Made by a program: the position numbers and the translations under genes
DNA from: Allostella sp. ATCC 35155
GTDB taxonomy: Bacteria > Pseudomonadota > Alphaproteobacteria > ATCC43930 > Allostellaceae
Assembly (NCBI GenBank): GCA_006738865.1
Contig: AP019701.1
Location: 5,157,974-5,221,973 of the forward strand
Direction of reading: 5' to 3'
DNA: 64,000 nt
Notes under the pieces: model-generated
Seen by the model: only the letters and a program-made list of their open reading frames with translations
What the model was told of the DNA's origin: nothing
Database searches by the model: none
In this document: piece by piece, positions 1-64,000 of the stretch
Position numbering within the stretch: position 1 is the first letter of the stretch
Layout: each line of letters opens with the position of its first letter

Positions 1-440
1 AGCGGCTCAACGCGCCGGCCACGCGCTCGGGCGCCACCTGGTCGCCCAACACCATCACCTACGGCGGCAACAACCGCACCCACATGGTGCGCATTCCCGA
101 GGCCGGGCGGTTCGAGCTGCGGCTGATGGATGCCGCCGTCAATCCCTATCTCGGGCAGGCGGCGATCCTGGCGGCCGGCCTCGACGGCATCGCCCAGTCC
201 CGCGACCCGGGCCGGCGGCTCGACATCGACATGTATCGCGACGGCCACAAGGTGAAGGGCGCGCGCCGGCTGCCGCTCTACCTGCTGGACGCGATCCGCC
301 TCTTCGAGAAGAGCGGCTTCGCCCGGACCGTCTTCGGGGCGGACGTGGTCGCAAGCTATGCGCGCCTGAAGATGGCGGAGTGGGACGAGTTTGCGCGCTC
401 GATCTCGGAATGGGAGCGCCGCACGACGCTCGACGTCTGA
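1..440 (+). CDS. glnT: Glutamine synthetase, GlnT/type III-like, C-terminal part
   Basis: This is the 3' end of a gene whose start lies outside the window; the reading frame is open from base 3, giving about 145 residues. Glutamine synthetases join ammonia to glutamate using ATP; relatives ligate glutamate to amines. The fragment contains YGGNNRTHMVRIP followed by GRFELRLMDAAVNPYL, the conserved catalytic-domain blocks of the family, then a helical C-terminus. The spacing and the YGGNNRTHM form look like the GlnT (GSIII) class rather than GlnA, but gamma-glutamyl-amine ligases are hard to exclude from a C-terminal piece. A polyamine-type importer follows 1.2 kb downstream, which fits amine or nitrogen metabolism (inference). 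Confidence 0.85.
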   Translation, partial: RLNAPATRSGATWSPNTITYGGNNRTHMVRIPEAGRFELRLMDAAVNPYLGQAAILAAGLDGIAQSRDPGRRLDIDMYRDGHKVKGARRLPLYLLDAIRLFEKSGFARTVFGADVVASYARLKMAEWDEFARSISEWERRTTLDV

Positions 441-563
441 TCGACTGGCCGGCCGGCCCGAAGATTGCTTCATTCGGTCGCGCGATTGCCCGATGACAGG
501 CGCCCGGCGGCATGATTGACTCCGCCCCCGGTGCGCCCTGGGGCGCAGTCGGAGGTTGCAGCG

Positions 564-1634
564 ATGGCAGAAACGGCACGGCAGCCGATTGGCGGCCCGG
601 TGGCTTGGTACGGCAAGGATCTGGCGGCGTCGAACGCGTGGGTCCGCCACTGGTCGGATGACCAGATCGCGACCCTGGAGACCGCGCTCGCCGCGATCGA
701 TCGTGCCGGCATCCCGACGCTTTCGATCCGGCGCGAGGATTTCCCGCTCCCCGGCTTCGAGCCGCTGATCGCCGATCTGCAGCACGAGCTGGAAGACGGC
801 ATCGGCGCTGTCCGCATCTCCGGCCTTCCGGTCGCGCGCTATTCGCTCGACGACATGCGCCGCATCTTCTGGGGCTTCGGGACGCATGTCGGCACGCTCC
901 TCCACCAGAACGCCCGCGGCGAACTCATCGGCGAGGTCCGGGACGAGTCGGGCGACCTCGAGCGCACCTATGTCGAACCGGTCGCCGGACGCGTGAAGTC
1001 GAGCCGCGCCCGCGCCCGCTCGAACGGCCCGCTGCGCTTCCACACCGACCGCTGCGACGTCATCACGCTGCTCTGCGCCCAGAACAGCATGGCTGGCGGT
1101 ATCAGCAAGCTGGTCAGCATCGCGACCATCCACAACGAGATGCTGCGCCGCCGGCCCGACCTGCTCGAGGCCCTGTTCCAGGACTTCTATCGCTCGCGGC
1201 CCGAGGACGAGGACGGGCTGCACGGCGAGCGCTGGTTCAAGCTGCCGGTGTTCGGCATGGTCGACGGCAAGATCACCAGCCAGTACTCGCGCACCTATGT
1301 CGAGCAGGCGCAGGAATTCGCCGACGTGCCGCGGCTGACGCCCGCTCAGGTCGAGGCGATGGACCTGTTGGCCGAGATCGCCGAGGAGAACTGCCTGCAC
1401 GCCCCCTTCGTCGAGGGCGACATGCAGTTTCTCAACAACCATGTCATCTATCACGGGCGGACCGCCTACGAGGACGACCCGGCCGCCGGCAAGGCGCGCC
1501 GGCTGATGCGCCTCTGGCTGTCGGTACCGAACAGCCGCCGCCTGCCGGTCGGGTTCGAGAATCTCTGGGGTTCGACCGAACCCGGTGCCGTACGCGGCGG
1601 CGTCACCGTCCAGCGCGTTCCGGCCGCCGCCTGA
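564..1634 (+). CDS. TauD/TfdA-like Fe(II)/2-oxoglutarate dioxygenase
   Basis: Predicted 356-residue cytoplasmic non-heme iron dioxygenase that would couple 2-oxoglutarate decarboxylation to hydroxylation of a small substrate. The facial triad is visible: H160-T-D162 in LRFHTDRCD, and H297 in NNHVIYHGRTAY, followed by the arginine-rich RRLMRLW strand that usually binds 2-oxoglutarate. An in-frame TTG at 516 would add 16 residues, but ATG 564 has a GGAGG 8 nt upstream and is preferred. It lies 32 bp before a complete polyamine-type ABC importer in the same direction, so it probably acts on what that importer brings in (inference). The substrate cannot be named from sequence. Confidence 0.82.
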   Translation: MAETARQPIGGPVAWYGKDLAASNAWVRHWSDDQIATLETALAAIDRAGIPTLSIRREDFPLPGFEPLIADLQHELEDGIGAVRISGLPVARYSLDDMRRIFWGFGTHVGTLLHQNARGELIGEVRDESGDLERTYVEPVAGRVKSSRARARSNGPLRFHTDRCDVITLLCAQNSMAGGISKLVSIATIHNEMLRRRPDLLEALFQDFYRSRPEDEDGLHGERWFKLPVFGMVDGKITSQYSRTYVEQAQEFADVPRLTPAQVEAMDLLAEIAEENCLHAPFVEGDMQFLNNHVIYHGRTAYEDDPAAGKARRLMRLWLSVPNSRRLPVGFENLWGSTEPGAVRGGVTVQRVPAAA

Positions 1635-1666
1635 TCCCGTTTCATCTGTCGAAGAGAAGCCGCCCC

Positions 1667-2719
1667 ATGGGTCCGATCCGCCGTTCCAGTTTCCTGCGCC
1701 TCGCCTTCGGCGCCGCTCTTGCCGCCGCGGCCGCCGGCGGCGCCGCGGCCCAGCCCGCGAACAAGACCGTCTATTTCCTGACCTGGGGCGGCACCGTCCA
1801 GCAGACTCTCGAGAAGGAAGGCTGGGGCAAGAAGTTCACCGAGGCGACCGGCTATACCGTTCAGCTCGTTCCGAAGGCGACCGGCCCGGAGATCATCGCC
1901 GCCGCGGTGGCGCAGAAGGACAATCCGCAGGTCGACGTCGTTCAGAGCGACCTGCTGCCGTTCCTCTCGGGGGACGATCAGGGGCTGTTCCGGCCGATCG
2001 ATGTGAAGGACATCCCGAACATCGCCAAGCTGGCGTCGGTGGCGCGCATCAACCCGAATGCGATCATGACGTACGGCGACGTCATGGCGATCATCTACAA
2101 TCACGAGGTCTTCGCCCAGAAGAAGTGGGCGGAGCCCAAGGCCGAGTGGGGCGAGCTGATGCGGCCGGAGTTCCGCGGCAGCCTCGTCCTGCCGCCGGTC
2201 AACACCACCTACGGCCTCTATGGACTGATCACGTTGGCCCGCGTCCATGGCGGCAGCGAGCATGAGATCGGCCCCGGATTCGATGCGCTGAAGAAGCTGG
2301 CGCCGGGCATCGTCGAGTGGCCGACGACCTTCGCGCGCATGGGCCAGTTCCTCCAGGACGGCTCGGCCGCGGTCGGCTTCTACAGCTCCTCCTCGGCCGC
2401 CGAGATGGCGCGCCGCGGGGTGCCGGTGAAGTACGTCGTGCCGAAGCCGCTGTTCTTCACCGGCACGGCCGCCGGCATCATGAAGAACGCGCCCAATCCC
2501 GAGGGGGCGAAGGCCTTCCTCAACTGGTGGATCTCCAAGGAAGTCATGACCTTCCGGGCCGAGCGCTACGGCAACGTCACCATGAATACCGAGGTGACGA
2601 GCAATCCGATCCCGATCGCCGCCCTCAACGAGATGCAGCGGGTCGACTATGCCACCGTGAACGCCAGGCGCGCCGACTGGATCAAGGTGTTCGAGCGCGA
2701 GGTGCTGCCCCTGAAGTAG
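1667..2719 (+). CDS. ABC transporter periplasmic substrate-binding protein (PotD-like)
   Basis: A 350-residue extracellular solute-binding protein. The N-terminus has an arginine pair, a hydrophobic segment rich in Ala and a cleavage-like AAAQ near residue 29; the two arginines are followed by SSFL, one residue longer than a classic Tat box, so Sec export is equally possible. The mature start VYFLTWGG and the segment AVGFYSSSSA fit the spermidine/putrescine family. The gene opens a PotD-A-B-C-ordered cluster and lies between the dioxygenase and the ATPase gene. Ligand unknown: polyamines, opines and amino-acid-like amines are all taken up by this family. Confidence 0.88.
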   Translation: MGPIRRSSFLRLAFGAALAAAAAGGAAAQPANKTVYFLTWGGTVQQTLEKEGWGKKFTEATGYTVQLVPKATGPEIIAAAVAQKDNPQVDVVQSDLLPFLSGDDQGLFRPIDVKDIPNIAKLASVARINPNAIMTYGDVMAIIYNHEVFAQKKWAEPKAEWGELMRPEFRGSLVLPPVNTTYGLYGLITLARVHGGSEHEIGPGFDALKKLAPGIVEWPTTFARMGQFLQDGSAAVGFYSSSSAAEMARRGVPVKYVVPKPLFFTGTAAGIMKNAPNPEGAKAFLNWWISKEVMTFRAERYGNVTMNTEVTSNPIPIAALNEMQRVDYATVNARRADWIKVFEREVLPLK

Positions 2720-2740
2720 CGCGATATTCGGACAGCATCG

Positions 2741-3820
2741 GTGGGTGGCGCTCCCGCAGGGCTGGAGGCGCGCTCGCTCGTCAAGCGCTTCGGCGCGACG
2801 ACGGCGGTCGACGGCATCGACATCGCGGTCCGGCCCGGTGAGTTCTTCACCGTGCTGGGCCCGTCCGGCTGCGGCAAGACGACGTTCCTGCGCTTGGTCG
2901 CCGGCATCCTGGCGCCGGACGGCGGCAGCATCCGGATCGGTGCTGCCGATCTGACGCAGGCGCCGATCTGGGCACGGAACATCGGCCTCGTCTTTCAGAA
3001 CTACGCGCTGTTCCCGCACATGACGGTGGCGCAGAACGTGGGATTCGGGCTCGCCATGCGCCGCGTGCCGCGTGCGGATCGTGGGCCGAGGATCGCCCGG
3101 GCGCTGGAGACGGTGCGCCTCGACGGCTATGGCGGGCGGCGCCCGTCCGAACTGTCGGGCGGGCAGCAGCAGCGCGTGGCGCTGGCGCGCGCCATCGTCA
3201 TCGAGCCCGACCTGCTGCTGCTGGACGAGCCGCTATCCAATCTCGACGCCCGTCTGCGCGAGGACATGCGCAGCGAGCTGGCCGACCTGAAGCACCGGCT
3301 CGGCATCACGACCATCCTGGTCACGCACGACATCCACGAGGCCTTCTCCCTATCGGACCGCGTGGCGGTGATGCGGGCGGGTCGCGTCGAGCAGGTGGGG
3401 GCGCCGACCGAACTGTACGAACTGCCGGCCAACCGTTTCGTCGCGGGCTTTCTCGGGCCGGTGAACGAATGGACCGGCCGCGTCGGCGCGATCGCCGACG
3501 GCACGGCGGAGGTCGAGTTCGCGGGGTTGCGGTCCTGCCGGGTGCCGGCCCTGGCGGGCTGGCGCGGGGGCGACGAGGCCACGGTGATCCTGCGGCCGGA
3601 GCGCCTGGGGCTGACAGCCGCGAGCGCGGCCGGCGAGGGAGCGGTGGTCGGCCGGATCGACCAGGTGGCCCATCTCGGGAATCTGGTGAACTATCGCGTG
3701 GCGGCCGGCGGCCGCGCGCTGCTGGCGCAGGCCCCGGCCGGCCGCACGGGGCGCTTCGCGCTCGGCGACCGCGTCGCCGTCGCCTGGGACGACGCCGACC
3801 TGGCGCCGGTCGCTCCATGA
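2741..3820 (+). CDS. ABC transporter ATP-binding protein (PotA-like)
   Basis: Cytoplasmic ATPase of the importer, 359 residues. Walker A GPSGCGKT at 40-47, Q-loop FQNYALFP near 86, signature LSGGQ at 138-142, Walker B LLLLDEP at 158-164, then a C-terminal TOBE-type region typical of PotA/FbpC/UgpC ATPases. The start chosen is GTG 2741, 21 bp after the binding-protein stop; no strong ribosome site is visible, so translation may depend on coupling. The stop overlaps the next gene's ATG in an ATGA motif, showing tight operon organisation. Confidence 0.92.
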   Translation: MGGAPAGLEARSLVKRFGATTAVDGIDIAVRPGEFFTVLGPSGCGKTTFLRLVAGILAPDGGSIRIGAADLTQAPIWARNIGLVFQNYALFPHMTVAQNVGFGLAMRRVPRADRGPRIARALETVRLDGYGGRRPSELSGGQQQRVALARAIVIEPDLLLLDEPLSNLDARLREDMRSELADLKHRLGITTILVTHDIHEAFSLSDRVAVMRAGRVEQVGAPTELYELPANRFVAGFLGPVNEWTGRVGAIADGTAEVEFAGLRSCRVPALAGWRGGDEATVILRPERLGLTAASAAGEGAVVGRIDQVAHLGNLVNYRVAAGGRALLAQAPAGRTGRFALGDRVAVAWDDADLAPVAP

Positions 3821-4704
3821 TCTCCGGCGCCGCCGGGCGCTCGGCGCTCGGCATCCGGCTCGGCGGCAGCGTCTGGCTCTTCCTCGGTCCGGCCCTTCTG
3901 CTGATGCTCGCGGCCTACCTGGCGCCGCTCTTCGACACCACGATCGTCAGCCTGCATCCCAACCGGCCGACCGGTATCGACCGCGATTCGTGGACGATCG
4001 CCAACTACCTGCGCCTTCTCGACACCTACTACGGCGAGGTGCTGCTGCGCACGTTGCGCGTCAGCCTGCTGATCACGCTGTTCTCGGTGCTGCTTGCCTA
4101 TCCCGTGGGCGTCTGGCTCGCCGGGCTCGGCCCGCGCGGGCAAGCCTGGGCGATCCTCGTCTACATGTCGCCCTGGTTCGTCAACGCGGTGGTCAAGTCG
4201 TTCGGCTGGACACTGATCCTCGGCAATCGCGGCCTCGTCAATCGCGGGCTGCAGAGCCTCGGGCTGATCGATTCGCCGCTGCGCCTGATGCTCAATGAAA
4301 CCGGTATTGTGATCGGCCTGCTGCCGGGCCATTTCCTCTTCGTGCTGCTCCCCCTCTGGGCGGCGCTCAAGGGGCTCGACGGCAATCTCCGCTGGGCGGC
4401 GATGACGCTCGGCGCCCGGCCCTGGCAGGTCTTCCTCCGGGTGACGGTGCCGCTGACCCTGCCGGCCCTGCTCGCCGGCGCCATCATCAACTTCACCATG
4501 AACATGGCGGCCTTCGCGGCGCCGGCCCTGCTCGGCGGCACGCGCACCCGCGTCCTGTCCTTCATCGCCTACCAGGTCAATCTCGAAGAGCTGAACTGGC
4601 CCTTCGGCGGCGCGCTCGCGGTCGCCATGCTGGTCGTGACCCTCGGTTTCGTGATGGTGGCGCAGGGGCTGACGCGCGGCGGCCTGGGCGGGGGTCGGCG
4701 ATGA
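3817..4704 (+). CDS. ABC transporter permease (PotB-like)
   Basis: Inner-membrane permease of 295 residues, with an N-terminal hydrophobic helix (WLFLGPALLLMLAAYLAPLF) and further membrane segments. The cytoplasmic coupling loop is present as WAAMTLGARPWQVFLRVTVP, the EAA-type motif that docks the ATPase. The start ATG 3817 overlaps the TGA of the ATPase gene. The next permease starts within this gene's stop codon, again through ATGA. Order and sizes match PotB in spermidine/putrescine-type importers. Confidence 0.9.
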   Translation: MISGAAGRSALGIRLGGSVWLFLGPALLLMLAAYLAPLFDTTIVSLHPNRPTGIDRDSWTIANYLRLLDTYYGEVLLRTLRVSLLITLFSVLLAYPVGVWLAGLGPRGQAWAILVYMSPWFVNAVVKSFGWTLILGNRGLVNRGLQSLGLIDSPLRLMLNETGIVIGLLPGHFLFVLLPLWAALKGLDGNLRWAAMTLGARPWQVFLRVTVPLTLPALLAGAIINFTMNMAAFAAPALLGGTRTRVLSFIAYQVNLEELNWPFGGALAVAMLVVTLGFVMVAQGLTRGGLGGGRR

Positions 4705-5477
4705 GGCGCCTGCTCACCCTCTTCAATCTGCTGATGGTGGCCTACGTCGTCGCGCCGATCGTGCTGGTGGTGTGGATGTCGTTCACGCCGACCATGCTGT
4801 TCGAGGTGCCGATCCGCAGCTTCTCGCTGCGCTGGTACGAAGAACTGTTCTCCTATGACGCCTTCATCGACAGCGCGTGGCTCAGCCTGCGTCTCGGGCT
4901 GATCTCGGCCCTGGCGGCGACGGCGCTGGGGTTCCTGGCGGCATACGGGCTGGTGCGGGGCCGGCCGCCGGGGGCGGGTGCCCTCCTCGGCCTCTTCACG
5001 GCACCGCTGATCGTGCCGGCGGTGGTCTACGGCATCGCCATGCTGCAGTTCACCAACCTGGTCGGGCTCTACGGTGCCTTTCCGGCGCTGGTGGCGGCCC
5101 ACGTCGTCATCGTCCTGCCCTTCGCCGTGCGGACGCTGCTCGCATCGCTCGAGGGCCAGGGGCCGGAACTCGAATGGGCGGCGATGAGCCTCGGTGCCCG
5201 TCGCCGCCACGCCGTCCTCCTCGTCACCTTGCCGCTCTGCCTGCGCGGCATGGTCTCGGCGTTCCTCTTCTGCTTCCTGATCTCCTTCTCGGAGGTCACG
5301 GTGACCCTGTTCATGGCCGGGCCCGCCCACCAGACCCTGCCGGTGCGGATCTTCAACTATGTCAGCGACCGCATCGACCCGACGATGGCGGCGGTGTCCG
5401 CCCTCGTCGTGCTGGTGTCGGTGGCGCTGGTCCTGGTCCTGAACCGGCTGGGGGCCCTGGCGGCGGTCCGCAAATAG
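4701..5477 (+). CDS. ABC transporter permease (PotC-like)
   Basis: Second inner-membrane permease, 258 residues, about six predicted membrane segments. It carries an EAA-type loop (EWAAMSLGARRRHAVLLVTL) facing the ATPase. It is translationally coupled to the preceding permease by a 4-bp overlap and ends the operon; the next gene is on the opposite strand and converges 4 bp away. With the three preceding genes it makes a complete importer (binding protein, ATPase, two permeases). Substrate unknown. Confidence 0.9.
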   Translation: MRRLLTLFNLLMVAYVVAPIVLVVWMSFTPTMLFEVPIRSFSLRWYEELFSYDAFIDSAWLSLRLGLISALAATALGFLAAYGLVRGRPPGAGALLGLFTAPLIVPAVVYGIAMLQFTNLVGLYGAFPALVAAHVVIVLPFAVRTLLASLEGQGPELEWAAMSLGARRRHAVLLVTLPLCLRGMVSAFLFCFLISFSEVTVTLFMAGPAHQTLPVRIFNYVSDRIDPTMAAVSALVVLVSVALVLVLNRLGALAAVRK

Positions 5478-5481
5478 TCCC

Positions 5482-5859
5482 TCAGACCGGCTCGGTCTCG
5501 AGCCCGCCCGCAACCGCGTCCTTGAAGCCGCCGAGATTGCGGACGTCGGCATAGCCCATGTCGCACAGCACCTTGCCCGCGAGCGCCGACCGTCCGCCCG
5601 ACGCGCAATAGAGGACGACTGGCCGGTCCCGGCGGAAGGCCGGGTCGTGCATCGGGCTGTCGGGGTCGGCCTTGAACTCGATCAGGCCGCGCGAGACGGC
5701 GACCGCCCCCTTCACCTTGCCGCTGGCGGCGACCTCGGTGCCGTCGCGGACATCGACGACAAGGGCTCCGGCCGACTGCAGTTCGGCGGCCTCGGCGGCG
5801 GTCACGCGCGGCACGGCGGCATTGGCCTCGGCCAGCATCTGCTTCACGGACAACGGCAT
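5482..5859 (-). CDS. Single-domain rhodanese-like sulfurtransferase
   Basis: A 125-residue cytoplasmic rhodanese domain protein. Rhodaneses carry a persulfide on a loop cysteine and transfer sulfur to thiols or cyanide. The loop is CASGGRS with the nucleophile C85; VVDVRDGTEVAASG matches the family's second conserved block. Start ATG at 5859 has GAAGAGG upstream at good spacing; a longer upstream frame lacks such a site. It is convergent with the permease gene and lies downstream of amtB, but the amtB terminator separates them. Physiological acceptor unknown. Confidence 0.85.
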   Translation of the reverse strand: MPLSVKQMLAEANAAVPRVTAAEAAELQSAGALVVDVRDGTEVAASGKVKGAVAVSRGLIEFKADPDSPMHDPAFRRDRPVVLYCASGGRSALAGKVLCDMGYADVRNLGGFKDAVAGGLETEPV

Positions 5860-5905
5860 GGGTACGGATCCTCTTCCAGCATACGCAGGGTCGCCATCAT
5901 GCACG

Positions 5906-5933
5906 AAAAAGGGGGCGCCGAAGCGCCCCCTTT
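5906..5933 (-). terminator. Rho-independent terminator of amtB
   Basis: Read on the minus strand this is a GC-rich stem GGGGGCGC with a TTCG tetraloop and a perfect complementary arm, extended by A-T pairs and followed by TTTTT. It starts 24 bp beyond the amtB stop. It should end amtB transcription and insulate the rhodanese gene. Confidence 0.85.
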
Positions 5934-5956
5934 CCCCTCGACCGGGCGACCGGCAT

Positions 5957-7369
5957 TCAGGGCACGGTTTCCCCGTGCAGCCGGAGGTCGAGACCATCGC
6001 GCTCCATCTCCTCGTCGACACGGAGCCCCACCAACACATCGACGATCTTGAGGAGCACGAAGGAGGCAACGGCGCACCACACCGCGGTCACGAGCACGCC
6101 CACGATCTGGGCGACGACCTGACCGCCATTGCCCTCGACAAGACCGCTCGCACCGGCGACCACCGCCCCGTCGGCGCCCGTCGTGGCGCTCATGGCGCCC
6201 ACGGCGAACACGCCGGTCAGGATGGCACCGGCGATCCCGCCCATGCCATGGATGCCGAACACGTCGAGCGAGTCGTCGTAGCCCAGGGCATGCTTGAGCC
6301 CGGTGCAGGCCCAGAAGCAGACCACGCCGGCGACGAGGCCGATGATCAGGCCGCCCGTCGGCGTCACGAATCCGCAGGCCGGCGTGATCGCCACCAGACC
6401 CGCGATCGCGCCCGAAATGATGCCGAGCACGCTGGGCTTACCCTTGGTGAGCCATTCGGCAAACATCCAGGACAAGCCGCCCGCCGCGGTCGCGATATGG
6501 GTGACCGCCATCACCATCGCCGCACGCTCGCCGGCCGCGAGTGCCGATCCGGCGTTGAAGCCGAACCAGCCGACCCACAGCAGCGACGCGCCGATGACCG
6601 AGAGGGTCAGGTTGTGCGGCGGGAAGGGATCGCGCCCGAAGCCCTTGCGCTTGCCGATCACGAGCGCGGCGACCAAGCCCGCGATGCCCGAATTGATGTG
6701 GACCACGGTGCCGCCCGCAAAATCGAGCACGGCGCCGACGCCGAAGGGCCCGGGATAGTCCGTGAGTCCGGTGCCGCCGAGGAAGCCGCCCGGACCCCAG
6801 ACCATATGGGCGACGGGGGCGTAGACCACGATCGACCAGAGGGCGCTGAAGAGCAGCATCGCCGAGAAGCGCATGCGGTCGGCGACGGCACCGAAGATCA
6901 GTGCCGGGGTGATCGCCGCGAACGAGAGCTGGAACATGAAGAACAGCGTCTCGGGGATCGTTCCCGACAGGGTCCCGATCTCGACGCCGCCCAGGAACAT
7001 CTTCGAAAGGCTGCCGACGAACGCGGTGCCCTCGGCGAAGGCGATCGAATAGCCGATGACGAACCAGACGATGCTGATGAGGCACATGCAGGCAAAGGAC
7101 TGCATGAGCGTCGCCAGCACGTTCATCTTGCGGACCATGCCGGCATAGAACAGCGCCAAGCCCGGGACCAGCATCATCAGCACGAGCACGGTCGAAGTCA
7201 GCATCCAGGCCGTGTCGCCGGCGCTCAACACCGGCGGATCGGCCGCGAATGCCGGGCCGGCGCCCAGCAGGACGGCGCCGAGGATGGCCGGCGCCATCGC
7301 GGATCGCCCACTGGCGCGGCATGGCGCCGCCAGTTCGGCGGAAATCTTCTGATTGTACGGCGACCTCAT
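5957..7369 (-). CDS. amtB: Ammonium transporter AmtB
   Basis: Inner-membrane ammonium channel of 470 residues with an N-terminal signal-like helix (cleavage near AFAADPP, residue 43) and about 11 membrane segments. The paired pore histidines are H224 (TVVHINSGIAG) and H374 (FGIHGMGGI); the Amt block GLALFYAGMVRKMNVL follows the first core helix. Start ATG 7369 has GGAGAGG upstream; Met25 (7297) is a weaker alternative. No glnK/PII gene adjoins it, unlike the common glnK-amtB pair. The upstream region carries an NtrC-like palindrome and a sigma-54-like element, so nitrogen-limitation control is likely (inference). Confidence 0.96.
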   Translation of the reverse strand: MRSPYNQKISAELAAPCRASGRSAMAPAILGAVLLGAGPAFAADPPVLSAGDTAWMLTSTVLVLMMLVPGLALFYAGMVRKMNVLATLMQSFACMCLISIVWFVIGYSIAFAEGTAFVGSLSKMFLGGVEIGTLSGTIPETLFFMFQLSFAAITPALIFGAVADRMRFSAMLLFSALWSIVVYAPVAHMVWGPGGFLGGTGLTDYPGPFGVGAVLDFAGGTVVHINSGIAGLVAALVIGKRKGFGRDPFPPHNLTLSVIGASLLWVGWFGFNAGSALAAGERAAMVMAVTHIATAAGGLSWMFAEWLTKGKPSVLGIISGAIAGLVAITPACGFVTPTGGLIIGLVAGVVCFWACTGLKHALGYDDSLDVFGIHGMGGIAGAILTGVFAVGAMSATTGADGAVVAGASGLVEGNGGQVVAQIVGVLVTAVWCAVASFVLLKIVDVLVGLRVDEEMERDGLDLRLHGETVP

Positions 7370-7474
7370 CGCACCCCTCTCCTGAGCAGCTCCTTGGCCC
7401 GTTCCGCGTTCCCGGCTGCGGCCGGGTCGCCTCCGTTCCCGCCGCGGCATTGCAGCAGGGCCTCGACGGATGAG

Positions 7475-7490
7475 TCCAAAATTCATGCCA
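7475..7490 (-). promoter_or_regulatory. Sigma-54-like -24/-12 promoter of amtB (imperfect)
   Basis: On the minus strand the bases read TGGCATG-AATT-TTGGA, against the consensus TGGCACG-N4-TTGCW. The GG at -24 is perfect and the spacing is right, but the -12 GC is GG, which weakens the call. Transcription would begin near 7464, about 95 nt before the amtB ATG. Confidence 0.45.
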
Positions 7491-7530
7491 GATGGGCTGG
7501 CCATGGTTTCAGGACAGACAGGCCCCCAAG

Positions 7531-7547
7531 TGCACAAAATATGTGCA
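7531..7547. promoter_or_regulatory. NtrC-type binding site upstream of amtB
   Basis: Perfect dyad TGCAC-N7-GTGCA, the same arm sequence and spacing as the classic NtrC site (TGCACC-N5-GGTGCA). Its centre lies about 75 bp upstream of the predicted sigma-54 start. One good site is visible; a second site, often present at NtrC enhancers, was not found. Confidence 0.65.
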
Positions 7548-7586
7548 AATGTAAGCGACGTGCCAGGATTCGGGCAGTCGGGCGCC

Positions 7587-8063
7587 CTAATCGCGCCGGC
7601 GGGCGAAGAACGCACGCAACATGGCCGCCGCTTCCCCCTCGCCGATCCCGCCATAGATCTCCGGACGGTGATGGCAGGTCGGCTGCGTGAAGATTCGCGG
7701 CCCGTGCTCGACACCGCCACCCTTCGGGTCGTAGGCGGCGAAATAGAGCCGGCGCAGGCGCGCGAAGGCGATCGCCTGCGCGCACATCGGACAGGGTTCG
7801 AGCGTGACGTAGAGGTCGCATCCGGCAAGCCGCGGCGATCCCAGCCGGTCACCGGCGGCGCGGATGGCCAGGATTTCGGCGTGGGCCGTCGGATCCCGCT
7901 CCGCCTCGACGCGATTGTGGGCGGCGGCGATCACCGCGCCGCTCGCCGTGTCGACCACGACGGCGCCGACGGGAACTTCCCCCGCCTCCGCCGCTGCCCG
8001 GGCGAGCGCCATGGCGCGGCGCATCGGTTCAGGATCCCCGCTCGTGGCGGCGCGCCCCTTCAA
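7587..8063 (-). CDS. tadA: tRNA-adenosine deaminase TadA
   Basis: A 158-residue zinc-dependent deaminase that would convert A34 of tRNA-Arg(ACG) to inosine. The catalytic signature is present: H61-A-E63 in TAHAEIL, and C91 and C94 in PCPMCA, with the substrate-shaping EVPVGAV near residue 29. Length matches TadA. Start ATG 8063 gives a short N-terminal leader; Met14 is possible. It follows the cytochrome gene by 10 bp on the same strand. A general nucleoside deaminase is the alternative, less likely given the PVGAVVVD and HAE spacing. Confidence 0.88.
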   Translation of the reverse strand: MKGRAATSGDPEPMRRAMALARAAAEAGEVPVGAVVVDTASGAVIAAAHNRVEAERDPTAHAEILAIRAAGDRLGSPRLAGCDLYVTLEPCPMCAQAIAFARLRRLYFAAYDPKGGGVEHGPRIFTQPTCHHRPEIYGGIGEGEAAAMLRAFFARRRD

Positions 8064-8073
8064 CGTGACGGCT

Positions 8074-8571
8074 TCACTGCCGGTTCAGGAACGGGTTGAC
8101 GAAGCCACGGCTGCGCCGGGGCGGCAGGGCCTCGCTCAGATAGTCGAGAAACTTCTCCCGCTCCGCCCCTTCCAGCGGCGCCATTCCGTGGCGGTCCGTC
8201 ATCCAGGTGAGCAATTCATCCCAGCGGTCGCGCGCCAGGCCCTGCCGGCGGATCAGCTCCGAGCTGTGGCAGGCGGTGCAGAACCAGAAGACTTCCTCCC
8301 GGGCGGGGCCGTCCGGGAGGTTCTCCGGAACGTCGGCGACATCGCGGACATAGCCGGGCGGCGGCGTGCCGGCGGCTGGCCCGGCACCTGCCGCCGGCGT
8401 CGCCGTCGATGCCGGCGGTGGAGCCGCCGCCATGGATGGGGCCGGAGCGGCAACCGGCGGCCGGACCGGCGGCTGCGGCTTGTCCCGCAGCCACCCCGCC
8501 TTGTCGGAGCCGAGCACCACCACCGTCAGAACGAGGCAGAGGATGGCGAGCTGGGCCGGTCCGAAGGTCAT
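8074..8571 (-). CDS. Membrane-anchored c-type cytochrome, probable partner of the Mo oxidase
   Basis: 165 residues: one N-terminal hydrophobic anchor (QLAILCLVLTVVVLG), a Pro/Ala-rich linker (residues 32-72), then a small haem domain with C98-T-A-C101-H102. Met124 or Met130 could be the distal haem ligand. The start is 10 bp after the stop of the sulfite-oxidase-like gene, so the two are probably translated from one message. In bacterial SorAB-type sulfite dehydrogenases the Mo subunit passes electrons to a small mono-haem cytochrome, and this pair has that form. Direct sequence similarity to SorB cannot be judged here. Confidence 0.75.
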   Translation of the reverse strand: MTFGPAQLAILCLVLTVVVLGSDKAGWLRDKPQPPVRPPVAAPAPSMAAAPPPASTATPAAGAGPAAGTPPPGYVRDVADVPENLPDGPAREEVFWFCTACHSSELIRRQGLARDRWDELLTWMTDRHGMAPLEGAEREKFLDYLSEALPPRRSRGFVNPFLNRQ

Positions 8572-8581
8572 GTGTCGGCCG

Positions 8582-9880
8582 TCACGCCTTGATCAGCACC
8601 GCGACCCGGTGCATCGCGTTGCCGCCATAGCCCTGAGGGTTCCAGATGCCGGCGACCGGCGGCTGCATGCGGCCCTCGCTGTCCGTCGCGCGCACCCAGA
8701 TCTCGAAGTAGCCGGCCGAGGGCAGGGTCACCTCCGTCCGCCAGTTCTGCCAGCAGTACTTGTTCGGCGGCGCATCCACCGCGCAGGACTGCCATGTCTG
8801 GCCATAGTCGATGGTGACGTCGACGGCCTTGACGGTCTCCTCGCCCGCCCAGGCATGACCGCGAAGCGGAATCTTCCGCGTGCCGTCCGCCAGTTCGCTG
8901 CCGTTGCGCAGGTTGGTGATGATCGAACGGACCGGCATGGACTCCAGAACCTTGAAGTTCTTCGGATCCGCCTTGCCGCCCGGGATCATCGGCGTGATGG
9001 GCACCCGGTACGAGGTCGCCGTCATGCCGGGGCCGTCATGCTCGCGATCACGGACCCAGATGCGCTTCACCCACTTGGAGGAGGCCGATCCGGGATAGCC
9101 GGGCGCCACGACGCGCAGCGGGTAGCCGTGCACCGGCAGCAGCGGCTTGCCGTTCATGGCGAACGCCAGGAGGGTATGCTCCTCGAGCGCCTTGGCGATC
9201 GGCAGGCCGCGCGACAGGGTGACCCGGGCCGGGTCGCCCGACAGGTGCGGGTCCGCCGCGTAGTGGCCGGTATAGACCGCGGACGGCTTGAGGCCCGCGG
9301 CCTGCAGGACGTCCTTCAGCCGCACGCCGGTCCATTCGGGATTGCCGACACCGCCGTTGGTCCACTGGTTGCCCCGCGCTTCGGGGGTGAAGAAGCTGCG
9401 CCCGTTGCCGCCGCATTCGAGCTGCATCTTGTAGGTCACGCTCTCGAAGCGCTGCTTGATCTCGCCCAAAGTCAGCTTGAGCGGCGAGTTGACCTCTCCG
9501 TCGATCGTCAGCTCCCACGAATCCGGGTCGGCCGGCGGATCAGGGATATTGCCGTTGTTGCGGATGAAGAACTTGTCCGTCGGCGTGACGTCGTCGTCCA
9601 GCAGGTGCTCCGGCGTCTCGGCTACCAGCGGGCGGTCGCCGAGGACGGAGAGTTCCGCCTTGCCGTCCATCTTGAGGGGCTTGATGCCGGGCGCCTGGGC
9701 CAATGCCGCCGGCACAAGGCCGGAGGGCATGTTGCCGGCGAACGGGATGCTGCCGCCGACGGCCGCGCCCATGGCCGCCAAGCTCACGCCCTTGAGCAGG
9801 CCGCGACGCCCCAGTACCAGCGCGTCCGCGCGCTCGGGATCCTCGGCGTAGAGTTCGCGGATCGACCGTTCCTTGCGCAT
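8582..9880 (-). CDS. Sulfite oxidase-family molybdenum enzyme, Tat-exported
   Basis: 432 residues. A twin-arginine signal (LGRRGLLKGVSLAAMGAA, RR at 25-26) ends near ALAQA62, so the protein is folded in the cytoplasm with its molybdopterin and exported. The cofactor-binding cysteine is C156 in QLECGGNGRSFF; the C-terminal half has the Ig-like dimerisation domain of the family (VKAVDVTIDYGQTW, AGYFEIWVRATDSEGR). Start ATG 9880 has AAGGGGGAG in front. With the downstream cytochrome it likely oxidises sulfite in the periplasm; SoxC-like or other S-oxide chemistry is possible, since no other sox genes are near. Confidence 0.88.
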   Translation of the reverse strand: MRKERSIRELYAEDPERADALVLGRRGLLKGVSLAAMGAAVGGSIPFAGNMPSGLVPAALAQAPGIKPLKMDGKAELSVLGDRPLVAETPEHLLDDDVTPTDKFFIRNNGNIPDPPADPDSWELTIDGEVNSPLKLTLGEIKQRFESVTYKMQLECGGNGRSFFTPEARGNQWTNGGVGNPEWTGVRLKDVLQAAGLKPSAVYTGHYAADPHLSGDPARVTLSRGLPIAKALEEHTLLAFAMNGKPLLPVHGYPLRVVAPGYPGSASSKWVKRIWVRDREHDGPGMTATSYRVPITPMIPGGKADPKNFKVLESMPVRSIITNLRNGSELADGTRKIPLRGHAWAGEETVKAVDVTIDYGQTWQSCAVDAPPNKYCWQNWRTEVTLPSAGYFEIWVRATDSEGRMQPPVAGIWNPQGYGGNAMHRVAVLIKA

Positions 9881-10095
9881 CGTCTCCCCCTTCCGATTTC
9901 GGGTCAGGATTATCCGGGGCCACCATACCAATCCTTGGATGACGGACCACCGTCGGGCGAAAAGAATTCTGCCATTCCGCACGACGGAGTGCATTTGGAA
10001 GATTCAAATGCCCCGCAGCGGCGACTATTGTCGGAAACCGCGCCGCCTCGGCGGGCGGCGGCACGGTTCTCGGCAGGAGAAGGCGGCAGCGAGCG

Positions 10096-12690
10096 ATGAG
10101 CAGCAACGCGAGCAAATCCGACGGCCTGACCGAGGAGGTGCAGTCGGCGCCGACGCCGGAACGGCCGACCCGCAGTGGCGCCATCACCGCCCTGCTGGTT
10201 GCGACCAACCTCTTCATCCTGGTGGTCGCCGGAGCGATCGGAGTCTGGCTGACCGAGCGGTATGCCGATTTCGTGCGCAATTCCGATCGGGCCGCTGCGG
10301 CGCGCGTGGTCGACGTCGCGACGCGCGAGATGCTCTGGACCAATCACCTCGGCCTCATCCAGGGATTGGCCGGGCTGATCGCGGAGAACCCGACCGTGCG
10401 TTCTCTGGTCACGGAGACGGATCAGGATCGGATCAAGGCGGTGCTGGCCAACGAGTTCGGCCGCGACCTCCTGACCAGCGGCGCCGTGCGCATGCTGGGG
10501 CTCGCCGTCTACGCTCCCGATCTCCGCAAGATCGGCGAGCGCTGGGGCGACCGCACCAGCGAGGCGCCCGCTCGCGCCGCGCCGGCCGACCTCATCGCCG
10601 CCGTCCGCAATCGCCCGGGCCGCGAGCGGTTGCGGCAGCTCGTCCATGTCTGGAGGGACGGCGGCACCCCGATCCTGACGATCGTGGCGCCGCTGGGCGG
10701 CCTGCGGGTGACGGGATATGTCTTCGTGCATGTCGATCCGCTGAATGCGCTGGGCCGCCTCGACGAGCGGGTCGGCAGCCACGTCACCATCATCGAGCAC
10801 GGGGGCGACCGGGTGCTCCGGGCGCTGGAGAATGTCGAGCGGCCGAGCAATGGCGGCGCCGTCGACGAGACCCGCGTGACGCTGGCCAGTCCCGAGGGTG
10901 TGGCGTTCGCCGACGCCCGGCTGCGTCGCGACATGGGCGCCCTGGAAGCGTTCCTCGCCGCCGAACTGAACCGGTCGCTGATCATCTTCGTGGTGCTCGG
11001 CGGGCTTGCCGCAGTTCTCGGCATCGGCACCGTCTGGGCTGCCCTGCGCCGCGCCCGTCGTCGCGAGGACGCCTATGCCGCGGCCCTGGCGGAGCGCGCG
11101 CGGGCCCTGGAAGCGACCAACGCCTATCTGATGACGGCCCGCGACGAGGCGGAGGCGGCGCGGAGCGCGGCGGAGCGTGCGACACAGGCGAAGTCGGAGT
11201 TCCTGGCGAACATGAGCCACGAGCTGCGGACGCCGCTCAACGCGATCATCGGCTACAGCGAGATCCTGCTGGAGGAGGCCGAGGACCAGGAGCTGGACGA
11301 TTTCGCCCCGGACCTGGAGCGCATCCGGACGGCGGGCAAGCACCTGCTGACGATCATCAACGACATCCTGGACCTGTCGAAGATCGAGGCGGGGCGGATG
11401 GACGTGCATATCGAACCCATCGACCTCGGCTTCCTGGTGCACGAGGTGGAGACGCTGATCCGGCCGCTGGCGGAGAAGAACGGCAACCGGCTGGAACTCG
11501 TCTGCCCGGACGACATCGGGCGGATGACGTCCGACAGCCAGAAGATCAAGCAGTGCCTGCTCAACCTCGCCGGCAATGCCGCAAAATTCACCAGCAACGG
11601 GACCATCCGCATCGTCGTCAACCGCAACGTCGAGGACGGCATCGGCATCGTCCGCTTCTCGATCGAGGACACCGGGATCGGGATGACCGAGGAGCAGATG
11701 GGCAAGCTGTTCCGGGCGTTCACCCAGGCGGATTCCTCGACGACGAAGAAGTATGGCGGCACCGGCCTCGGGCTGGCCATCTGCAAGCACTTCGCCGCGA
11801 TGCTGGGCGGCGACATCACGGTCGCCAGCACGGTCGGGGTCGGCACGACCTTCTCGATGTGGCTGCCGGACCCGGCCCCGGGCGAGGTGGCGCCCGGACC
11901 GTCGGCGGCCGCCCAGGCCCTGGTGCGCGAGGCCTCGATCGCGGCCACCGGCGGCACCGGGCAGAAGATCCTGGTGGTGGACGACGACCCCAATGTCCAC
12001 AATCTGCTGGGCGCCATCCTCGGCAAGGAGGGCTATCTCGCCCTCCACGCCTATTCCGGCGAGGAGGCGCTGGAGATGGCGCGGAGCGAGCGACCGGCAT
12101 TGATTACGCTCGACGTGATGATGCCCAAGGTGAACGGCTGGTCGGTGCTGACCGCCCTCAAGGCCGATGCCGAGATCGACCATATCCCGGTCGTGATGGT
12201 GACGATCAGCGACGAGCGCGGCCTCGGCTACTCGCTGGGGGCGGTGGAGTTCCTGACCAAGCCGATCGACCGGGCGCGGCTGGTTGCCGTCGTCCGCCGG
12301 TTTGCGACCGACGCCTCGCGGCGGACCGTGCTCATCGTCGAGGACGACGATGCGAACCGCGACCTCATGCGGCGGGCCGTCGAGGCCGGCGGGCTGGAGG
12401 CGGCCGAGGCGACGAACGGTCTGCGCGGCCTCGAATGGATGCGCGCCAATTCCGCACCCTGCCTGATCCTCCTCGATCTGATGATGCCGGAGATCGACGG
12501 CTTCGGCTTCCTCGAGGAGATCCGCTCGGACCCGAGCTGGCGGGACATCCCGGTCGTCGTGGTCACGGCCAAGACGCTGACGGCGCAGGAGCACGAGTAT
12601 CTCAGCCACCGCACGCAGCAGGTCGTGGCCAAGAGCGATCACACGACCGTCGATCTGGCGGAAGCGATCCGCACGGCCATCCCGTCCTAG
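10096..12690 (+). CDS. Hybrid sensor histidine kinase with two receiver domains
   Basis: 864 residues in the inner membrane. Two transmembrane helices (about 28-52 and 294-317) bracket a roughly 240-residue periplasmic sensor region of unrecognised fold. Then come a coiled-coil linker, HisKA with phospho-acceptor H375 ([17 protein letters not shown]), a HATPase domain ([21 protein letters not shown]) and two receivers with acceptor aspartates D673 ([11 protein letters not shown]) and D794 ([11 protein letters not shown]). No HPt or DNA-binding domain is attached, so the output goes to partners elsewhere. The gene diverges from the sulfite-oxidase-like gene; the ligand is unknown. Confidence 0.92.
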
Positions 12691-12697
12691 AGGCGGT

Positions 12698-12725
12698 TTG
12701 CCGCGCCGCGCCGACGGTCTATATT
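12698..12725 (+). promoter_or_regulatory. Sigma-70-type promoter candidate
   Basis: TTGCCG and TATATT separated by 16 bp, 36 bp before the ATG of the exported rhodanese gene and just after the kinase stop. The -10 is good, the -35 moderate. Confidence 0.45.
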
Positions 12726-12760
12726 CAAGAGCGCCCATCGGTGGCGCAGGGAGATCGCGA

Positions 12761-13210
12761 ATGATGAAGCGTGTGGCGCTACTGGTCGCGTTCGGACTTC
12801 TCGCCGTCATGCCGGCGCAGCCGGTTGCCGCGCAGGCGCAGTCTGCGGCGGCGACTGCGCCGATGGAGATTGCCGGCGCCAAGACGGTGAACGCGGACAA
12901 GATCATCGATCTGTTCGATGCGCACCCCAACCTCGTGATTCTCGACAATCGGCGGGCCGAGGACTACGACGCCGGCCACATCGAGGGCGCGGTGCGCGTT
13001 CTCGACACGGACCTGACGGCCGAGAAGATGGCCGGCCTGGCGCCGGAGAAGGATCGACCGGTCCTGTTCTACTGCAACGGCCTCGCCTGCGGCCGCGCGG
13101 CCAAGGCCACTGCGATGGCGGTGGGCTGGGGCTATACGAACGTCCACTACTATGCCCTCGGCATGGACGAGTGGAAGAAGATGCAGCTGCCGCTGGCGAC
13201 GGCACAGTAG
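12761..13210 (+). CDS. Exported rhodanese-domain protein
   Basis: 149 residues with a signal peptide (KRVALLVAFGLLAVMPAQPVAAQA, cleavage near 26) and one rhodanese domain. The active loop is CNGLACGRA with C105; a second cysteine (C110) lies in the loop and could form a disulfide in the periplasm. ATG 12761 and ATG 12764 are adjacent; AGGGAG lies 7 nt upstream. A promoter candidate lies just before it. Periplasmic rhodaneses are linked to sulfur-compound or redox handling, but no specific substrate can be given. Confidence 0.82.
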   Translation: MMKRVALLVAFGLLAVMPAQPVAAQAQSAAATAPMEIAGAKTVNADKIIDLFDAHPNLVILDNRRAEDYDAGHIEGAVRVLDTDLTAEKMAGLAPEKDRPVLFYCNGLACGRAAKATAMAVGWGYTNVHYYALGMDEWKKMQLPLATAQ

Positions 13211-13253
13211 CGTCGATTGCAGCCGGCGGGCGCGGGGCCTACATTCCGCGCCC

Positions 13254-13988
13254 ATGAATGCCAAGATCCCCGCGACCGGTCGGCGCCCCATGATCGGGAT
13301 CACCCTCGATTCCGAACAGCCGGGCGGCTATTCCAAGATGCCGTGGTATGCGCTGCGCGAGAACTACTGCGCGGCGGTCGCGGCGGCCGGCGGCCTGCCG
13401 ATGCTGCTGCCGCACGAGCCCGACCGGGCTGGTGACTATCTGGATCGCATCGACGGCCTGGTGATCACCGGGGGTGCGTTCGATGTCGACCCCGCGCTGT
13501 TCGGCGCCGGAACGCGCCACTCGACCGTCCGGACTAAGGACCGCCGCACGGCGTTCGAGCTGGCCGTCACGCGCGGCGCGCTGGAGCGCCGCCTGCCCGT
13601 CCTCGGCATCTGCGGCGGCCAGCAGCTCATGGCGGTCGTGCTCGGAGGCACGCTCGTCCAGCATATCCCGGACGAAGTTCCGGGCGCGCTGGCCCATGAA
13701 CAACCCAATCCGCGGACCGAGCCGGGGCATGCCGTGCGCGTCGCGACCGGCACGCTGCTGCACCGGATCGTCGGCGTCGAGGAACTGCCGGTCAACAGCG
13801 CCCACCATCAGGCGGTCCGGACCGTGCCGCCGGGCATCGTGGTCGATGCGGTGGCGCCCGACGGCGTCATCGAGGGGATCGAGGATCCCGGCCAGCGCTT
13901 CTGTCTCGGGGTGCAGTGGCACCCGGAATATGCGATCAGCGACGGCGACAGCCGCATCTTCCAGGCGTTCGTGGCCGCGGCGGGTTGA
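13254..13988 (+). CDS. Gamma-glutamyl-GABA hydrolase-like class I amidotransferase (peptidase C26)
   Basis: 244 residues, cytoplasmic. The glutamine-amidotransferase triad is C120 (LGICGGQQ), H223 and E225 (VQWHPEYA). The family includes PuuD, which hydrolyses gamma-glutamyl-GABA in putrescine breakdown. The start ATG 13254 lies 43 bp after the rhodanese stop; an upstream in-frame extension would overlap that gene and is rejected. The following pseudouridine synthase starts 1 bp after the stop. Co-occurrence in the window with a GlnT-like protein and a polyamine-type importer is suggestive of amine catabolism, though they are 8 kb apart. Confidence 0.85.
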   Translation: MNAKIPATGRRPMIGITLDSEQPGGYSKMPWYALRENYCAAVAAAGGLPMLLPHEPDRAGDYLDRIDGLVITGGAFDVDPALFGAGTRHSTVRTKDRRTAFELAVTRGALERRLPVLGICGGQQLMAVVLGGTLVQHIPDEVPGALAHEQPNPRTEPGHAVRVATGTLLHRIVGVEELPVNSAHHQAVRTVPPGIVVDAVAPDGVIEGIEDPGQRFCLGVQWHPEYAISDGDSRIFQAFVAAAG

Positions 13989-13989
13989 G

Positions 13990-14844
13990 ATGAGCTCCGC
14001 CAGTCCGCCGCCGGATGCCGCCAGGGGCGACCGCATCGCCAAGGTGCTGGCGCGCGCCGGCCTCTGCTCGCGTCGCGATGCCGAGCGCTGGATTGCGGAA
14101 GGCCGGGTTCGGGTCAACGGCCGCCTGCTGGACACGCCGGCATGCGTCGTGGGCCCCGCCGACCAGATCGTGGTCGACGGCAAGCCGCTTCCGGCTGCCG
14201 ATCGCACGCGCCTGTGGCGATTCCACAAGCCGGCGGGCGTGGTGACGACCCACCGAGATCCGCAAGGCCGCCCGACGCTGTTCGACATGCTGCCGCCGGA
14301 GCTGCCGCGCGTCATCTCGGTCGGCCGGCTCGACCTCAACAGCGAGGGCCTGATCCTGCTCACCAACGACGGTGCATTGGCCCGCCGCCTGGAGCTGCCG
14401 TCGACCGGCTGGGTGCGCCGCTACCGCGTTCGCGTCCATGGCTATGTCGACCCTGCGCGGCTGGCCACCCTCGAATCCGGGGTGGTGGTGGAGGGGATCG
14501 CGTACGGGCCGATCCGCGCCGTTCTCGATGGCCAGAAGGGCGAGAATGCTTGGCTGACGGTCAGCCTGCAGGAAGGCAAGAACCGCGAGATCCGCCGCGT
14601 GATGGACCATCTCGGCTATCAGACCAGCCGTCTCATCCGGGTCGCCTACGGTCCGTTCCAGCTGGGCGAGCTGGAGCGCGGGTCCGCCGCAGAGGTGCCC
14701 GGGCGCGTCCTGCGCGATCAGCTCGGCGGCGCGCCGGAGGCGGCAACCAGCCGCGTCCGAGGCGAAGGAAGTCGCGGCCGCGACCCGGAGGGCGACCGCC
14801 CGGCCGGCGGGAAGCCCCAGCGGCGGCCCCCGCGGCCGCGATGA
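13990..14844 (+). CDS. RsuA/RluB-family rRNA pseudouridine synthase
   Basis: 284 residues: an N-terminal S4 RNA-binding domain (RIAKVLARAGLCSRRDAERW, 15-34) and the synthase domain with catalytic D115 in GRLDLNSEGLILLTND. Family members convert specific uridines of 16S (RsuA) or 23S rRNA (RluB) into pseudouridine; presence of the S4 domain and genome position favour RluB, but this is not decisive. The C-terminal 45 residues are Arg/Gly/Pro-rich, basic and probably disordered, perhaps aiding rRNA binding. The stop overlaps rsmD in an ATGA. Confidence 0.88.
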   Translation: MSSASPPPDAARGDRIAKVLARAGLCSRRDAERWIAEGRVRVNGRLLDTPACVVGPADQIVVDGKPLPAADRTRLWRFHKPAGVVTTHRDPQGRPTLFDMLPPELPRVISVGRLDLNSEGLILLTNDGALARRLELPSTGWVRRYRVRVHGYVDPARLATLESGVVVEGIAYGPIRAVLDGQKGENAWLTVSLQEGKNREIRRVMDHLGYQTSRLIRVAYGPFQLGELERGSAAEVPGRVLRDQLGGAPEAATSRVRGEGSRGRDPEGDRPAGGKPQRRPPRPR

Positions 14845-15404
14845 GCCTGCGAATCGCCGGCGGCCGCCATCGCGGCCGCCCGCTGCGGGCGCTCGAGGGC
14901 ACGGCCACTCGGCCGACGGCCGCGCGCGTTCGCGAAGCCGTGTTCGACATCCTGCTTCACGGCCGCCCGGCAGCGCTGCAGCCTCTCCAAGGCGCGCACG
15001 TTCTGGATGCCTTCGCCGGTACGGGCGCGCTCGGCCTAGAGGCGCTCTCGCGCGGGGCGGCGCACGCGACTTTCCTCGAGCGCGACCGGGCGGCGCTTGC
15101 CCTGCTGCGCGCCAACGTCGAGACCCTGGGCGAAGCCGGGCGCTGCGCGGTCGTCGCGGGGGACGCCACGGCGCCGGGACGGGCGCCCGAGCCGGCGGGC
15201 ATCGTGCTGCTCGACCCGCCCTACGGCGAAGCGATGGTCGAGAAGGCCCTGGGCGCACTGACCGGGGCCGGCTGGATCGCCGCCGGAACGGTGGTCGTCG
15301 CCGAGGGCGCGGAGCGCGACCCGTTCGCGCTGCCGCCCGGGTTCCGTCTGGTCGACGAGCGGCGTTACGGCCGCACGGTCGTCCGCTTCCTCGCGTTCGG
15401 ATAG
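14841..15404 (+). CDS. rsmD: 16S rRNA (guanine966-N2)-methyltransferase RsmD
   Basis: 187-residue SAM-dependent methyltransferase. SAM-binding motif VLDAFAGTGALGLEALSRG at 54-72 and catalytic DPPY at 125-128. N-terminal RIAGGRHRGRPL with TRPT a little further on is typical of RsmD. It is translationally coupled to the pseudouridine synthase, so two ribosome-modifying enzymes form one unit. It converges with the cytochrome gene, stops being 1 bp apart. Confidence 0.92.
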   Translation: MSLRIAGGRHRGRPLRALEGTATRPTAARVREAVFDILLHGRPAALQPLQGAHVLDAFAGTGALGLEALSRGAAHATFLERDRAALALLRANVETLGEAGRCAVVAGDATAPGRAPEPAGIVLLDPPYGEAMVEKALGALTGAGWIAAGTVVVAEGAERDPFALPPGFRLVDERRYGRTVVRFLAFG

Positions 15405-15405
15405 G

Positions 15406-16215
15406 TCATCGGCAGGGCGCGTCGCCGCAGACCTTTCGCTTCTTCATGGCGCCGAGATAGGAGAGGATCGCATTGCGATCGGTCTCCGGCAGGTGACCGA
15501 AGCTCGGCATCTTGCTGCGCAGGCGATAGCTCTCCGGCGCGGCGATGAACGCCCGCAGGTGGTGCTGCGCCCAGTATTCCGTGACGTTCTTTGGGACGTT
15601 GAGTTCGGGCCCGGTGTGACCCCCGATCTGATTGACCGCATGGCACGGCATGCAGTTCTGGACGAAGAGGCGGAAGCCGCGCTGGGCGCGCTCGCCCGAG
15701 GCGGGGGGCGGGGCGGCCCCGCCATAGCGCTGCCCGAACGAGGTCACCGAAAGCTGGGCCAGCTTGTAGGGCCAGCGATAGTGCGGGTCGTCGCTCGCCA
15801 CGTCGGTCCAGACGAGATAGTAGGGGGCGGGTGTGATCTTCGAGGCGCCCTTGGCAAAGGGCTCCCAGGGATCTTCCGGGGCCCGGTCGAGGTCGCGGGT
15901 GGCGACGACGCCGTTGCCGGACAGTGCGCGCGCCAGATCCATCGAGGGCGCATAGCCGTCGACCGCCGTCAGAACCAGTTCCGCTCCTTCCGCGGCCCAG
16001 GCATCGACCTCCGGCCAGGCCTTGCGCAGCAAGGTGGCGAGCGGATATCCCTCGAAGCGCTTGGCGGTCTTGTAGACCGGATCCTGCACCGTGACGGTCA
16101 CCCGGTCGATGCCGGCGATCAGACTGTCGATCGGCACCGGCGGCGCGGAGGGGTCCGCCCGTGCCGCGCCGATGATCGAGAACAGGATGAGGAGAAGGGC
16201 GGCAGGGCGGATCAT
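15406..16215 (-). CDS. Exported mono-haem cytochrome c with an unidentified N-terminal domain
   Basis: 269 residues. A Sec signal peptide (residues 1-20, ending GAARA) is followed by a domain of about 140 residues (28-165), then a cytochrome c domain with C188-M-P-C191-H192 and distal M236 (KMPSFG). The N-terminal part (RFEGYPLATLLRKAW, DGYAP, YYLVW) recalls small molybdopterin-oxidase-like folds but has no cofactor cysteine; I cannot assign it. ATG 16215 is used; an upstream TTG would add two residues. It starts 7 bp after the grpE stop on the same strand. An electron-transfer role in the periplasm is inferred. Confidence 0.75.
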   Translation of the reverse strand: MIRPAALLLILFSIIGAARADPSAPPVPIDSLIAGIDRVTVTVQDPVYKTAKRFEGYPLATLLRKAWPEVDAWAAEGAELVLTAVDGYAPSMDLARALSGNGVVATRDLDRAPEDPWEPFAKGASKITPAPYYLVWTDVASDDPHYRWPYKLAQLSVTSFGQRYGGAAPPPASGERAQRGFRLFVQNCMPCHAVNQIGGHTGPELNVPKNVTEYWAQHHLRAFIAAPESYRLRSKMPSFGHLPETDRNAILSYLGAMKKRKVCGDAPCR

Positions 16216-16222
16216 GGGCAAC

Positions 16223-16828
16223 CTATCCGAGGGTCGGTTCGTCGTCGGCGATCGGAGGTACCGCGGTGGCGGCCGGGGCGGCCGACTTCGCGACCCCCAC
16301 GAGCGCCGGTCGCAGCAACCGGTCGTACATGACCCAGCCTGCTTGCAGACACTGGACCACGGTTCCGTTGGGTTGATCCGTGCCCGGCACTTCGAACATC
16401 GCCTGGTGGCGGTTGGGATCGAAGGGCGTCCCGACGGGATCGACCCGCTCGATGCCGTGGCGACCGAATCCGGCGAGCAGTTCGCGCTCGGTCAGCTCCA
16501 CGCCCTCGACGAAGCTGCGGACCGCCTCGTCGCCACGGGCGGCCGCCGGCAGGGCCTCGAGCGCACGGCGCAGATTGTCGGCCACGGAAAGCATGTCCCG
16601 CGCCAGATTGGTGGCGGCGTATTTCGCCACGTCCTGGCGCTCGCGCTCGCCGCGGCGGCGGATGTTCTCCGCCTCGGCCACGGCGCGCAGATACTGGTCC
16701 TTCAGGCCCGCAATCTCGGTCTCGAGCTGCACGATCCGATCGGCCGCGTCGTCGGCGCCGGCGTCTGCGGCCTGGGAATCGTTGACGGGTTCCGGCCTCT
16801 GGGCCGGATCCGGATGCTGTGCGTTCAT
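16223..16828 (-). CDS. grpE: Nucleotide exchange factor GrpE
   Basis: 201 residues. An acidic, disordered N-terminus leads into a long coiled coil (about 30-75, KDQYLRAVAEAENIRRRGER) and the C-terminal beta-domain that opens DnaK (FDPNRHQAMFEVP, GTVVQCLQAGWVMYDRLLRPA). GrpE releases ADP from DnaK during protein folding. It lies 16 bp downstream of hrcA on the same strand, the usual alphaproteobacterial hrcA-grpE pair; dnaK and dnaJ are not in the window. Confidence 0.96.
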   Translation of the reverse strand: MNAQHPDPAQRPEPVNDSQAADAGADDAADRIVQLETEIAGLKDQYLRAVAEAENIRRRGERERQDVAKYAATNLARDMLSVADNLRRALEALPAAARGDEAVRSFVEGVELTERELLAGFGRHGIERVDPVGTPFDPNRHQAMFEVPGTDQPNGTVVQCLQAGWVMYDRLLRPALVGVAKSAAPAATAVPPIADDEPTLG

Positions 16829-16844
16829 GAACTTTCGACCTGTT

Positions 16845-17903
16845 TCAACCGATGATACGCCCGATCACCTTGGCCGTGTAGTCGACCATCGGAATGATCC
16901 GGGCATAATTGATCCGCGTCGGTCCGATCACCCCGATCGCTCCGACGATCTGCTCCCGGCTGTTGTGATAGGGCGCGATGACTACGGAACAGCCGGTGTT
17001 GGCGAAAAGATTGTGCTCGGCGCCGATGAAGATCTGGACGCCCTCGCCGAACTGCGTCGCGTCGAGGAGCTGCAGCATCGAGTCCTTGGCGTCCAGCATC
17101 TCGAACAGCGTGCGGATCTTCTCGAGATCCTCCAGCGCGGTGACGTTGCCGAGAAGGTTCGCTTGGCCGCGAACGATCAGCGCGCCTTCGTTGCGGCCGC
17201 CGGCCCAGGTGGCCAGTCCCGCGGCGACGACGCGGCTGGCCAGCTCGTCGAGCTGCGCGCGGTGGCCTTCCAGTTCGGCGGTGATCTCGTTCTTGGCTTC
17301 CTCGATGGTGCGGCCGCTCAGGCGGGCGTTGAGGTAGTTGCCGGCCCGAACAAGAGCGGAAGGCGGCATGCCGACCGGCACCTCGACGATCCGGTTCTCG
17401 ACCAGACCATCCTCGGTCACCATGACGACGAGGGCCCGGCCGGGGCCCAGATGCACGAACTCGATGTGGCGCAGCGAGCGCTCGACCTTGGGTGCGAAGA
17501 CGACGCCCGCGCAGCGGGACAGGCCGGACAGCAGCTCGCCCGCCTCCTCCAGCACTTGTCCGACGCTCCGTCCGGCCGCGGCACAGCGCCCGTCGATGTT
17601 CCGCCGCTCGTCCTCGCTCAGGCGACCGACCTCGAGCAAGCCGTTGACGAACAGGCGCACCCCGGCCTCGGTCGGCAGGCGGCCGGCCGACGTATGGGGC
17701 GCGTAGAGGAGCCCGGCATCCTCGAGGTCGGCCATCACGTTGCGGATGGTGGCCGGCGAGAGCTGCTGCCCCAGGCGCCGCGAAATGGTGCGCGAGCCGA
17801 CCGGTTCGCCTGTTTCCATGTAGGCGTCGACGATCACGCGGAAGATTTCGCGCGACCGCTCGTTCAGCTCGGTGACCATTCCGTTTCGGAACGGTTGCAT
17901 CAT
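16845..17903 (-). CDS. hrcA: Heat-inducible transcription repressor HrcA
   Basis: About 352 residues: N-terminal winged helix (ELNERSREIFRVIVDAYMET, GEPVGSRTISRRL, LSPATIRNVMADLE), a GAF-like core and C-terminal NYARIIPMVDYTAKVIG. HrcA represses heat-shock operons by binding CIRCE elements and is kept active by GroESL. Adjacent ATGs at 17903 and 17900 are used; Met9 (17879), directly before TELNERSREIF, is a plausible shorter start because no clear ribosome site decides between them. No CIRCE-like repeat was found upstream in the 120 bp before the divergent gene. Confidence 0.93.
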   Translation of the reverse strand: MMQPFRNGMVTELNERSREIFRVIVDAYMETGEPVGSRTISRRLGQQLSPATIRNVMADLEDAGLLYAPHTSAGRLPTEAGVRLFVNGLLEVGRLSEDERRNIDGRCAAAGRSVGQVLEEAGELLSGLSRCAGVVFAPKVERSLRHIEFVHLGPGRALVVMVTEDGLVENRIVEVPVGMPPSALVRAGNYLNARLSGRTIEEAKNEITAELEGHRAQLDELASRVVAAGLATWAGGRNEGALIVRGQANLLGNVTALEDLEKIRTLFEMLDAKDSMLQLLDATQFGEGVQIFIGAEHNLFANTGCSVVIAPYHNSREQIVGAIGVIGPTRINYARIIPMVDYTAKVIGRIIG

Positions 17904-18024
17904 CCGAACAGCATTACCACTGACACCGTCGCATAACTGGGAGCGCGTCCGATCACCGTCAATGCACGAACCCTCCGATCGTGGGATACCATGCCACCAG
18001 CGGAACGGTGGAGAAAATTGAACC

Positions 18025-19074
18025 ATGGGGACGGAGATGGGCAAGAACGACGCGGCGGTGGCGATTGCCGGCGGGCGCTTCCTGATCGTCGGAGCGGCCA
18101 GTCTCGTCGGATCGGCGACGGCGGACCTGCTGCTGGAACGGGGAGCGGCCGCGGTCACCCTGCTCGACAATTTCGCGTTCGGCTCCACGGAGACGGTCGC
18201 GCACCTCGAGAAGGATCCGCGGGTGCGCATCGTTCGCGGCGACGTCATGCGCCTGCCCCAGCTTCTGGCCGCCAGCGAAGGGGTCGACGGCGTCGTGCAC
18301 CTGGCTGCGGCCATGTCGATCTCGATGGACGCGGATCCCTGGACCGGCCTCGACGTCAATATCCGCGGCGTCCAGAACATGATCGAGGCCTGCCGTGCCA
18401 ACCGCGTGCGGAAGATGGTCTTCGCCTCGTCGAACGCCGTCTATGGCTACGGCCCCGGCGTTGCGGGCGATCTCGTGGAGGCGACGCCGTTCCACTCGCT
18501 GGGCGCGCCGAGCGGGGCCGTCATCTATGGCGCATCCAAGATCATCGGCGAGCAGCTGTGCCGCGATGCCCACCGCCGGCATGGCCTCGACTATGTCGTG
18601 CTGCGATATTCGACGGTCTATGGCGAGCGCCAGCACTATCGCGCGGCCAATGCGCTCTACATCATCGAGACGCTGGACCGGGTGCGTCGCGGCGAGCGCC
18701 CGCGCGTCGTCGGCGACGGCAGCGAGACGAAGCATTTCGTCTATGTGGGTGACGTCGCGCGCGCCAACTTGGCGGCGCTGGTCGCGCCGGCGACGGACGT
18801 GGCGGTGAACGTGTCCGGTCCGGCGCCGATCACCACACTCGATCTGGTGCGGATGGTGACGCGGCTGGCCGGCAGCGATCTCGTGCCCGAACATGTCGAC
18901 CCGCCGGCGGGTCGCGTGCGGCTGACGTCCGGTGGGCCTTTCCGGATCGACCACGGCGCGGCCGCCGCGGCCATCGGCTGGCAGCCGCAGGTCGCCATGG
19001 AGGAAGGCCTTGCCCGCCTCATCCGCTGGCGGGATGCGACGGTCGGGCTGGACGCTCCGGCGGTCCACCGGTAG
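18025..19074 (+). CDS. NAD-dependent epimerase/dehydratase (extended SDR)
   Basis: 349 residues, extended short-chain dehydrogenase fold. Nucleotide-binding loop GAASLVGS at 23-30 (a variant of GxxGxxG), active-site S135/S136 in FASSNAVYG and the catalytic pair Y168-xxx-K172 in IYGASK. The nucleotide-sugar epimerase family is the best match; the sugar cannot be told. Met5 is an alternative start. It diverges from hrcA and is 41 bp upstream of rph; an operon with rph is possible but function gives no link. Confidence 0.85.
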
Positions 19075-19115
19075 GTTCCCGGCCGAAACTCCCGACATTG
19101 ACCCTGAGGACTCCG

Positions 19116-19838
19116 ATGATGCGCCCCTCCGGCCGCGCGGCCGATGCGATGCGTGCGATCCGCCTGGAACCCGGCTTCTCGAAGCATGCGGAGGGTTCCT
19201 GCCTCGCGCGGTTCGGCGACACGCATGTTCTGTGTACCGCCTCGGTCGAGGAGAAGGTACCGCCGTTCCTGCGCAACACCGGGAAGGGCTGGGTGACGGC
19301 CGAGTACGGAATGCTGCCGCGCTCGACGCACACCCGGACCGATCGCGAGGCCGCACGCGGCAAGCAGTCGGGCCGGACGCAGGAGATCCAGCGGCTCATC
19401 GGGCGATCGCTGCGGTCGGTGGTCGACCTCGCGGCGCTCGGCGAGCGGCAGATCAAGATCGACTGCGACGTGCTGCAGGCAGACGGCGGCACCCGGACGG
19501 CCGCCGTCACCGGCTCCTGGGTCGCGCTCGCCATCGCCTGCCGGGGGCTCGTTGCCGCCGGCCGGCTGACGACGACGCCCCTGCGCGGCGGCGTGGCGGC
19601 GGTGTCGTGCGGCATCTGGCAGGGAATGCCGGTCCTCGACCTCGACTATGCGGAGGACTCCGCGGCCGAGACCGACGCCAATTTCGTCCTCACCGATGCC
19701 GGGCGGATCGTCGAGGTGCAGGGAACCGCCGAGGGTGCGCCGTTCGACGAAGCCGAACTGCTCGCCATGCTGAACTTCGCCCGCAAGGGCATCGGCGAGC
19801 TCGTCGAACACCAGCGGCGGGCGGTCGAGGCCGGCTGA
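19116..19838 (+). CDS. rph: Ribonuclease PH
   Basis: 240-residue phosphorolytic 3'-5' exoribonuclease that trims tRNA 3' ends. Conserved blocks: [15 protein letters not shown] near the N-terminus, [19 protein letters not shown] (72-90), [12 protein letters not shown] (103-114) and the active-site [18 protein letters not shown]. Start ATG 19116 (followed at once by a second ATG) has CTGAGGA upstream; a TTG 18 nt earlier is not preferred. The stop overlaps rdgB by one base (TGATG). Confidence 0.95.
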
Positions 19839-20464
19839 TGACCCGGCGCCAGCTCTCCGGCGAGAACCGCCGGCGTCTCGTCATCGCCAGCCACAATACC
19901 GGCAAGGTGCGCGAGATCGGCGAACTGCTGGCGCCGTGGGGGGTGAGCGTGGTCTCGGCCGGCGCGCTCGGGCTGCCGGAACCGGAGGAGACGGGAACCA
20001 GCTTCGTCGCCAATGCCGAACTGAAGGCGCTCGCGGCCGCGCGGACCGCCGGGCTGCCGGCGCTGGCGGACGATTCCGGGCTGGAGGTCCGCGCGCTGGG
20101 CGGGGCTCCGGGCATCTATTCCGCCCGGTGGGCCGGGCCCGAGAAGGATTTCCCGCGGGCGATGGCCGAGATCGAGCGCCGACTGGCGGGCAGCGACGAC
20201 CACGCCGCGCGCTTCGTCTGCGCGCTCACTCTGGCCTGGCCCGACGGTCATGCCGAGACCTTCGTCGGCACCGTCGAAGGGTGCCTCGTGTTTCCGCCCC
20301 GCGGCGATCGCGGGTTCGGCTACGATCCGATCTTCCGGCCCGACGGCGCGACGGAGACGTTCGGCGAGATGGATGCTGCCGCGAAGCATCGCATCAGTCA
20401 TCGGGCCGATGCCTTCCGGCAACTCATGGCCAATTGCCTCGCATCCGATTTGCCGCCGGGATGA
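19838..20464 (+). CDS. rdgB: Non-canonical purine NTP pyrophosphatase (RdgB/HAM1)
   Basis: 208 residues. Removes ITP, dITP and XTP from the nucleotide pool by hydrolysis to monophosphate. Signature [10 protein letters not shown] (substrate loop), [20 protein letters not shown] and FGYDPIF, with KHRISHR near the C-terminus. The start lies in a TGATG overlap with rph, and the stop overlaps hemW, giving a coupled rph-rdgB-hemW cluster commonly seen in alphaproteobacteria. Confidence 0.95.
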
Positions 20465-21651
20465 CGATCATCGGAGAGCCCGGAGCGCTTGCGGTCTACG
20501 TCCACTGGCCGTTCTGCGTCTCGAAATGTCCTTATTGCGACTTCAACAGCCATGTCCGCGATCGCATCGACGAGGCGCGCTGGCGCGGAGCCTACGCCAC
20601 CGCCATTGCCGCGGCGGCGGCCCGCTTTGCCGACCGGCAGGTCACCAGCATCTTCTTCGGAGGCGGCACACCGTCGCTGATGGATCCGGCGACGGTGGCG
20701 TCGGTGATCGAGGCGATCGCCCGGCACTGGACGATCGACCCGGCGGTCGAGGTCACGCTCGAGGCTAATCCGGGGTCGGCCGATGCGGGGCGGTTCGCCG
20801 GCTACCGCGCGGCCGGCGTCAACCGCCTGTCCCTCGGTATCCAGGCACTCGACGACCGGGCACTGGCATTTCTCGGCCGCCGTCACGATGCCGGCGAGGC
20901 GCTGGCCGCACTGGACCTGGCAGCGCGGATCTTCCCGCGATGGTCGTTCGACCTGATCTACGGGCGCCCCGGCCATACGGCGGAAGCCTGGCGGGCGGAG
21001 CTGCTGCGCGCCCTGCCGCTGGTCGGCGACCATCTCTCCGTCTACCAGCTCACCATCGAGCCGGGCACCCGGTTCGCGGTGCTTCACGACCGCGGCGAAC
21101 TGGTGCTGCCCGACGAGGAAGAACAGGGCCGGCTCTACGAGACGACGCAGGACGTACTCGCGACGGCCGGACTTGCGTCCTACGAAATCTCCAACCACGC
21201 GCGGCCCGGCGGCGCCAGCCGGCACAATCTCGCCTATTGGCGCTATGGCGACTATGCCGGGATCGGACCGGGCGCCCATGGCCGCCTGACGCTGGGTCAG
21301 ACCAAGCTCGCGCTACGCCAGAAGAAGGCGCCGGAGTCCTGGCTGGCGGCCGTCGAGGCGTCCGGCGACGGACTGGACGAGGAAATCGCGCTGAACCCCG
21401 ATGACCGGCTGGTCGAGCTTCTGATGATGGGGCTGCGTCTCGCCGAGGGCGTGCCGCTCGACCGGATCGAGCGCGAAACCGGACGGACGCTGGAGCGCTG
21501 GACCGCACGCTCCGGCCTGGAACGCCTGGTTCGCGGGGGCTTTCTCGCCGAAGAGCCGGCACGGCTGGTCGCGACGGATGCCGGCCGACAGCGGCTCAAT
21601 GCCGTTCTCGCGGCGCTCCTGCCGCAGGCCGCGGTCGTTCGGGCTGGATGA
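20461..21651 (+). CDS. hemW: HemW-like radical SAM protein
   Basis: 396 residues. The radical SAM cluster motif is C19-x3-C23-x2-C26 ([11 protein letters not shown]); downstream [10 protein letters not shown] and LEANPGS are typical of HemN/HemW. HemW, unlike HemN, is described as a haem chaperone; its C-terminal HemN domain is present ([20 protein letters not shown]). The start overlaps the rdgB stop, which is the usual context of HemW rather than of the catabolic coproporphyrinogen oxidase HemN. Confidence 0.9.
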
Positions 21652-21699
21652 ACGGCCCGAATCCTCTATCGTGGCCGCAGTCCGTCCGGAGTCTCGATA

Positions 21700-21945
21700 A
21701 TGGCTGATCCGCCCTCGGCCCCGCCGACGAGCCCGCTGCGAGAGCGCATCGCCGAGGCGGATGCGCGCGCGAGCGTCCGGCGCCACAGCGAGCATCTGGA
21801 GCAGCTGGCTGCCAATCTGCGTGCCCTCGGCCTCGATGAATCGGTCGTGGACCAACAGGTGATCGGGGTCTTCCAGGAGTACGAGCGCGAACTCGAACGC
21901 TACCTGGAGCGGGCCCGCGATCGGTCTCCGGCGGATCGCCGCTGA
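21700..21945 (+). CDS. Small helical protein of unknown function
   Basis: 81 residues, no recognised family. After a Pro-rich start it is almost entirely charged helix (two segments, about 13-40 and 45-75), Arg/Glu-rich, without membrane segments or cysteines. It lies 48 bp after hemW and 35 bp before the diguanylate cyclase, same strand. Codon use matches neighbours. No strong ribosome site is visible before ATG 21700, so it is reported with moderate confidence. Confidence 0.55.
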   Translation: MADPPSAPPTSPLRERIAEADARASVRRHSEHLEQLAANLRALGLDESVVDQQVIGVFQEYERELERYLERARDRSPADRR

Positions 21946-21980
21946 ACGCCCGCGAAGGATCCGACGACTCGGGAGAGACG

Positions 21981-22958
21981 ATGCCGCCGGACAGCACGGA
22001 TAGAGAAACCGCCCGTGTCGACGCGTTGCACCGCTACGACATCCTCGACAGCCCGCCGGAGGAATCGTTCGATCGCATCGTGCGTCTGGCGCAGATTGCC
22101 GTCGGTACGCCGACCGTCCTGATCTCGCTGGTCGACCGCGACCGCCAATGGTTCAAGTCGCGGATCGGGCTGGATGCCGAGGAGGGACCGAGAAGCACCT
22201 CGTTCTGCACCCACGCCATCGACCAGGACGTGCCGCTGATCGTCGAGAACGCGCTGGAGGATTCGTTCTTCCGGAGCCACCCGGCGGTGACGGGGGAACC
22301 GTTCGTGCGCTTCTATGCCGGCGTGCCCCTGCGGACGCCGGACGGCTACAATGTCGGGACGCTCTGTGCCGTCGACTATGCTCCGCGAACGATCGCTCCC
22401 CTCCATATCGCCGTGCTCCAGGACCTGGCGCGCCTCGTCGTCGACGAGCTGGAACTGCGTCGCCTTGCCACGACGGACAGCCTGACCGGCCTCCTGACGC
22501 GCCGCGCCTTCGCTGTCGAGGCGACACGGGAAGCCGAGCGGGCCCGGCGGACGGGACGCCCCCTGTCCTGCATCGCCTTCGATATCGACCATTTCAAGTC
22601 GATCAACGACCGTTACGGACATGCCGCCGGCGATCGCGTCCTGCAGTCGGTATCCGACCTCTGCCGTCGGAACCTGCGCGCGATCGACGTGGCCGGGCGC
22701 CTCGGCGGAGAGGAGTTCGCCGCGCTTCTGCCCGAGTCGGGGTCCGATGCCGCCTTCGATGTGGCCGAGCGTCTCCGGGCAGCCCTGGCGGCCTTGCCGC
22801 TCCAGGAGTCCGGTGAGACGGTCACCGTCACTGCCAGCTTCGGCGTCGCGACGCTGCGCCCCGATGAAACGTCCGTCGAGGCGGCCCTGAACCGCGCCGA
22901 CGCCGCCGCATACCGGGCCAAGCGCAGCGGCCGGAACCGCGTCGAGCGCGAGGACTGA
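21981..22958 (+). CDS. GAF-GGDEF diguanylate cyclase
   Basis: 325 residues, soluble. An N-terminal GAF domain (about 20-165, with TSFCTHAI and FYAGVPLRTPDGYNVGTLC) is followed by a GGDEF domain making cyclic di-GMP. The catalytic loop is GGEEF at 242-246; the allosteric I-site RAID sits at 233-236, exactly five residues before it, so product inhibition is expected. FDIDHFKSINDRYGH is intact. No EAL domain is attached. The GAF ligand is unknown. The gene converges with the HAD gene 6 bp away. Confidence 0.92.
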   Translation: MPPDSTDRETARVDALHRYDILDSPPEESFDRIVRLAQIAVGTPTVLISLVDRDRQWFKSRIGLDAEEGPRSTSFCTHAIDQDVPLIVENALEDSFFRSHPAVTGEPFVRFYAGVPLRTPDGYNVGTLCAVDYAPRTIAPLHIAVLQDLARLVVDELELRRLATTDSLTGLLTRRAFAVEATREAERARRTGRPLSCIAFDIDHFKSINDRYGHAAGDRVLQSVSDLCRRNLRAIDVAGRLGGEEFAALLPESGSDAAFDVAERLRAALAALPLQESGETVTVTASFGVATLRPDETSVEAALNRADAAAYRAKRSGRNRVERED

Positions 22959-22964
22959 TCCGCC

Positions 22965-23582
22965 TCAGAGAAGGCCGCGCGCGGCAAGGAACCGGCGCAA
23001 CGCCTCCGGCCCGCGGAAGTGATGGGCATGGAATCCGCATTCCGCGGCCGCGTGCGCATTCGCCGGTGAATCGTCGATGAACACGCATTTTTCGGCGGTC
23101 AGGGCGAACCGTTCCGTCAACTGCCGGAATATCGCCGGGTCGGGCTTGATGAGGCCGATCTGCCCGGACACCAGAATTCCGCGGAACCGCTGCAGGAAGG
23201 GAAACGAGGGCCGTGCCAGCGGCCAGGTTTCGGCCGACCAGTTGGTCAGGGCAAACAGCGGCACGCCCCGGTCATGCAGCTCTTCCAGTACTGCCACGGT
23301 CCCATGGATCGGTCCGTTCAGCATTTCGGTCCAGCGATCGAAATAGGCCTCGATCATGGCCCGGTGGTGCGGATGCCGCTCGACCAGAAGCGCCGTCGCT
23401 TCGGCGAAGGGCCGGCCGCGATCCTGCTCGACGTTCCAGGCGCCGGTACAGACCTCGGCGAGGAACTCCTCCATCGCATCCTCGCGCTCGAAGAGCTTGC
23501 GATAGAGATGGCGCGGGTTCCAGTCGATCAGAACCCCGCCGAGGTCGAATACGACGGTGTCCGGCGGCGGTGCCTCGGCCAT
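22965..23582 (-). CDS. HAD-superfamily phosphatase (YihX-like)
   Basis: 205 residues. Motif I is VFDLGGVLIDW with nucleophile D13 and a glycine where most HADs have the second aspartate, a substitution typical of the YihX branch, whose E. coli member is a glucose-1-phosphate phosphatase. Motif II T113 (ALTNWS), motif III K146 (IKPDP), motif IV FIDDSP (D170, D171). The helical cap lies between residues 20 and 95. It ends a minus-strand pair with the lipoprotein gene, starting 4 bp after its stop. Substrate not predictable. Confidence 0.85.
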   Translation of the reverse strand: MAEAPPPDTVVFDLGGVLIDWNPRHLYRKLFEREDAMEEFLAEVCTGAWNVEQDRGRPFAEATALLVERHPHHRAMIEAYFDRWTEMLNGPIHGTVAVLEELHDRGVPLFALTNWSAETWPLARPSFPFLQRFRGILVSGQIGLIKPDPAIFRQLTERFALTAEKCVFIDDSPANAHAAAECGFHAHHFRGPEALRRFLAARGLL

Positions 23583-23586
23583 CGGC

Positions 23587-24840
23587 TCAGCTCGGCCGGT
23601 CGTCGAAGCTCGTCGGGGCGGGCCGGATCACGGTCGGGGGCTGGCCGCGCCGGATCTCGAGGATATCCATGGCCCGCTCGGAAAGTCCGTCGCGGCGGAA
23701 GCGGAAAAGTCCTTCCACCCCGGTGAAGCCATTCGGCTGCGCGATGGCCTCGACCGAGAAGTCCGGACCGCCGGGCCGCCGCGACAGGGCGACCGCGAGG
23801 GCTGCCGCGTCGTAGGGCAGGGCGGCGATGCGGGGCGGCGGGCGGCCGTGCAGCGCCGCGAACCGCTCCATGAAGGCCGTCCGCGCCTGGGCGGGAGGCG
23901 CCGCGAACCAGGCACCGTAGAGCGCCGGCTCCCGCCACATCGTCGGGTCGTCCCAGAGCTGGGTGCCGAGGAACTTCGCCCGGGCGCCGCGCGTCTCGTA
24001 GTAGGCGTAGAGGGGGGCCAGCGTGACGGCGCGCTGCGGCGCCTCCGGCAGCACGACGAAATCCACCGGCTGCCGGGCAAGGCGCCGGGCCGTCTCCTGC
24101 GAATCGGCGCCGCCGGGATCGTAGTATTCGACGGCGACCAGCTGTCCGCCGGCCAGCGGGATGGCGTCCTCGGCTGCCTGGGCACCGCGCTGCCCGTAGG
24201 CGGAGGCCGGGGCCAGCACCGAGAAGCGCTTGCCGCCGCCGGCGCCGGCCTCGGCGACCACACGCCGAACCTGCGAGCCCGGCAGCAGACCCATTACGAA
24301 GACACCCTCCCGGGCGGCTCCGGCATCGTTGGTGAAGGCGATCAGCGCGACACCGCGCTCCTGCGCCGGTCCGGCCGCCGCAGCGACCGCGTGCGAGAAG
24401 AGCGGGCCGAGGATGAGGCTCGCTCCATCGTCCAGGGCGGTCCGAGCGGCCGCCTCGGCGCCTTCCGCCGTGCCGCCGGTGTCGACCGGCACCAGCGTCA
24501 TGTCGCTGCCGCGGGGGCTGCGGCCGGCGTCCAACACCGCCATCTGGGCGGCTTCGAGCATGGCGCTGCCGAGCGCGGCGTGCTGCCCCGACAGCGGCAG
24601 CAACAGCGCGACCCGGTTGCCCGATGTTGCCGCTCGCCGTTCCGGGCCGGCGGATTCGGGCATGGCGAGCGGTTGCTCCATGGCCGGCGCAGGCGCCGGC
24701 ATGCGTGCGGCCGGTTGCGGCCGCGGCGCCGGCTCCCTTACGTTGGGCGCACAGGCGGCAACCGACAGGGCGAGTGCGACACATGCCGCAGACAGCAGGC
24801 GAGCAGACGGACGGAGGCGGGCGGCGCGCACGGTCGGCAC
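23587..24840 (-). CDS. Outer-membrane-lipoprotein-type penicillin-binding protein activator (LpoA-like)
   Basis: 417 residues. Lipoprotein signal with lipobox VAAC, lipidated C30, then a Pro/Ala-rich linker (31-72) and a periplasmic-binding type I fold (NRVALLLPLSGQHAALGSAM, ILGPLFSHAV, LAPASAYGQRG). LpoA activates PBP1A in gammaproteobacteria; the alphaproteobacterial homologues share the C-terminal fold and the position next to rsmI-yraN, which is conserved here. An ABC-type branched-chain ligand-binding lipoprotein is the alternative. Its 5' end overlaps the divergent rsmI start as annotated. Confidence 0.8.
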   Translation of the reverse strand: MPTVRAARLRPSARLLSAACVALALSVAACAPNVREPAPRPQPAARMPAPAPAMEQPLAMPESAGPERRAATSGNRVALLLPLSGQHAALGSAMLEAAQMAVLDAGRSPRGSDMTLVPVDTGGTAEGAEAAARTALDDGASLILGPLFSHAVAAAAGPAQERGVALIAFTNDAGAAREGVFVMGLLPGSQVRRVVAEAGAGGGKRFSVLAPASAYGQRGAQAAEDAIPLAGGQLVAVEYYDPGGADSQETARRLARQPVDFVVLPEAPQRAVTLAPLYAYYETRGARAKFLGTQLWDDPTMWREPALYGAWFAAPPAQARTAFMERFAALHGRPPPRIAALPYDAAALAVALSRRPGGPDFSVEAIAQPNGFTGVEGLFRFRRDGLSERAMDILEIRRGQPPTVIRPAPTSFDDRPS

Positions 24841-25763
24841 TCCCTGCAGGGGACGAAGCTGGGGGCGAGCCTATCGGCGGGCCCGCCGCAAGTAAACCGG
24901 AGCAGCCGTCGGCGCGTTCCCTGCCACCTGGCCTGCATGTGGTCGCTACCCCGATCGGCAACCGCGGCGACATCACGCAGCGCGCCGTCGAGGCACTGCG
25001 GTCCGCCGATCTCATCGCGTGCGAGGATACGCGCGTGACCGGACCGTTCGTCCGCGGGCTCGGGGCCACGGCGCCGCTGATCGCCTATCACGACCACAAC
25101 GGCGCCCAGGTCCGCCCGCAGCTGCTGCGCCGGATGGCCGATGGGGCCGCGGTCGCCCTCGTCTCGGATGCGGGCACGCCGCTGGTCTCCGATCCGGGCT
25201 ACCGCCTCGTGGCGGCCTGCATCGCCGAAGGGATCGCCGTCACCACCCTGCCGGGTCCTTCGGCGCCGCTGGCGGCGCTCGTGCTCTCGGGGCTGCCAAG
25301 CGACCGGTTCCTCTTCGCCGGCTTCCTGCCGCCCAAGGCCGCGGCCCGGGCGACGGAGCTGCGGGAGCTGGCGGCCGTGCGCGCCACCCTCGTCTTCTTC
25401 GAGGGACCGTCGCGCCTCGCCGACAGTCTGGCGCAGATGGCGGCCGAACTCGGCGATCGCCCGGCTGCGGTCGCGCGCGAACTGACCAAGCTCTACGAGG
25501 AGGTCCGGCGCGGCTCCCTGGCGGATCTCGCCCTCTACTACCGGGAGGCGGGTCCGCCGCGCGGCGAAATCGTGGTGGTGGTCGGCCCGCCACTGCCCGA
25601 TGCTCCGCCTTCTGCGGCCGACCTCGACGAGCGGCTGCGCGCCGCCCTCGCGACGATGCACGTCAAGGACGCGGCCGCGTCGGTCGCCGCCGAACTGGGC
25701 CTGCCCCGGCGCGAGGTCTATGCCCGCGCCCTCGCCCTCCGTCCGGAGCAGGGGCCGCGATGA
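24783..25763 (+). CDS. rsmI: 16S rRNA (cytidine1402-2'-O)-methyltransferase RsmI
   Basis: About 326 residues. Tetrapyrrole-methylase fold with HVVATPIGNRGDITQRAVEA, EDTRVT, LVSDAGTPLVSDPGYRLV and LPGPSAPLAAL. RsmI 2'-O-methylates C1402 in the ribosomal P-site. The nearest in-frame ATG (24783) gives a 50-residue low-complexity leader and overlaps the divergent lipoprotein gene by 58 bp; no better ATG or GTG lies before the fold, so the true start is uncertain. The stop overlaps yraN (ATGA). Confidence 0.92.
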   Translation: MPQTAGEQTDGGGRRARSALPAGDEAGGEPIGGPAASKPEQPSARSLPPGLHVVATPIGNRGDITQRAVEALRSADLIACEDTRVTGPFVRGLGATAPLIAYHDHNGAQVRPQLLRRMADGAAVALVSDAGTPLVSDPGYRLVAACIAEGIAVTTLPGPSAPLAALVLSGLPSDRFLFAGFLPPKAAARATELRELAAVRATLVFFEGPSRLADSLAQMAAELGDRPAAVARELTKLYEEVRRGSLADLALYYREAGPPRGEIVVVVGPPLPDAPPSAADLDERLRAALATMHVKDAAASVAAELGLPRREVYARALALRPEQGPR

Positions 25764-26140
25764 CCTCGGCCCGCCGCATGCCCGACTCGCGGCGCGCCGT
25801 CGCCGAACGCCGCGGCCGGCGGGCCGAGCTTTGGGCGGCCTGGTTCCTGCGCGTCAAGGGCTACCGCATACTCGCATCGCGGTGGCGCGGCCGCAGCGGC
25901 GAGGTCGACCTCATCGGGCGGCGCGGCCGGGTTCTGGTCTTCGTCGAAGTCAAGCTGCGCGACGATCCGGGGCGCGCCGCCATGGCCGCCGCCGGGCGTG
26001 GGCCGGCGCGAATTGCCCGTGCCGCGGCCGAGTTCCTGGCCACCCGGCCGGAACTGGCGTCGCTCGACGTCCGTTTCGACCTGATGCTGTCGAGCCCGGG
26101 GCGGATGCCGCGCCATCTGCCGGACGCGTGGCGACCATGA
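25760..26140 (+). CDS. yraN: YraN/UPF0102-family nuclease-like protein
   Basis: 126 residues. The family has an endonuclease-like fold: D50 in GEVDLIG and E63-V-K65 in VFVEVKLRDD make a PD-(D/E)xK-like site. Biochemical role of the family is unsettled. It is coupled to rsmI upstream and to the SirB1-like gene downstream by 4-bp overlaps, as in many proteobacteria. Confidence 0.9.
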   Translation: MTSARRMPDSRRAVAERRGRRAELWAAWFLRVKGYRILASRWRGRSGEVDLIGRRGRVLVFVEVKLRDDPGRAAMAAAGRGPARIARAAAEFLATRPELASLDVRFDLMLSSPGRMPRHLPDAWRP

Positions 26141-26952
26141 CGGGCGAGGAGTCGCGCGCGCGGCTGCGCGCCCTGGCCGCGGTCACGGATGACGACTTTC
26201 CCCTCGGCGAGGCTGCCCTGGCACTCGCCGCGCTGGATCGCCCGCAAGTGCCGCTCGACCGATATCGCGACCATCTGCGGGAGCTCGCGGCGTCGGTGGA
26301 CGGCGGCGCCGATGCCGCGGCGCGCGCGGCCGCGCTGGCGGAGGCCATCGCAGGCCGCCACCGCTATCAGGGCGATGCCCTCACCTATGACGATCTGCAG
26401 AACGCCAACCTGATTCGCGTGATGGACCGTCGGAAGGGGCTGCCGGTGGCGCTCGGCATTCTCTACATCGAGACCGCGCGCCGGCTCGGCTGGCAGGCCT
26501 CCGGCCTGGCTTTCCCCGGGCATTTCCTGATCGCCGTCGGGGGTGCGGGCGGACGCGCCATTCTCGATCCCTTCCATGGCGGCCGGGTGTGCGCGGCCGC
26601 GGACCTGCGCCGCCTGCTGAAATCCATGGCCGGAGACGACGAGGAACTGGAGCCGGCGCACTACGCCCCCGTGCCAAACCGCTCCGTCCTCCTGCGTCTC
26701 CACAACAATGTGAAACTGCGGCGTATGCGGGCGGGCGATATCCCGGGCGCCCTGGCGGCGCTGGAGGCAATGCTCCTCTTCGCTCCGGCCGAGGCCGCGC
26801 TGTGGCACGAGGCGGCCCTGATCCACGCGCATCTCGGCAGCCTCGGATCGGCCCTGGAAGCGGCCGCCCGGGCGCTCGAACACACCGCCGATCCGGCTGG
26901 CCGGCACCGCCTGGCCGTTCTGCAGCAGGAATTGCGGTCGCGCCTGAACTGA
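26137..26952 (+). CDS. SirB1-like transglutaminase-core/TPR protein
   Basis: 271 residues. The central block RRKGLPVALGILYIETARRLGW and FPGHFLI belong to the transglutaminase-like SirB1 family; the usual catalytic cysteine is not apparent, so enzyme activity is doubtful. The C-terminal third is helical with TPR-like repeats (NNVKLRRMRAGDIPGALAAL, 195-265). Last gene of the rsmI-yraN unit, coupled by ATGA. Function of the family is not established. Confidence 0.82.
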   Translation: MTGEESRARLRALAAVTDDDFPLGEAALALAALDRPQVPLDRYRDHLRELAASVDGGADAAARAAALAEAIAGRHRYQGDALTYDDLQNANLIRVMDRRKGLPVALGILYIETARRLGWQASGLAFPGHFLIAVGGAGGRAILDPFHGGRVCAAADLRRLLKSMAGDDEELEPAHYAPVPNRSVLLRLHNNVKLRRMRAGDIPGALAALEAMLLFAPAEAALWHEAALIHAHLGSLGSALEAAARALEHTADPAGRHRLAVLQQELRSRLN

Positions 26953-26959
26953 CGCCGGC

Positions 26960-27307
26960 TCAGCGGATCGGCACCTGGCCCGTGCAGCCGCCGACCATGA
27001 CGAAGCCGATATCGAGCGGCGGATAGGCCGCGATGGCGCCGGCGGCGCGCAGCCGGCCGACGAATCCCGGCTCCCGTCCGTCGGCGATGACGACGTTGGG
27101 CAGTGCGGTCGTGCGCACCAGCGCGCCGTCGGCCGCCGCGACGGCGGCCAGTGCGGCAAGGCCGTCGGTCGCGGGGGGGAACAGCACGGCGACCGTTCCG
27201 GCGCGTTCCGGCGGCAGCGCGCCGAAGGTCAGCAGGGCGACGGCACCGATGCCCCAGCCGGCCAGGACGACCCCGGCCACCGCCATCGCCATCCGGTGCG
27301 GGCGCAC
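26960..27307 (-). CDS. Small membrane-anchored protein of unknown function
   Basis: 115 residues. One N-terminal hydrophobic helix (about 7-32), then a periplasmic or cytoplasmic Ala/Val-rich region with a single cysteine near the end (VMVGGCTGQVPIR). No family recognised. It converges with the SirB1-like gene (7 bp between stops) and follows the MFS gene by 13 bp on the same strand, so it could be the third gene of that operon. Confidence 0.5.
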   Translation of the reverse strand: MRPHRMAMAVAGVVLAGWGIGAVALLTFGALPPERAGTVAVLFPPATDGLAALAAVAAADGALVRTTALPNVVIADGREPGFVGRLRAAGAIAAYPPLDIGFVMVGGCTGQVPIR

Positions 27308-27320
27308 GGCTGCCTCCCGC

Positions 27321-28523
27321 CTAGGATGGGGCGGGCGCCAGCCGGGCCGACCGCTCGGCGATCGGCAGGTGGACGAGGGCCGCGAACACGCCGAGCGCCA
27401 CGCCGAACCACCAGACGAGGTCGTAGCTGCCGGTGGCGTCGTAGATGCGCCCGCCGAGCCAGACGCCGAAGAAGGCGCCGACCTGATGGCTGAGGAAGAC
27501 GATCCCGAACAGGGTCGCCATGTAGCGCGGCCCGAACATGATGGCGACGAGGCCGGAGGTCAGCGGCACGGTGGACAGCCACAGCAGCCCCATTGCCGCG
27601 GCGAAGATCAGCACCGACGCCGACGAGGGCGGGGTCAGGACGAAGATGGTGATGACGATCGCGCGGCCGAGATAGATGACGCTCAGCAGCCACTTCTTGC
27701 TGTGCCGGCCGCCCAGCACGCCCGCGGTGTAGGAGCCGACGATGTTGAAGAGCCCGACCAGCGCGAGCGACCAGCCGGCGACCGAGGCCGGCACGCCGAC
27801 ATCCTTCAGGTAGGGCGGCAGATGGGTCAGGATGAAGGCGACGTGGAAGCCGCAGACGAAGAAGCCGGCCACGAGATACCAGAAGGAGGGGTGGCTCCCC
27901 GCCTCGCGCAGGGCCTGGCCCAGCGACTGCTGGCCCGCCACCTGGGCCGGCCGGCCGCGCAGGAACCAGGCCAGCGGCAGCATCACCAGCGCCAGGGCGC
28001 CGATCGCGACCAGGGCGCTGGTCCAGCCCAGCAGCCCGAGGAGCAGTTGCTCGAGGGGCGCGATCAGGAACTGCCCCATCGAGCCGGCCGCCGTGCCGAT
28101 GCCGAAGGCCCAGGTCCGCTGCTCCGCCGGCACGGCGCGGCCGAGCGCGGCGAGGACGATCGAGAACGAGGCGCAGGAGAGGCCGAACCCGACCATCACG
28201 CCCATGGTGGCGTTCAGCATCCACGGTTCGGTGGAAAGGGGCATCAGCGCGGTGCCGCCGCCATAGAGCAGCGCCCCGAATGCCAGCACCCGGCCGCTTC
28301 CCCAGCGGTCCGCGGCCGCGGCGGCGAATGGAACGCCCAGTCCCCAGAGCAGGTTCTGGATCGCCGACGCCATCGAGAAGACCTCCCGACCCCAGCCGTT
28401 GGCCGCGCTCATCGGCTCGAGGAACAACCCGAACCCGGTGCGCAGGCCGAACGAGAAGATGTTGAAGAGGCAACCGGCGACGATGACCACCGTCGCGATC
28501 CGACCAAGCTGCGTGGCGCTCAT
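27321..28523 (-). CDS. Major facilitator superfamily transporter
   Basis: 400 residues with about 12 hydrophobic segments in two halves. The N-terminal half has GRFGLFLEP-like helix 1 (FGLRTGFGLFLEPMSAANGW) and the second half FGIVFLSHQVGAFFGVWLGG, a pattern seen in oxalate/monocarboxylate-type MFS carriers, but the substrate is not predictable. Its ATG overlaps the stop of the HxlR regulator gene by 4 bp, so the regulator probably controls it. Confidence 0.85.
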   Translation of the reverse strand: MSATQLGRIATVVIVAGCLFNIFSFGLRTGFGLFLEPMSAANGWGREVFSMASAIQNLLWGLGVPFAAAAADRWGSGRVLAFGALLYGGGTALMPLSTEPWMLNATMGVMVGFGLSCASFSIVLAALGRAVPAEQRTWAFGIGTAAGSMGQFLIAPLEQLLLGLLGWTSALVAIGALALVMLPLAWFLRGRPAQVAGQQSLGQALREAGSHPSFWYLVAGFFVCGFHVAFILTHLPPYLKDVGVPASVAGWSLALVGLFNIVGSYTAGVLGGRHSKKWLLSVIYLGRAIVITIFVLTPPSSASVLIFAAAMGLLWLSTVPLTSGLVAIMFGPRYMATLFGIVFLSHQVGAFFGVWLGGRIYDATGSYDLVWWFGVALGVFAALVHLPIAERSARLAPAPS

Positions 28524-29044
28524 GGCTCGCTTCCTCCGGGCGTCACGCGCCCCAGTGCATCGGGTGTCCGCGTCAGGGCGGCCCGCTCCTCGGCATATGC
28601 GTCGCCGAACTCGACCGCGATGTCCGGCGCCGTTACAGGCTCACTGCACTCCGAACAGACCAGTACAGGCATGGTCGGGCGACCGCAGCCGGTGCGGTGG
28701 ACGAGCCGGACCGGTGGCCTGGCCGGGTCGCCCATCCAGCGCTGGCCCCACAGGCTCAGCGTCACCATCACCGGATGCAGCTCCCGCCCCATCGGGGTCA
28801 GCCGGTACTCGTAGCGCACTGGCCGCTCCTGATAGCGCTGCTTTTCCATCACGCCCTCCGCCACGAGCTTGGCCAGGCGGTCGGCCACGATGCGGGGCGA
28901 TGCCTGGGTGAGCCGCTGGAAGTCCTCGTAGCGCCGGATGCCGAAGAACGCCTCGCGCAGGACGAGCAACGTCCAGCGATCGCCGACGATGGCGAGCGCG
29001 CGGGCGACCGAGCAGGCGGAATGGCCGATATCCGACCAGCGCAT
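28520..29044 (-). CDS. HxlR-family transcriptional regulator
   Basis: 174 residues. Winged-helix HxlR domain at about 8-100 with the family's N-terminal cysteine (HSACSVARALAIVGDRWTLL, C10) and RRYEDFQRLTQASPRIVADRL. The C-terminus holds CGRPTMPVLVCSEC, three cysteines that could bind metal or sense redox state. Start ATG 29044 has AAGGGAAG in front. It heads the MFS operon and lies divergent from gshB, sharing a 107-bp intergenic region with both promoters. Confidence 0.88.
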   Translation of the reverse strand: MRWSDIGHSACSVARALAIVGDRWTLLVLREAFFGIRRYEDFQRLTQASPRIVADRLAKLVAEGVMEKQRYQERPVRYEYRLTPMGRELHPVMVTLSLWGQRWMGDPARPPVRLVHRTGCGRPTMPVLVCSECSEPVTAPDIAVEFGDAYAEERAALTRTPDALGRVTPGGSEP

Positions 29045-29050
29045 GGGTGA

Positions 29051-29065
29051 CTTCCCTTTCGGAAG
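29051..29065. promoter_or_regulatory. Inverted repeat, possible HxlR operator
   Basis: CTTCC-N5-GGAAG, perfect 5-bp arms, lying in the leader of the regulator gene between its -10 and its ATG and overlapping the ribosome-binding site. Autoregulation is an inference. Confidence 0.3.
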
Positions 29066-29068
29066 CGA

Positions 29069-29098
29069 CGTATAAGGGCCCCGATGGACGCTCGTCAA
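29069..29098 (-). promoter_or_regulatory. Promoter candidate for the HxlR-MFS operon
   Basis: On the minus strand TTGACG, 18 bp, TATACG. The -35 is near consensus. It lies 25 bp before the regulator ATG and overlaps the divergent gshB promoter candidate. Confidence 0.5.
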
Positions 29099-29113
29099 TC
29101 GCCCTCCTATAGT
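29085..29113 (+). promoter_or_regulatory. Promoter candidate for gshB
   Basis: TGGACG, 17 bp, TATAGT, 38 bp before the gshB ATG. The -10 matches 5 of 6 and the -35 matches 4 of 6. It overlaps the opposing regulator promoter, so the two may compete. Confidence 0.45.
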
Positions 29114-29151
29114 CGCCGCCCTTGCCGACACCGCTCTCCCGGAGCCGCCCC

Positions 29152-30114
29152 ATGAGCCTCGCCGTCGCCATCCAGATGGACCCCATCGAGACCATCAACA
29201 TCGACGCCGACTCGTCCTTTGTCCTCGCGTTGGAGGCGCAACGGCGAGGGCATGCGCTCTACCACTACCTGCCGCAGCACCTGTCCCTGCGCGGAGGGCG
29301 GGTGGTGGCCCGCTGCCGCCCGCTGCAGGTGCGGCGCGAGAAGGGCAACCACCACAGCTTCGGCGCGTGGGAGACGGTCGACCTCGCCACCATGGACGTC
29401 GTCCTGATGCGGCAGGACCCGCCCTTCGACATGGCCTACATCACCGCGACCCATCTGCTGGAGCACATCCATCCGCAGACGCTGGTCGTGAACGACCCGG
29501 TGCGGGTGCGCAATGCGCCGGAGAAGCTCTACGTCACCCACTTTCCCGAACTGATGCCGCCGACCGTGATCACCGCCGACCGGCAGGAGATTCTGGCCTT
29601 CCGGGCCGAGCACAAGGACATCATCGTCAAGCCGCTGTTCGGCAATGGCGGTGCCGGCGTCTTCCATATCGGGCCCGAGGACGAGAACCTGTCGGCGCTC
29701 CTCGAGCTCTTCACCCAGCTCTACCGGGAGCCGATCATCGTCCAGCGCTACCTACCGGAGGTGCGCCAGGGCGACAAGCGCATCATCCTGGTCGACGGGG
29801 TGCCGGGCGGCGCCATCGACCGCGTGCCCGAGAAGGGCGAGGCGCGGGCCAACATGCATGCCGGCGCCAAGCCGCAGAAGGCGACGCTGACCGAGCGCGA
29901 CCGCGAGATCTGCGCCGCGATCGGCCCCGCGCTGCGCGAGGCGGGCCTCATCTTCGTCGGCATCGACGTCATCGGCGGCTACCTGACCGAGATCAACGTC
30001 ACCTCCCCGACCGGCATCCAGGAGATCAACCGCTTCGACGGCGTGCGCCTCGAATCGGACATATGGGACGCCATCGATCGCCGCCTCGCGGAGCGCAGCC
30101 GCCCGCCCGCCTGA
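29152..30114 (+). CDS. gshB: Glutathione synthetase
   Basis: 320-residue ATP-grasp ligase joining gamma-glutamylcysteine and glycine. Typical blocks: [18 protein letters not shown] at the N-terminus, [40 protein letters not shown] and [19 protein letters not shown], with SPTGIQEIN at the end. ATG 29152 has GGAG 7 nt upstream. Intact full-length gene; a 201-bp piece of a second, 97.5% identical copy occurs at 35549-35749. Confidence 0.96.
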
Positions 30115-30130
30115 CCATGATCGGCTGACC

Positions 30131-31183
30131 TCAGGGCGACGGCAGCACCAGCGCCGCCGCCCAGCGGCGTGCGACGGCTGCGGGCGAGAAGCGGAGCCTC
30201 ACCTCCGCCTGCCCGGCCGCAATCCGCGCCAATGCCTCGGCCGGGTTGGCCAGCGCCCAGCGGACACCCTCGGACGCCTCGCCCACCCAGGCACCGCGGT
30301 CGAGCTCCCGGTAGGCCGGGATCGGCGCCGCGAGGGCGAATCGCCCCTGGCGGATCGCCTCCACCAGGCGGTTGTGCGACTTGGCATCGGCGCGGGGGTC
30401 GCCTGCCGGCTGGGGCAGCAGCACGAAATCGGCGTCGGCCAGCGCGGCCGTGACTGCGGGCAGCGACCAGTCCCGGTGCGTGATGCGCCAGGATCCCTCG
30501 ACCCGGTCGATCATCGCATCGGCGAGGCGAGTGACCTCGCCGGCCGCTTCGGTCTGCGTCACGACGGTGAGAGACAGGCGGCGATCGGCCAGCCGGATGC
30601 CGTCGAGCGTGCGGGCCAGCAGACGGGCCGTCCCGGGGCCCCAGGTGCCGAACCAGACGAACCGCAGCTCGGGGCCGGGAGCGAACCGGGGTCGTGCCAT
30701 CTCCTCCGTCTCGGCCGGATCCTCGACGACGAGCGGCGCGTGGTGGCAGCGCGGGCGGTAGTGGTCGGCCAGCCAGCGGCTCGGCACGACCGGGACGAAG
30801 CGCCCGAGCACGAGGTCGCGATGGCGACCGGCCGGTCCCTCGTCCGCGGCCATCAGGTCGCAGACATCGGCATGGATCGGCCGCGCGGCCGCCAGCCGCT
30901 CCAGCGCATCGAGGGCGGCAGAGCAGATCCCGGGGTGCAGGGCAAAGGTGCCGGGCGTCGGCTTGCCCAGGACGATGCGGATCGCCGGATCGCGAAGCCG
31001 CTCGGCGATGCCCGGCCGGGCGATGTCGGTCAGGGAGACGAGGCCGGTCTCGTGCCCCAGGGCACGCAGGCCGGCCGCGGGAACGAGGCAGCGCAGGCGG
31101 ACGCTCGCCACCGGTGAATCCAGCACCTGTCCGGCGGCGAGCGTGGGCGCTGCCACACCGTTGACGAAGACGATCCTTGCCAT
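30131..31183 (-). CDS. Glycosyltransferase-like protein (GT-B type, tentative)
   Basis: 350 residues. An N-terminal [20 protein letters not shown] start, a mid segment LRFVWFGTWGPGTARLLART and a C-terminal half with ADADFVLLPQPAGDPRADAKSHNRLVEAI, which resembles the donor-binding region of GT-B glycosyltransferases. I do not recognise a named family or acceptor. ATG 31183 begins the conserved region; a longer frame is not supported. It is divergent from the truncated comM copy and convergent with gshB. The 5' end (about 41 codons) recurs at 35750-35871. Confidence 0.6.
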   Translation of the reverse strand: MARIVFVNGVAAPTLAAGQVLDSPVASVRLRCLVPAAGLRALGHETGLVSLTDIARPGIAERLRDPAIRIVLGKPTPGTFALHPGICSAALDALERLAAARPIHADVCDLMAADEGPAGRHRDLVLGRFVPVVPSRWLADHYRPRCHHAPLVVEDPAETEEMARPRFAPGPELRFVWFGTWGPGTARLLARTLDGIRLADRRLSLTVVTQTEAAGEVTRLADAMIDRVEGSWRITHRDWSLPAVTAALADADFVLLPQPAGDPRADAKSHNRLVEAIRQGRFALAAPIPAYRELDRGAWVGEASEGVRWALANPAEALARIAAGQAEVRLRFSPAAVARRWAAALVLPSP

Positions 31184-31948
31184 GCGGCCGGCAGGCTGAC
31201 ATGCGGGCGTGCGACGCGCCAGCGCCACCCCGTCCCGAATGTCCGAAGACGGACCGGTGGCAGGACGGCGCGCGGGCTCCTACACTCGATCGGAGCAGAG
31301 GGAGGGGGGATGGTCGCGCGGATCGCGACGGTCGCGTTCCAGGGCATCGAGGTGCGCGCGGTCGACGTTCAGGTTCAGATGGCGGCGGGGCTGCCGACCT
31401 TCGCGCTCGTCGGCCTGCCCGACAAGGCGGTGGCGGAGAGCCGCGAGCGGGTGCGCGCGGCGCTGGCCGCGATGGGCCTCGCCCTGCCGCCCAAGCGCAT
31501 CACGGTCAACCTGTCGCCGGCCGACCTTCTGAAGGAGGGCAGCCATTTCGACCTGCCGATCGCGCTTGGCCTACTGGTCGCCATGGGCGTCCTGCCGGCG
31601 GATGCGATGGCGGACTTCGTGGCGTTGGGGGAACTGGCGCTGGACGGCGCGCTGGCGCCGGTCGCGGGCGTGCTGCCGGCGGCGGTCCATGCCAACGCCC
31701 AGGGCCGCGGCCTGATCTGTCCCGAGGCATCGGGCGGCGAGGCGGCCTGGGCGGGCGAGATGACGATCATCGCCGCCCCCAGCCTGCTCTCGCTGGTCAA
31801 TCATGTGAAGGGCGTGCAGCAGCTGGCGCCGCCCCGGCCGCGTCTGGCCGACGATGGCGGGCCCCTGCCCGACCTCGCCGCGGTCAAGGGCCAGGAGACC
31901 GCCAAGCGCGCGCTCGAGGTCGCCGCGGCCGGCGGGCACAACCTGCTG
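31061..31948 (+). repeat. Homologous segment, copy A (glycosyltransferase 5' end, intergenic, comM 5' part)
   Basis: About 888 bp aligned with 35749-36635 (copy B). Over the comM part (639 bp) I count about 20 differences, roughly 97% identity, nearly all at synonymous third positions; only three change residues. The copies are offset by 4687 bp in comM and 4688 bp in the glycosyltransferase part. The homology ends abruptly at 31948. Confidence 0.9.
31310..31948 (+). pseudogene. comM: Truncated comM, N-terminal 213 codons
   Basis: The frame starts like the intact comM at 35997 with the same ribosome site (GAGGGAGGGGGG) and runs for 213 codons, ending right before the P-loop (which begins three residues further in the full gene). 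Reading then continues in frame through unrelated DNA for 64 more codons to a stop at 32143, overlapping the restriction-modification gene start by 10 bp. The N-terminal Lon-substrate-like domain is complete but the AAA+ ATPase part is gone, so helicase-type ComM function is lost. Confidence 0.88.
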
Positions 31949-32133
31949 CTATTTTCACCCATTATATCCAAAGCCATCGAATGGCTTGGGCTGGGTGCTT
32001 CCGGCCTAGACCGAGGCACATCCTTTCAGCAGGCCGGTACCTCTAACCAACTCTTGCGGCCGGCGGGCGTGTCATTCAGACAAGGCATCGGGCTCCCTGA
32101 AGGGCCTCAACAATCTAACGACTCGGAAGCACG

Positions 32134-34539
32134 ATGCCGCTAACGAACGCGCAACAGGACTGGTACGCGCGAGCAATCCTGGACCTCGACCCCGCTAGTG
32201 AGATCGTTCGGCTCGACCGACTAGGTAATCTGGTCCACTACTCGGCCGAGATTGCCACTGATGAGAGCCACTCCAAGCCGCTTACGCCTGAAGAGTGGGT
32301 CCATGCCCTCGCCTGTGTGTTGCTTGTCAAAGAGTTAGGCTATCCCATTGGACGCCTGGTGCACGAGCGGCGCATCGAGCACGGTTCGTCTGGGTCGAAT
32401 GCCGATGAGATCGACATCGTCGTTCTAGACGGCGACGGTCGACCCTACGCAGTCTGGGAACTGAAATCCGCTGAAGCGTATGCGGGCGAGCTTGAGACGG
32501 CTACCAGATTGCAGCTATTCGGGACGGTGCCCCTGCTCACCAGTGGCGCCCCCACGTTCATCGTTTGCGCTACCATAGATCCTGGGGGTGCCGTTCCGGA
32601 GTTCAAGCAGCGCTGCATCGACTACCGCGAACACAAAGACTACGAGGCATGGCTGGCTGCGGGTAAGCCAGCGGTCCCCGCATTTCCGCGGGAGTATTTC
32701 GAGCCAGATTACCAGCCTTACACGCGCGGTGGGGCGCGGGACCTTAAAACGACCTGCACGCTTGCCGAGTTCAAGGCGGTGGCGGCTTCATTTCACAATG
32801 AGTTTTTTGCGGAACACCCCGACAACCAGCTTTTCGAAGACCTCATTCGTTGTTTGCTGGCGAAGATTTATTCTGAAAAAAACACTCAGACGGGAAGTCA
32901 GTACGAGTTCCAGGTCTTGATGCCACACGGCAAGCCCGAGTCGGCGGCGAGCGTCTTCCAGCGAGTGAATGCATTGTACGCGAGGGCGTACCAGCATTAC
33001 ATCGAACCCGGTCGGTCAGACGAAATAGACCCGCGTCGTTTCCCAGCCGAGCGGGTTAAATCAGTTGTACAGCAAATTGAAGGAATGGCGCTAACTAGAG
33101 GAGCGGCGCTGAACGCAGACATTATTGGTGCATTCTTCGAGGAGGTTCTCCGGTCCGGGTTCAAGCAGGACCGTGGTATGTACTTCACGCACGATAACAT
33201 TGTCCGCTTTATGGTTGAGGCGGTAGGCTTGCGCGACCTGACCCGTAAGAAATGGCGGTCCGCGTCTCATCCGGAGCAGCGACTGCCTTATGTATTCGAC
33301 CCCGCCTGCGGGAGCGGTACTTTCCTTCTTCACTCAATGTACGCGATTACAGATGAGATTAGGTCGAATCGGGCGTGGTTCGCCCGAACTGATAGCGACG
33401 AGGATTTTCTGAACCAGCATCTGAGCGATGCGTCGCCGAACGGCTGGGCGAAGGACTTCCTCTACGGCTTCGATCCTAAGTTCATTATGGCAATGACAGC
33501 CAAGCTGAACATGGTGCTGCATGGCGACGGGGTGGCGCACCTGTTCAAGGAGGATGCTTTTAGAACGATGGGCTCGTATCACGATGCCCGCTTGCGGCCG
33601 GTCACCGGTCCGACAAGAAGTCTACCGGAAAATGTTTACCCGCCGAAGATGTGCGAGACATTCGATGTTGTCATTTCCAATCCACCGTTCGGTGTAACGC
33701 TGTCCACAGAAACGCGCCATACCTTAAGTAAGGCGTTCACGCTGCCTCCTAATTCTTCGACTGAGGCGCTGTTCGTAGAGAGAGCGTTCCAGTTGTTGAA
33801 GCCGCATGGGCGCTTGGCGGTCGTGCTACCGGAGTCCATTCTCAATGCGGCCGACACCGACCTGCGACTTTTCTTGATGCGTATGTTTCACATACGTGCA
33901 GTGGTCACGATGCCACGCCACGTATTCGTGGACACACCTACGCTGACCAGCCTTCTATTTGCTCAGAAGAAGTTACCTGATGAGATCTCCACATGGGATC
34001 GTACCTGGGATGAGGAAAAAGCTAAGATTGAGGCGCAGGTGGCGAAGGCACGCGGCCACCTAACCGTGGCCGCCACGCGTGCTTTCTCCTCGGCGAATGC
34101 TTTGGAAACGGCGGTGCTCAACGAGCTATCCGTGATCGGCCCGCGGACCCTGTGGGTCATGAAGCGAGGCCAGAATGGAGGTCCACTGACCTTTGGCCTA
34201 CCACCCCACATCGCGGCCGCACCGGATGCGGCGCGCTACTACCAGGACCTCCTCCGCTCGCCAGGATTCCTAGATTTGTCGCGACAGGCCGTGTTTAGAG
34301 GAGTTGCGGCGCGGCTGGACGCGACCTGGCCATGTTACGCGGTGGAGGAAGTTGGCTTCAAGTTGAGCAGGCGGGGCGAGAGGATACGCGAGAATCAGCT
34401 TGCTACCTTCGTCGGGACGAAGTCGGAGAGGGAAGTTCCTAATCTGCATCTTGCTACCGAGACGGTACGGGTTGTCGTCAATCGTGAGCATGCTCGGACG
34501 GTGTTGGACTGCATGGTCTCTGAAATGGTGTGGAGCTAA
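32134..34539 (+). CDS. Restriction-modification fusion: nuclease domain plus N6-adenine DNA methylase
   Basis: 801 residues. The N-terminal 180 residues resemble the HsdR nuclease domain with a PD-(D/E)xK site: D94 (DEIDIVV), E109 and K111 (VWELKSAE). Then an HsdM-type helical region and a methylase with motif I DPACGSGTF (389-397) and motif IV NPPF (516-519), plus STEALFVERAFQLLKPHGR. No helicase/translocase domain is present here or nearby. A nuclease-methylase chain with a separate specificity subunit is the layout of BcgI-like Type IIB enzymes; a Type I M subunit with an HsdR-like N-terminus is the alternative. ATG 32134 has GGAAG 5 nt upstream. GC is lower than in neighbours. Confidence 0.85.
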   Translation: MPLTNAQQDWYARAILDLDPASEIVRLDRLGNLVHYSAEIATDESHSKPLTPEEWVHALACVLLVKELGYPIGRLVHERRIEHGSSGSNADEIDIVVLDGDGRPYAVWELKSAEAYAGELETATRLQLFGTVPLLTSGAPTFIVCATIDPGGAVPEFKQRCIDYREHKDYEAWLAAGKPAVPAFPREYFEPDYQPYTRGGARDLKTTCTLAEFKAVAASFHNEFFAEHPDNQLFEDLIRCLLAKIYSEKNTQTGSQYEFQVLMPHGKPESAASVFQRVNALYARAYQHYIEPGRSDEIDPRRFPAERVKSVVQQIEGMALTRGAALNADIIGAFFEEVLRSGFKQDRGMYFTHDNIVRFMVEAVGLRDLTRKKWRSASHPEQRLPYVFDPACGSGTFLLHSMYAITDEIRSNRAWFARTDSDEDFLNQHLSDASPNGWAKDFLYGFDPKFIMAMTAKLNMVLHGDGVAHLFKEDAFRTMGSYHDARLRPVTGPTRSLPENVYPPKMCETFDVVISNPPFGVTLSTETRHTLSKAFTLPPNSSTEALFVERAFQLLKPHGRLAVVLPESILNAADTDLRLFLMRMFHIRAVVTMPRHVFVDTPTLTSLLFAQKKLPDEISTWDRTWDEEKAKIEAQVAKARGHLTVAATRAFSSANALETAVLNELSVIGPRTLWVMKRGQNGGPLTFGLPPHIAAAPDAARYYQDLLRSPGFLDLSRQAVFRGVAARLDATWPCYAVEEVGFKLSRRGERIRENQLATFVGTKSEREVPNLHLATETVRVVVNREHARTVLDCMVSEMVWS

Positions 34540-34547
34540 AATCCCCT

Positions 34548-35357
34548 ATGTCACTCCCACTCCGTGCGAGATGCAGCCTGAGCGCCGTTGCTCGCAGCCC
34601 TACGTTCCGTATCGACGCCAAGCAGGCGGCGCCCAGTAGCGTCCAACTCGACGCCATCCTGGATAGGGTCCCTACTTTCTACCTCAATGAGTTCCTGCCC
34701 GAGCCGTTCGTCAAAGGTAGACAGCCGATTTACCTCGACGACACGCAAGACGAGGGGGCTATGGTCATCAACACTGGTGCCGTGCGTCCGCTCGGTATCA
34801 CCTTCGGGCTTTGTCGCCGGATCTCGTCCTCCGACTTTGAGGGCCTCGCTCCTGCGCGTAAACTTCGAGACGGCGATGTCCTGCTCACCACGGACGGGGG
34901 CACCTCCATCGGCAAGGTCGCGGTCTTCAAGACACCCTCAGGTGAAGACGGAACTCTGATGGAGTGTGGCTTTACGGTGGACAGTCACGTGGCCGTGCTT
35001 AGGCCGTGCGGTATTTCGCCGGTACTACTGGCTTATCTACTTTGCTCGCCAATGGGGCAGATCCAGTTCCAGCGCGCCGAGAGCGGTGCTAGCGGCCAGA
35101 CCGCAGTGAGTGAGGAGGATGTCAGACGGTTCCGCTTTCCCCGCGTCCCAGAGGCGGCGTTCGAGCAAGCCCGTGAGAGTTTTACGGCAGCGCTGGAGGA
35201 GGCCCGCAGGCTTGAGGCCGAGGCGTACAAGAAGCGCCAGGACGGATGGGGGGCCTTTGAGGCAATCCTGTTGCAGGCCGATGGCGAGCAGCCGGTTCGG
35301 CTCGCGGCGCGGGCTCGTCCGAACGAGAAGCGCCAAAGGCAAGCTATCGCCGGATAG
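34548..35357 (+). CDS. Restriction-modification specificity subunit (HsdS-like, single recognition domain)
   Basis: 269 residues. Blocks typical of S subunits: RDGDVLLTTDGGTSIGKVAVF, SGQTAVSEEDVRRFRFPRVP, then a C-terminal helix (AFEQARESFTAALEEARRLE) of the coiled-coil spacer kind. Only one target-recognition domain is visible, about half of a usual HsdS, so a dimer would be needed for a bipartite site. ATG 34548 is 8 bp after the methylase stop; a GTG at 34530 overlaps the methylase end. It determines the DNA sequence recognised by the upstream enzyme (known for the family). Confidence 0.82.
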   Translation: MSLPLRARCSLSAVARSPTFRIDAKQAAPSSVQLDAILDRVPTFYLNEFLPEPFVKGRQPIYLDDTQDEGAMVINTGAVRPLGITFGLCRRISSSDFEGLAPARKLRDGDVLLTTDGGTSIGKVAVFKTPSGEDGTLMECGFTVDSHVAVLRPCGISPVLLAYLLCSPMGQIQFQRAESGASGQTAVSEEDVRRFRFPRVPEAAFEQARESFTAALEEARRLEAEAYKKRQDGWGAFEAILLQADGEQPVRLAARARPNEKRQRQAIAG

Positions 35358-35548
35358 GAAGCCCCAGACGCGCGCCGCCAGCAGTCAGTCCGGACGGTAT
35401 GTTCCGGCTCAGAAGCGTCAGGGTCTGGCTGGTGCGCCGCTTTGACAGCCATTTCGCATCGCCGAGGTAGGCGGGACCTGGGCTCTCGCCGCCTCACCGA
35501 ACTTTAGGGCCTGGGGTGAGAGCTGAGTGTTGCGCGTCAGGTAGGGCA
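35358..35548. other. Gene-free right end of the island
   Basis: 190 bp between the specificity gene and the gshB fragment. No gene, hairpin terminator or att-like repeat is evident. It is the probable backbone remnant of the element that carried the cassette (inference). Confidence 0.4.
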
Positions 35549-35749
35549 TGGCCCGCTGCCGCCCGCTGCAGGTGCGGCGCGAGAAGGGCAACCACCACAG
35601 CTTCGGCGCGTGGGAGACGATCGACCTCGCCACCATGGACGTCGTCCTGATGCGGCAGGACCCGCCCTTCGACATGGCCTACATCACGGCGACCCATCTC
35701 CTGGAGCACATCCACCCGCAGACCCTGGTCGTGAACGACCCGGTGCGGG
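35549..35749 (+). pseudogene. gshB: gshB internal fragment
   Basis: 201 bp matching 29306-29506 of intact gshB with five substitutions. It covers about codons 52-118, without start, ATP-grasp core or end. At 35749 it joins directly to the reversed 5' end of the glycosyltransferase-like gene; compared with the intact locus 1554 bp (29507-31060) are missing, with a GGG shared at the joint. Non-functional. Confidence 0.9.
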
Positions 35750-36635
35750 GCACGCAGGCCGGCCGCGGGGACGAGGCAGCGCAGGCGGACGCTCGCCACC
35801 GGCGAATCCAGCACCTGTCCGGCGGCGAGCGTGGGTGCCGCCACGCCGTTGACGAAGACGATCCTTCCCATGCGGTCGGCAGGCTGACATGCGGGTGCCC
35901 GTCGCGCCAGCGCCACCCGGTTGATGCGCACCGGGACGGACGGGTGACAGGACGGCGCGCGGACTTCTACACTCGATCGGAGCAGAGGGAGGGGGGATGG
36001 TCGCGCGGATCGCGACGGTCGCGTTCCAGGGCATCGAGGTGCGCGCGGTCGACGTTCAGGTGCAGATGGCGGCGGGGCTGCCGACCTTCGCGCTCGTCGG
36101 CCTGCCCGACAAGGCGGTGGCGGAGAGCCGGGAGCGGGTGCGCGCGGCGCTGGCCGCGATGGGCCTCGCCCTGCCGCCCAAGCGCATCACGGTCAACCTG
36201 TCGCCGGCCGACCTCCTGAAGGAGGGCAGCCATTTCGACCTGCCGATCGCCCTCGGCCTGCTGGTCGCCATGGGGGTCCTGCCGGCGGATGCGATGGCGG
36301 ATTTCGTGGCGTTGGGGGAACTGGCGCTGGACGGCGCGCTGGCGCCGGTCGCGGGCGTGCTGCCGGCGGCGGTCCATGCCAACGCCCAGGGCCGCGGCCT
36401 GATCTGTCCCGAGGCATCGGGCGGCGAGGCGGCGTGGGCGGGTGACATGACGGTCATCGCCGCCCCCAGCCTGCTGTCGCTGGTCAATCATGTGAAGGGC
36501 GTCCAGCAGCGGGCGCCGCCCCGGCCACGCCTGGCCGACGATGGCGGCCCTCTGCCCGACCTCGCCGCGGTCAAGGGCCAGGAGACGGCCAAGCGCGCGC
36601 TCGAGGTCGCCGCGGCCGGCGGGCACAACCTGCTG
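35749..36635 (+). repeat. Homologous segment, copy B (glycosyltransferase 5' end, intergenic, comM 5' part)
   Basis: Second copy of 31061-31948. Here the comM part runs on into the complete gene. The intergenic stretch between the glycosyltransferase start and comM is the most diverged part (several substitutions and a net 1-bp indel), while the coding part differs almost only synonymously. Confidence 0.9.
35750..35871 (-). pseudogene. 5' fragment of the glycosyltransferase-like gene
   Basis: About 41 codons from the ATG at 35871, [20 protein letters not shown] in place of MARIVFVNG in the intact gene, then fused out of context to gshB fragment sequence. The start codon and promoter side are intact, so a short nonsense product could be made. 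Confidence 0.85.
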
Positions 36636-37514
36636 ATGGTCGGCCCGCCCGGGTCGGGCAAGTCGATGCTGGCGGCGCGGCTGCCGGGACTGCTGCCGCC
36701 GCTCGCGCCCGCCGAGGCCCTGGAAGTCTCGCTGGTCCACAGCGTCGCCGGCCTGCTGAAGGAGGGGCGGATCAGCCGCCGCCGGCCGTTCCGCGACCCC
36801 CATCACTCCGCATCGCAGGCGGCGCTGATCGGCGGCGGCCCCCGTGCCCGGCCCGGCGAGGTCTCGCTCGCCCATCGCGGCGTCCTCTTCCTCGACGAGC
36901 TGCCGGAGTTCCAGCGGCCGGCGCTCGAGGCCTTGCGCCAGCCGCTCGAGACGGGCCGCGCCGTCGTCGCCCGCGCACAGGCGCACGTCACCTATCCGGC
37001 GCGCTTCCAGCTCGTCGCGGCGATGAACCCCTGCCGCTGCGGCCATCTCGACGATCCGGCGGTCGCCTGCGGGCGGGCACCCGCCTGCGCGCGCGACTAT
37101 CAGGGCAAGCTGTCGGGGCCGCTGATCGATCGCATCGACCTGCATGTCGACGTGCCGGCGGTCACCGCCGCCGACCTCGCGCTGCCGCCGCCGAGCGAGA
37201 ACTCGGCCGCCGTTGCCGCGCGAGTGGCCGAGGCACGCGAGCGCCAGCGCGCGCGATTCGATCGGCTGGGCGCCGTCGGGGTCGCCTGCAATGCGGAAGC
37301 CGACGGCGAACTTCTCGACGCGGTGGCCGACCCCGACCCCGACGGCAAGCGTCTCCTCGCCGACGCGGCTGACCGCCTGCGCCTGTCGGCGCGCGGCTGG
37401 CACCGGGTACTGCGCGTCGCGCGGACGCTGGCCGACCTCGAGGCGGTGGAGCGGGTTCGCCGCATCCACATCGCCGAGGCGCTGTCCTACCGCCGGATGG
37501 GATTCGCGGGCTGA
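35997..37514 (+). CDS. comM: ComM/YifB-family Mg-chelatase-like AAA+ ATPase
   Basis: 505 residues, complete. N-terminal Lon-substrate-like domain (1-190), Walker A GPPGSGKS at 216-223, Walker [11 protein letters not shown], and the C-terminal Mg-chelatase-like helical domain ([20 protein letters not shown]). ComM is described as a hexameric branch-migration helicase that helps integrate DNA during natural transformation. This is the only intact copy; a second copy of its first 213 codons lies at 31310. It converges with the aldolase-like gene, 11 bp apart. comM is a known insertion site of resistance islands in Acinetobacter. Confidence 0.93.
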
Positions 37515-37525
37515 GCCGCCCGGCC

Positions 37526-38275
37526 TCAGTGGCGGTATTCCGGCTCCTGCCGGTCCAGCATGCGCTTGATGGCGATGAAATGCCGCTCCGCCACCTTGGG
37601 CAGGTCGCCGGCCATCTGCTGGCGGGTGTGACGGCGCACCTCGTCCGGGATCGTCCGGAGTTCCTCGCCATCGGACCGGGCGAGGATCTGGAACATGCAG
37701 GCACGCTCCAGATAGTAGAGATCGTTGAAGGCATCGGCGACGGAGGGGCCGACGGCGATCACGCCGTGGCTCGCCAGCATGAGGACGCTGGCGCTGCCCA
37801 GCCCGTCGGCCAGCCGGTCGCCCTCGGACCGATCCAGCGCGAGGCCGCCATAGATCTCGTCGTAGGCGATCCGGCCGTCGAACATCAGCGCGTTCTGCTC
37901 GCACATCTCCAGGCGCATCCGCCGGCGCAGCGTCAGCGCGGTGGCATGCGGCTGATGCGTGTGCAGCACGGCGACCGCATGCGGCGCCTTCAGATGGATG
38001 CGGCTGTGGATGAAGAAGGCGCTGTCCTCGACCGGCCCCTCGCCCTCCAGGACGTTGCCGTCGGCATCGCAGAGGCACAGCGACGAAGCGGTGATCTCCG
38101 ACCAGTGCCAGCCATAGGGGTTGATCAGGAACCGGTCGCCGCGGACGCGTCCCGTGGCGTCGGGAACTGCGACCGAGAAATGATTGTCGACCCCCTCGTT
38201 GAACCCCAGGCGCGCGGCCCAGCGCAGCGCCGCTGCGAGATCGACGCGCAGCGTCGCCACCAGATCGTTCGTCAT
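37526..38275 (-). CDS. Class II aldolase/adducin-family protein
   Basis: 249 residues. Zinc-site histidines in VLHTHQPHATAL and in ASHGVIAVG, with NHFSVAVPD near the N-terminus. The family includes fuculose-phosphate and rhamnulose-phosphate aldolases and decarboxylases; this longer, FIHSRIHLKAPHAVAVLHTH form is usually annotated only as a class II aldolase. It starts 8 bp after the second RT-like gene on the same strand and may be co-transcribed with it. Substrate unknown. Confidence 0.85.
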   Translation of the reverse strand: MTNDLVATLRVDLAAALRWAARLGFNEGVDNHFSVAVPDATGRVRGDRFLINPYGWHWSEITASSLCLCDADGNVLEGEGPVEDSAFFIHSRIHLKAPHAVAVLHTHQPHATALTLRRRMRLEMCEQNALMFDGRIAYDEIYGGLALDRSEGDRLADGLGSASVLMLASHGVIAVGPSVADAFNDLYYLERACMFQILARSDGEELRTIPDEVRRHTRQQMAGDLPKVAERHFIAIKRMLDRQEPEYRH

Positions 38276-38283
38276 GCCCTTCC

Positions 38284-39786
38284 CTACTCCTGTCGGCCGG
38301 CCGCGGCCCGGCCGGGCTCCATCTCATCTGCAATCGCGGCGGCGACGAGATCGACCTGCGAATCCCGCCTGCTCCAGTCGGCCAGGATGGTCCGCCGCGC
38401 CTCGGCCGAACGGTAGCGGAAGCCGAAGGCGATTGCCGCACGCAAGTGCGACGAGCGCGCACCGACCGCAACCTGCTCCAGTGCGCGCCAGCCGGGCTCG
38501 GTCGCGAACCTGGACCAGACGACGGCCGCCGCCGCACGGACCGGATCGGGCCAGCGGTCGGAACCGGCGATCTCCGCGACGAGGCGGGCCGTCGCCGGCG
38601 CGGGCGGGCCCCCGGCCCAGAGGGCGGCGAGCGCCCACATCCATTGCCAGGCATGGAGCGAGTCGGCCCGCGCGACGAGTTCCCGCTCGAACCGTTCGCG
38701 GACCGGGCGGTCGTCCATGAATTCGCGGAGATAGAGCGCCCGGATGCGTGCCGCCCAGGGCTCGCGAACGAAGGCGGCGACCGATCCCTCGACGGCCGAT
38801 CCGTCGCCCCTGCGCGCGAGGTCGAGCAGCGCCCATTGCTCCGCCTTGAATCGCTCTATGCCCGATCCGGCGGCGCCCGCGAGCAGGCGGTGCGCCGATC
38901 CGGCGCGGGCGATCTCGGCGCGGATGCGGTCGGCTTCCCGCCATTCCTGGAGCAGCCGCTGCCGCGGGACGATCCGCGTCTTTCGCCGATTGGTCCGCAG
39001 TCCGAGTTCGCCCAGGCGATCGACCGCGGCCGCCGCGATCGCCTCCGCCGCGGCGAGGTTCCGGGCGGGCAGCATGGCGCTGTCGACCAGCCGGAACGAC
39101 GGACAGGGGGGGTTGCCGATCGGGCGGTCGAGCGGCGCCAGCGCGATCGTGACGAATGCGCCGGAAGCCATCATATCGTGGAGAAAGCCGTTCGGGCCGA
39201 TGGCCGGGTTGAGGGCTTCGTCGAGGCGATGGCCGACCTTCGTCCAGCTTTCGGGCAGGCCGGCGGCCGCCAACTGTGAGAGCAGCGGGCGGCGGGCGAT
39301 ACCGCGATCCGCCTGTGCCGCGTCGAACTCGACCATGTGGGTCCAGCGTCCGGCGGAGGCCGTCCGCCGCGCTGCCTGTTCGTAGCAGTGCGCCCACCAG
39401 TGGCTGTCGGCCAGCAGGAGCTTCTCGCCGGGCCGCGACGGAAGGGCCGAAAAGACACGGGCCCGGTCGAGCTGGGGCTCCAGATGCCCCATCGCCTGCG
39501 CCGCGAGCAGCAGCAGCAGCACCCGTTCCGTCGGCGCCGCCACGGCATCCGTGCGCTCGGAATAGGCTGGGGAGCAGCCGTGCTCATGGTGCAGCCACGT
39601 GTAGGGGCTGGGAGGCACGAGCGGCGTGCCGCTCAGGATCTGCCCACGGACACGGTGGAACGCGAACTGCGCGACCAGCTTCCAGTGGGGCGCGAAGACC
39701 TGCTCGCGCGACATCTCGAGCAGCAGGGTGGTCTGGGCGGCCTGCCAGTCGTCCTCGTCCAGTTGCTCGGGCCCGGCCGCCATCAT
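38284..39786 (-). CDS. Diverged reverse-transcriptase-like protein, degenerate active site (RT-B)
   Basis: 500 residues, clearly paralogous to the upstream RT-like protein (shared start DEDxW, shared C-terminal RSSHLRAAIAFGFRYRSAEA block). Motif A keeps D155 (HMVEFDAAQADRGI). Motif C reads FRLVDSAM with D235-S236 where active enzymes have DD. Motif D LGLRTNRRKTRIV keeps K269. The N-terminal PK motif is lost (YTWLHHEHGC). Residues about 330-500 are a HEAT-like helical domain (HAWQWMWALAALWAGG). The start, an ATGATG, overlaps the upstream stop. Polymerase activity is doubtful; a partner or regulatory subunit role is inferred. Confidence 0.65.
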   Translation of the reverse strand: MMAAGPEQLDEDDWQAAQTTLLLEMSREQVFAPHWKLVAQFAFHRVRGQILSGTPLVPPSPYTWLHHEHGCSPAYSERTDAVAAPTERVLLLLLAAQAMGHLEPQLDRARVFSALPSRPGEKLLLADSHWWAHCYEQAARRTASAGRWTHMVEFDAAQADRGIARRPLLSQLAAAGLPESWTKVGHRLDEALNPAIGPNGFLHDMMASGAFVTIALAPLDRPIGNPPCPSFRLVDSAMLPARNLAAAEAIAAAAVDRLGELGLRTNRRKTRIVPRQRLLQEWREADRIRAEIARAGSAHRLLAGAAGSGIERFKAEQWALLDLARRGDGSAVEGSVAAFVREPWAARIRALYLREFMDDRPVRERFERELVARADSLHAWQWMWALAALWAGGPPAPATARLVAEIAGSDRWPDPVRAAAAVVWSRFATEPGWRALEQVAVGARSSHLRAAIAFGFRYRSAEARRTILADWSRRDSQVDLVAAAIADEMEPGRAAAGRQE

Positions 39787-41279
39787 GCGCTGTTGTCGCC
39801 GGCCGGCTCGAGCGCGGCCGCCACCAGGGCGATGAGTGGGTCGCGCGGCGCCCATTCGCGCAGGAGCGGCCGCCGCTCGGCGGCAGGACGATGCACCAGG
39901 CCCCAGGCGATGGCGGCGCGGACATGGCGCGAGCGGGTCGTTCCGGCCAGGCGCGCCAGTTCGGTCCAGTCGTTCCGTGTCGCAAACCGCGACCCGACCG
40001 CGGCGGCGGCGATGCGCACCGGCTCCGGCACGCGTTCGTCCGCCAGCAGGCCGAACAGCGCGCGCAGGACGTTGGCGCGCACGCGCGGCGCGCGGCGAAA
40101 GGTCGAAATGCCCCAGGACCACTGCCACGGATGGAGCTTCGGGCCGGCGGTGACGAGCATCGCCGCCATGCCGTCGCCCACCGCCGGATCCTCCATGAAG
40201 CGGGCGACATGGATGGCGAAGGTGCGTGCGGCGGCGGGCGCGTGCGGAAACCGCCCAAGCACATGCGACAGTGCGCTGGCGTCGGCGTCGGCCGCCAGCC
40301 GCGCCAGGGCGGCGTCTGCGATCGGCAGGAACCGGGGATCGTCCTCGGGCGTGGCCAGCAGCTGCGCGCGCGCCGCGTCGCAGCTCCAGGCTGCATCGGG
40401 CATCCGCGCGCGCTCGCGGCGGCGCTCCTCCCGGAACGCGGCGGTGGTCTGCAGGATGACGGTTTCCGGGGTGGCGTCGAACCCGTTGGCGGCCAGGACG
40501 GCGCCCGCGCCCTGCGCCAGGCGATCGGCGGTGGCGAGGTCGGGCGCGGCGATCACCGTGTCGTCCATCATGCGCGCGGAGACGGCGCCCGCCCCGGCGC
40601 ACCAGCGGTCGATCGGCGCCAGCATGATGGTCACGAAGCCCGCGGTGACGAAGCCGGTGATGGGCAGGCCGGCCGGCCCCAGCGTCTCCGTACAGCTGCC
40701 GAGCAGGCGGCGGGCGACGGCGAGCCAGCCGGCGGCGAGCCCGACCTCCTCCAGGATCCGCAGCAGCCGGTCGCGCCCGATCCGCTCGCCGCATCGCACG
40801 ACATCGAGGCGGGCGACGGCGTCGGCCCGGGCCGTGGTGCCGTCGACCCGCGCCGAGAACGCCCGCGTCCATTCCTCGGGCCGGGTGAACAGACCCGGCT
40901 GATCGGCCGCCGCCGGGCGGCTCGACAGCACGCGCTGCCGGTCGAGGACGGGTTCGCAGCGCGCGATCGCGGTCGCCGCAAGCAGCAGCCAGGCCGTCTC
41001 CTCGACGGGCTGCAGCAGGCAGTGGCGGCGCTGTGGAGCCCCGCGGTCGGAGCGGTTCGACTTCGGCACGAAGTAGGGCAGCGGCGCGGCCGGAGTGTCT
41101 GCGCCCGGGTGGAGGAGCCGGTGGCGCACGGCGGGAAAGGCCCGGCGCTGGATCGCGTCCAGGTGCGGCGCCCAGCAAGTGCGGCGCGGCAGGTCGCCCA
41201 GCAACTCGTGGTGCACGCGGCGCCAGCCGTCCTCGTCGATGTCGCCGGCGCTGGCCACGGCATGCTGCGCCGGGTTCAT
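39783..41279 (-). CDS. Diverged reverse-transcriptase-like protein with MMDD box (RT-A)
   Basis: 498 residues. RT motifs in order: YFVPKSNRSDR (K73), VEETAWLLLAATAIARCEPV then DRQRVLSS, motif A ARLDVVRCGERI (D159), motif B AGLPITGFVTAGFVTIMLAP (G204 on), motif C ARMMDDTVIA (M237-M238-D239-D240), and a weak motif D ANGFDATPETVILQ lacking the lysine. The pattern fits the UG/Abi group of bacterial RTs, not group II introns (no maturase or HNH). About 330-498 is helical, HEAT-like (HPWQWSWGISTFRRAP). GGAG lies 7 nt before the ATG. It overlaps RT-B by 4 bp. Some UG RTs are anti-phage; function here is unknown. Confidence 0.75.
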   Translation of the reverse strand: MNPAQHAVASAGDIDEDGWRRVHHELLGDLPRRTCWAPHLDAIQRRAFPAVRHRLLHPGADTPAAPLPYFVPKSNRSDRGAPQRRHCLLQPVEETAWLLLAATAIARCEPVLDRQRVLSSRPAAADQPGLFTRPEEWTRAFSARVDGTTARADAVARLDVVRCGERIGRDRLLRILEEVGLAAGWLAVARRLLGSCTETLGPAGLPITGFVTAGFVTIMLAPIDRWCAGAGAVSARMMDDTVIAAPDLATADRLAQGAGAVLAANGFDATPETVILQTTAAFREERRRERARMPDAAWSCDAARAQLLATPEDDPRFLPIADAALARLAADADASALSHVLGRFPHAPAAARTFAIHVARFMEDPAVGDGMAAMLVTAGPKLHPWQWSWGISTFRRAPRVRANVLRALFGLLADERVPEPVRIAAAAVGSRFATRNDWTELARLAGTTRSRHVRAAIAWGLVHRPAAERRPLLREWAPRDPLIALVAAALEPAGDNSA

Positions 41280-41430
41280 CGGCGCGCTCCGCTCGTGTGG
41301 TATTTCGATACCGCGTGCCCGATTCGGGTGCGACTCGCGATGATTCCTTGCCCGTTCGTCGGACGTTCCGTGATTCTCCGCCGAGTCGCGAAGCCATAAG
41401 CGATCGTGATTCGTTCCGCCTTCGTTCGGC
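41280..41430 (-). ncRNA. Structured leader of the RT-like operon, candidate non-coding RNA
   Basis: 151 bp between the glnD stop and RT-A. It contains GGTAT-TTCG-ATACC (41299-41312), CCCGA-T-TCGGG (41315-41325), and a longer pairing GCGACTCG (41330-41337) with CGAGTCGC (41382-41389). TGATTC occurs three times (41341, 41371, 41407). It could be the glnD terminator, the RT promoter leader, or a template/regulatory RNA as found beside several defence RTs. Which of these holds cannot be decided from sequence. Confidence 0.35.
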
Positions 41431-44232
41431 TCACGGCGCAGTCAGTCCGGCCGCCGTCCGCCGCGGGCGGGACGGCCGCGCGGATGCGGGCTGATCCGCG
41501 TCCCCGGTCCCGAAGACGGCCAGAACCGCCGCCCGGATCGCCCGGATCTTGCCCTCCTTCTCGACCTTCAGGCCGAACACGTCCTTGACGTAGAAGACGT
41601 CGACGACCTTCTCGCCATAGGTCGAGATCCGGGCGGTCGCGATCTGGACGCTCTGGCGCGTCAGCGCGCGCGTCAGTTCGGCCAGGAGGCCCGGCCGGTC
41701 GCGCCCGTTGATCTCGATCACCGTGTGCGTCGCCGATGCCGTGTTGTCGACGAGCACGCGCGGCGCCAGGGACAGCGTGCGGGTGGCCGGCGCGAACGGC
41801 ACCGGGCGACGCAGTTCCACGGTCGGCGACAGGCGCCCGTCGAGCGACTGCTCGACCATGACGGCCAGCCGCGCCAGCCGGTCCGGCCGATCGAAGGTGC
41901 CGCCGGCGGTGTCCTGGACGGCGAAGCTGTCCAGCGCCATGCCGTTCGCGAGCGTGTGGATCCGGGCATCGACGATGTTGGCGCCGGCGACCGCCAGGGC
42001 GCCTGCGATGCGCGAGAAGAGGCCCGGATGATCGGCGGTGTAGATCGTGACGTCGGTCACGCCGCGCGCGGTGTCGACGCGGGTGTCGACGGTGAGCGGC
42101 CGGCCTTCCCGCTCCGCCGAGCGGACGATCCGGGCGTGGCGGGCCTGCGTCTCGACGTCCAGGCCGAGCCAGTAGGCGGGATAGATGATGTCGGAGAAGA
42201 GCGCGAAGCTGTCGTCGTCCCAATCGGCCAGCGCGGCCCGCAGGCGGTTCTTGGCGTCGGCGATGCGGGCCGATTGCGGCTGGGTTCCGATCCCGCCCGA
42301 CAGGGCCTCGGCCGTGCGGTGATAGAGTTCGCGCAGCAGCGTCGCCTTCCAGCTGTTCCATACCTTGGGGCCGACGGCGCGGATATCCGCCACCGTCAGG
42401 GCCAGCAGCAGCTTCAGCCGCTCGGGCGACTGCACCTCGGCGATGAAATCGGCGATCGTCTTGGGGTCGTCGATATCCCGCTTGAAGGCGGTGTTCGACA
42501 TCAGCAGGTGGTAGCGGACGAGCCACGCGACGGTTTCGGTCTCCTCCGGGGCCAGCCCGAAGCGCGGGCCGAGCTTGAGCGCGATCTCCGCGCCCAGCAC
42601 CGAATGGTCACCGCCCCGCCCCTTCGCGATGTCGTGCAGCAGCAGCGCGACATAGAGCGACCGCCGCGAGGCGAGGGTCGGCATGACCTCGCTGGCGACG
42701 GGATGGTCGCCCTTGAGTTGCCCGCGCTCGATCCGCGAGAGGATCCCGAGCGCGAAGATGGTGTGCTCGTCGACCGTGTACACATGGTACATGTCGTACT
42801 GCATCTGCCCGACGACGCGCCCGAAGTCGGGCACGAACTTGCCGAACAGTCCGGCTTCGCTCATCCGTCGCAGCACATGCTCAGGATCCTTGCGCGAGGC
42901 GAGGATGTCGAGGAACAGGCGGTTGGCTTCCGGGTCGCGGCGCAGCCGGTTGTCGACCAGCCGCAAATCGCGGGTCACCTGCTTCAGCGCCGCCGGATGG
43001 ATGTCGAGCCCCGTCTCCTGTGCGGCGTGGAAAAGGCGCAGGAGGTTGACGGGGTCATCCTGGAATGCCGTCGGCGTGGTCAGCGCCAGGCGCGCGCCCT
43101 CGATCGCGAAGCCCTCGACCTTGCGGCGGCGCAGGCCGAGCCGGCTGAGGAGCGGCGGGGCGGCCTTCTTGTGCTCCGCTTCCAGGGCCGCACAGAGGAT
43201 GCGGGTCAGATCGCCGACATCCTTGGCGACGAGGAAATAGTGCTTCATGAAGCGCTCGACCCCGCGCGCCCCGGCGTGATCCGTATAGCCGAGGCGCCGG
43301 CCGATCTCGGACTGCATGTCGAAGGTCAGCCGCTCCTCGGGCCGGCCCGCGATGTCGTGCAGATAGAAGCGCACCGTCCACAGCAGGTCCTGCGCCCGCG
43401 CAAATCCCTGCGCCTCCTCGGCCGAGAGCACGCCGCGATCCACCAGGGCCGCGACCTCGTCGACGCGGTAGGCGTATTTGGCGATCCAGAACAGCGTGTG
43501 CAGGTCGCGCAGCCCGCCCTTCCCCTCCTTCAGGTTCGGCTCGAGCAGGTAGCGGCTGTCGCCGAGGCGGCGATGGCGATCGTCCCGCTCCTTGAGCTTC
43601 GCCTCGATGAACCCGACGACGTCGCGGCTCTGGACCTCCTGCTCGTAGCTGCGGCGCAACTCGGCATAGAGCTGCTGGTCGCCCCACAGCCAGCGCGCCT
43701 CCAGCAGCGCCGTCCGGACCGTGTGGTCGGCCTTCGCCTGGCGGAGGCACTCGGCCACCGATCGGGTCGCATGGCCGACCTTCAGCCCCAGATCCCACAG
43801 GAGGTAGAGCAGATACTCCACGACCTGCTCGGTGTGCGGCGTCGACTTCCACGGCAGCAGGAACAGCAGATCGACATCCGAGCACGGCGCGAGTTCCGCC
43901 CGGCCATAGCCGCCGACCGCGACGATGGCGAGGCGTTCGGCCGTCGTCGGATTCGAGACGACGTGGACATGGGACACGGTCGCGTCGTGCAGGACCCGGA
44001 TCACCTGGTCCATCAGGTGGGCAAGGCCGCGCGCGGCCTCCGCACCGCGCTGGTTGGCATAGAAGCGGCGCATCACCTCCGCCCGGCCCTCGTCGAGGGC
44101 GGTGCGGGCGATCTTCAGCAGGTCGGCGCGGAACCGGTCGGCCGATGCCCGGCGCGCGGCGGCGGCATCGACCTGCCGCAGCAGCTCGCCGCGGTCGATG
44201 ATGGCGCGGGGTCGTGCGATCGTCGTGGTCAT
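41431..44232 (-). CDS. glnD: [Protein-PII] uridylyltransferase/uridylyl-removing enzyme GlnD
   Basis: 933 residues, the primary glutamine sensor that uridylylates PII proteins. Nucleotidyltransferase domain with GGYGRAELAPCSDVDLLFL (about 105-123), a PII-UTase linker region, HD domain with LLHDIAKGRGGDHS (about 531) for deuridylylation, and two C-terminal ACT domains (VTIYTADHPGLFSRIAGAL; INGRDRPGLLAELTRAL). ATG 44232 overlaps the GNAT stop. It links functionally with the NtrC-controlled amtB of this window, since PII and GlnD set NtrB/NtrC activity. Confidence 0.96.
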   Translation of the reverse strand: MTTTIARPRAIIDRGELLRQVDAAAARRASADRFRADLLKIARTALDEGRAEVMRRFYANQRGAEAARGLAHLMDQVIRVLHDATVSHVHVVSNPTTAERLAIVAVGGYGRAELAPCSDVDLLFLLPWKSTPHTEQVVEYLLYLLWDLGLKVGHATRSVAECLRQAKADHTVRTALLEARWLWGDQQLYAELRRSYEQEVQSRDVVGFIEAKLKERDDRHRRLGDSRYLLEPNLKEGKGGLRDLHTLFWIAKYAYRVDEVAALVDRGVLSAEEAQGFARAQDLLWTVRFYLHDIAGRPEERLTFDMQSEIGRRLGYTDHAGARGVERFMKHYFLVAKDVGDLTRILCAALEAEHKKAAPPLLSRLGLRRRKVEGFAIEGARLALTTPTAFQDDPVNLLRLFHAAQETGLDIHPAALKQVTRDLRLVDNRLRRDPEANRLFLDILASRKDPEHVLRRMSEAGLFGKFVPDFGRVVGQMQYDMYHVYTVDEHTIFALGILSRIERGQLKGDHPVASEVMPTLASRRSLYVALLLHDIAKGRGGDHSVLGAEIALKLGPRFGLAPEETETVAWLVRYHLLMSNTAFKRDIDDPKTIADFIAEVQSPERLKLLLALTVADIRAVGPKVWNSWKATLLRELYHRTAEALSGGIGTQPQSARIADAKNRLRAALADWDDDSFALFSDIIYPAYWLGLDVETQARHARIVRSAEREGRPLTVDTRVDTARGVTDVTIYTADHPGLFSRIAGALAVAGANIVDARIHTLANGMALDSFAVQDTAGGTFDRPDRLARLAVMVEQSLDGRLSPTVELRRPVPFAPATRTLSLAPRVLVDNTASATHTVIEINGRDRPGLLAELTRALTRQSVQIATARISTYGEKVVDVFYVKDVFGLKVEKEGKIRAIRAAVLAVFGTGDADQPASARPSRPRRTAAGLTAP

Positions 44233-44777
44233 GGCGACGACAATATAGCGCGCCAGTCGCCGTTCGGCGCGGGTGCCCCCGGCATGAACCGCACCATCAT
44301 CAGCTCGTCGACATAGCGGCCGTCCAGCCGGAAGGCGTGGGGCTCGACGCCGATGGTGACGAAGCCGCGGCTCTCGTAGAGCCGGCGTGCCGCACGGTTC
44401 TCGATGCCGACGCCGAGATAGACCATCTCGACGCGGCCCGCCGCATGCGCGAGGGCGTGGTCGACGAGCCGCCCGGCGAGGCCGGTGCCGCGCTGGGCGG
44501 GGTCGACATAGACGCCCCACAGCAGACCCTTGTGCCGGCGCTTTTCGGCGGTTTCCTGGAAGAAACCGGCCATGCCGACGGGCTCGTCATCGAAGAAGCC
44601 GGCAAAGGTGTCGCCGCGGGCAAGGCGCTCCGCGACCTTCGCCATCGACTCCGCTTCCTCGTCGGCGACGGAGTTGCCGAACGCCTCGGGGTGCGCCGCC
44701 AGCGCCCGCAGGCGCATCCGGCGGAACGCCTCGGCTTCGTCCGGGCGGATCGGGCGGATCGTCGGTTGGCGGGTCAT
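44229..44777 (-). CDS. GNAT-family N-acetyltransferase
   Basis: 182 residues. Acetyl-CoA-binding motif A appears as [20 protein letters not shown] (Q-R-G-T-G-L) and motif B as [17 protein letters not shown]. Acceptor unknown; the family acetylates amines on small molecules or proteins. It is sandwiched between mutS and glnD with 4-bp overlaps on both sides, so all three are translated together. Confidence 0.88.
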
Positions 44778-47446
44778 GGGAGGAGATCCTTCAGGGCATA
44801 GAGGCGGTCCAGCGCCTGCCGCGGCGTCAGCTCGTCCAGATCGAGCGCGGCCAGCGCCGTCTCGACCGGCGAGGGGGCCGGTGGGGCCGCCATGGGGGCC
44901 GGCGTCTCGCGCAGCACCGCGAAGAGCGGCAGATCATGCGCCAGACGTGCCGCCGCTCCGGACGTCTCGCCCTTCTCCAGGGCGGCGAGCACGGACTCGG
45001 CGCGGGCGACGGCGGCCGGCGGCAGGCCGGCGAGACGGGCGACGTGGATGCCGTAGGAGCGGTCGGCCGCCCCCGGGGCCACCTCGTGCAGGAAGACGAC
45101 GCTGCCCTGCCACTCGCGCACCCGCATGGTGTGGCAGCCGAGGTCGGCAAGGCGGGCGGCGAGCGCGGTGAGTTCGTGATAGTGGGTGGCGAAGAGCGCG
45201 CGACAGCCATTGACGTCGTGCAGGTGCTCGACGGAGGCCCAGGCGATGGCCAGGCCGTCATGGGTCGCGGTGCCGCGGCCGATCTCGTCCAGGATCACGA
45301 AGGAGCGCCGGGTCGCCTGGTTCAGGATGGCGGCCGTCTCGACCATCTCGACCATGAAGGTCGAGCGGCCGCGGGCGAGGTCGTCGGCGGCCCCCACCCG
45401 GCTGAACAGCCGGTCGACGATGCCGATCCGGGCGCTCTCGGCCGGGACGAAGGATCCCGCCTGGGCGAGAATGGCGATCAGGGCATTCTGCCGCAGGAAG
45501 GTCGACTTGCCGGCCATGTTGGGGCCGGTCAGCAGCCACAGCCGGTCACCCTCGGCGAGCCGGCAGTCGTTGGCGACGAAGCCGCCACCGCTGGCGGCCA
45601 GCGCCGACTCGACGACCGGGTGACGTCCGCCGCGGACGGCGAAATCGAGCCCGTCGTCGACCTCCGGCCGGCTCCAGCCGCCTTCGACGGCCCGCTCGGC
45701 CAGGGCCGCGGTGACGTCGATGCGCGCAAGCGCACCCGCGGTGGCGGCGATCCCGCCGGACAGGGCGAGCACCGCGGCGGCCACCGCGTCGAAGATCGCC
45801 AGCTCAAGCGCCAGCGCCTTTTCCGCGGCGGTGGCGATCCGGGCTTCCAGTTCGCCGAGTTCGACCGTCGTGAAGCGCATGGCGTTCGCCATGGTCTGGC
45901 GGTGAATGAAGCCCGGAGTCCCGCGCAACTTGTCGCCATGCGCCGCGCCCGCCTCGACATAGTAGCCGAGGAGGTTGTTGTGCCGGATCTTCAGGCTGGC
46001 GATGCCGGTCTCGGCGGCATAGCGGGCCTGCAGGCCGGCGATCATCCGCCGGCTGTCGTCGCGCAGCGCCCGCAGGGCATCGAGGTCGGGGTCGTGCCCT
46101 GCGGCGACGAAGCCGCCGTCGCGCGCCAGCAAGGGCAGCTCCGCCGCCAGCGTGCCCGCGAGGCGCTCGACCAGTGCAGCGTGATCGCCGAGCGCGGTGC
46201 GGCAGGCCGCCATCCCCTTCGGCAGCGGCGGAAAGCGCGGCAGGTCCAGCCGGGCGCCCAGACGGTCGGCGGCGGCCAGGCCGTCGCGCAGCGCCGCCAG
46301 GTCGCGCGGCCCGCCGCGGCCGAGCGCCAGCCGCTGCATCGCCCGCTCCAGGTCCGGGACGGTACCGAGGATCGCGCGCAACTCGCGGCGCAGATCGGCG
46401 TCCGCGACGAGCGCCGCCACCATCTCGTGCCGCTCGGCGATCGCCGCGGGATCGGTCGAGGGTGCGCCGAGATCGGCCGCCAGCAGCCGCGCGCCGGCGC
46501 CGGTCAGCGTCCGGTCGACGGCGGCGAGCAGGCTGCCGCGGCGCTCGCCGGACAGGGTCTCGAACAGCTCGAGATTGCGGCGGCTGGCCGAATCGATCTG
46601 CAGGAACGCCCCGCTCTCGAAGCGGCGCGGCGGCCGCAGCGTCGGCTGCCGGCCGAGTTGCGTCAGCCGCACATAGTCGAGCAGCGCGCCCATGGCGGCG
46701 GCCTCGGCCCGCCCGAACGCGCCGAACGCGTCCAGCGTGTCGACGCCGTAGGCCTCGCAGACCCGGCGGCGTCCGTTCTCGCTGTCGAAGCGGGCGGTCG
46801 GCAGGGGCGTCAGCCGTGCCTTCCAGTCCGCCAATGCGGTCGCCGTCTCGGCCCGCCCCAGCACCCGCTCCGACACGAGGATCTCGCCGGGCGACAGGCG
46901 GGCGATCACCCCGGCCAGTGCCGCCGGTTCCACGGGTTCGGCGGCCAGTTCGCCCGTCGACAGATCATGCCAGGCGATCGCCAGCGCGCCCGCCGCGTCG
47001 GCCACCGCGGCCAGATAGTTGTTGCGCCGGGAGTCGAGCAGCGTCTCCTCGGTGATGGTGCCGGGGGTGACGATGCGCACCACCGCGCGGCGCAGCGGCC
47101 CGCGGTTGCCCCGGCGTTTGGCCTCCGCCGGATCCTCGGTCTGATCGCAGATGGCGACGCGATGGCCCTGCCGGATCAACCGGGCGAGATAGGCCTCCGC
47201 CGCATGGACCGGCACGCCGCACATCGGGATCGGTGCCCCGGCATGGACGCCGCGGCTGGTCAGCGCGATGTCGAGCGCCCCCGCGGCCACCTCGGCGTCG
47301 GCGAAGAAGAGCTCGTAGAAGTCCCCCATCCGGTAGAACAGCAGGCAGTCCGGGTGGGCGCGCTTGATGGCCAGGAACTGGGCGATCACCGGCGATGCCG
47401 GCGCGTCGTCGCGGGCGGTGGCGGCAGTGGCGTCGGGTGCAGACAT
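44774..47446 (-). CDS. mutS: DNA mismatch repair protein MutS
   Basis: 890 residues. Mismatch-binding N-terminus with the Phe-x-Glu motif in [11 protein letters not shown], clamp and lever domains, and the ATPase with [14 protein letters not shown] (about 638-651), [21 protein letters not shown] and [14 protein letters not shown] (family: DExGRGT). MutS recognises mismatches and recruits MutL. ATG 47446 is used. mutS-glnD adjacency is frequent in alphaproteobacteria. It is divergent from the first RTX gene, 242 bp apart. Confidence 0.97.
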
Positions 47447-47586
47447 GACCAGACCTGCGATAGCACGACTTCCACCGATGCGCGCCCCTTGCGTGGATCA
47501 TCTTCATCTACCTATGGGCGATCCGCCGGTCATCATCGCAATGGGTTGATCGGCGATTCGCGCTTCGCCTAAGTTTGGTGCATCGC

Positions 47587-47606
47587 GGCCGCGACGAGTC
47601 GCGGCC
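47587..47606. promoter_or_regulatory. Palindrome upstream of the first RTX gene
   Basis: GGCCGCGAC-GA-GTCGCGGCC, 9-bp perfect arms, about 83 bp before the RTX ATG in the mutS/RTX divergent region. It may act as an operator or mRNA hairpin; no role can be assigned. Confidence 0.3.
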
Positions 47607-47688
47607 AGCCGCCGGCCCCGCGGGGGCGCGGGGTACGTACCACCGAAAGTCGGCGGCTCGGCTCGCGCCGCCTCCAGGAGGGACGATC

Positions 47689-50511
47689 ATGGCCCAGGTC
47701 ATTCTCGAAGACGGCGGCGACGTCTGGCCCGACGGCGCCAACAATGATGACGACGACACCGTCACCGGCGGCAATGGCGCCGACCTCGTCTATGGCGGCC
47801 TCGGCGATGACTCGCTGTTTGGGGAGGACGGCGCGGACAGCCTCTCGGGCGACGATGGCGACGACACGCTCGTAGGCGGTGCTGACGGCGACAGCCTCTC
47901 CGGTGGCAACGGCGTCGACACGCTATTCGGGGACGACGGCGCGGACACGCTCTCCGGCGACGACGGGGACGACTGGCTCGACGGCGGCGACGACGGCGAC
48001 GTGATCTCCGGCGGCAACGGCGTCGACACTCTCTTCGGCGGCCTCGGGGGCGACTCCATCGACGGCGGCGGCAACAACGACTTCGCCGACGGCGGCGAAG
48101 GCGGCGATACGCTGCTGGGCGATCTCGCCAACGACACGCTCTCCGGCGGCAACGGCGACGATCGCATCGACGGCGAAGAGGCGGCCGATTCCATTGATGG
48201 CGGCGACGGCGAAGACACGCTCTTCGGCGGCGTCGGGACGGATGTGATCGCCGGCGGCGACGGCGATGACAGGCTCGACGGCGGCGACAGCAACGACACG
48301 CTGGACGGCGAGGACGGGGCCGACAGCGTGGTCGGCGGCCAGGGCAACGACTCGCTGCTCGGCGGCGACGATGCCGACACCATGCTGGGCGGCCAGGGCA
48401 ACGACACGCTGCTCGGCGGCAGCGGCACCGACAGTCTCGTCGGCGATGTCGGCGACGACCGTCTGCAGGGCGGCAATGGCGGCGACACGCTGCTCGGCGG
48501 CGACGGCAACGACTTCGTCGACGAGCGCGACTTCGACGGCGGCAACGATTCGATCGTGGGCGGCAACGGCGCCGACTCGCTGTTCGGCGGCAATGGCGCC
48601 GACACCATCGGCGGGGGCCAGGACGACGATTCGGTGCTCGGCGGCGACGGCCAGGACATCGTCTTCGGGGAGGCCGGCGACGACACGATCTTCGGCGAGG
48701 GGGCCAATGACGCCGTCGACGGCGGCACCGGCAGCGACTTCCTGTCGGGCGGCAGCGGCGACGATACGCTCGCCGGCGGCAATGGCGACGACACGATCGA
48801 GGGCGGCCAGGGCGCCGACCAGATCGATGGCGGCGACGGCTTCGACATCATCTCCTTCGCCGGCTCGGGCTCGCCGGTCGTCATCGACCTCGGCGCCGGA
48901 ACCGGCGCCGGCGGCGATGCCGAGGGCGATGTCTTCGGCAGCGACATCGAGGCGGTGATCGGCTCGGCGGGGGCCGACACACTGGCCGGCGATTCGCTCG
49001 CGAACCGGCTCGAGGGCGGAGCCGGCGCGGACCGGATCGACGGCGACGCGGATGCCGACACGATCCTCGGCGGCGCGGATGCCGACACGCTGTCCGGTGG
49101 CGACGGCGACGACAGCGTCGCCGGCGATGAAGGAGACGACGTCATCGAAGGTGGCGCCGGTGCCGACACGCTGGCCGGTGGCGGCGGCCGCGACCTCGTG
49201 TCCTATGCCGCCTCGGCCGAGGCGGTCGTGGTCAGCCTCGCCATCGACGGCGCCCAGGCGGGCGGCGATGCCGAGGGCGACCGGCTGTCCGGCTTCGAGG
49301 ATCTGACCGGCAGCGATGCCGGCGACGATTCGCTGGTCGGCAATGGCGGCTCCAACCGCATCGTCGGCGGCGGCGGCAACGATACGCTGGTCGGCGGCGC
49401 CGGCGCCGACACGCTCGACGGCGGCGAAGGAATCGATGCCTTCGCCGGCGGCACCGGCAACGACCTCTACCTCCTCGACGAACTGGACGAGGTGGCCCGC
49501 ATCCAGCTCGACGACGGCGGCACCGACGATGTCGTCCGGGCCCTCGGCCTCAGCTTCTCGGAATCCGACCTCGCTGCGCTCTTCGCCAAGGGCATTGAGC
49601 TGGTCCAGGATTCCAAGGGCTCCCACACCGCCCCGCCGCCGCCGCCGCCGGACGATCCGGGACCCCTGCCGGAGCCGGGCGGCAAGGCCATCACGATCAC
49701 CACCTTCCAGGAACTCGACGCCGTTCTCGAGACGGACGAGATCGGGCTGGTGAACACCAGCGCCTCGGTCGCGCTGCCGGACTTCATCCCGAACCTGACC
49801 ATGCAGGGTCAGGCCAACCTGAATGCCGACGGCAACGACCTCGCCAACATCCTGATCGGCAATTCCGGCAACAACATCCTCGTCTCCTACGAGGGCAACG
49901 ACAGCGTCATCGGCGGGGCGGGCAACGACTTCCTGGCGGCCGGCAAGGGCAACGACACGCTGTGGGGCGACGACGTCGCCGGCAGCAGTTCCGGCGAAGA
50001 CACCGTCTGGGGCGGCCAGGGCAGCGACTTCATCCGCGGCGGCCGCGGCTCCGACATCCTGAACGGCGATCTCGGCAGCGACACCATCGAGGGCGGCAAC
50101 GGCAACGACCAGGTGAATGGGGGTGCCGACCAGGACAGCATGCTGGCCGGGGACGGCGCCGACACGCTGCGCGGCGGCCAGGGCGACGACGTGCTCGACG
50201 GCGGCGACGGCGACGACCGCGTCCTGGGCGACCGCGGTGCCGACACGCTGACCGGCGGCGACGGCGAAGACACCTTCGCCTTCGACGAGGACAGCGGCGT
50301 CGACCGGCTGCTCGATTTCCAGTCCGGCGTCGACCGGCTCGAGATCGCCTCCGACGTCAACGACAGCGGCATCGTCGACTTCGCGAGCTTCCTCGAACGG
50401 GTCACCGACGTCGGTGACGATGCCATCGTCGACCTCGGCGAGGGCAATGCGCTGACGCTGGTCGGCGTGACCAGCAAGGAGCTGAGCGAGGAAGACCTCA
50501 CCATCGTCTGA
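47689..50511 (+). CDS. RTX-type calcium-binding repeat protein (RTX-1)
   Basis: 940 residues made largely of glycine/aspartate nonapeptides (GGxGxDxLx), the calcium-binding beta-roll of Type I-secreted proteins. First block about 20-640, with two non-repeat inserts of the VVIDLGAGTGAGGDAEGD kind; Pro-rich linker TAPPPPPPPDDPGPLPEP (647-664); second block about 705-870; C-terminus LLDFQSGVDRLEIASD to GNALTLVGV, as at the end of many Type I substrates, ending DLTIV. No signal peptide and no enzymatic domain are visible. AGGAGGG lies 6 nt before the ATG. Secretion genes are not in the window. Surface or matrix role is inferred. Confidence 0.88.
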   Translation: MAQVILEDGGDVWPDGANNDDDDTVTGGNGADLVYGGLGDDSLFGEDGADSLSGDDGDDTLVGGADGDSLSGGNGVDTLFGDDGADTLSGDDGDDWLDGGDDGDVISGGNGVDTLFGGLGGDSIDGGGNNDFADGGEGGDTLLGDLANDTLSGGNGDDRIDGEEAADSIDGGDGEDTLFGGVGTDVIAGGDGDDRLDGGDSNDTLDGEDGADSVVGGQGNDSLLGGDDADTMLGGQGNDTLLGGSGTDSLVGDVGDDRLQGGNGGDTLLGGDGNDFVDERDFDGGNDSIVGGNGADSLFGGNGADTIGGGQDDDSVLGGDGQDIVFGEAGDDTIFGEGANDAVDGGTGSDFLSGGSGDDTLAGGNGDDTIEGGQGADQIDGGDGFDIISFAGSGSPVVIDLGAGTGAGGDAEGDVFGSDIEAVIGSAGADTLAGDSLANRLEGGAGADRIDGDADADTILGGADADTLSGGDGDDSVAGDEGDDVIEGGAGADTLAGGGGRDLVSYAASAEAVVVSLAIDGAQAGGDAEGDRLSGFEDLTGSDAGDDSLVGNGGSNRIVGGGGNDTLVGGAGADTLDGGEGIDAFAGGTGNDLYLLDELDEVARIQLDDGGTDDVVRALGLSFSESDLAALFAKGIELVQDSKGSHTAPPPPPPDDPGPLPEPGGKAITITTFQELDAVLETDEIGLVNTSASVALPDFIPNLTMQGQANLNADGNDLANILIGNSGNNILVSYEGNDSVIGGAGNDFLAAGKGNDTLWGDDVAGSSSGEDTVWGGQGSDFIRGGRGSDILNGDLGSDTIEGGNGNDQVNGGADQDSMLAGDGADTLRGGQGDDVLDGGDGDDRVLGDRGADTLTGGDGEDTFAFDEDSGVDRLLDFQSGVDRLEIASDVNDSGIVDFASFLERVTDVGDDAIVDLGEGNALTLVGVTSKELSEEDLTIV

Positions 50512-50523
50512 CGGCCGCCGATC

Positions 50524-50552
50524 CACCCGGGGCGGACCATCCGCCCCGGGTG
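50524..50552 (+). terminator. Hairpin terminator after RTX-1
   Basis: CACCCGGGGCGGA-CCA-TCCGCCCCGGGTG, a perfect 13-bp stem 12 bp after the RTX-1 stop. No T-run follows (CTCCCG), so termination may need more than the hairpin. Confidence 0.65.
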
Positions 50553-50669
50553 CTCCCGCGGCATCGCGTCTTCGACCTAGGCAATCCGGCCATGCGTCGG
50601 GCAGTATGTCCGGCCGATCAATCCGAGACCTCGCCCAGGGGCCTCGCCGGGAGGAATCCGAACCGCGCC

Positions 50670-52937
<2,268 letters not shown>

Positions 52938-52995
52938 CGGTCGGCGGCGAGCCGGAAGCGGAGGTCCGGCGGGGCCGCATGACGCCGGACCTGAT

Positions 52996-54432
52996 ATGAC
53001 GCCCGATCCGATGCAGCAGAACTGGCCGACCCTGCGGCGCGTCGTGCTGCATGCGGCGACCGTCGCGGCGCCCGCCCTGACGGTCCTGCTGGTTCTGCTC
53101 GTGGTCGAGGCGATCGCGCCGTTGCCGGCCGCAGTCGCGCTCGCAGCCGTGCTGGCGGCGACGGCCGTCGTCGTCTGGCCCTATGTGCTGGGGGTCGACA
53201 GCCTGCGGACCGCGATCGACCGTCTCGACCGCGAGGGCGACGCGCCGAGCCCGGACACCGGCCCGACCGAGAGCCTGCGCCGGATCTGGGACAGCGTCCG
53301 CCGTATGCACCAGGAGAAGGAGGCCGGCCGCCGCGCGGTCGAGGAGCGCCTCCGGGCCGAGGAGGCGATCCTCGCCGCCCTGCCGGACCCGCTGCTGCTG
53401 CTCGACGCCGGCCGGCGCGTGGTGCGGGCGAATGCGGCGGCGGCCGACCTCTTCCCGAACGCCCCGGTCGGGGGCGACCTTGCCGTCTCCATCCGGCACC
53501 CGGCAGTCCTCGGCGCCGCCGACGCGGTGCTGGCGGGCGAGGCGACGCGGTCGGTGGAGTTCGTCCAGGCCGCCCCGGTGGTGCGCGAGTTCGTGGCGCG
53601 GATCATGCGGCTCGACCATCCCAGCGGGACCGTCGACGGCGTGTCGGCCCTGCTCTCGCTCCACGACGTGACGGCGATCAAGCGGGCGGAGCGGATGCGG
53701 GCGGATTTCGTCGCCAATGCCAGCCACGAGCTGCGCACCCCGCTCTCGACGCTGGTCGGCTTCGTCGAGACCCTGCAGGGGCCGGCGCGCGACGACGAGG
53801 AAGCGCGCGACCGCTTCCTCGCCATCATGCACGAGCAGGGCCACCGCATGAGCCGGCTGGTCGAGGATCTGCTGTCGCTCTCGCGCATCGAGCAGGACGA
53901 GCACACGCCGCCGTCCGGTCAGGTCGATCTCGCCGCACTCGCGCGCGCGACGGTGGAGACCATGGAACTCAAGGCCCGGTCGCGCGGCAGTTCCATCGAC
54001 CTCATCGCGCCGGACGGGCTGCCGCGCGTGCAGGCCGACCCCGACCAGGTCGCCCAGGTGCTGCAGAACCTCATCGACAATGCGATCAAGTACGGCCGTC
54101 GCGGCACCCCGGTCGCCGTCGCCCTGGCCCACTCGCGCGCGCTGGCGGGGCGCGACGCCGTCGCGCTTTCGGTCGCCGATCAGGGCGAGGGCATCCCGCG
54201 CGAGCACCTCGCGCGGCTGACGGAACGGTTCTACCGCGTCGATCCGGCGCGTTCGCGGGCGATGGGCGGAACGGGCCTCGGGCTCGCGATCGTCAAGCAC
54301 ATCGTCGCCCGGCATCGCGGCCGGCTCGAGATCGAGAGCGAGGTCGGACGGGGCAGCGTCTTCACCGTTCACCTGCCGGTCGCCGGCGGCGAGACGGCGC
54401 TGTCACGAAACAGCAATGCGGCGGTAATATAA
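52996..54432 (+). CDS. phoR: Phosphate regulon sensor histidine kinase PhoR
   Basis: 478 residues. Two N-terminal hydrophobic helices (about 16-68), a PAS-like region (VEERLRAEEAILAALPDPLLLLDAG), HisKA with H244 ([21 protein letters not shown]) and HATPase ([39 protein letters not shown]). Identity as PhoR rests on the domain order and on phoU and phoB following. PhoR phosphorylates PhoB when phosphate is scarce. pstSCAB, often between phoR and phoU, is absent here. Confidence 0.9.
   Translation: MTPDPMQQNWPTLRRVVLHAATVAAPALTVLLVLLVVEAIAPLPAAVALAAVLAATAVVVWPYVLGVDSLRTAIDRLDREGDAPSPDTGPTESLRRIWDSVRRMHQEKEAGRRAVEERLRAEEAILAALPDPLLLLDAGRRVVRANAAAADLFPNAPVGGDLAVSIRHPAVLGAADAVLAGEATRSVEFVQAAPVVREFVARIMRLDHPSGTVDGVSALLSLHDVTAIKRAERMRADFVANASHELRTPLSTLVGFVETLQGPARDDEEARDRFLAIMHEQGHRMSRLVEDLLSLSRIEQDEHTPPSGQVDLAALARATVETMELKARSRGSSIDLIAPDGLPRVQADPDQVAQVLQNLIDNAIKYGRRGTPVAVALAHSRALAGRDAVALSVADQGEGIPREHLARLTERFYRVDPARSRAMGGTGLGLAIVKHIVARHRGRLEIESEVGRGSVFTVHLPVAGGETALSRNSNAAVI
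54400..54417 (+). promoter_or_regulatory. Weak Pho-box-like sequence before phoU
   Basis: CTGTCAC-GAAA-CAGCAAT inside the last codons of phoR. The first half matches the CTGTCAT heptamer in 6 of 7 positions and the spacing is right; the second half matches 4 of 7. It could allow PhoB autoregulation of phoU-phoB. Confidence 0.3.
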
Positions 54433-54515
54433 GCGTCCTGTCGCGGCGCTAGTTTCTGCGCCGCCCGACGGGGCGGCAACTGAGCCCCGGCCCTCCCGAG
54501 GCTAGGACAGAATCA

Positions 54516-55232
54516 ATGCCGACCGAACATACCGTCCGCTCCTATGACGAGGAACTCCGGCGGCTCGCCAATACCCTGACTCAGATGGGTGGGCTGGCCG
54601 AATCGCAGCTGGCCGCGGCGATGCAGGCGGTCGCCAGCCGCGACGGCGCGCTGGCGGCGGAGATCGTCTCGACCGATCCCCGCGTCGACCTGCTGGAGGC
54701 CGAGGTCGAGCGCCAGGTGATCCGCATGCTGGCCCTGCGCCAGCCGGTCGGGCCCGACCTGCGCGAGATCGTCTCCTCGCTGCGCATCGCGAGCGACCTC
54801 GAGCGCATCGCCGACTATGCCGCCAACGTCGCCAAGCGCTCGATCGCGCTGACCCAGGCGCCGCCGGTGCGGCCCGCCTTCGCCATTCCGCGGATGGGCA
54901 GCTTCGCGCAGGGCATGATCAAGGACGTCCTCGACGCCTATGTCGAGCGCGATGCCGACAAGGCGGTGGCCGTGTGGCGGCGCGACGAGGAACTGGACGA
55001 GATGTATACGAGCCTGTTCCGCGAGCTCCTGACCCACATGATGGAGGATCCGCGGGCCATCGGCCCCGGCACGCATCTCCTGTTCATGGCCAAGAACGTC
55101 GAGCGCATCGGCGACCATGCCACCAACATCGCCGAGACCATCCATTACCTCGTCCGCGGCGAGCGCCTGCGCGAGGGGCGCCCCAAGGGCGATCGCTCGG
55201 CGTCGATGATCGCGCCGGCGGGCGCCGCATGA
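54516..55232 (+). CDS. phoU: Phosphate signalling complex protein PhoU
   Basis: 238 residues, two three-helix bundles. The metal-binding repeats appear as SLRIASDLERIADYAANVAK and FMAKNVERIGDHATNIAE. PhoU restrains PhoR when phosphate is plentiful, normally through the PstB transporter. Its stop overlaps phoB in an ATGA, so both are co-translated. Confidence 0.95.
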   Translation: MPTEHTVRSYDEELRRLANTLTQMGGLAESQLAAAMQAVASRDGALAAEIVSTDPRVDLLEAEVERQVIRMLALRQPVGPDLREIVSSLRIASDLERIADYAANVAKRSIALTQAPPVRPAFAIPRMGSFAQGMIKDVLDAYVERDADKAVAVWRRDEELDEMYTSLFRELLTHMMEDPRAIGPGTHLLFMAKNVERIGDHATNIAETIHYLVRGERLREGRPKGDRSASMIAPAGAA

Positions 55233-55921
55233 AGCCGCTGGTTCTCGTCGTCGAGGACGAAGTCCCACTACTGACCCTCCTCCGCTACAACCTCGAGAAG
55301 GAGGGCTTCCGCGTCGCGGAGGCCCGTGACGGCGAAGAGGCGCTGGTCGCGGTCAAGGACAGCAAGCCCGATCTGGTCCTGCTCGACTGGATGCTGCCGC
55401 TGGTATCGGGCATCGAGGTCTGCCGCCAGATCCGCCGCATGCCGGAGACGCGCAACCTGCCGGTCGTCATGCTGACGGCGCGCGGCGAGGAAGCGGACAA
55501 GGTGCGCGGCCTCAATTCCGGCGCCGACGACTATGTGACCAAGCCGTTCTCGCCGTCCGAGCTGACGGCCCGGCTGAAGGCGGTGCTGCGGCGCGCGCGG
55601 CCGGCGACCGGCGAGGAGATGCTGCGCTTCGCCGACCTCGCGATGGATCTCAGCGGCCACCGGGTGACGCGCGACGGGCGCAACGTCCATCTCGGCCCGA
55701 CCGAGTTCCGCCTGCTGCGCTTCTTCCTCGAGCATCCGGGCCGCGTCTTCTCGCGCGAGCAGCTGCTCGACGCCGTCTGGGGCCGTGACGTCTATGTCGA
55801 GCCGCGCACCGTGGATGTCCATATCCGGCGCCTGCGCAAGGCGGTCAACGGCGAGGACGGCATCGACCTCATCCGCACCGTGCGCTCGGCGGGCTACGCT
55901 CTCGACCATCAGGACGCGTGA
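55229..55921 (+). CDS. phoB: Phosphate regulon response regulator PhoB
   Basis: 230 residues. Receiver with acidic pair E9-D10, acceptor D53 (LLDWMLPLVSG), T/K switch residues (MLTARGEE, YVTKPFSP), and an OmpR-type winged helix (about 130-225: LGPTEFRLLRFFLEHPGRV, REQLLDAVWG, TVDVHIRRLRKAV). Binds Pho boxes to induce phosphate-starvation genes. Coupled to phoU. Confidence 0.95.
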   Translation: MKPLVLVVEDEVPLLTLLRYNLEKEGFRVAEARDGEEALVAVKDSKPDLVLLDWMLPLVSGIEVCRQIRRMPETRNLPVVMLTARGEEADKVRGLNSGADDYVTKPFSPSELTARLKAVLRRARPATGEEMLRFADLAMDLSGHRVTRDGRNVHLGPTEFRLLRFFLEHPGRVFSREQLLDAVWGRDVYVEPRTVDVHIRRLRKAVNGEDGIDLIRTVRSAGYALDHQDA

Positions 55922-55932
55922 TGCCTGTGGCC

Positions 55933-55950
55933 GACCGGCCATAGCCGGTC
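55933..55950 (+). terminator. Hairpin after phoB
   Basis: GACCGGC-CATA-GCCGGTC, perfect 7-bp stem 12 bp after the phoB stop, no T-run. Likely end of the pho operon, insulating RTX-2. Confidence 0.4.
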
Positions 55951-56083
55951 CGAATCGGCTGGTCGGTTCAAGCTTGCCGTTGACGCCGATGGCCGGAATC
56001 GGCGACTAGCGGAAGCAACTGTATTTGGTCGTGGCTGCGCCGGTCGGGCGCACCAGGCCATCGCCTGTGACCGGGGGGCTTCC

Positions 56084-58807
56084 ATGGCGACGTTCACGCT
56101 GACCAATGGTCCGGATCTCTTTCCGGATAACGACGACAATTCCGGATCGGACATCATCTACGGTCTGGCCGGCGTCGACACGATCGACGGCGGCGAAGCC
56201 AACGATACGGTCATCGGCGGCGATGCCGGCGACCTGATCGACGGCAGTGCCGGCAACGACAGCCTGTTCGGCGACCATCCGACGACCCTGGTCGGCATCA
56301 GCGGTGACGACACCATCCTCGGCGGCGACGGCGACGACAGCATCTTCGGCGGCCAGCTGAACGACTCGCTGCTCGGCGGCGACGACGACGACTTCATCCT
56401 CGGGGAGGATGGCGAGGACACGATTGCCGGCGGCAACGGCAACGACCAGGTCAGCGGCGGTGACGACGACGACTCGATCCTCGGCGAGGACGGCGACGAC
56501 TTCCTCTTCGGCGGGCTCGAGCGGGACGTGATGTTCGGCGGCGCCGGCGAGGACTCGGTCGTCGGCGGCCAGGACGACGACCTGCTATACGGCGACCAGG
56601 GCACGGATTTCCTCTTCGGCGGCAACGGCGACGATTTCCTCTCTGGCGGCCAGGACAACGACATTCTCTTCGGCGGCAACGGCGACGATCAGGCGATCGG
56701 CGGCACCGGCGAGGACTGGATCATCGACTGGGACGGCCAGGACACGCTGTCCGGCGGCGACGACAACGACATCGTCTTCGGCGGCAACGGCGACGACCAG
56801 ATCACCGGCGATGCGGGCGACGACACGCTGTTCGGCGGCTTCGACAACGACACGATATCCGGCGGCATCGGCAACGACTTCGCGTTCGGCGGCAACGGCG
56901 ACGATTCGATGGTCGGCGGCAACGGCGACGACATCGTCTTCGGCGGCAACGGCGACGATCTGGTCGATGGCGGCGACGGCAACGACTCGCTGTTCGGCGA
57001 CTTCGTCTTCGGTGGCAACGGCGACGATGATTTCGACGACACGCTGCTCGGCGGTGGTGGCGCCGATTTCGCCTTCGGCGGCAACGGCGACGACTCGATC
57101 ATCGGCGGCGAGGGCGACGACACGCTGATCGGTGACTGGGGCTATGACGACGATCCCGACAACGACGACTGGATCGAGGGCGGCAACGGCCACGACGACA
57201 TCTTCGGCGGCGACGAGAACGACTCGTTGTTCGGCGGCAAGGGCAACGACACGATCGACGGCGGCGACGACGAAGATCTGATCTACGGCGGCGACGGCGA
57301 CGACTCCCTCTATGGCGGCTACGACCAGGACGAGGGACCGGACTACACCGGCGACACGATCTACGGCGACAACGGCAACGACATCATCTTCGGGTCCGAG
57401 GATCGCGACCTGCTCTATGGCGGAGCAGGCAACGACACGATCGCTCCCGACTACAATCACGACGGTGAGATCGTCGCCGACGATGCCGGCGACTCCCTGT
57501 TCGGCGATTCGATCTGGGGCGGCCCGGGCGCGGACGAGATCCGCGGCTACGATGTCGGGGATCTGGGTGAAGACACGGTCTTCGACTTCACTCCGGGCAA
57601 GAACGCGGCACAGTCCGACTACATCGTGGTCGGCGGCGACTTCCGCGACCTCGACGGCGACGATCTGAGTTCGGACGGCATGCTCGACTTCGGGTCGGGC
57701 GTGGTCATGTACCTGCGCAACAATGGCGACCCGATCTCGGGCCAGATCGACGCCGACTACGACTCCGACGACGACCGCACGACGATCTGGATCCTGGACG
57801 ACGACGACCTGGCGCCGGAAGCGCCGGTGATCACGTCGTTCGCGGACAACACCGGCGATACGGCGGACAACGTCACGACCGACCAGACGCTGTACATCTA
57901 CGGCGAAGCCGAGGCGGACAGCACGGTCACGATCTTCCTGGAGGGGGTCGAGGTCGGTCAGACGACGACGGACGGCGGCGGGAACTTCGTGTTCGACTAC
58001 ACGGGAACCTCGCTGACGGCGGGGATCCACGGGTTCACGGCGACGGCGACGGACGGGTCGGCGAACGAGTCGGACGCCTCGGACCTCTTCCCGATCATCG
58101 TCCAGGGCAACAACAAGCTGACGAACGGCGACGACGTCTATGTCGCGACGGACGCGAAGAACAACATCTCCGGCAACAACGGCGAGGACCAGCTGTTCGG
58201 GCTCGGCGACAACGACACGCTGAAGGGCGGCAACGGCAACGACCTGCTCTATGGCGGGACGGAGAACGACCGGCTCGAAGGCGGCAACGACTCCGACAGC
58301 GCGTTCGGCGAGACCGGCAACGACACGGTCTACGGCCAGAACGGCAACGACTTCGGCGACGGCGGCGAAGGCAACGACCGCCTGGAGGGCGGGTCCGGCT
58401 CGGACACGATGGTGGGCGGCCAGGGTGCCGACCTGATCTATGGCGGCGCCGGCGACGACAGCCTGCTGGGCGGCGAGGGCGCGGACAAGCTGATCGGCAA
58501 CGAGGGGGCGGACTTCATCCACCTCGGCGGGGACGACGGCGCGAACGACACGGTGTACGGCACCAAGGTCGCGGACCTGACGGGCGACACGCTGGCGGGC
58601 TGGAGCGGGTCGGACGGTCTGGCGATCTCGGGCATCATGGCGATGAAGCACAAGCTGCTGGACAGCGTGGCGCTGGTGGACGGCGTGCTGTCGCTGTCGA
58701 AGGTGGGCGGCGGCGAGATCCAGTTCCTGGACGATCTCGGCGACCCGCTGGAGGGCACGACGGACGTGGTGTCGATGGGCGGCAACCTCTTCCTCTACAT
58801 CGTCTGA
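56084..58807 (+). CDS. RTX-type calcium-binding repeat protein with Ig-like domain (RTX-2)
   Basis: 907 residues. The N-terminus (MATFTLTNGPDLFPDNDD) resembles those of RTX-1 and RTX-3. Nonapeptide block about 25-520, a spacer with DTVFDFTPGKNAAQSDYIVV, a bacterial Ig-like domain (about 577-675: VITSFADNTGDTADNVTTDQ, GFTATATDGSANESD), a second RTX block about 680-830 and a non-repeat C-terminus ending NLFLYIV. No signal peptide, no catalytic domain. Type I secretion and calcium-dependent folding are inferred from the family. Only a run of six G before the ATG serves as a possible ribosome site. Confidence 0.87.
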   Translation: MATFTLTNGPDLFPDNDDNSGSDIIYGLAGVDTIDGGEANDTVIGGDAGDLIDGSAGNDSLFGDHPTTLVGISGDDTILGGDGDDSIFGGQLNDSLLGGDDDDFILGEDGEDTIAGGNGNDQVSGGDDDDSILGEDGDDFLFGGLERDVMFGGAGEDSVVGGQDDDLLYGDQGTDFLFGGNGDDFLSGGQDNDILFGGNGDDQAIGGTGEDWIIDWDGQDTLSGGDDNDIVFGGNGDDQITGDAGDDTLFGGFDNDTISGGIGNDFAFGGNGDDSMVGGNGDDIVFGGNGDDLVDGGDGNDSLFGDFVFGGNGDDDFDDTLLGGGGADFAFGGNGDDSIIGGEGDDTLIGDWGYDDDPDNDDWIEGGNGHDDIFGGDENDSLFGGKGNDTIDGGDDEDLIYGGDGDDSLYGGYDQDEGPDYTGDTIYGDNGNDIIFGSEDRDLLYGGAGNDTIAPDYNHDGEIVADDAGDSLFGDSIWGGPGADEIRGYDVGDLGEDTVFDFTPGKNAAQSDYIVVGGDFRDLDGDDLSSDGMLDFGSGVVMYLRNNGDPISGQIDADYDSDDDRTTIWILDDDDLAPEAPVITSFADNTGDTADNVTTDQTLYIYGEAEADSTVTIFLEGVEVGQTTTDGGGNFVFDYTGTSLTAGIHGFTATATDGSANESDASDLFPIIVQGNNKLTNGDDVYVATDAKNNISGNNGEDQLFGLGDNDTLKGGNGNDLLYGGTENDRLEGGNDSDSAFGETGNDTVYGQNGNDFGDGGEGNDRLEGGSGSDTMVGGQGADLIYGGAGDDSLLGGEGADKLIGNEGADFIHLGGDDGANDTVYGTKVADLTGDTLAGWSGSDGLAISGIMAMKHKLLDSVALVDGVLSLSKVGGGEIQFLDDLGDPLEGTTDVVSMGGNLFLYIV

Positions 58808-58817
58808 TCCGGCGCGA

Positions 58818-58836
58818 GGGGGCCCGCCGGGCCCCC
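58818..58836 (+). terminator. First hairpin after RTX-2
   Basis: GGGGGCCC-GCC-GGGCCCCC, 8-bp stem 10 bp after the RTX-2 stop. Confidence 0.5.
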
Positions 58837-58850
58837 GTCCGAAGCACCCG

Positions 58851-58877
58851 GGGGGGCGGCCATTCAGGCCGCCCCCC
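58851..58877 (+). terminator. Second hairpin after RTX-2
   Basis: GGGGGGCGGCC-ATTCA-GGCCGCCCCCC, perfect 11-bp stem. Followed by GTTCGTTCGG rather than a T-run. Together with the preceding hairpin it very likely ends RTX-2 transcription. Confidence 0.6.
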
Positions 58878-59190
58878 GTTCGTTCGGGGCGGGACAACCG
58901 AGACGTTCGTCCGCTCCCGGACGCGCCGGCGGTGTCATCCGATTTGACCAATATGCGGGGGGTTTCCCCCAGCGCGGCGATAGGGATTGTGGTTCGGCCC
59001 CCCTTCGCCGCACCCGCACACGTTGCAAGCCGGCCACGCTCGTCAAGAGAAACCAATAACGCGTTGACTTTGCCCGCAGAGTTGCGTTGATTGACGTTGA
59101 GAATTCGCGCGGGCGGAGGGGGTCCGAATCCGTCTGCGCGCACCGGGTGTCTCGGACACGCCCGGCGGACGCACTCCAAGGGGGCTATCG

Positions 59191-62100
59191 ATGGCGAACC
59201 TCGTTCTTACCAACGACAACGATACGTGGCCGAGCAACCCGAATGACAACAACGGGTCGGACGTCATCGAAGGCGCCGAAGGCAACGATCTGATCTACGG
59301 CGGCCTGGCCGCGGACACGCTGGCGGGCAATTTCGGCCTCGACACCATCTATGGTGACGACGGCGCAGACCTGCTCTTCGGCAACGTCGACAACGACGTG
59401 GTCTATGGCGGCCAGGGCGACGACACGATCCTGGGCGATGCCACCTACGCCGAAGACTTGGGCGACCCGAGCCTCCAGGGCGACACGGTCGAGGGCTTCG
59501 GCAACGACTATCTCGACGGCGGCACGCAGGACGACTCGATCTTCGGCGGCGCCGGCAACGACACCATCCTCGGCCAGAACGACGACGACACGCTCGATGG
59601 CGAGAGCGGCAACGACCTCGTCTATGGCGGCGAAGGCAATGACAGCGTCATCGGCGGTACCGCGCCGACGGCCGACACGATCTTCGCCGGCGGCGGTGAC
59701 GACACGGTCAATATCGACGGCAGCGACCGCAGCTTGGTCTATGGCGATGCCGGCGCCGACAGCCTGGTCGGCGGCACCGACATCGACAGCATGTTCGGCG
59801 GCACGGGCCGCGACTATCTCGTCGGCGAGGACGAGGACGACTTTCTCGATGGCGGTACCGACAACGACACGGTCGAGGGCGGCGCCGACAACGACACGAT
59901 CCTGGGCGATGCCGGCGACGACGAGCTGAACGGCGGCGCGGGCGACGACTCGATCGCGGCCGGCATCGGCAACGACAGCGTCACCGGCGACCTCGGCGAA
60001 GACACCATCGACGGCGGCGACGGCGACGATACCCTCGACGGCTTCGACGGCGCCGACTCGATCAGCGGCGGCAACGGCGAAGATCTGATCGACGGTGGCG
60101 TCGATGCCGACACGATCCTTGGCGGCGATGCGGCCGACACGATCGAGGGCGGCGACGGCGACGATTCGGTCCTCGGCGGCAACGGCGCCGACTACATGAC
60201 CGATTCGGGCGACAACAACGACACCTATGACGGCGGCGACGGTGCCGATGCCATCTATTCGGGCACCGGCAACGACAGCGTCGTCGGCGGCAACGGCGAC
60301 GACACGCTCGAGGCGGGCGACGGCAACGACACCATCTCCGGCGGCGACGGCGACGACTCGATCCGCACGGATGCGGGCGTCTTCGGCTTCGACTTGATCT
60401 CGCTCGGTGCAGGCAGCGACACGGTCTATGGCGACGCGTCGAACTTCGACCTCTTCGGCGACACGATCACCGACTTCAACACCGACTTCACCGACGACGA
60501 TGTCGACCTGATCGTCTCCGAGAACGCCGGAACCGGCGACACCATCGTCGCGGCGCTCACCGACGAGCTCGACGTCGACCTCGACGGTACGGTCGACATG
60601 ATCGTCACCGGCACCGGCGGCAACGGCTGGTTCTGGCGCTACACCGACGATGGCGGCAACAGCAACATCGACCTCATCCAGTCGATCTTCACCGAGTTCA
60701 GCGACACGGTGAATCTCGGCCTCTACGACCTGACCGAGATCGGCGCCGTCACCGACGCGCTCGGCGGCGACGACCTCGTCACCCTCAAGGGCGGCGACAG
60801 CGTCCTGATCCCGGATGCGGCGCTCGACGACACCTTCACTGGCGGCGACGGCAACGACACCATCTTCGGCAGCGACAATGCCGAATCGATCAGCGGGGCC
60901 CAGGGCAACGACTTCGTCTATGGCGGCAACGGGAAGGACGTCCTGACCGGCGGCGACGGCAACGACATGCTGTCGGGCGGCGATCAGGAAGACACGCTCT
61001 TCGGCGGCGTGCTGAACGACACCATCTCTGGCGGCAATCAGGCTGACTCGATCGAGGGCAACGAGGGCGAGGACTCGATCCTCGGCGACGGCTCCAACGA
61101 CACGATCCTCGGCGGTGCCGGCAAGGACGTGATCGATGGCGGTCAGGGTCTGGACTCGATCCTGGGCGAGGCTGGGACCGACTCGATCCTCGGCGGCACC
61201 GACGACGACTTCATCGACGGCGGTGACGACAACGACACGATCGCCGGCGGTGCCGACGATGACTCGATCCTGGGCGATGCCGGTCGCGACCTCATCTACG
61301 GCGACGACGGCGACGACACGATCGACGGCGGGACCGAGGACGACCGGATCTATGGCGGCAACGGCGAGGACAGCCTGTTTGGCGATGCCGATGCCGACAC
61401 CCTCTTCGGCGGTGCCGACGACGACACGCTTGACGGCGCCTCCGGAAACGACAGCCTCGCTGGCGACGAGGGCAACGACTCGCTGCAGGGCAATATCGGC
61501 GACGACACGGCCGATGGCGGTGCCGGCATGGACACCGTGCTGGGCCTGGACGGCAATGACAGCCTGATGGGCGGCGACGACGCCGACACGGTCGACGGCG
61601 GCGTCGGTCTCGATACGCTCCAGGGCGGCAACGGCGACGACACGGTCTTCGGCAACGACGACAACGACTCGGTGCTCGGCAACGACGGCAACGACTCGGT
61701 CATCGGCGGCGAGGGTGACGACACGGTCGACGGCGGTGCCGACGAGGACACGCTGCTCGGCAATGCCGGTCTCGACCTGCTGATCGGCGGCACCGGCAAC
61801 GACCTCGCCTATGGCGGTGCCGACGAGGACTCGATCCTCGGCGGCGCCGGCGAGGACACGCTGTTCGGCGATGCCGGGGACGACACGATCCGCGCCGGCG
61901 ACGGCCCGGACTCGATCATCGGCGGCGCCGGTGCCGACGTGACCTTCGGTGACAAGGGAGCCGATACCTTCTACGGCACCCAGACCGACTTCACCGACGA
62001 CACCATCCAGGGCTTCTCGATCGACGAGGATCGGATCGTCATCGCCGGCGACGTGCAATTCGACGTGGCGTCCCTGATCGTCGCCAGCGCCGATACCAAC

Positions 62101-64000
62101 GTCGGCCTGCTCGACGTCGACACCACCGGTGCGGGCGGTGAGATCTACATCACCAACCCGAACCTGATCGGCGAGGCGGTCACCACGTTCTACGACTCGA
62201 TCAAGGACCAGACGATCATCCGCTGGGTCGGCGACGGGTTCTTCACGCCGGGCGACGACAGCGTGAAGCTCGAGGATGTCGACCCGCTCGTCGCCAACCG
62301 CATCGACGCTCTGGAGGGCGACGACACGGTCCTGCTGTCCAGCTTCGCGGAGCTGGCCGAGGACTCCTTCACCGGCGGTGCCGGCAACGACAGCATCGTC
62401 GGCAGCGTCTTCGACGACTACATCCTCGGCGACACGACCCTGTTCGGCTTCGGTGACACCATTGCCGGCAACAACACGCCGGGTGGCGACACCATTCTCG
62501 CCGGCGAAGGCAACGACACCGTGCTCGGTGAGGACGGCAACGACTTCCTCAACGGCAACGGCGGCATCGACTCCGTCCTCGGCGGCAACGGCGACGACGA
62601 GATGTATGGCGGCGGCGACGCCGACGAGATGGACGGCGGTGCCGGCGAGGACTCGATCAGCGGCGATGCCGGTGACGACCATCTCCATGGCGGTGACGAC
62701 GACGACATCGTTCTCGGCGGCGACGACAACGACTTCGTCGGCGGCGACGACGGCAACGACAGCCTCGACGGCGGCAGCGGCAACGACACGGTCGATGGCT
62801 GGACCGGCGACGACCTGGTCGTCGGCGGCGACGGCGACGACAGCGTCCTCGGCTATGACGGCGATGACGTGGTGGTCGGCGGTGCCGGCGACGACACGGT
62901 GTACGGCGAGAATGGTGCCGACGAGATGTACGGCAGCGCCGGCACCGACCTGGTCGCAGGCGGCGCCGGTGCCGACACCGGCTATGGCGGCGGCGACAAC
63001 GACACCATGTTTGGTGGTGCCGACGGCGACCACCTCCATGGCGACACCGGTGACGATCTCGTCTATGGCGACGAAGGCGATGACGAGCTGTTCGGCGACG
63101 ACGGCGACGACACCGTCCTCGGTGGCAACGGCGACGACTTCATTGATGCCGGTCCCGGCAACGACAGCGCGCTCGGCGGCAACGGCGACGACACCATCGA
63201 CGGTGGCGGGCCGGGGTCGGACGACACGCTGCTCGGCGAAGCCGGTGCGGACTCGATCGTCGGCGGCGACGGCCAGGACTCGATCCTGGGCGGCGAAGGC
63301 AACGACACGGTCGACGGCGGCGACGGCGACGACACGGTGGTCGGCGGCAACGGTGCCGACCAGGTGCGCGGCGGCGACGGCAATGACGTGCTCGGCCTCT
63401 TCAACTCGCAGTCGGAGGACGGTAGCGACACCTTCCTCGGCGGTGGCGGCAGCGACACCATCTATGTCGGCCCGGGCACGGACTCGGTCGTCGGCGGCGA
63501 CGGTGCCGACTACCTCTTCGGCACGGCGGCGGAGCTGAACGGCGACACCTGGAGCGACTTCGATCCCTCGGTCGACCGCATCGTCATCACGGATGCGGCC
63601 GATCCGGCCGGGCTCGCGGCGGCGCTGCTCTTCAACGGCGGCACGCTGGTTCCGGGCTCGCTCACGATCCCGAACAGCAGCCAGACGCTGAACCTGCCGG
63701 GCTTCAACGGCCAGGTCTTCGACGCGACGGTCGACGGCGGAAACGTCGTCATCCAGCTGGCGGGCTCGGTCGTGCCGCCTCCGCCTCCGCCTCCGCCCCC
63801 GAGCGGCTTCGTCTCGATCACCGGCTTCACCGACGATACCGGGACGATCGGCGACGGCGTCACCACGGACACCACGCCGACCATCTTCGGCCTGGCGACG
63901 GTGGGCTCGACGGTCAACGTCATCCGCAACGGCGTGACCATCGCGACCAACGTTCCGGTCGACGGTGCCGGTGCCTGGAGCTACGCCAACGCCACGGTGC
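59191..64000 (+). CDS. Giant RTX-type repeat protein (RTX-3), 3' end outside the window
   Basis: At least 1603 residues; the frame is open to the window end. The start MANLVLTNDNDTWPSNPNDN parallels RTX-1 and RTX-2, and AAGGGGG lies 7 nt upstream. RTX nonapeptides fill about 25-410, 545-925 and 1060-1450. They are broken by two long non-repeat segments (about 415-545 with TDFNTDFTDDDVDLIV; about 930-1060 with TDFTDDTIQGFSIDEDRIVI). A segment SDFDPSVDRIVITD is followed by a polyproline linker (about 1528-1538) and the start of an Ig-like domain (SITGFTDDTGTIGDGVTTDT) related to that of RTX-2. Probably a secreted, calcium-loaded surface protein or adhesin (inference). Confidence 0.88.
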   Translation, partial: MANLVLTNDNDTWPSNPNDNNGSDVIEGAEGNDLIYGGLAADTLAGNFGLDTIYGDDGADLLFGNVDNDVVYGGQGDDTILGDATYAEDLGDPSLQGDTVEGFGNDYLDGGTQDDSIFGGAGNDTILGQNDDDTLDGESGNDLVYGGEGNDSVIGGTAPTADTIFAGGGDDTVNIDGSDRSLVYGDAGADSLVGGTDIDSMFGGTGRDYLVGEDEDDFLDGGTDNDTVEGGADNDTILGDAGDDELNGGAGDDSIAAGIGNDSVTGDLGEDTIDGGDGDDTLDGFDGADSISGGNGEDLIDGGVDADTILGGDAADTIEGGDGDDSVLGGNGADYMTDSGDNNDTYDGGDGADAIYSGTGNDSVVGGNGDDTLEAGDGNDTISGGDGDDSIRTDAGVFGFDLISLGAGSDTVYGDASNFDLFGDTITDFNTDFTDDDVDLIVSENAGTGDTIVAALTDELDVDLDGTVDMIVTGTGGNGWFWRYTDDGGNSNIDLIQSIFTEFSDTVNLGLYDLTEIGAVTDALGGDDLVTLKGGDSVLIPDAALDDTFTGGDGNDTIFGSDNAESISGAQGNDFVYGGNGKDVLTGGDGNDMLSGGDQEDTLFGGVLNDTISGGNQADSIEGNEGEDSILGDGSNDTILGGAGKDVIDGGQGLDSILGEAGTDSILGGTDDDFIDGGDDNDTIAGGADDDSILGDAGRDLIYGDDGDDTIDGGTEDDRIYGGNGEDSLFGDADADTLFGGADDDTLDGASGNDSLAGDEGNDSLQGNIGDDTADGGAGMDTVLGLDGNDSLMGGDDADTVDGGVGLDTLQGGNGDDTVFGNDDNDSVLGNDGNDSVIGGEGDDTVDGGADEDTLLGNAGLDLLIGGTGNDLAYGGADEDSILGGAGEDTLFGDAGDDTIRAGDGPDSIIGGAGADVTFGDKGADTFYGTQTDFTDDTIQGFSIDEDRIVIAGDVQFDVASLIVASADTNVGLLDVDTTGAGGEIYITNPNLIGEAVTTFYDSIKDQTIIRWVGDGFFTPGDDSVKLEDVDPLVANRIDALEGDDTVLLSSFAELAEDSFTGGAGNDSIVGSVFDDYILGDTTLFGFGDTIAGNNTPGGDTILAGEGNDTVLGEDGNDFLNGNGGIDSVLGGNGDDEMYGGGDADEMDGGAGEDSISGDAGDDHLHGGDDDDIVLGGDDNDFVGGDDGNDSLDGGSGNDTVDGWTGDDLVVGGDGDDSVLGYDGDDVVVGGAGDDTVYGENGADEMYGSAGTDLVAGGAGADTGYGGGDNDTMFGGADGDHLHGDTGDDLVYGDEGDDELFGDDGDDTVLGGNGDDFIDAGPGNDSALGGNGDDTIDGGGPGSDDTLLGEAGADSIVGGDGQDSILGGEGNDTVDGGDGDDTVVGGNGADQVRGGDGNDVLGLFNSQSEDGSDTFLGGGGSDTIYVGPGTDSVVGGDGADYLFGTAAELNGDTWSDFDPSVDRIVITDAADPAGLAAALLFNGGTLVPGSLTIPNSSQTLNLPGFNGQVFDATVDGGNVVIQLAGSVVPPPPPPPPPSGFVSITGFTDDTGTIGDGVTTDTTPTIFGLATVGSTVNVIRNGVTIATNVPVDGAGAWSYANATV

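What the first reader, a model, noticed from the sequence alone, without database searches (positions are those of the whole stretch)
32134..35357. BcgI-like nuclease-methylase fusion with a half-size specificity subunit
The 801-residue protein joins a PD-(D/E)xK site (D94, E109, K111) to an N6-adenine methylase (DPACGSGTF, NPPF) and has no translocase, while the next gene is an S subunit with only one recognition domain. This matches the Type IIB logic (BcgI A and B subunits), but with half the usual specificity length. A symmetrical bipartite target read by an S dimer is predicted.
Basis: partly seen in the sequence, partly recalled or inferred. Interest (0 to 1): 0.55.

Follow-up and report, generated by a model that had tools for sequence, protein, structure and literature searches.

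The report
BsaXI-like restriction enzyme, half-size reader
Two adjacent genes encode a DNA-cutting-and-methylating enzyme and a half-length DNA-reading partner, built like the known enzyme BsaXI; the half-length partner is shared with relatives in four bacterial phyla, so it is probably a working design that reads a mirror-image target as a pair, a modest extension of known biology.

Summary
Window 32134-34539 encodes an 801-aa nuclease-methylase fusion whose best PDB match is RM.BsaXI, a Type IIB enzyme (phmmer 7e-88; Foldseek 1e-39). The four proven BsaXI nuclease residues (E73, D90, E105, K107) are kept as E78, D94, E109, K111. The next gene (34530-35357, 275 aa) is a single TRD plus one long helix; its model overlays the second half of S.BsaXI (Z 16.4). 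The single-contig genome has no HSDR_N hit. The half-size S is not a local truncation: the five closest relatives found (RM 49-74% identical, four phyla) all have a 241-275 aa S, while 61 of 75 more distant loci have an S ORF of 440 aa or more and 14 are cut or unclear. A symmetric bipartite target read by an S dimer is the best inference, with precedents: BplI, and BsaXI given an engineered half S (AC N5 GT). No activity was measured. It is a half-S, paddle-less member of a known kind. In passing: the pair sits in a 3.6 kb low-GC insert in comM, between diverged copies of the flanks.

The parts
32134..34539 (+). RM subunit, 801 aa: PD-(D/E)xK nuclease + helical connector + N6-adenine methylase + knob, no paddle
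32365..32466 (+). Catalytic residues E78, D94, E109, K111, equivalent to BsaXI E73, D90, E105, K107
   Evidence: alignment (counted by hand), mutagenesis list, conservation
33298..33324 (+). Methylase motif I DPACGSGTF (residues 389-397)
   Evidence: two glycines of the motif (G393, G395) invariant in 36 of 36 rows
33679..33690 (+). Methylase motif IV NPPF (residues 516-519)
   Evidence: invariant in 36 of 36 rows
33970..34332 (+). Knob-like multi-helical region (about residues 613-733)
   Evidence: secondary structure of model; BsaXI domain limits read
34530..35357 (+). Half-size specificity subunit, 275 aa, overlaps the RM stop by 10 nt
34530..35144 (+). Single target recognition domain (about residues 1-205)
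35151..35279 (+). Single long conserved-region helix (residues 208-250), presumed dimerisation arm
31949..35548 (.). Low-GC 3600-bp insert carrying RM and S; GC 58.8% against 69.6% for the window; GC3 0.66-0.71 against 0.92-0.94 in comM and gshB
31310..31948 (+). Interrupted 5' part of comM (213 codons kept), left of the insert
35549..36635 (+). Second copy of the flanks: gshB fragment (35549-35749) joined to the region before and the start of the intact comM (35748-36635)

Best explanation
It is a self-contained two-gene Type IIB-like restriction-modification system related to BsaXI. Shown by sequence and model: one RM polypeptide with a conserved PD-(D/E)xK site and a gamma-class N6-adenine methylase, and one S polypeptide with a single TRD and a single helix. 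Inferred: two S chains pair through their helices in opposite orientation, each carries one RM subunit, and the (RM)2(S)2 complex reads a symmetric, interrupted target (half-site, about 5-7 free bases, inverted half-site). It methylates one adenine on each strand of that target. When both half-sites are unmethylated it cuts on both sides at a fixed distance, without ATP or translocation. The half-size S is a stable, inherited design of this clade, not a decayed S gene.
For: RM.BsaXI is the top PDB match by sequence (7.3e-88, residues 29-627) and by fold over nearly the full length (1.0e-39, 806 columns; Z 30.4 at 13.2 A rmsd, 693 aligned). All four nuclease residues proven in BsaXI are conserved. 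S: model pLDDT 84.7, TRD plus helix 208-250, overlaying residues 239-476 (entry numbering) of S.BsaXI with Z 16.4, rmsd 3.7, 229 aligned. Half-size S in 5 of 5 close relatives, which span four phyla; an RM tree of 74 tips groups the window with the four of them whose RM ORF reached 700 aa, support 1.0. S and RM diverge together in this clade: 15 of 15 pairs have an S identity at or above the median, and 11 of 15 at or above the 95th percentile, of full-S pairs with similar RM identity. No third gene is shared by the flanks examined, and no HSDR_N in the genome. Precedents: halved S.BsaXI with BsaXI RM cuts outside AC N5 GT; BplI is palindromic with 1:1 subunits; natural single-TRD HsdS in H. 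pylori go with palindromic RTAY N5 RTAY and AAG N5 CTT; M.AhdI is 2M+2S.
Against: No activity, methylome, stoichiometry or target was measured. The S dimer was not modelled (only single chains can be folded here). The RM model is moderate overall (pLDDT 80.5, pTM 0.64), so the global rmsd to BsaXI is large (13-15 A). The BsaXI paddle, where D816A and E823A inactivate cutting (D816A with low residual activity), is absent. In BsaXI the TRD2-CR2 half alone did not express, and CR1-TRD2-CR2 only nicked; this S resembles that half. In H. pylori one single TRD of two tested alone gave no palindromic motif. The Anaerotruncus relative has a broken RM frame, and the RM of Roseomonas rosulenta is cut near the contig end.
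Confidence: 0.8

Rival explanations
1. One RM pairs with one half-size S and stays a 1:1 unit on DNA: a split Type IIG enzyme that reads a short asymmetric site and cuts on one side only.
For: Type IIG enzymes are described as half of a Type IIB enzyme, with one TRD. For BplI, whose subunits are reported as 1:1, one-sided binding in either of two orientations was discussed.
Against: The S keeps a 43-residue helix (208-250) of the kind that pairs in S.BsaXI. Halved S.BsaXI gave a symmetric target, and natural single-TRD HsdS also can.
Confidence: 0.12
2. The pair now works only as a methylase or is inactive; the S was truncated by the insertion.
For: The S gene ends 191 bp before the duplicated flank. 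The neighbouring comM copy is broken. One relative has a broken RM frame.
Against: The five close relatives in other contexts have S genes of the same size, and the C-terminal extension of the window S is shared with Roseomonas rosulenta. Both reading frames are intact and the nuclease residues are kept.
Confidence: 0.06
3. It is the methylase-specificity part of another defence system (MADS or BREX).
For: NCBIfam MAD2 scores 148 bits over residues 230-621; PADLOC mad2 and mad5 models hit RM and S.
Against: 148 bits is far below the MAD2 cut-off of 720; the three BREX PglX models listed also fall far below theirs. No accompanying gene is shared by the flanks of the window and its five relatives, and the RM carries its own nuclease.
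Confidence: 0.02

Closest known systems
BsaXI (Type IIB, RM.BsaXI + S.BsaXI; PDB 8w0p, 8w2p, 8w2q; PMC11997821, PMC9159934)
   Same: RM domain order nuclease-connector-methylase-knob, all four nuclease residues, gamma-class methylase, separate S gene of the TRD-helix type
   Different: S here is one TRD + one helix instead of two of each; RM lacks the paddle (61 residues after G741, against 141-165 in the 7 of 36 aligned sequences whose RM is 898-934 aa)
BsaXI RM with engineered TRD1-CR1 half S (PMC9159934)
   Same: RM fusion plus a single TRD-helix S; gave a symmetric target AC N5 GT and cutting 9-12 bases outside it
   Different: Engineered, with some imprecise cutting; here the half S is natural and its model overlays the TRD2-CR2 half
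BplI, AlfI, FalI (Type IIB with palindromic sites; PMC1892151)
   Same: Symmetric interrupted targets; BplI subunits are reported as 1:1
'Type 1 1/2' methylases such as M.AhdI (2M + 2S; PMC3874165)
   Same: Single-TRD S chains that pair to make a full specificity unit
   Different: No nuclease in the M chain; described as Type I methylase plus a separate Type IIP nuclease
Candidatus Brocadia sinica RM (928 aa) + stand-alone TRD2 (240 aa) noted in PMC9159934
   Same: Genome-mined RM with a half-size S
   Different: RM length suggests a paddle; not characterised in that paper; not compared here

Membership tests
Type IIB restriction-modification (BsaXI/BcgI-like) | Nuclease and N6-adenine methylase fused in one polypeptide | tested here: met
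Type IIB restriction-modification (BsaXI/BcgI-like) | Conserved nuclease residues E73, D90, E105, K107 of BsaXI | tested here: met
Type IIB restriction-modification (BsaXI/BcgI-like) | Separate or fused S of the TRD-CR type | tested here: met
BsaXI/BcgI subtype with two-TRD S and (RM)2S stoichiometry | S subunit with two TRDs | tested here: not met
   One TRD per S chain. Not a defining feature of Type IIB as a whole: BplI is reported as 1:1, and HaeIV is a single polypeptide that appears to form homodimers
Type IIB restriction-modification (BsaXI/BcgI-like) | No ATP-dependent translocase | tested here: met
   No helicase family in RM; no HSDR_N in own genome (other HsdR families not searched)
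Type IIB restriction-modification (BsaXI/BcgI-like) | Cuts both strands on both sides of a bipartite target at fixed distance | not testable with these tools
   needs enzyme
BsaXI structural subtype with paddle | Long antiparallel helix pair after the last methylase strand | tested here: not met
   Model has no such pair after residue 728; 61 residues after G741
Type I restriction-modification | HsdR with translocase | tested here: not met
   (HSDR_N family only, own genome)
MADS | MAD2 methylase at curated score | tested here: not met
   148 bits against cut-off 720

The most novel reading that the evidence does not exclude
The window pair belongs to an old, naturally half-S, paddle-less Type IIB clade in which RM and S have diverged together without TRD swapping, so that members in four phyla still read the same or nearly the same palindromic target. 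It could stand for the unfused form from which two-TRD S subunits arose, and it would show that double-strand cutting in this family needs no paddle.
Probability: 0.3. Interest if true: 0.5.

Novelty: new member of a known kind. Interest (0 to 1): 0.35.

Why it matters
Type IIB enzymes are used as tools (2b-RAD) and are a bridge between Type I and simple Type II systems. A natural half-S relative of BsaXI is a ready-made version of what was engineered in 2022. It predicts palindromic targets that a methylome can check in one experiment, and it offers a paddle-free enzyme with which to test one of the three cutting mechanisms proposed for BsaXI.

Tried and rejected
Close relatives of RM in phages and viral contigs: none found (no pattern match; 1 weak match, 22% over residues 329-613; 69 phage records hit, none covering 80% of the query). 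Plasmids: 624 records match, none covering 80%. RM is rare near the host: 1 of 385 sampled genomes of the class at E <= 1e-60, the host itself; 2 of 398 sampled in the phylum, host included; 1 of 146 relatives at E <= 1e-50, the host. BcgI as the nearest relative: not testable, no BcgI sequence was at hand. MADS/BREX: scores far below cut-offs. Terminal inverted repeats: the repeat finder gave only short imperfect pairs near the insert ends (for example I6, 17 nt at 82%); the insert has only 185 and 191 bp outside RM and S, too short for a transposase, and these were not searched further. RNA features: no Rfam match at the gathering score in the window. Predicting the target bases: not attempted. 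BplI's own paper is not held.

A limit of the genome check: PF01420 (Methylase_S) gave 0 matches in the own genome, but it also misses the window's own S, so diverged S genes elsewhere are not excluded. PF04313 (HSDR_N) gave 0. Both rang in 9 of 14 control genomes.

Dropped or limited rows: one search found 107 related loci and kept 80; 27 were not seen. The label half for L005-L009 was set by name in the script; their S lengths and single match come. Full means an ORF of at least 440 aa on the RM strand of the locus that matches the half-S profile at E <= 0.01; in 54 of 61 it starts within about 400 nt of the RM stop, in 6 an interval of 0.8-1.9 kb lies between, in 1 it overlaps RM by 97 nt. 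The other 14 loci: nine have under 700 nt of contig after the RM ORF (L011, L031, L042, L045, L046, L055, L067, L077, L084); five are split or odd (L015, L034, L050, L063, L079). L034 shows a 248-aa and a 201-aa S piece in a row, read as a broken full S. So a half S is not strictly excluded in these 14. L009 was left out of the tree (RM ORF under 700 aa) and of alignments A3 and A5. In A3 the first residues of L005 are misaligned; A5 uses a trimmed start. A5 used 36 and A4 32 sequences out of more available. The tree was rooted at its midpoint only, so which state (half or full S) came first is not shown. In the co-divergence test 57 of the 61 full-S loci were used (RM over 700 aa, S under 600 aa).
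Full report
What is there. The two reading frames exist exactly as described. The first (32134-34539, 801 aa) holds an HSDR_N_2 nuclease domain and an N6_Mtase domain and no helicase family. The second (34530-35357, 275 aa) overlaps it by 10 nt, has no Pfam hit and matches PADLOC Type I specificity models over one stretch (best 2.9e-15).

What it resembles. RM.BsaXI (PDB 8w0p) is by far the best sequence match in the PDB, 7.3e-88 over residues 29-627; the next best is 4.8e-10. The model of the whole protein (36 sequences, pLDDT 80.5, pTM 0.64) matches RM.BsaXI over 806 columns at 1.0e-39 and at Z 30.4, against 18.2 for the next entry that is not BsaXI. The large rmsd (13-15 A) probably reflects domain placement. 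The tool warns that residues before 208 are tested by few of the listed rows, and the nuclease domain of DNA-free BsaXI was itself placed from a predicted model, so the nuclease fold rests mainly on sequence. Counting along the printed alignment against the mutagenesis list of the BsaXI paper (PMC11997821; abstract, four named sections and passages seen), the four nuclease-domain residues whose change inactivates cutting, E73, D90, E105 and K107, correspond to E78, D94, E109 and K111. They are kept in 35 of 35 aligned sequences that cover the region, and NPPF in 36 of 36.

One difference in RM. BsaXI has a paddle, two long helices near the C-terminus, where D816A and E823A also inactivate cutting. 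The window protein has only 61 residues after G741, against 141-165 in the 7 of 36 aligned sequences whose RM is 898-934 aa long, and the model shows no helix pair there. The authors report that paddle residues are poorly conserved and that shorter homologues lack the paddle, so this is not unusual.

The S subunit. Its model (32 sequences, pLDDT 84.7) is one globular domain followed by one helix, 208-250. It overlays residues 239-476 of S.BsaXI, that is the TRD2-CR2 half, at Z 16.4 with 229 residues aligned; the highest Z (18.4) is to Esub1, a 196-residue single-TRD protein. A profile of the six half-S proteins matches full-length S proteins mainly in their C-terminal half and, in many, more weakly in the N-terminal half too, so it corresponds to one repeat unit.

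Is the half size real or damage? One scan of the species-genome collection with an alignment of the window RM and one relative gave 107 related loci, of which 80 were kept. Five stand apart at 49-74% RM identity: Roseomonas rosulenta (Pseudomonadota), Jeotgalibacillus salarius and Anaerotruncus colihominis (Bacillota), a Caldilineaceae MAG (Chloroflexota) and a Pirellulales MAG (Planctomycetota). All five have an S of 241-275 aa directly after RM. Of the 75 others, at 34% or less, 61 have an S ORF of at least 440 aa and 14 are cut by contig ends, split or unclear. The window and the four half-S relatives with an RM ORF of at least 700 aa form one clade with support 1.0 in a 74-tip tree. No other gene is shared by the flanks of the window and these five loci. 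So the half size is inherited, and the two genes look like the whole unit.

Co-divergence. Among the six half-S loci, S identity (0.40-0.71) follows RM identity (0.48-0.72) over 15 pairs. Compared with pairs of 57 full-S loci of similar RM identity (within 0.03), all 15 lie above the median and 11 of 15 at or above the 95th percentile; the other four lie at the 85th to 94.5th. The pairs are not independent, two RM sequences are partial, and full S proteins hold two TRDs, so this is suggestive only. It fits an S that has not swapped its TRD.

How it most likely works. In the halved-S experiment with BsaXI (PMC9159934, abstract and sections 12, 20 and 21 read), TRD1-CR1 with the BsaXI RM cut outside the symmetric site AC N5 GT; the other half (TRD2-CR2) did not express, and CR1-TRD2-CR2 only nicked. 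BplI, a two-chain Type IIB enzyme with subunits reported as 1:1, has a palindromic site; AlfI and FalI sites are palindromic too (PMC1892151, passages). Natural single-TRD HsdS proteins of Helicobacter pylori go with palindromic motifs, although one TRD tested alone did not give its palindrome (PMC3936762, passages). An engineered half HsdS dimerises (PMC6158711, passages), and M.AhdI is 2M+2S (PMC3874165, passages and section 35). By analogy, two half S chains should pair through the helix and each hold one RM. The result would be a symmetric interrupted target, m6A on both strands, and cuts on both sides without ATP. The parts and folds are shown; the dimer, target and cutting are inferred.

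Stand-alone check. The host genome is a single 5.34 Mb contig (98.86% complete). It has no HSDR_N and no Methylase_S match at E <= 0.001, while each family rings in 9 of 14 control genomes. The Methylase_S model also misses the window's own S, so that negative is weak; other HsdR families were not searched.

Surroundings. The pair lies in a 3600-bp insert (31949-35548) with GC 58.8% in a 69.6% window and GC3 of 0.66-0.71 against 0.92-0.94 for comM and gshB, so it was probably acquired. The insert splits a first copy of comM after codon 213. A second, intact comM follows, preceded by a 201-bp piece of gshB: 29306-29506 matches 35549-35749 at 97.5%, and 31060-31948 matches 35748-36635 at 94.7%. 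This recalls insertion with long target duplication reported for other R-M systems, which is on the order of 100 bp (PMC3874152, passages). But the two comM copies differ by 17 synonymous and 3 non-synonymous changes in 636 bp (dS 0.102, dN 0.0066), and the changes are spread over both copies (7 and 11 derived, 2 unresolved, against one relative). A broken copy would not stay under such selection, so one copy probably came in from a related strain together with the insert. In three genus relatives comM matches without an insert, and RM is absent. In the two of them where both genes lie on one contig gshB and comM are about 8-9 kb apart; in the third they lie on different contigs.

Novelty. The architecture is a natural counterpart of an engineered one, and BplI is a biochemical precedent. 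PMC9159934 already lists stand-alone TRD2 homologues and one RM + TRD2 pair in a Brocadia genome. In seven literature searches (five of them on Type IIB or half-size S) and the passages read I saw no characterised natural half-S BsaXI relative, but most subscription papers and REBASE were not searchable. I therefore call it a new member of a known kind, with a distinct half-S clade as the part worth testing.

Noticed in passing
window 29306-31948 and 35549-36635: Diverged duplicate flanks around the R-M insert: a broken comM with intact gshB on the left, a gshB fragment plus intact comM on the right; 94.7-97.5% identical, comM differences mostly synonymous (dN/dS about 0.065), suggesting one copy was imported from a related strain.
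   Followed up: partly
window 35735-35765: In the right-hand copy about 1.55 kb (gshB end and most of the opposite-strand gene) is missing; the gshB piece is joined to the region before comM at a short GG(G) overlap.
   Followed up: partly
window 56535-57120: Tandem-like repeat (about 424 bp, 71% identical, offset 162 bp) inside the ORF 56084-58807.
   Followed up: no
window 2865-2962: ARAGORN tRNA-Gly(gcc) call of 98 nt, unusually long, overlapping predicted ORFs, and not reported by Rfam at its gathering score; may be a chance match.
   Followed up: partly
L009 5944-8361: The Anaerotruncus colihominis RM frame is broken (668 aa, then a 74-aa piece) while its half S is intact.
   Followed up: no
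PDB 8vsq/8vsr (Esub1): The S model's best Z (18.4) is to Esub1, a 196-residue protein solved alone and with Prx; a stand-alone single-TRD protein whose role I did not pursue.
   Followed up: no

Follow-up and report, generated by a model that had tools for sequence, protein, structure and literature searches.

Reverse transcriptases (RTs) of UG/Abi Class 1 have a helical lobe in place of the thumb domain and act as template-free, oligomeric enzymes (PMC9508834, PMC13174585). In AbiK and DRT3b, the helical domains join neighboring protomers, and protein-primed synthesis is possible (PMC9508834, PMC13174585). Each Class 1 UG/Abi polymerase described in the papers cited here either forms homo-oligomers from a single gene product or is one of the two active RTs of DRT3, a system in which a Class 2 and a Class 1 RT are combined with a non-coding RNA (ncRNA; PMC13174585). 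The analyzed stretch of DNA from Allostella sp. ATCC 35155 (64,000 nucleotides, hereafter the window) contains a tandem pair of RT-like genes, RT1 and RT2, which a preliminary description made from the sequence alone had proposed to be an undescribed or very divergent two-RT system.

Gene pair and layout

The two overlapping genes of about 500 codons that had been reported were recovered with 498 (RT1) and 500 (RT2) codons on the minus strand (Table 1). The stop codon of RT1 and the start codon of RT2 overlap in an ATGA sequence, through which the translation of both genes is probably coupled. Long open reading frames (ORFs) on the plus strand of the same stretch are products of the high G + C content; homologs exist only for the minus-strand frames. 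RT1 and RT2 are 32% identical over 481 residues (E = 1e-49), which is almost their whole length, and judged by this similarity they are paralogs, as had been proposed.

Table 1. Features of the RT1–RT2 locus (positions refer to the window).
Feature	Position	Strand	Basis or remark
RT1, catalytic-type RT-like protein, 498 aa	39783..41279	minus	ORF, RT_UG20 match, model
RT1 fingers/palm, approx. residues 14–295
RT1 alpha-helical repeat (HEAT/alphaRep-like) domain, approx. residues 316–490	39810..40334	minus	profile match, model
RT1 VPKS, fingers PK motif	41058..41069	minus	alignment; VPKS in both RT1s
RT1 motif A, Asp159 to Gly164	40788..40805	minus	Gly164 at the aromatic steric-gate position
RT1 motif B region GLPITGFVTAGFVT	40629..40670	minus	alignment; LPQG-type Gln lost
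RT1 motif C, Asp239-Asp240 (MMDD)	40560..40565	minus	alignment
RT1 stop/RT2 start overlap (ATGA), 4 nt	39783..39786	minus	also in congener G001
RT2, degenerate RT-like paralog, 500 aa	38284..39786	minus	ORF, RT_UG20 match, model
RT2 fingers/palm, approx. residues 8–295
RT2 alpha-helical repeat domain, approx. residues 310–490	38317..38859	minus	model, fold matches
RT2 Tyr62	39601..39603	minus	invariant in RT2-like proteins, as are Tyr352 and Tyr458
RT2 motif A, Asp155	39322..39324	minus	alignment; kept
RT2 motif C, Asp235-Ser236 (LVDS)	39079..39084	minus	alignment; third catalytic carboxylate lost
Class II aldolase gene	37526..38275	minus	starts 8 nt after the RT2 stop; flanking host gene, outside the system
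Conserved leader/promoter-like element after glnD, 135 nt	41296..41430	minus	comparison with congeners

Fold and family affiliation

Searches against Pfam and NCBIfam yielded no significant match for the two window proteins, and RT1 hit Pfam RVT_1 below the threshold (E = 0.24). RT1 of the congener G001, which carries the same gene pair, matched RVT_1 with an E-value of 1.8e-6 (28.3 bits, trimmed protein) and reached 30.0 bits in the genome scan against a cut-off of 29.6. Among the PADLOC models, RT_UG20 was the top match of all five proteins of the clade formed by the pair and its relatives, with the next family far behind. The E-values were 4.3e-33 for RT1, 8.5e-41 for RT2, and 8e-37, 3.5e-51, and 2.8e-34 for the remaining three proteins, at bit scores of 113–173 for the clade compared to 736–759 for canonical UG20 proteins. 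The PADLOC models UG9_large and UG9_small matched neither the window proteins (E ≤ 5) nor the other clade proteins (E ≤ 1e-3).

AlphaFold2 models of RT1 and RT2, built on a seven-sequence alignment, had mean pLDDT values of 85.6 and 85.0, respectively. Their best fold matches in the PDB were DRT4, DRT6, UG15, AbiK, and Abi-P2, all over the full length and including the helical C-terminal domain (410–560 alignment columns, TM-scores up to 0.62). In the models, helices extend from residue 316 (RT1) or 310 (RT2) to the C-terminal end, and the profile of the clade touches designed alphaReps as well as RT palms among the PDB sequences. The full-length matches to solved UG/Abi RTs indicate that both proteins have a palm, fingers, and a helical lobe replacing the thumb; as modeled, RT1 and RT2 adopt an RT fold with a HEAT/alphaRep-type lobe in the position of the thumb, as in Class 1 UG/Abi RTs. 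The HEAT-like last third and the kinship to UG/Abi RTs, both suggested in the preliminary description, are thus corroborated by the models, the matches to AbiK, Abi-P2, DRT4, and alphaRep chains, and the RT_UG20 matches. Neither of the two outcomes named there as speaking against an RT pair (a model without palm and fingers or a match to an unrelated helical family) was observed.

Phylogenetic position

A maximum-likelihood tree computed for 17 RTs united the five proteins in a clade with a support of 100/100, within which the RT1s (99/97) and the RT2-like proteins (100/99) each clustered together. Since RT1s and RT2s group by type across species, the duplication predates the species split. 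The clade is placed beside UG20 but outside the UG20 clade, as its sister group (88/92) with a long stem (1.55 changes per column); the existence of the clade is more certain than its exact position because the composition of the clade is unusual owing to its high G + C content. Representatives of UG22, UG23, and UG32 for inclusion in the tree were not found in 200 genomes each. The claim of a very divergent two-RT system is supported, but the pair does have known relatives, with UG20 as the nearest named family.

Active-site motifs

The ordered RT motifs recognized earlier are real, but RT2 lacks the PK motif and has LVDS as motif C, and in RT1 motif B lacks the Gln and motif D the Lys. The catalytic triad (motif A Asp and motif C Asp-Asp) is complete in both RT1s (Asp159, Asp239, and Asp240 in the window), whereas the position of Asp240 is occupied by Ser, Gly, and Gly in the three RT2-like proteins (Ser in the window). 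Similarly, the VPK motif is kept in both RT1s but gone from all three RT2-like proteins. Only 32 alignment columns show no variation across the clade and UG20, and Asp159 and Asp239 (RT1 numbering) are among them. None of the five clade proteins retains the motif-B Gln or the Tyr of YxDD, and the motif-D Lys is absent from the window RT1 but kept in RT2.

An aromatic residue at the fifth position after the motif-A Asp, the steric gate, normally restricts such enzymes to DNA building blocks. Both RT1s have Gly at this position and the RT2-like proteins Asp, Gly, and Gly, but 40 of 40 other RTs collected have Phe or Tyr; Phe is also found in an unrelated RT encoded at 1.43 Mb in the window's own genome. 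The survey was run without a motif-A filter, and because the applied motif-C filter makes DD counts in the controls circular, only the gate position was evaluated. Pressure from G + C content was rejected as the cause of the loss, as 11 of the 41 control RT loci have a G + C content of at least 60% (two at 71%) and retain Phe or Tyr. In DRT3b, Phe187, located five residues after Asp182, contacts the ribose (PMC13174585), and the loss of the gate suggests, as far as can be read from the alignment, a relaxed sugar choice. The window RT1 contains a single tyrosine in 498 residues and has none in common with RT1 of G001. These motif and tyrosine losses are facts of few sequences (the five clade proteins), and the chemistry considered below is inferred from them.

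Occurrence and evolution

Among 61 genomes (the window's own and those of relatives), the pair is present in the window's genome (G000) and in that of the congener G001, where it occupies the same place between glnD and the class II aldolase gene, with gene order and ATGA overlap unchanged. Two further congeners (G002 and G003) have a clean empty site with the aldolase gene but without the pair. The survey for co-occurrence proposed in the preliminary description thus found both genes together in two genomes, but an additional RT2-like gene stands alone in G000 (L007 5927–7453, at approximately 2.12 Mb). It is about 41–48% identical to the RT2s, has RLIDG as motif C, and has no RT1 alongside, so an adjacent RT1 may be dispensable for RT2. 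A HigA-like antitoxin ORF is located approximately 5 kb from this lone gene. The clade comprises five proteins from two genomes of one genus; beyond the own genome, scans of 43 genomes of the order, 385 of the class, and 398 of the phylum did not enlarge it and returned only weak generic RTs besides canonical UG20 (G184 and G700). Looser matches of the RT_UG20 model within the class were mostly other RTs with YxDD and Phe or Tyr gates and were discarded. Profile scans of genome-contig and viral-contig collections gave no relative, RT2 had no match in a phage collection, and a plasmid collection contained no further member, only canonical UG20 at 22–25% identity.

Between the window and G001, RT1 is 44% and RT2 50% identical, compared to 83–93% for the flanking genes. 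The dN/dS ratios (NG86) of 0.58 (RT1) and 0.51 (RT2) far exceed those of the flanking genes (0.08–0.20) and indicate rapid evolution of the pair at a fixed locus, although the ratios of the pair are rough because its dS of about 0.9 is near saturation. Fast evolution is often observed in defense genes. The dS of the neighbors is lower (0.5–0.6), and the raised dS of the pair may reflect exchange at the locus rather than plain descent. Identity of the RT genes is 64–65% at codon positions 1 and 2 versus 49% at position 3. Conservation is lower in the catalytic than in the helical domain, both between the orthologs of RT1 (40% versus 52%) and between those of RT2 (47% versus 60%), and the helical domain is again the better conserved part between the paralogs; the lower conservation of the catalytic domain also fits weakened catalysis.

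Flanking regions

The pair is separated by 151 nt from glnD and by 8 nt from the start of the aldolase gene. Most of the 151-nt gap, comprising the conserved element (Table 1), is also conserved in G002 and G003, where it precedes the aldolase gene in the absence of RT genes. The element occupies the same place in the window and in L008, L047, and L048, and in most congeners it contains a GGTATC..ATACC palindrome of the GGTATC/GATACC type. It is probably a promoter or operator. The 135-nt stretch was also considered as an RT-specific ncRNA, which was rejected because congeners without RT genes carry most of it. An RT-specific ncRNA is unlikely since the element is shared with congeners lacking the pair, Rfam gave no match in 30–50 kb of the window, and only 8 nt are available downstream. 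Its absence fits a Class 1 system rather than DRT3.

The direct flanks of the pair are housekeeping genes (glnD and the class II aldolase gene), not a dense defense island, and a restriction-modification module (methylase/specificity) lies 3 kb away. This module encodes an N6 methylase with an HSDR_N-like part (32134–34539) and a specificity-like subunit (34530–35357) in the yifB/comM region, and it is flanked by duplicated pieces (window 29306–29506, 31060–31948, and 35549–36635). The first 639 bp of yifB are repeated with 97% identity at 31310–31948, intact yifB (35997–37514) lies after the module, and 201 bp further upstream of the yifB piece are likewise duplicated. The arrangement resembles an insertion event in which the target was duplicated and yifB was restored. 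Plasmid-borne UG20 relatives adjoin toxin–antitoxin, SIR2, and DarT genes. In G700, a second, short RT with YMDD (L054 1613–2431) is located approximately 4 kb from the canonical UG20 gene and suggests a defense island there. The aforementioned unrelated RT of the window's genome (L069, approximately 1,431,178–1,431,756) is a 580-aa ORF with intact motifs and, by eye only, an RNase H-like domain at its end; its G + C content of 57.6% is lower than that of the RT genes in the window.

Proposed function and alternative explanations

The pair is probably one system, a two-subunit, template-free defense polymerase of the Class 1 UG/Abi type (AbiK/DRT4-like) with RT1 as catalytic subunit and RT2 as degenerate partner, and we hold this reading with moderate confidence. 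Duplication followed by division of labor would have given rise to RT1, which retained the metal-binding Asp159, Asp239, and Asp240 and the PK motif of the fingers, and to RT2, which retained two of the carboxylates and lost the third together with the PK motif. RT2 probably packs on RT1 via the helical domains, like neighboring protomers in AbiK trimers or hexamers, and may provide a structural or priming surface. The complex would then add nucleotides without a nucleic-acid template, probably upon infection, and its product or the activated complex itself would stop the infected cell. Polymerase activity, hetero-oligomerization, template independence, the nature of the product, and phage defense are all putative; the defense role is suggested by the family, the patchy presence at one locus, the fast divergence, and the restriction-modification module nearby. 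Against this reading, RT1 has lost the Gln of motif B, the YxDD Tyr, the steric gate, and, in the window, the Lys of motif D. A more specific and rather doubtful version sees in the pair a template-free polymerase with protein priming that would incorporate ribonucleotides, or fail to discriminate between NTPs and dNTPs, because the aromatic gate is lost across the clade, with RT1 as catalyst and RT2, a pseudo-RT with three invariant tyrosines, priming in trans. If true, an RT-derived RNA or mixed polymer would be the defense product.

The multiple motif losses in both proteins, together with the better conservation of the helical domain than of the palm, would also be expected if the pair were domesticated and catalytically weak or dead, serving as an RT-derived helical scaffold or nucleotide-sensing complex. 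Such a complex might be tied to the downstream aldolase transcript, given the 8-nt distance and the conserved leader that precedes the aldolase gene with or without the pair. This explanation is unlikely: all three catalytic carboxylates are present in both RT1s despite only 40% identity of the domain, Asp159 and Asp239 are invariant in all five clade proteins, and two congeners have the aldolase gene without the pair. It is highly improbable that the genes are mere remnants of a degenerating defense gene retained by chance; the elevated dN/dS ratios and the motif losses would agree with decay, but the full-length ORFs of both genes in two species (four in all), their shared order and ATGA overlap, the higher identity at codon positions 1 and 2 than at position 3, the kept catalytic residues, and the confidently folded models would not. 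An origin outside the RTs, in an unrelated helical family with chance motifs, could be suspected from the missing Pfam and NCBIfam matches of the window proteins, yet is practically negligible in view of the UG20 matches across the clade (E-values of 1e-33 to 1e-51), the RVT_1 match of the congener RT1, and the full-length fold similarity to solved RTs.

That both subunits polymerize, each making one strand as the DRT3 RTs make complementary DNA strands, appears improbable. Two RT genes in one operon, the retention of Asp155, Asp235, and the motif-D Lys in RT2, and the existence of two-RT UG systems (DRT3 and the PADLOC models UG9_large/UG9_small; PMC13174585) agree with this arrangement. However, none of the three RT2-like proteins has the PK motif or the second motif-C Asp, no pair-specific conserved element of ncRNA size was found, and RT1 and RT2 are Class 1-like sister paralogs, unlike DRT3a and DRT3b. 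Under the preferred reading, of a catalytic RT1 with a degenerate RT2, a sister clade that combines an active with a degenerate chain and has lost the sugar-selecting residue would show how Class 1 enzymes specialize, and the pair would directly test whether priming and catalysis can reside on different chains and whether the product is necessarily DNA.

Comparison with known systems

The nearest named family is UG20 (PADLOC RT_UG20, PDLC03758), a candidate UG/Abi defense RT that shares the layout of the pair and the invariant FAPH-type, Asp159, Asp239, and WQxxW columns. In contrast to the pair, canonical UG20 occurs as a single gene at the examined loci and has an intact YVDD, a Phe steric gate, and the motif-B Gln, all of which are replaced in the pair. 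AbiK and Abi-P2, which are Class 1 Abi polymerases, resemble the pair in their thumbless palm and fingers, their helical lobe, and the fold match over the full length, but they are single-gene homo-oligomers with an intact active site and a known priming Tyr (PMC9508834). DRT4 (UG15) and DRT6 are the top PDB fold matches of RT1 and RT2; they are single-gene systems (PMC13213688) with a sequence identity to the pair of only 9–16%. DRT3 (DRT3a, DRT3b, and ncRNA) likewise has two RT genes, of which one encodes a Class 1 RT bearing an alphaRep domain, and had been invoked as an analog of the pair in the preliminary description. The analogy is not supported: DRT3 unites two active RTs of different classes, and its ncRNA templates DRT3a (PMC13174585), whereas RT1 and RT2 are sister paralogs of one Class 1-like lineage, only RT1 has the full triad, RT2 is degenerate, and no RT-specific ncRNA was found at the locus. 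For UG9, the PADLOC model names UG9_large and UG9_small imply another family with two RT forms. Two-RT UG systems (DRT3 and the PADLOC UG9 models) and the fold family were thus already known, and what is new here is a pair of one active and one degenerate sister paralog in a clade beside UG20 that has lost the steric gate.
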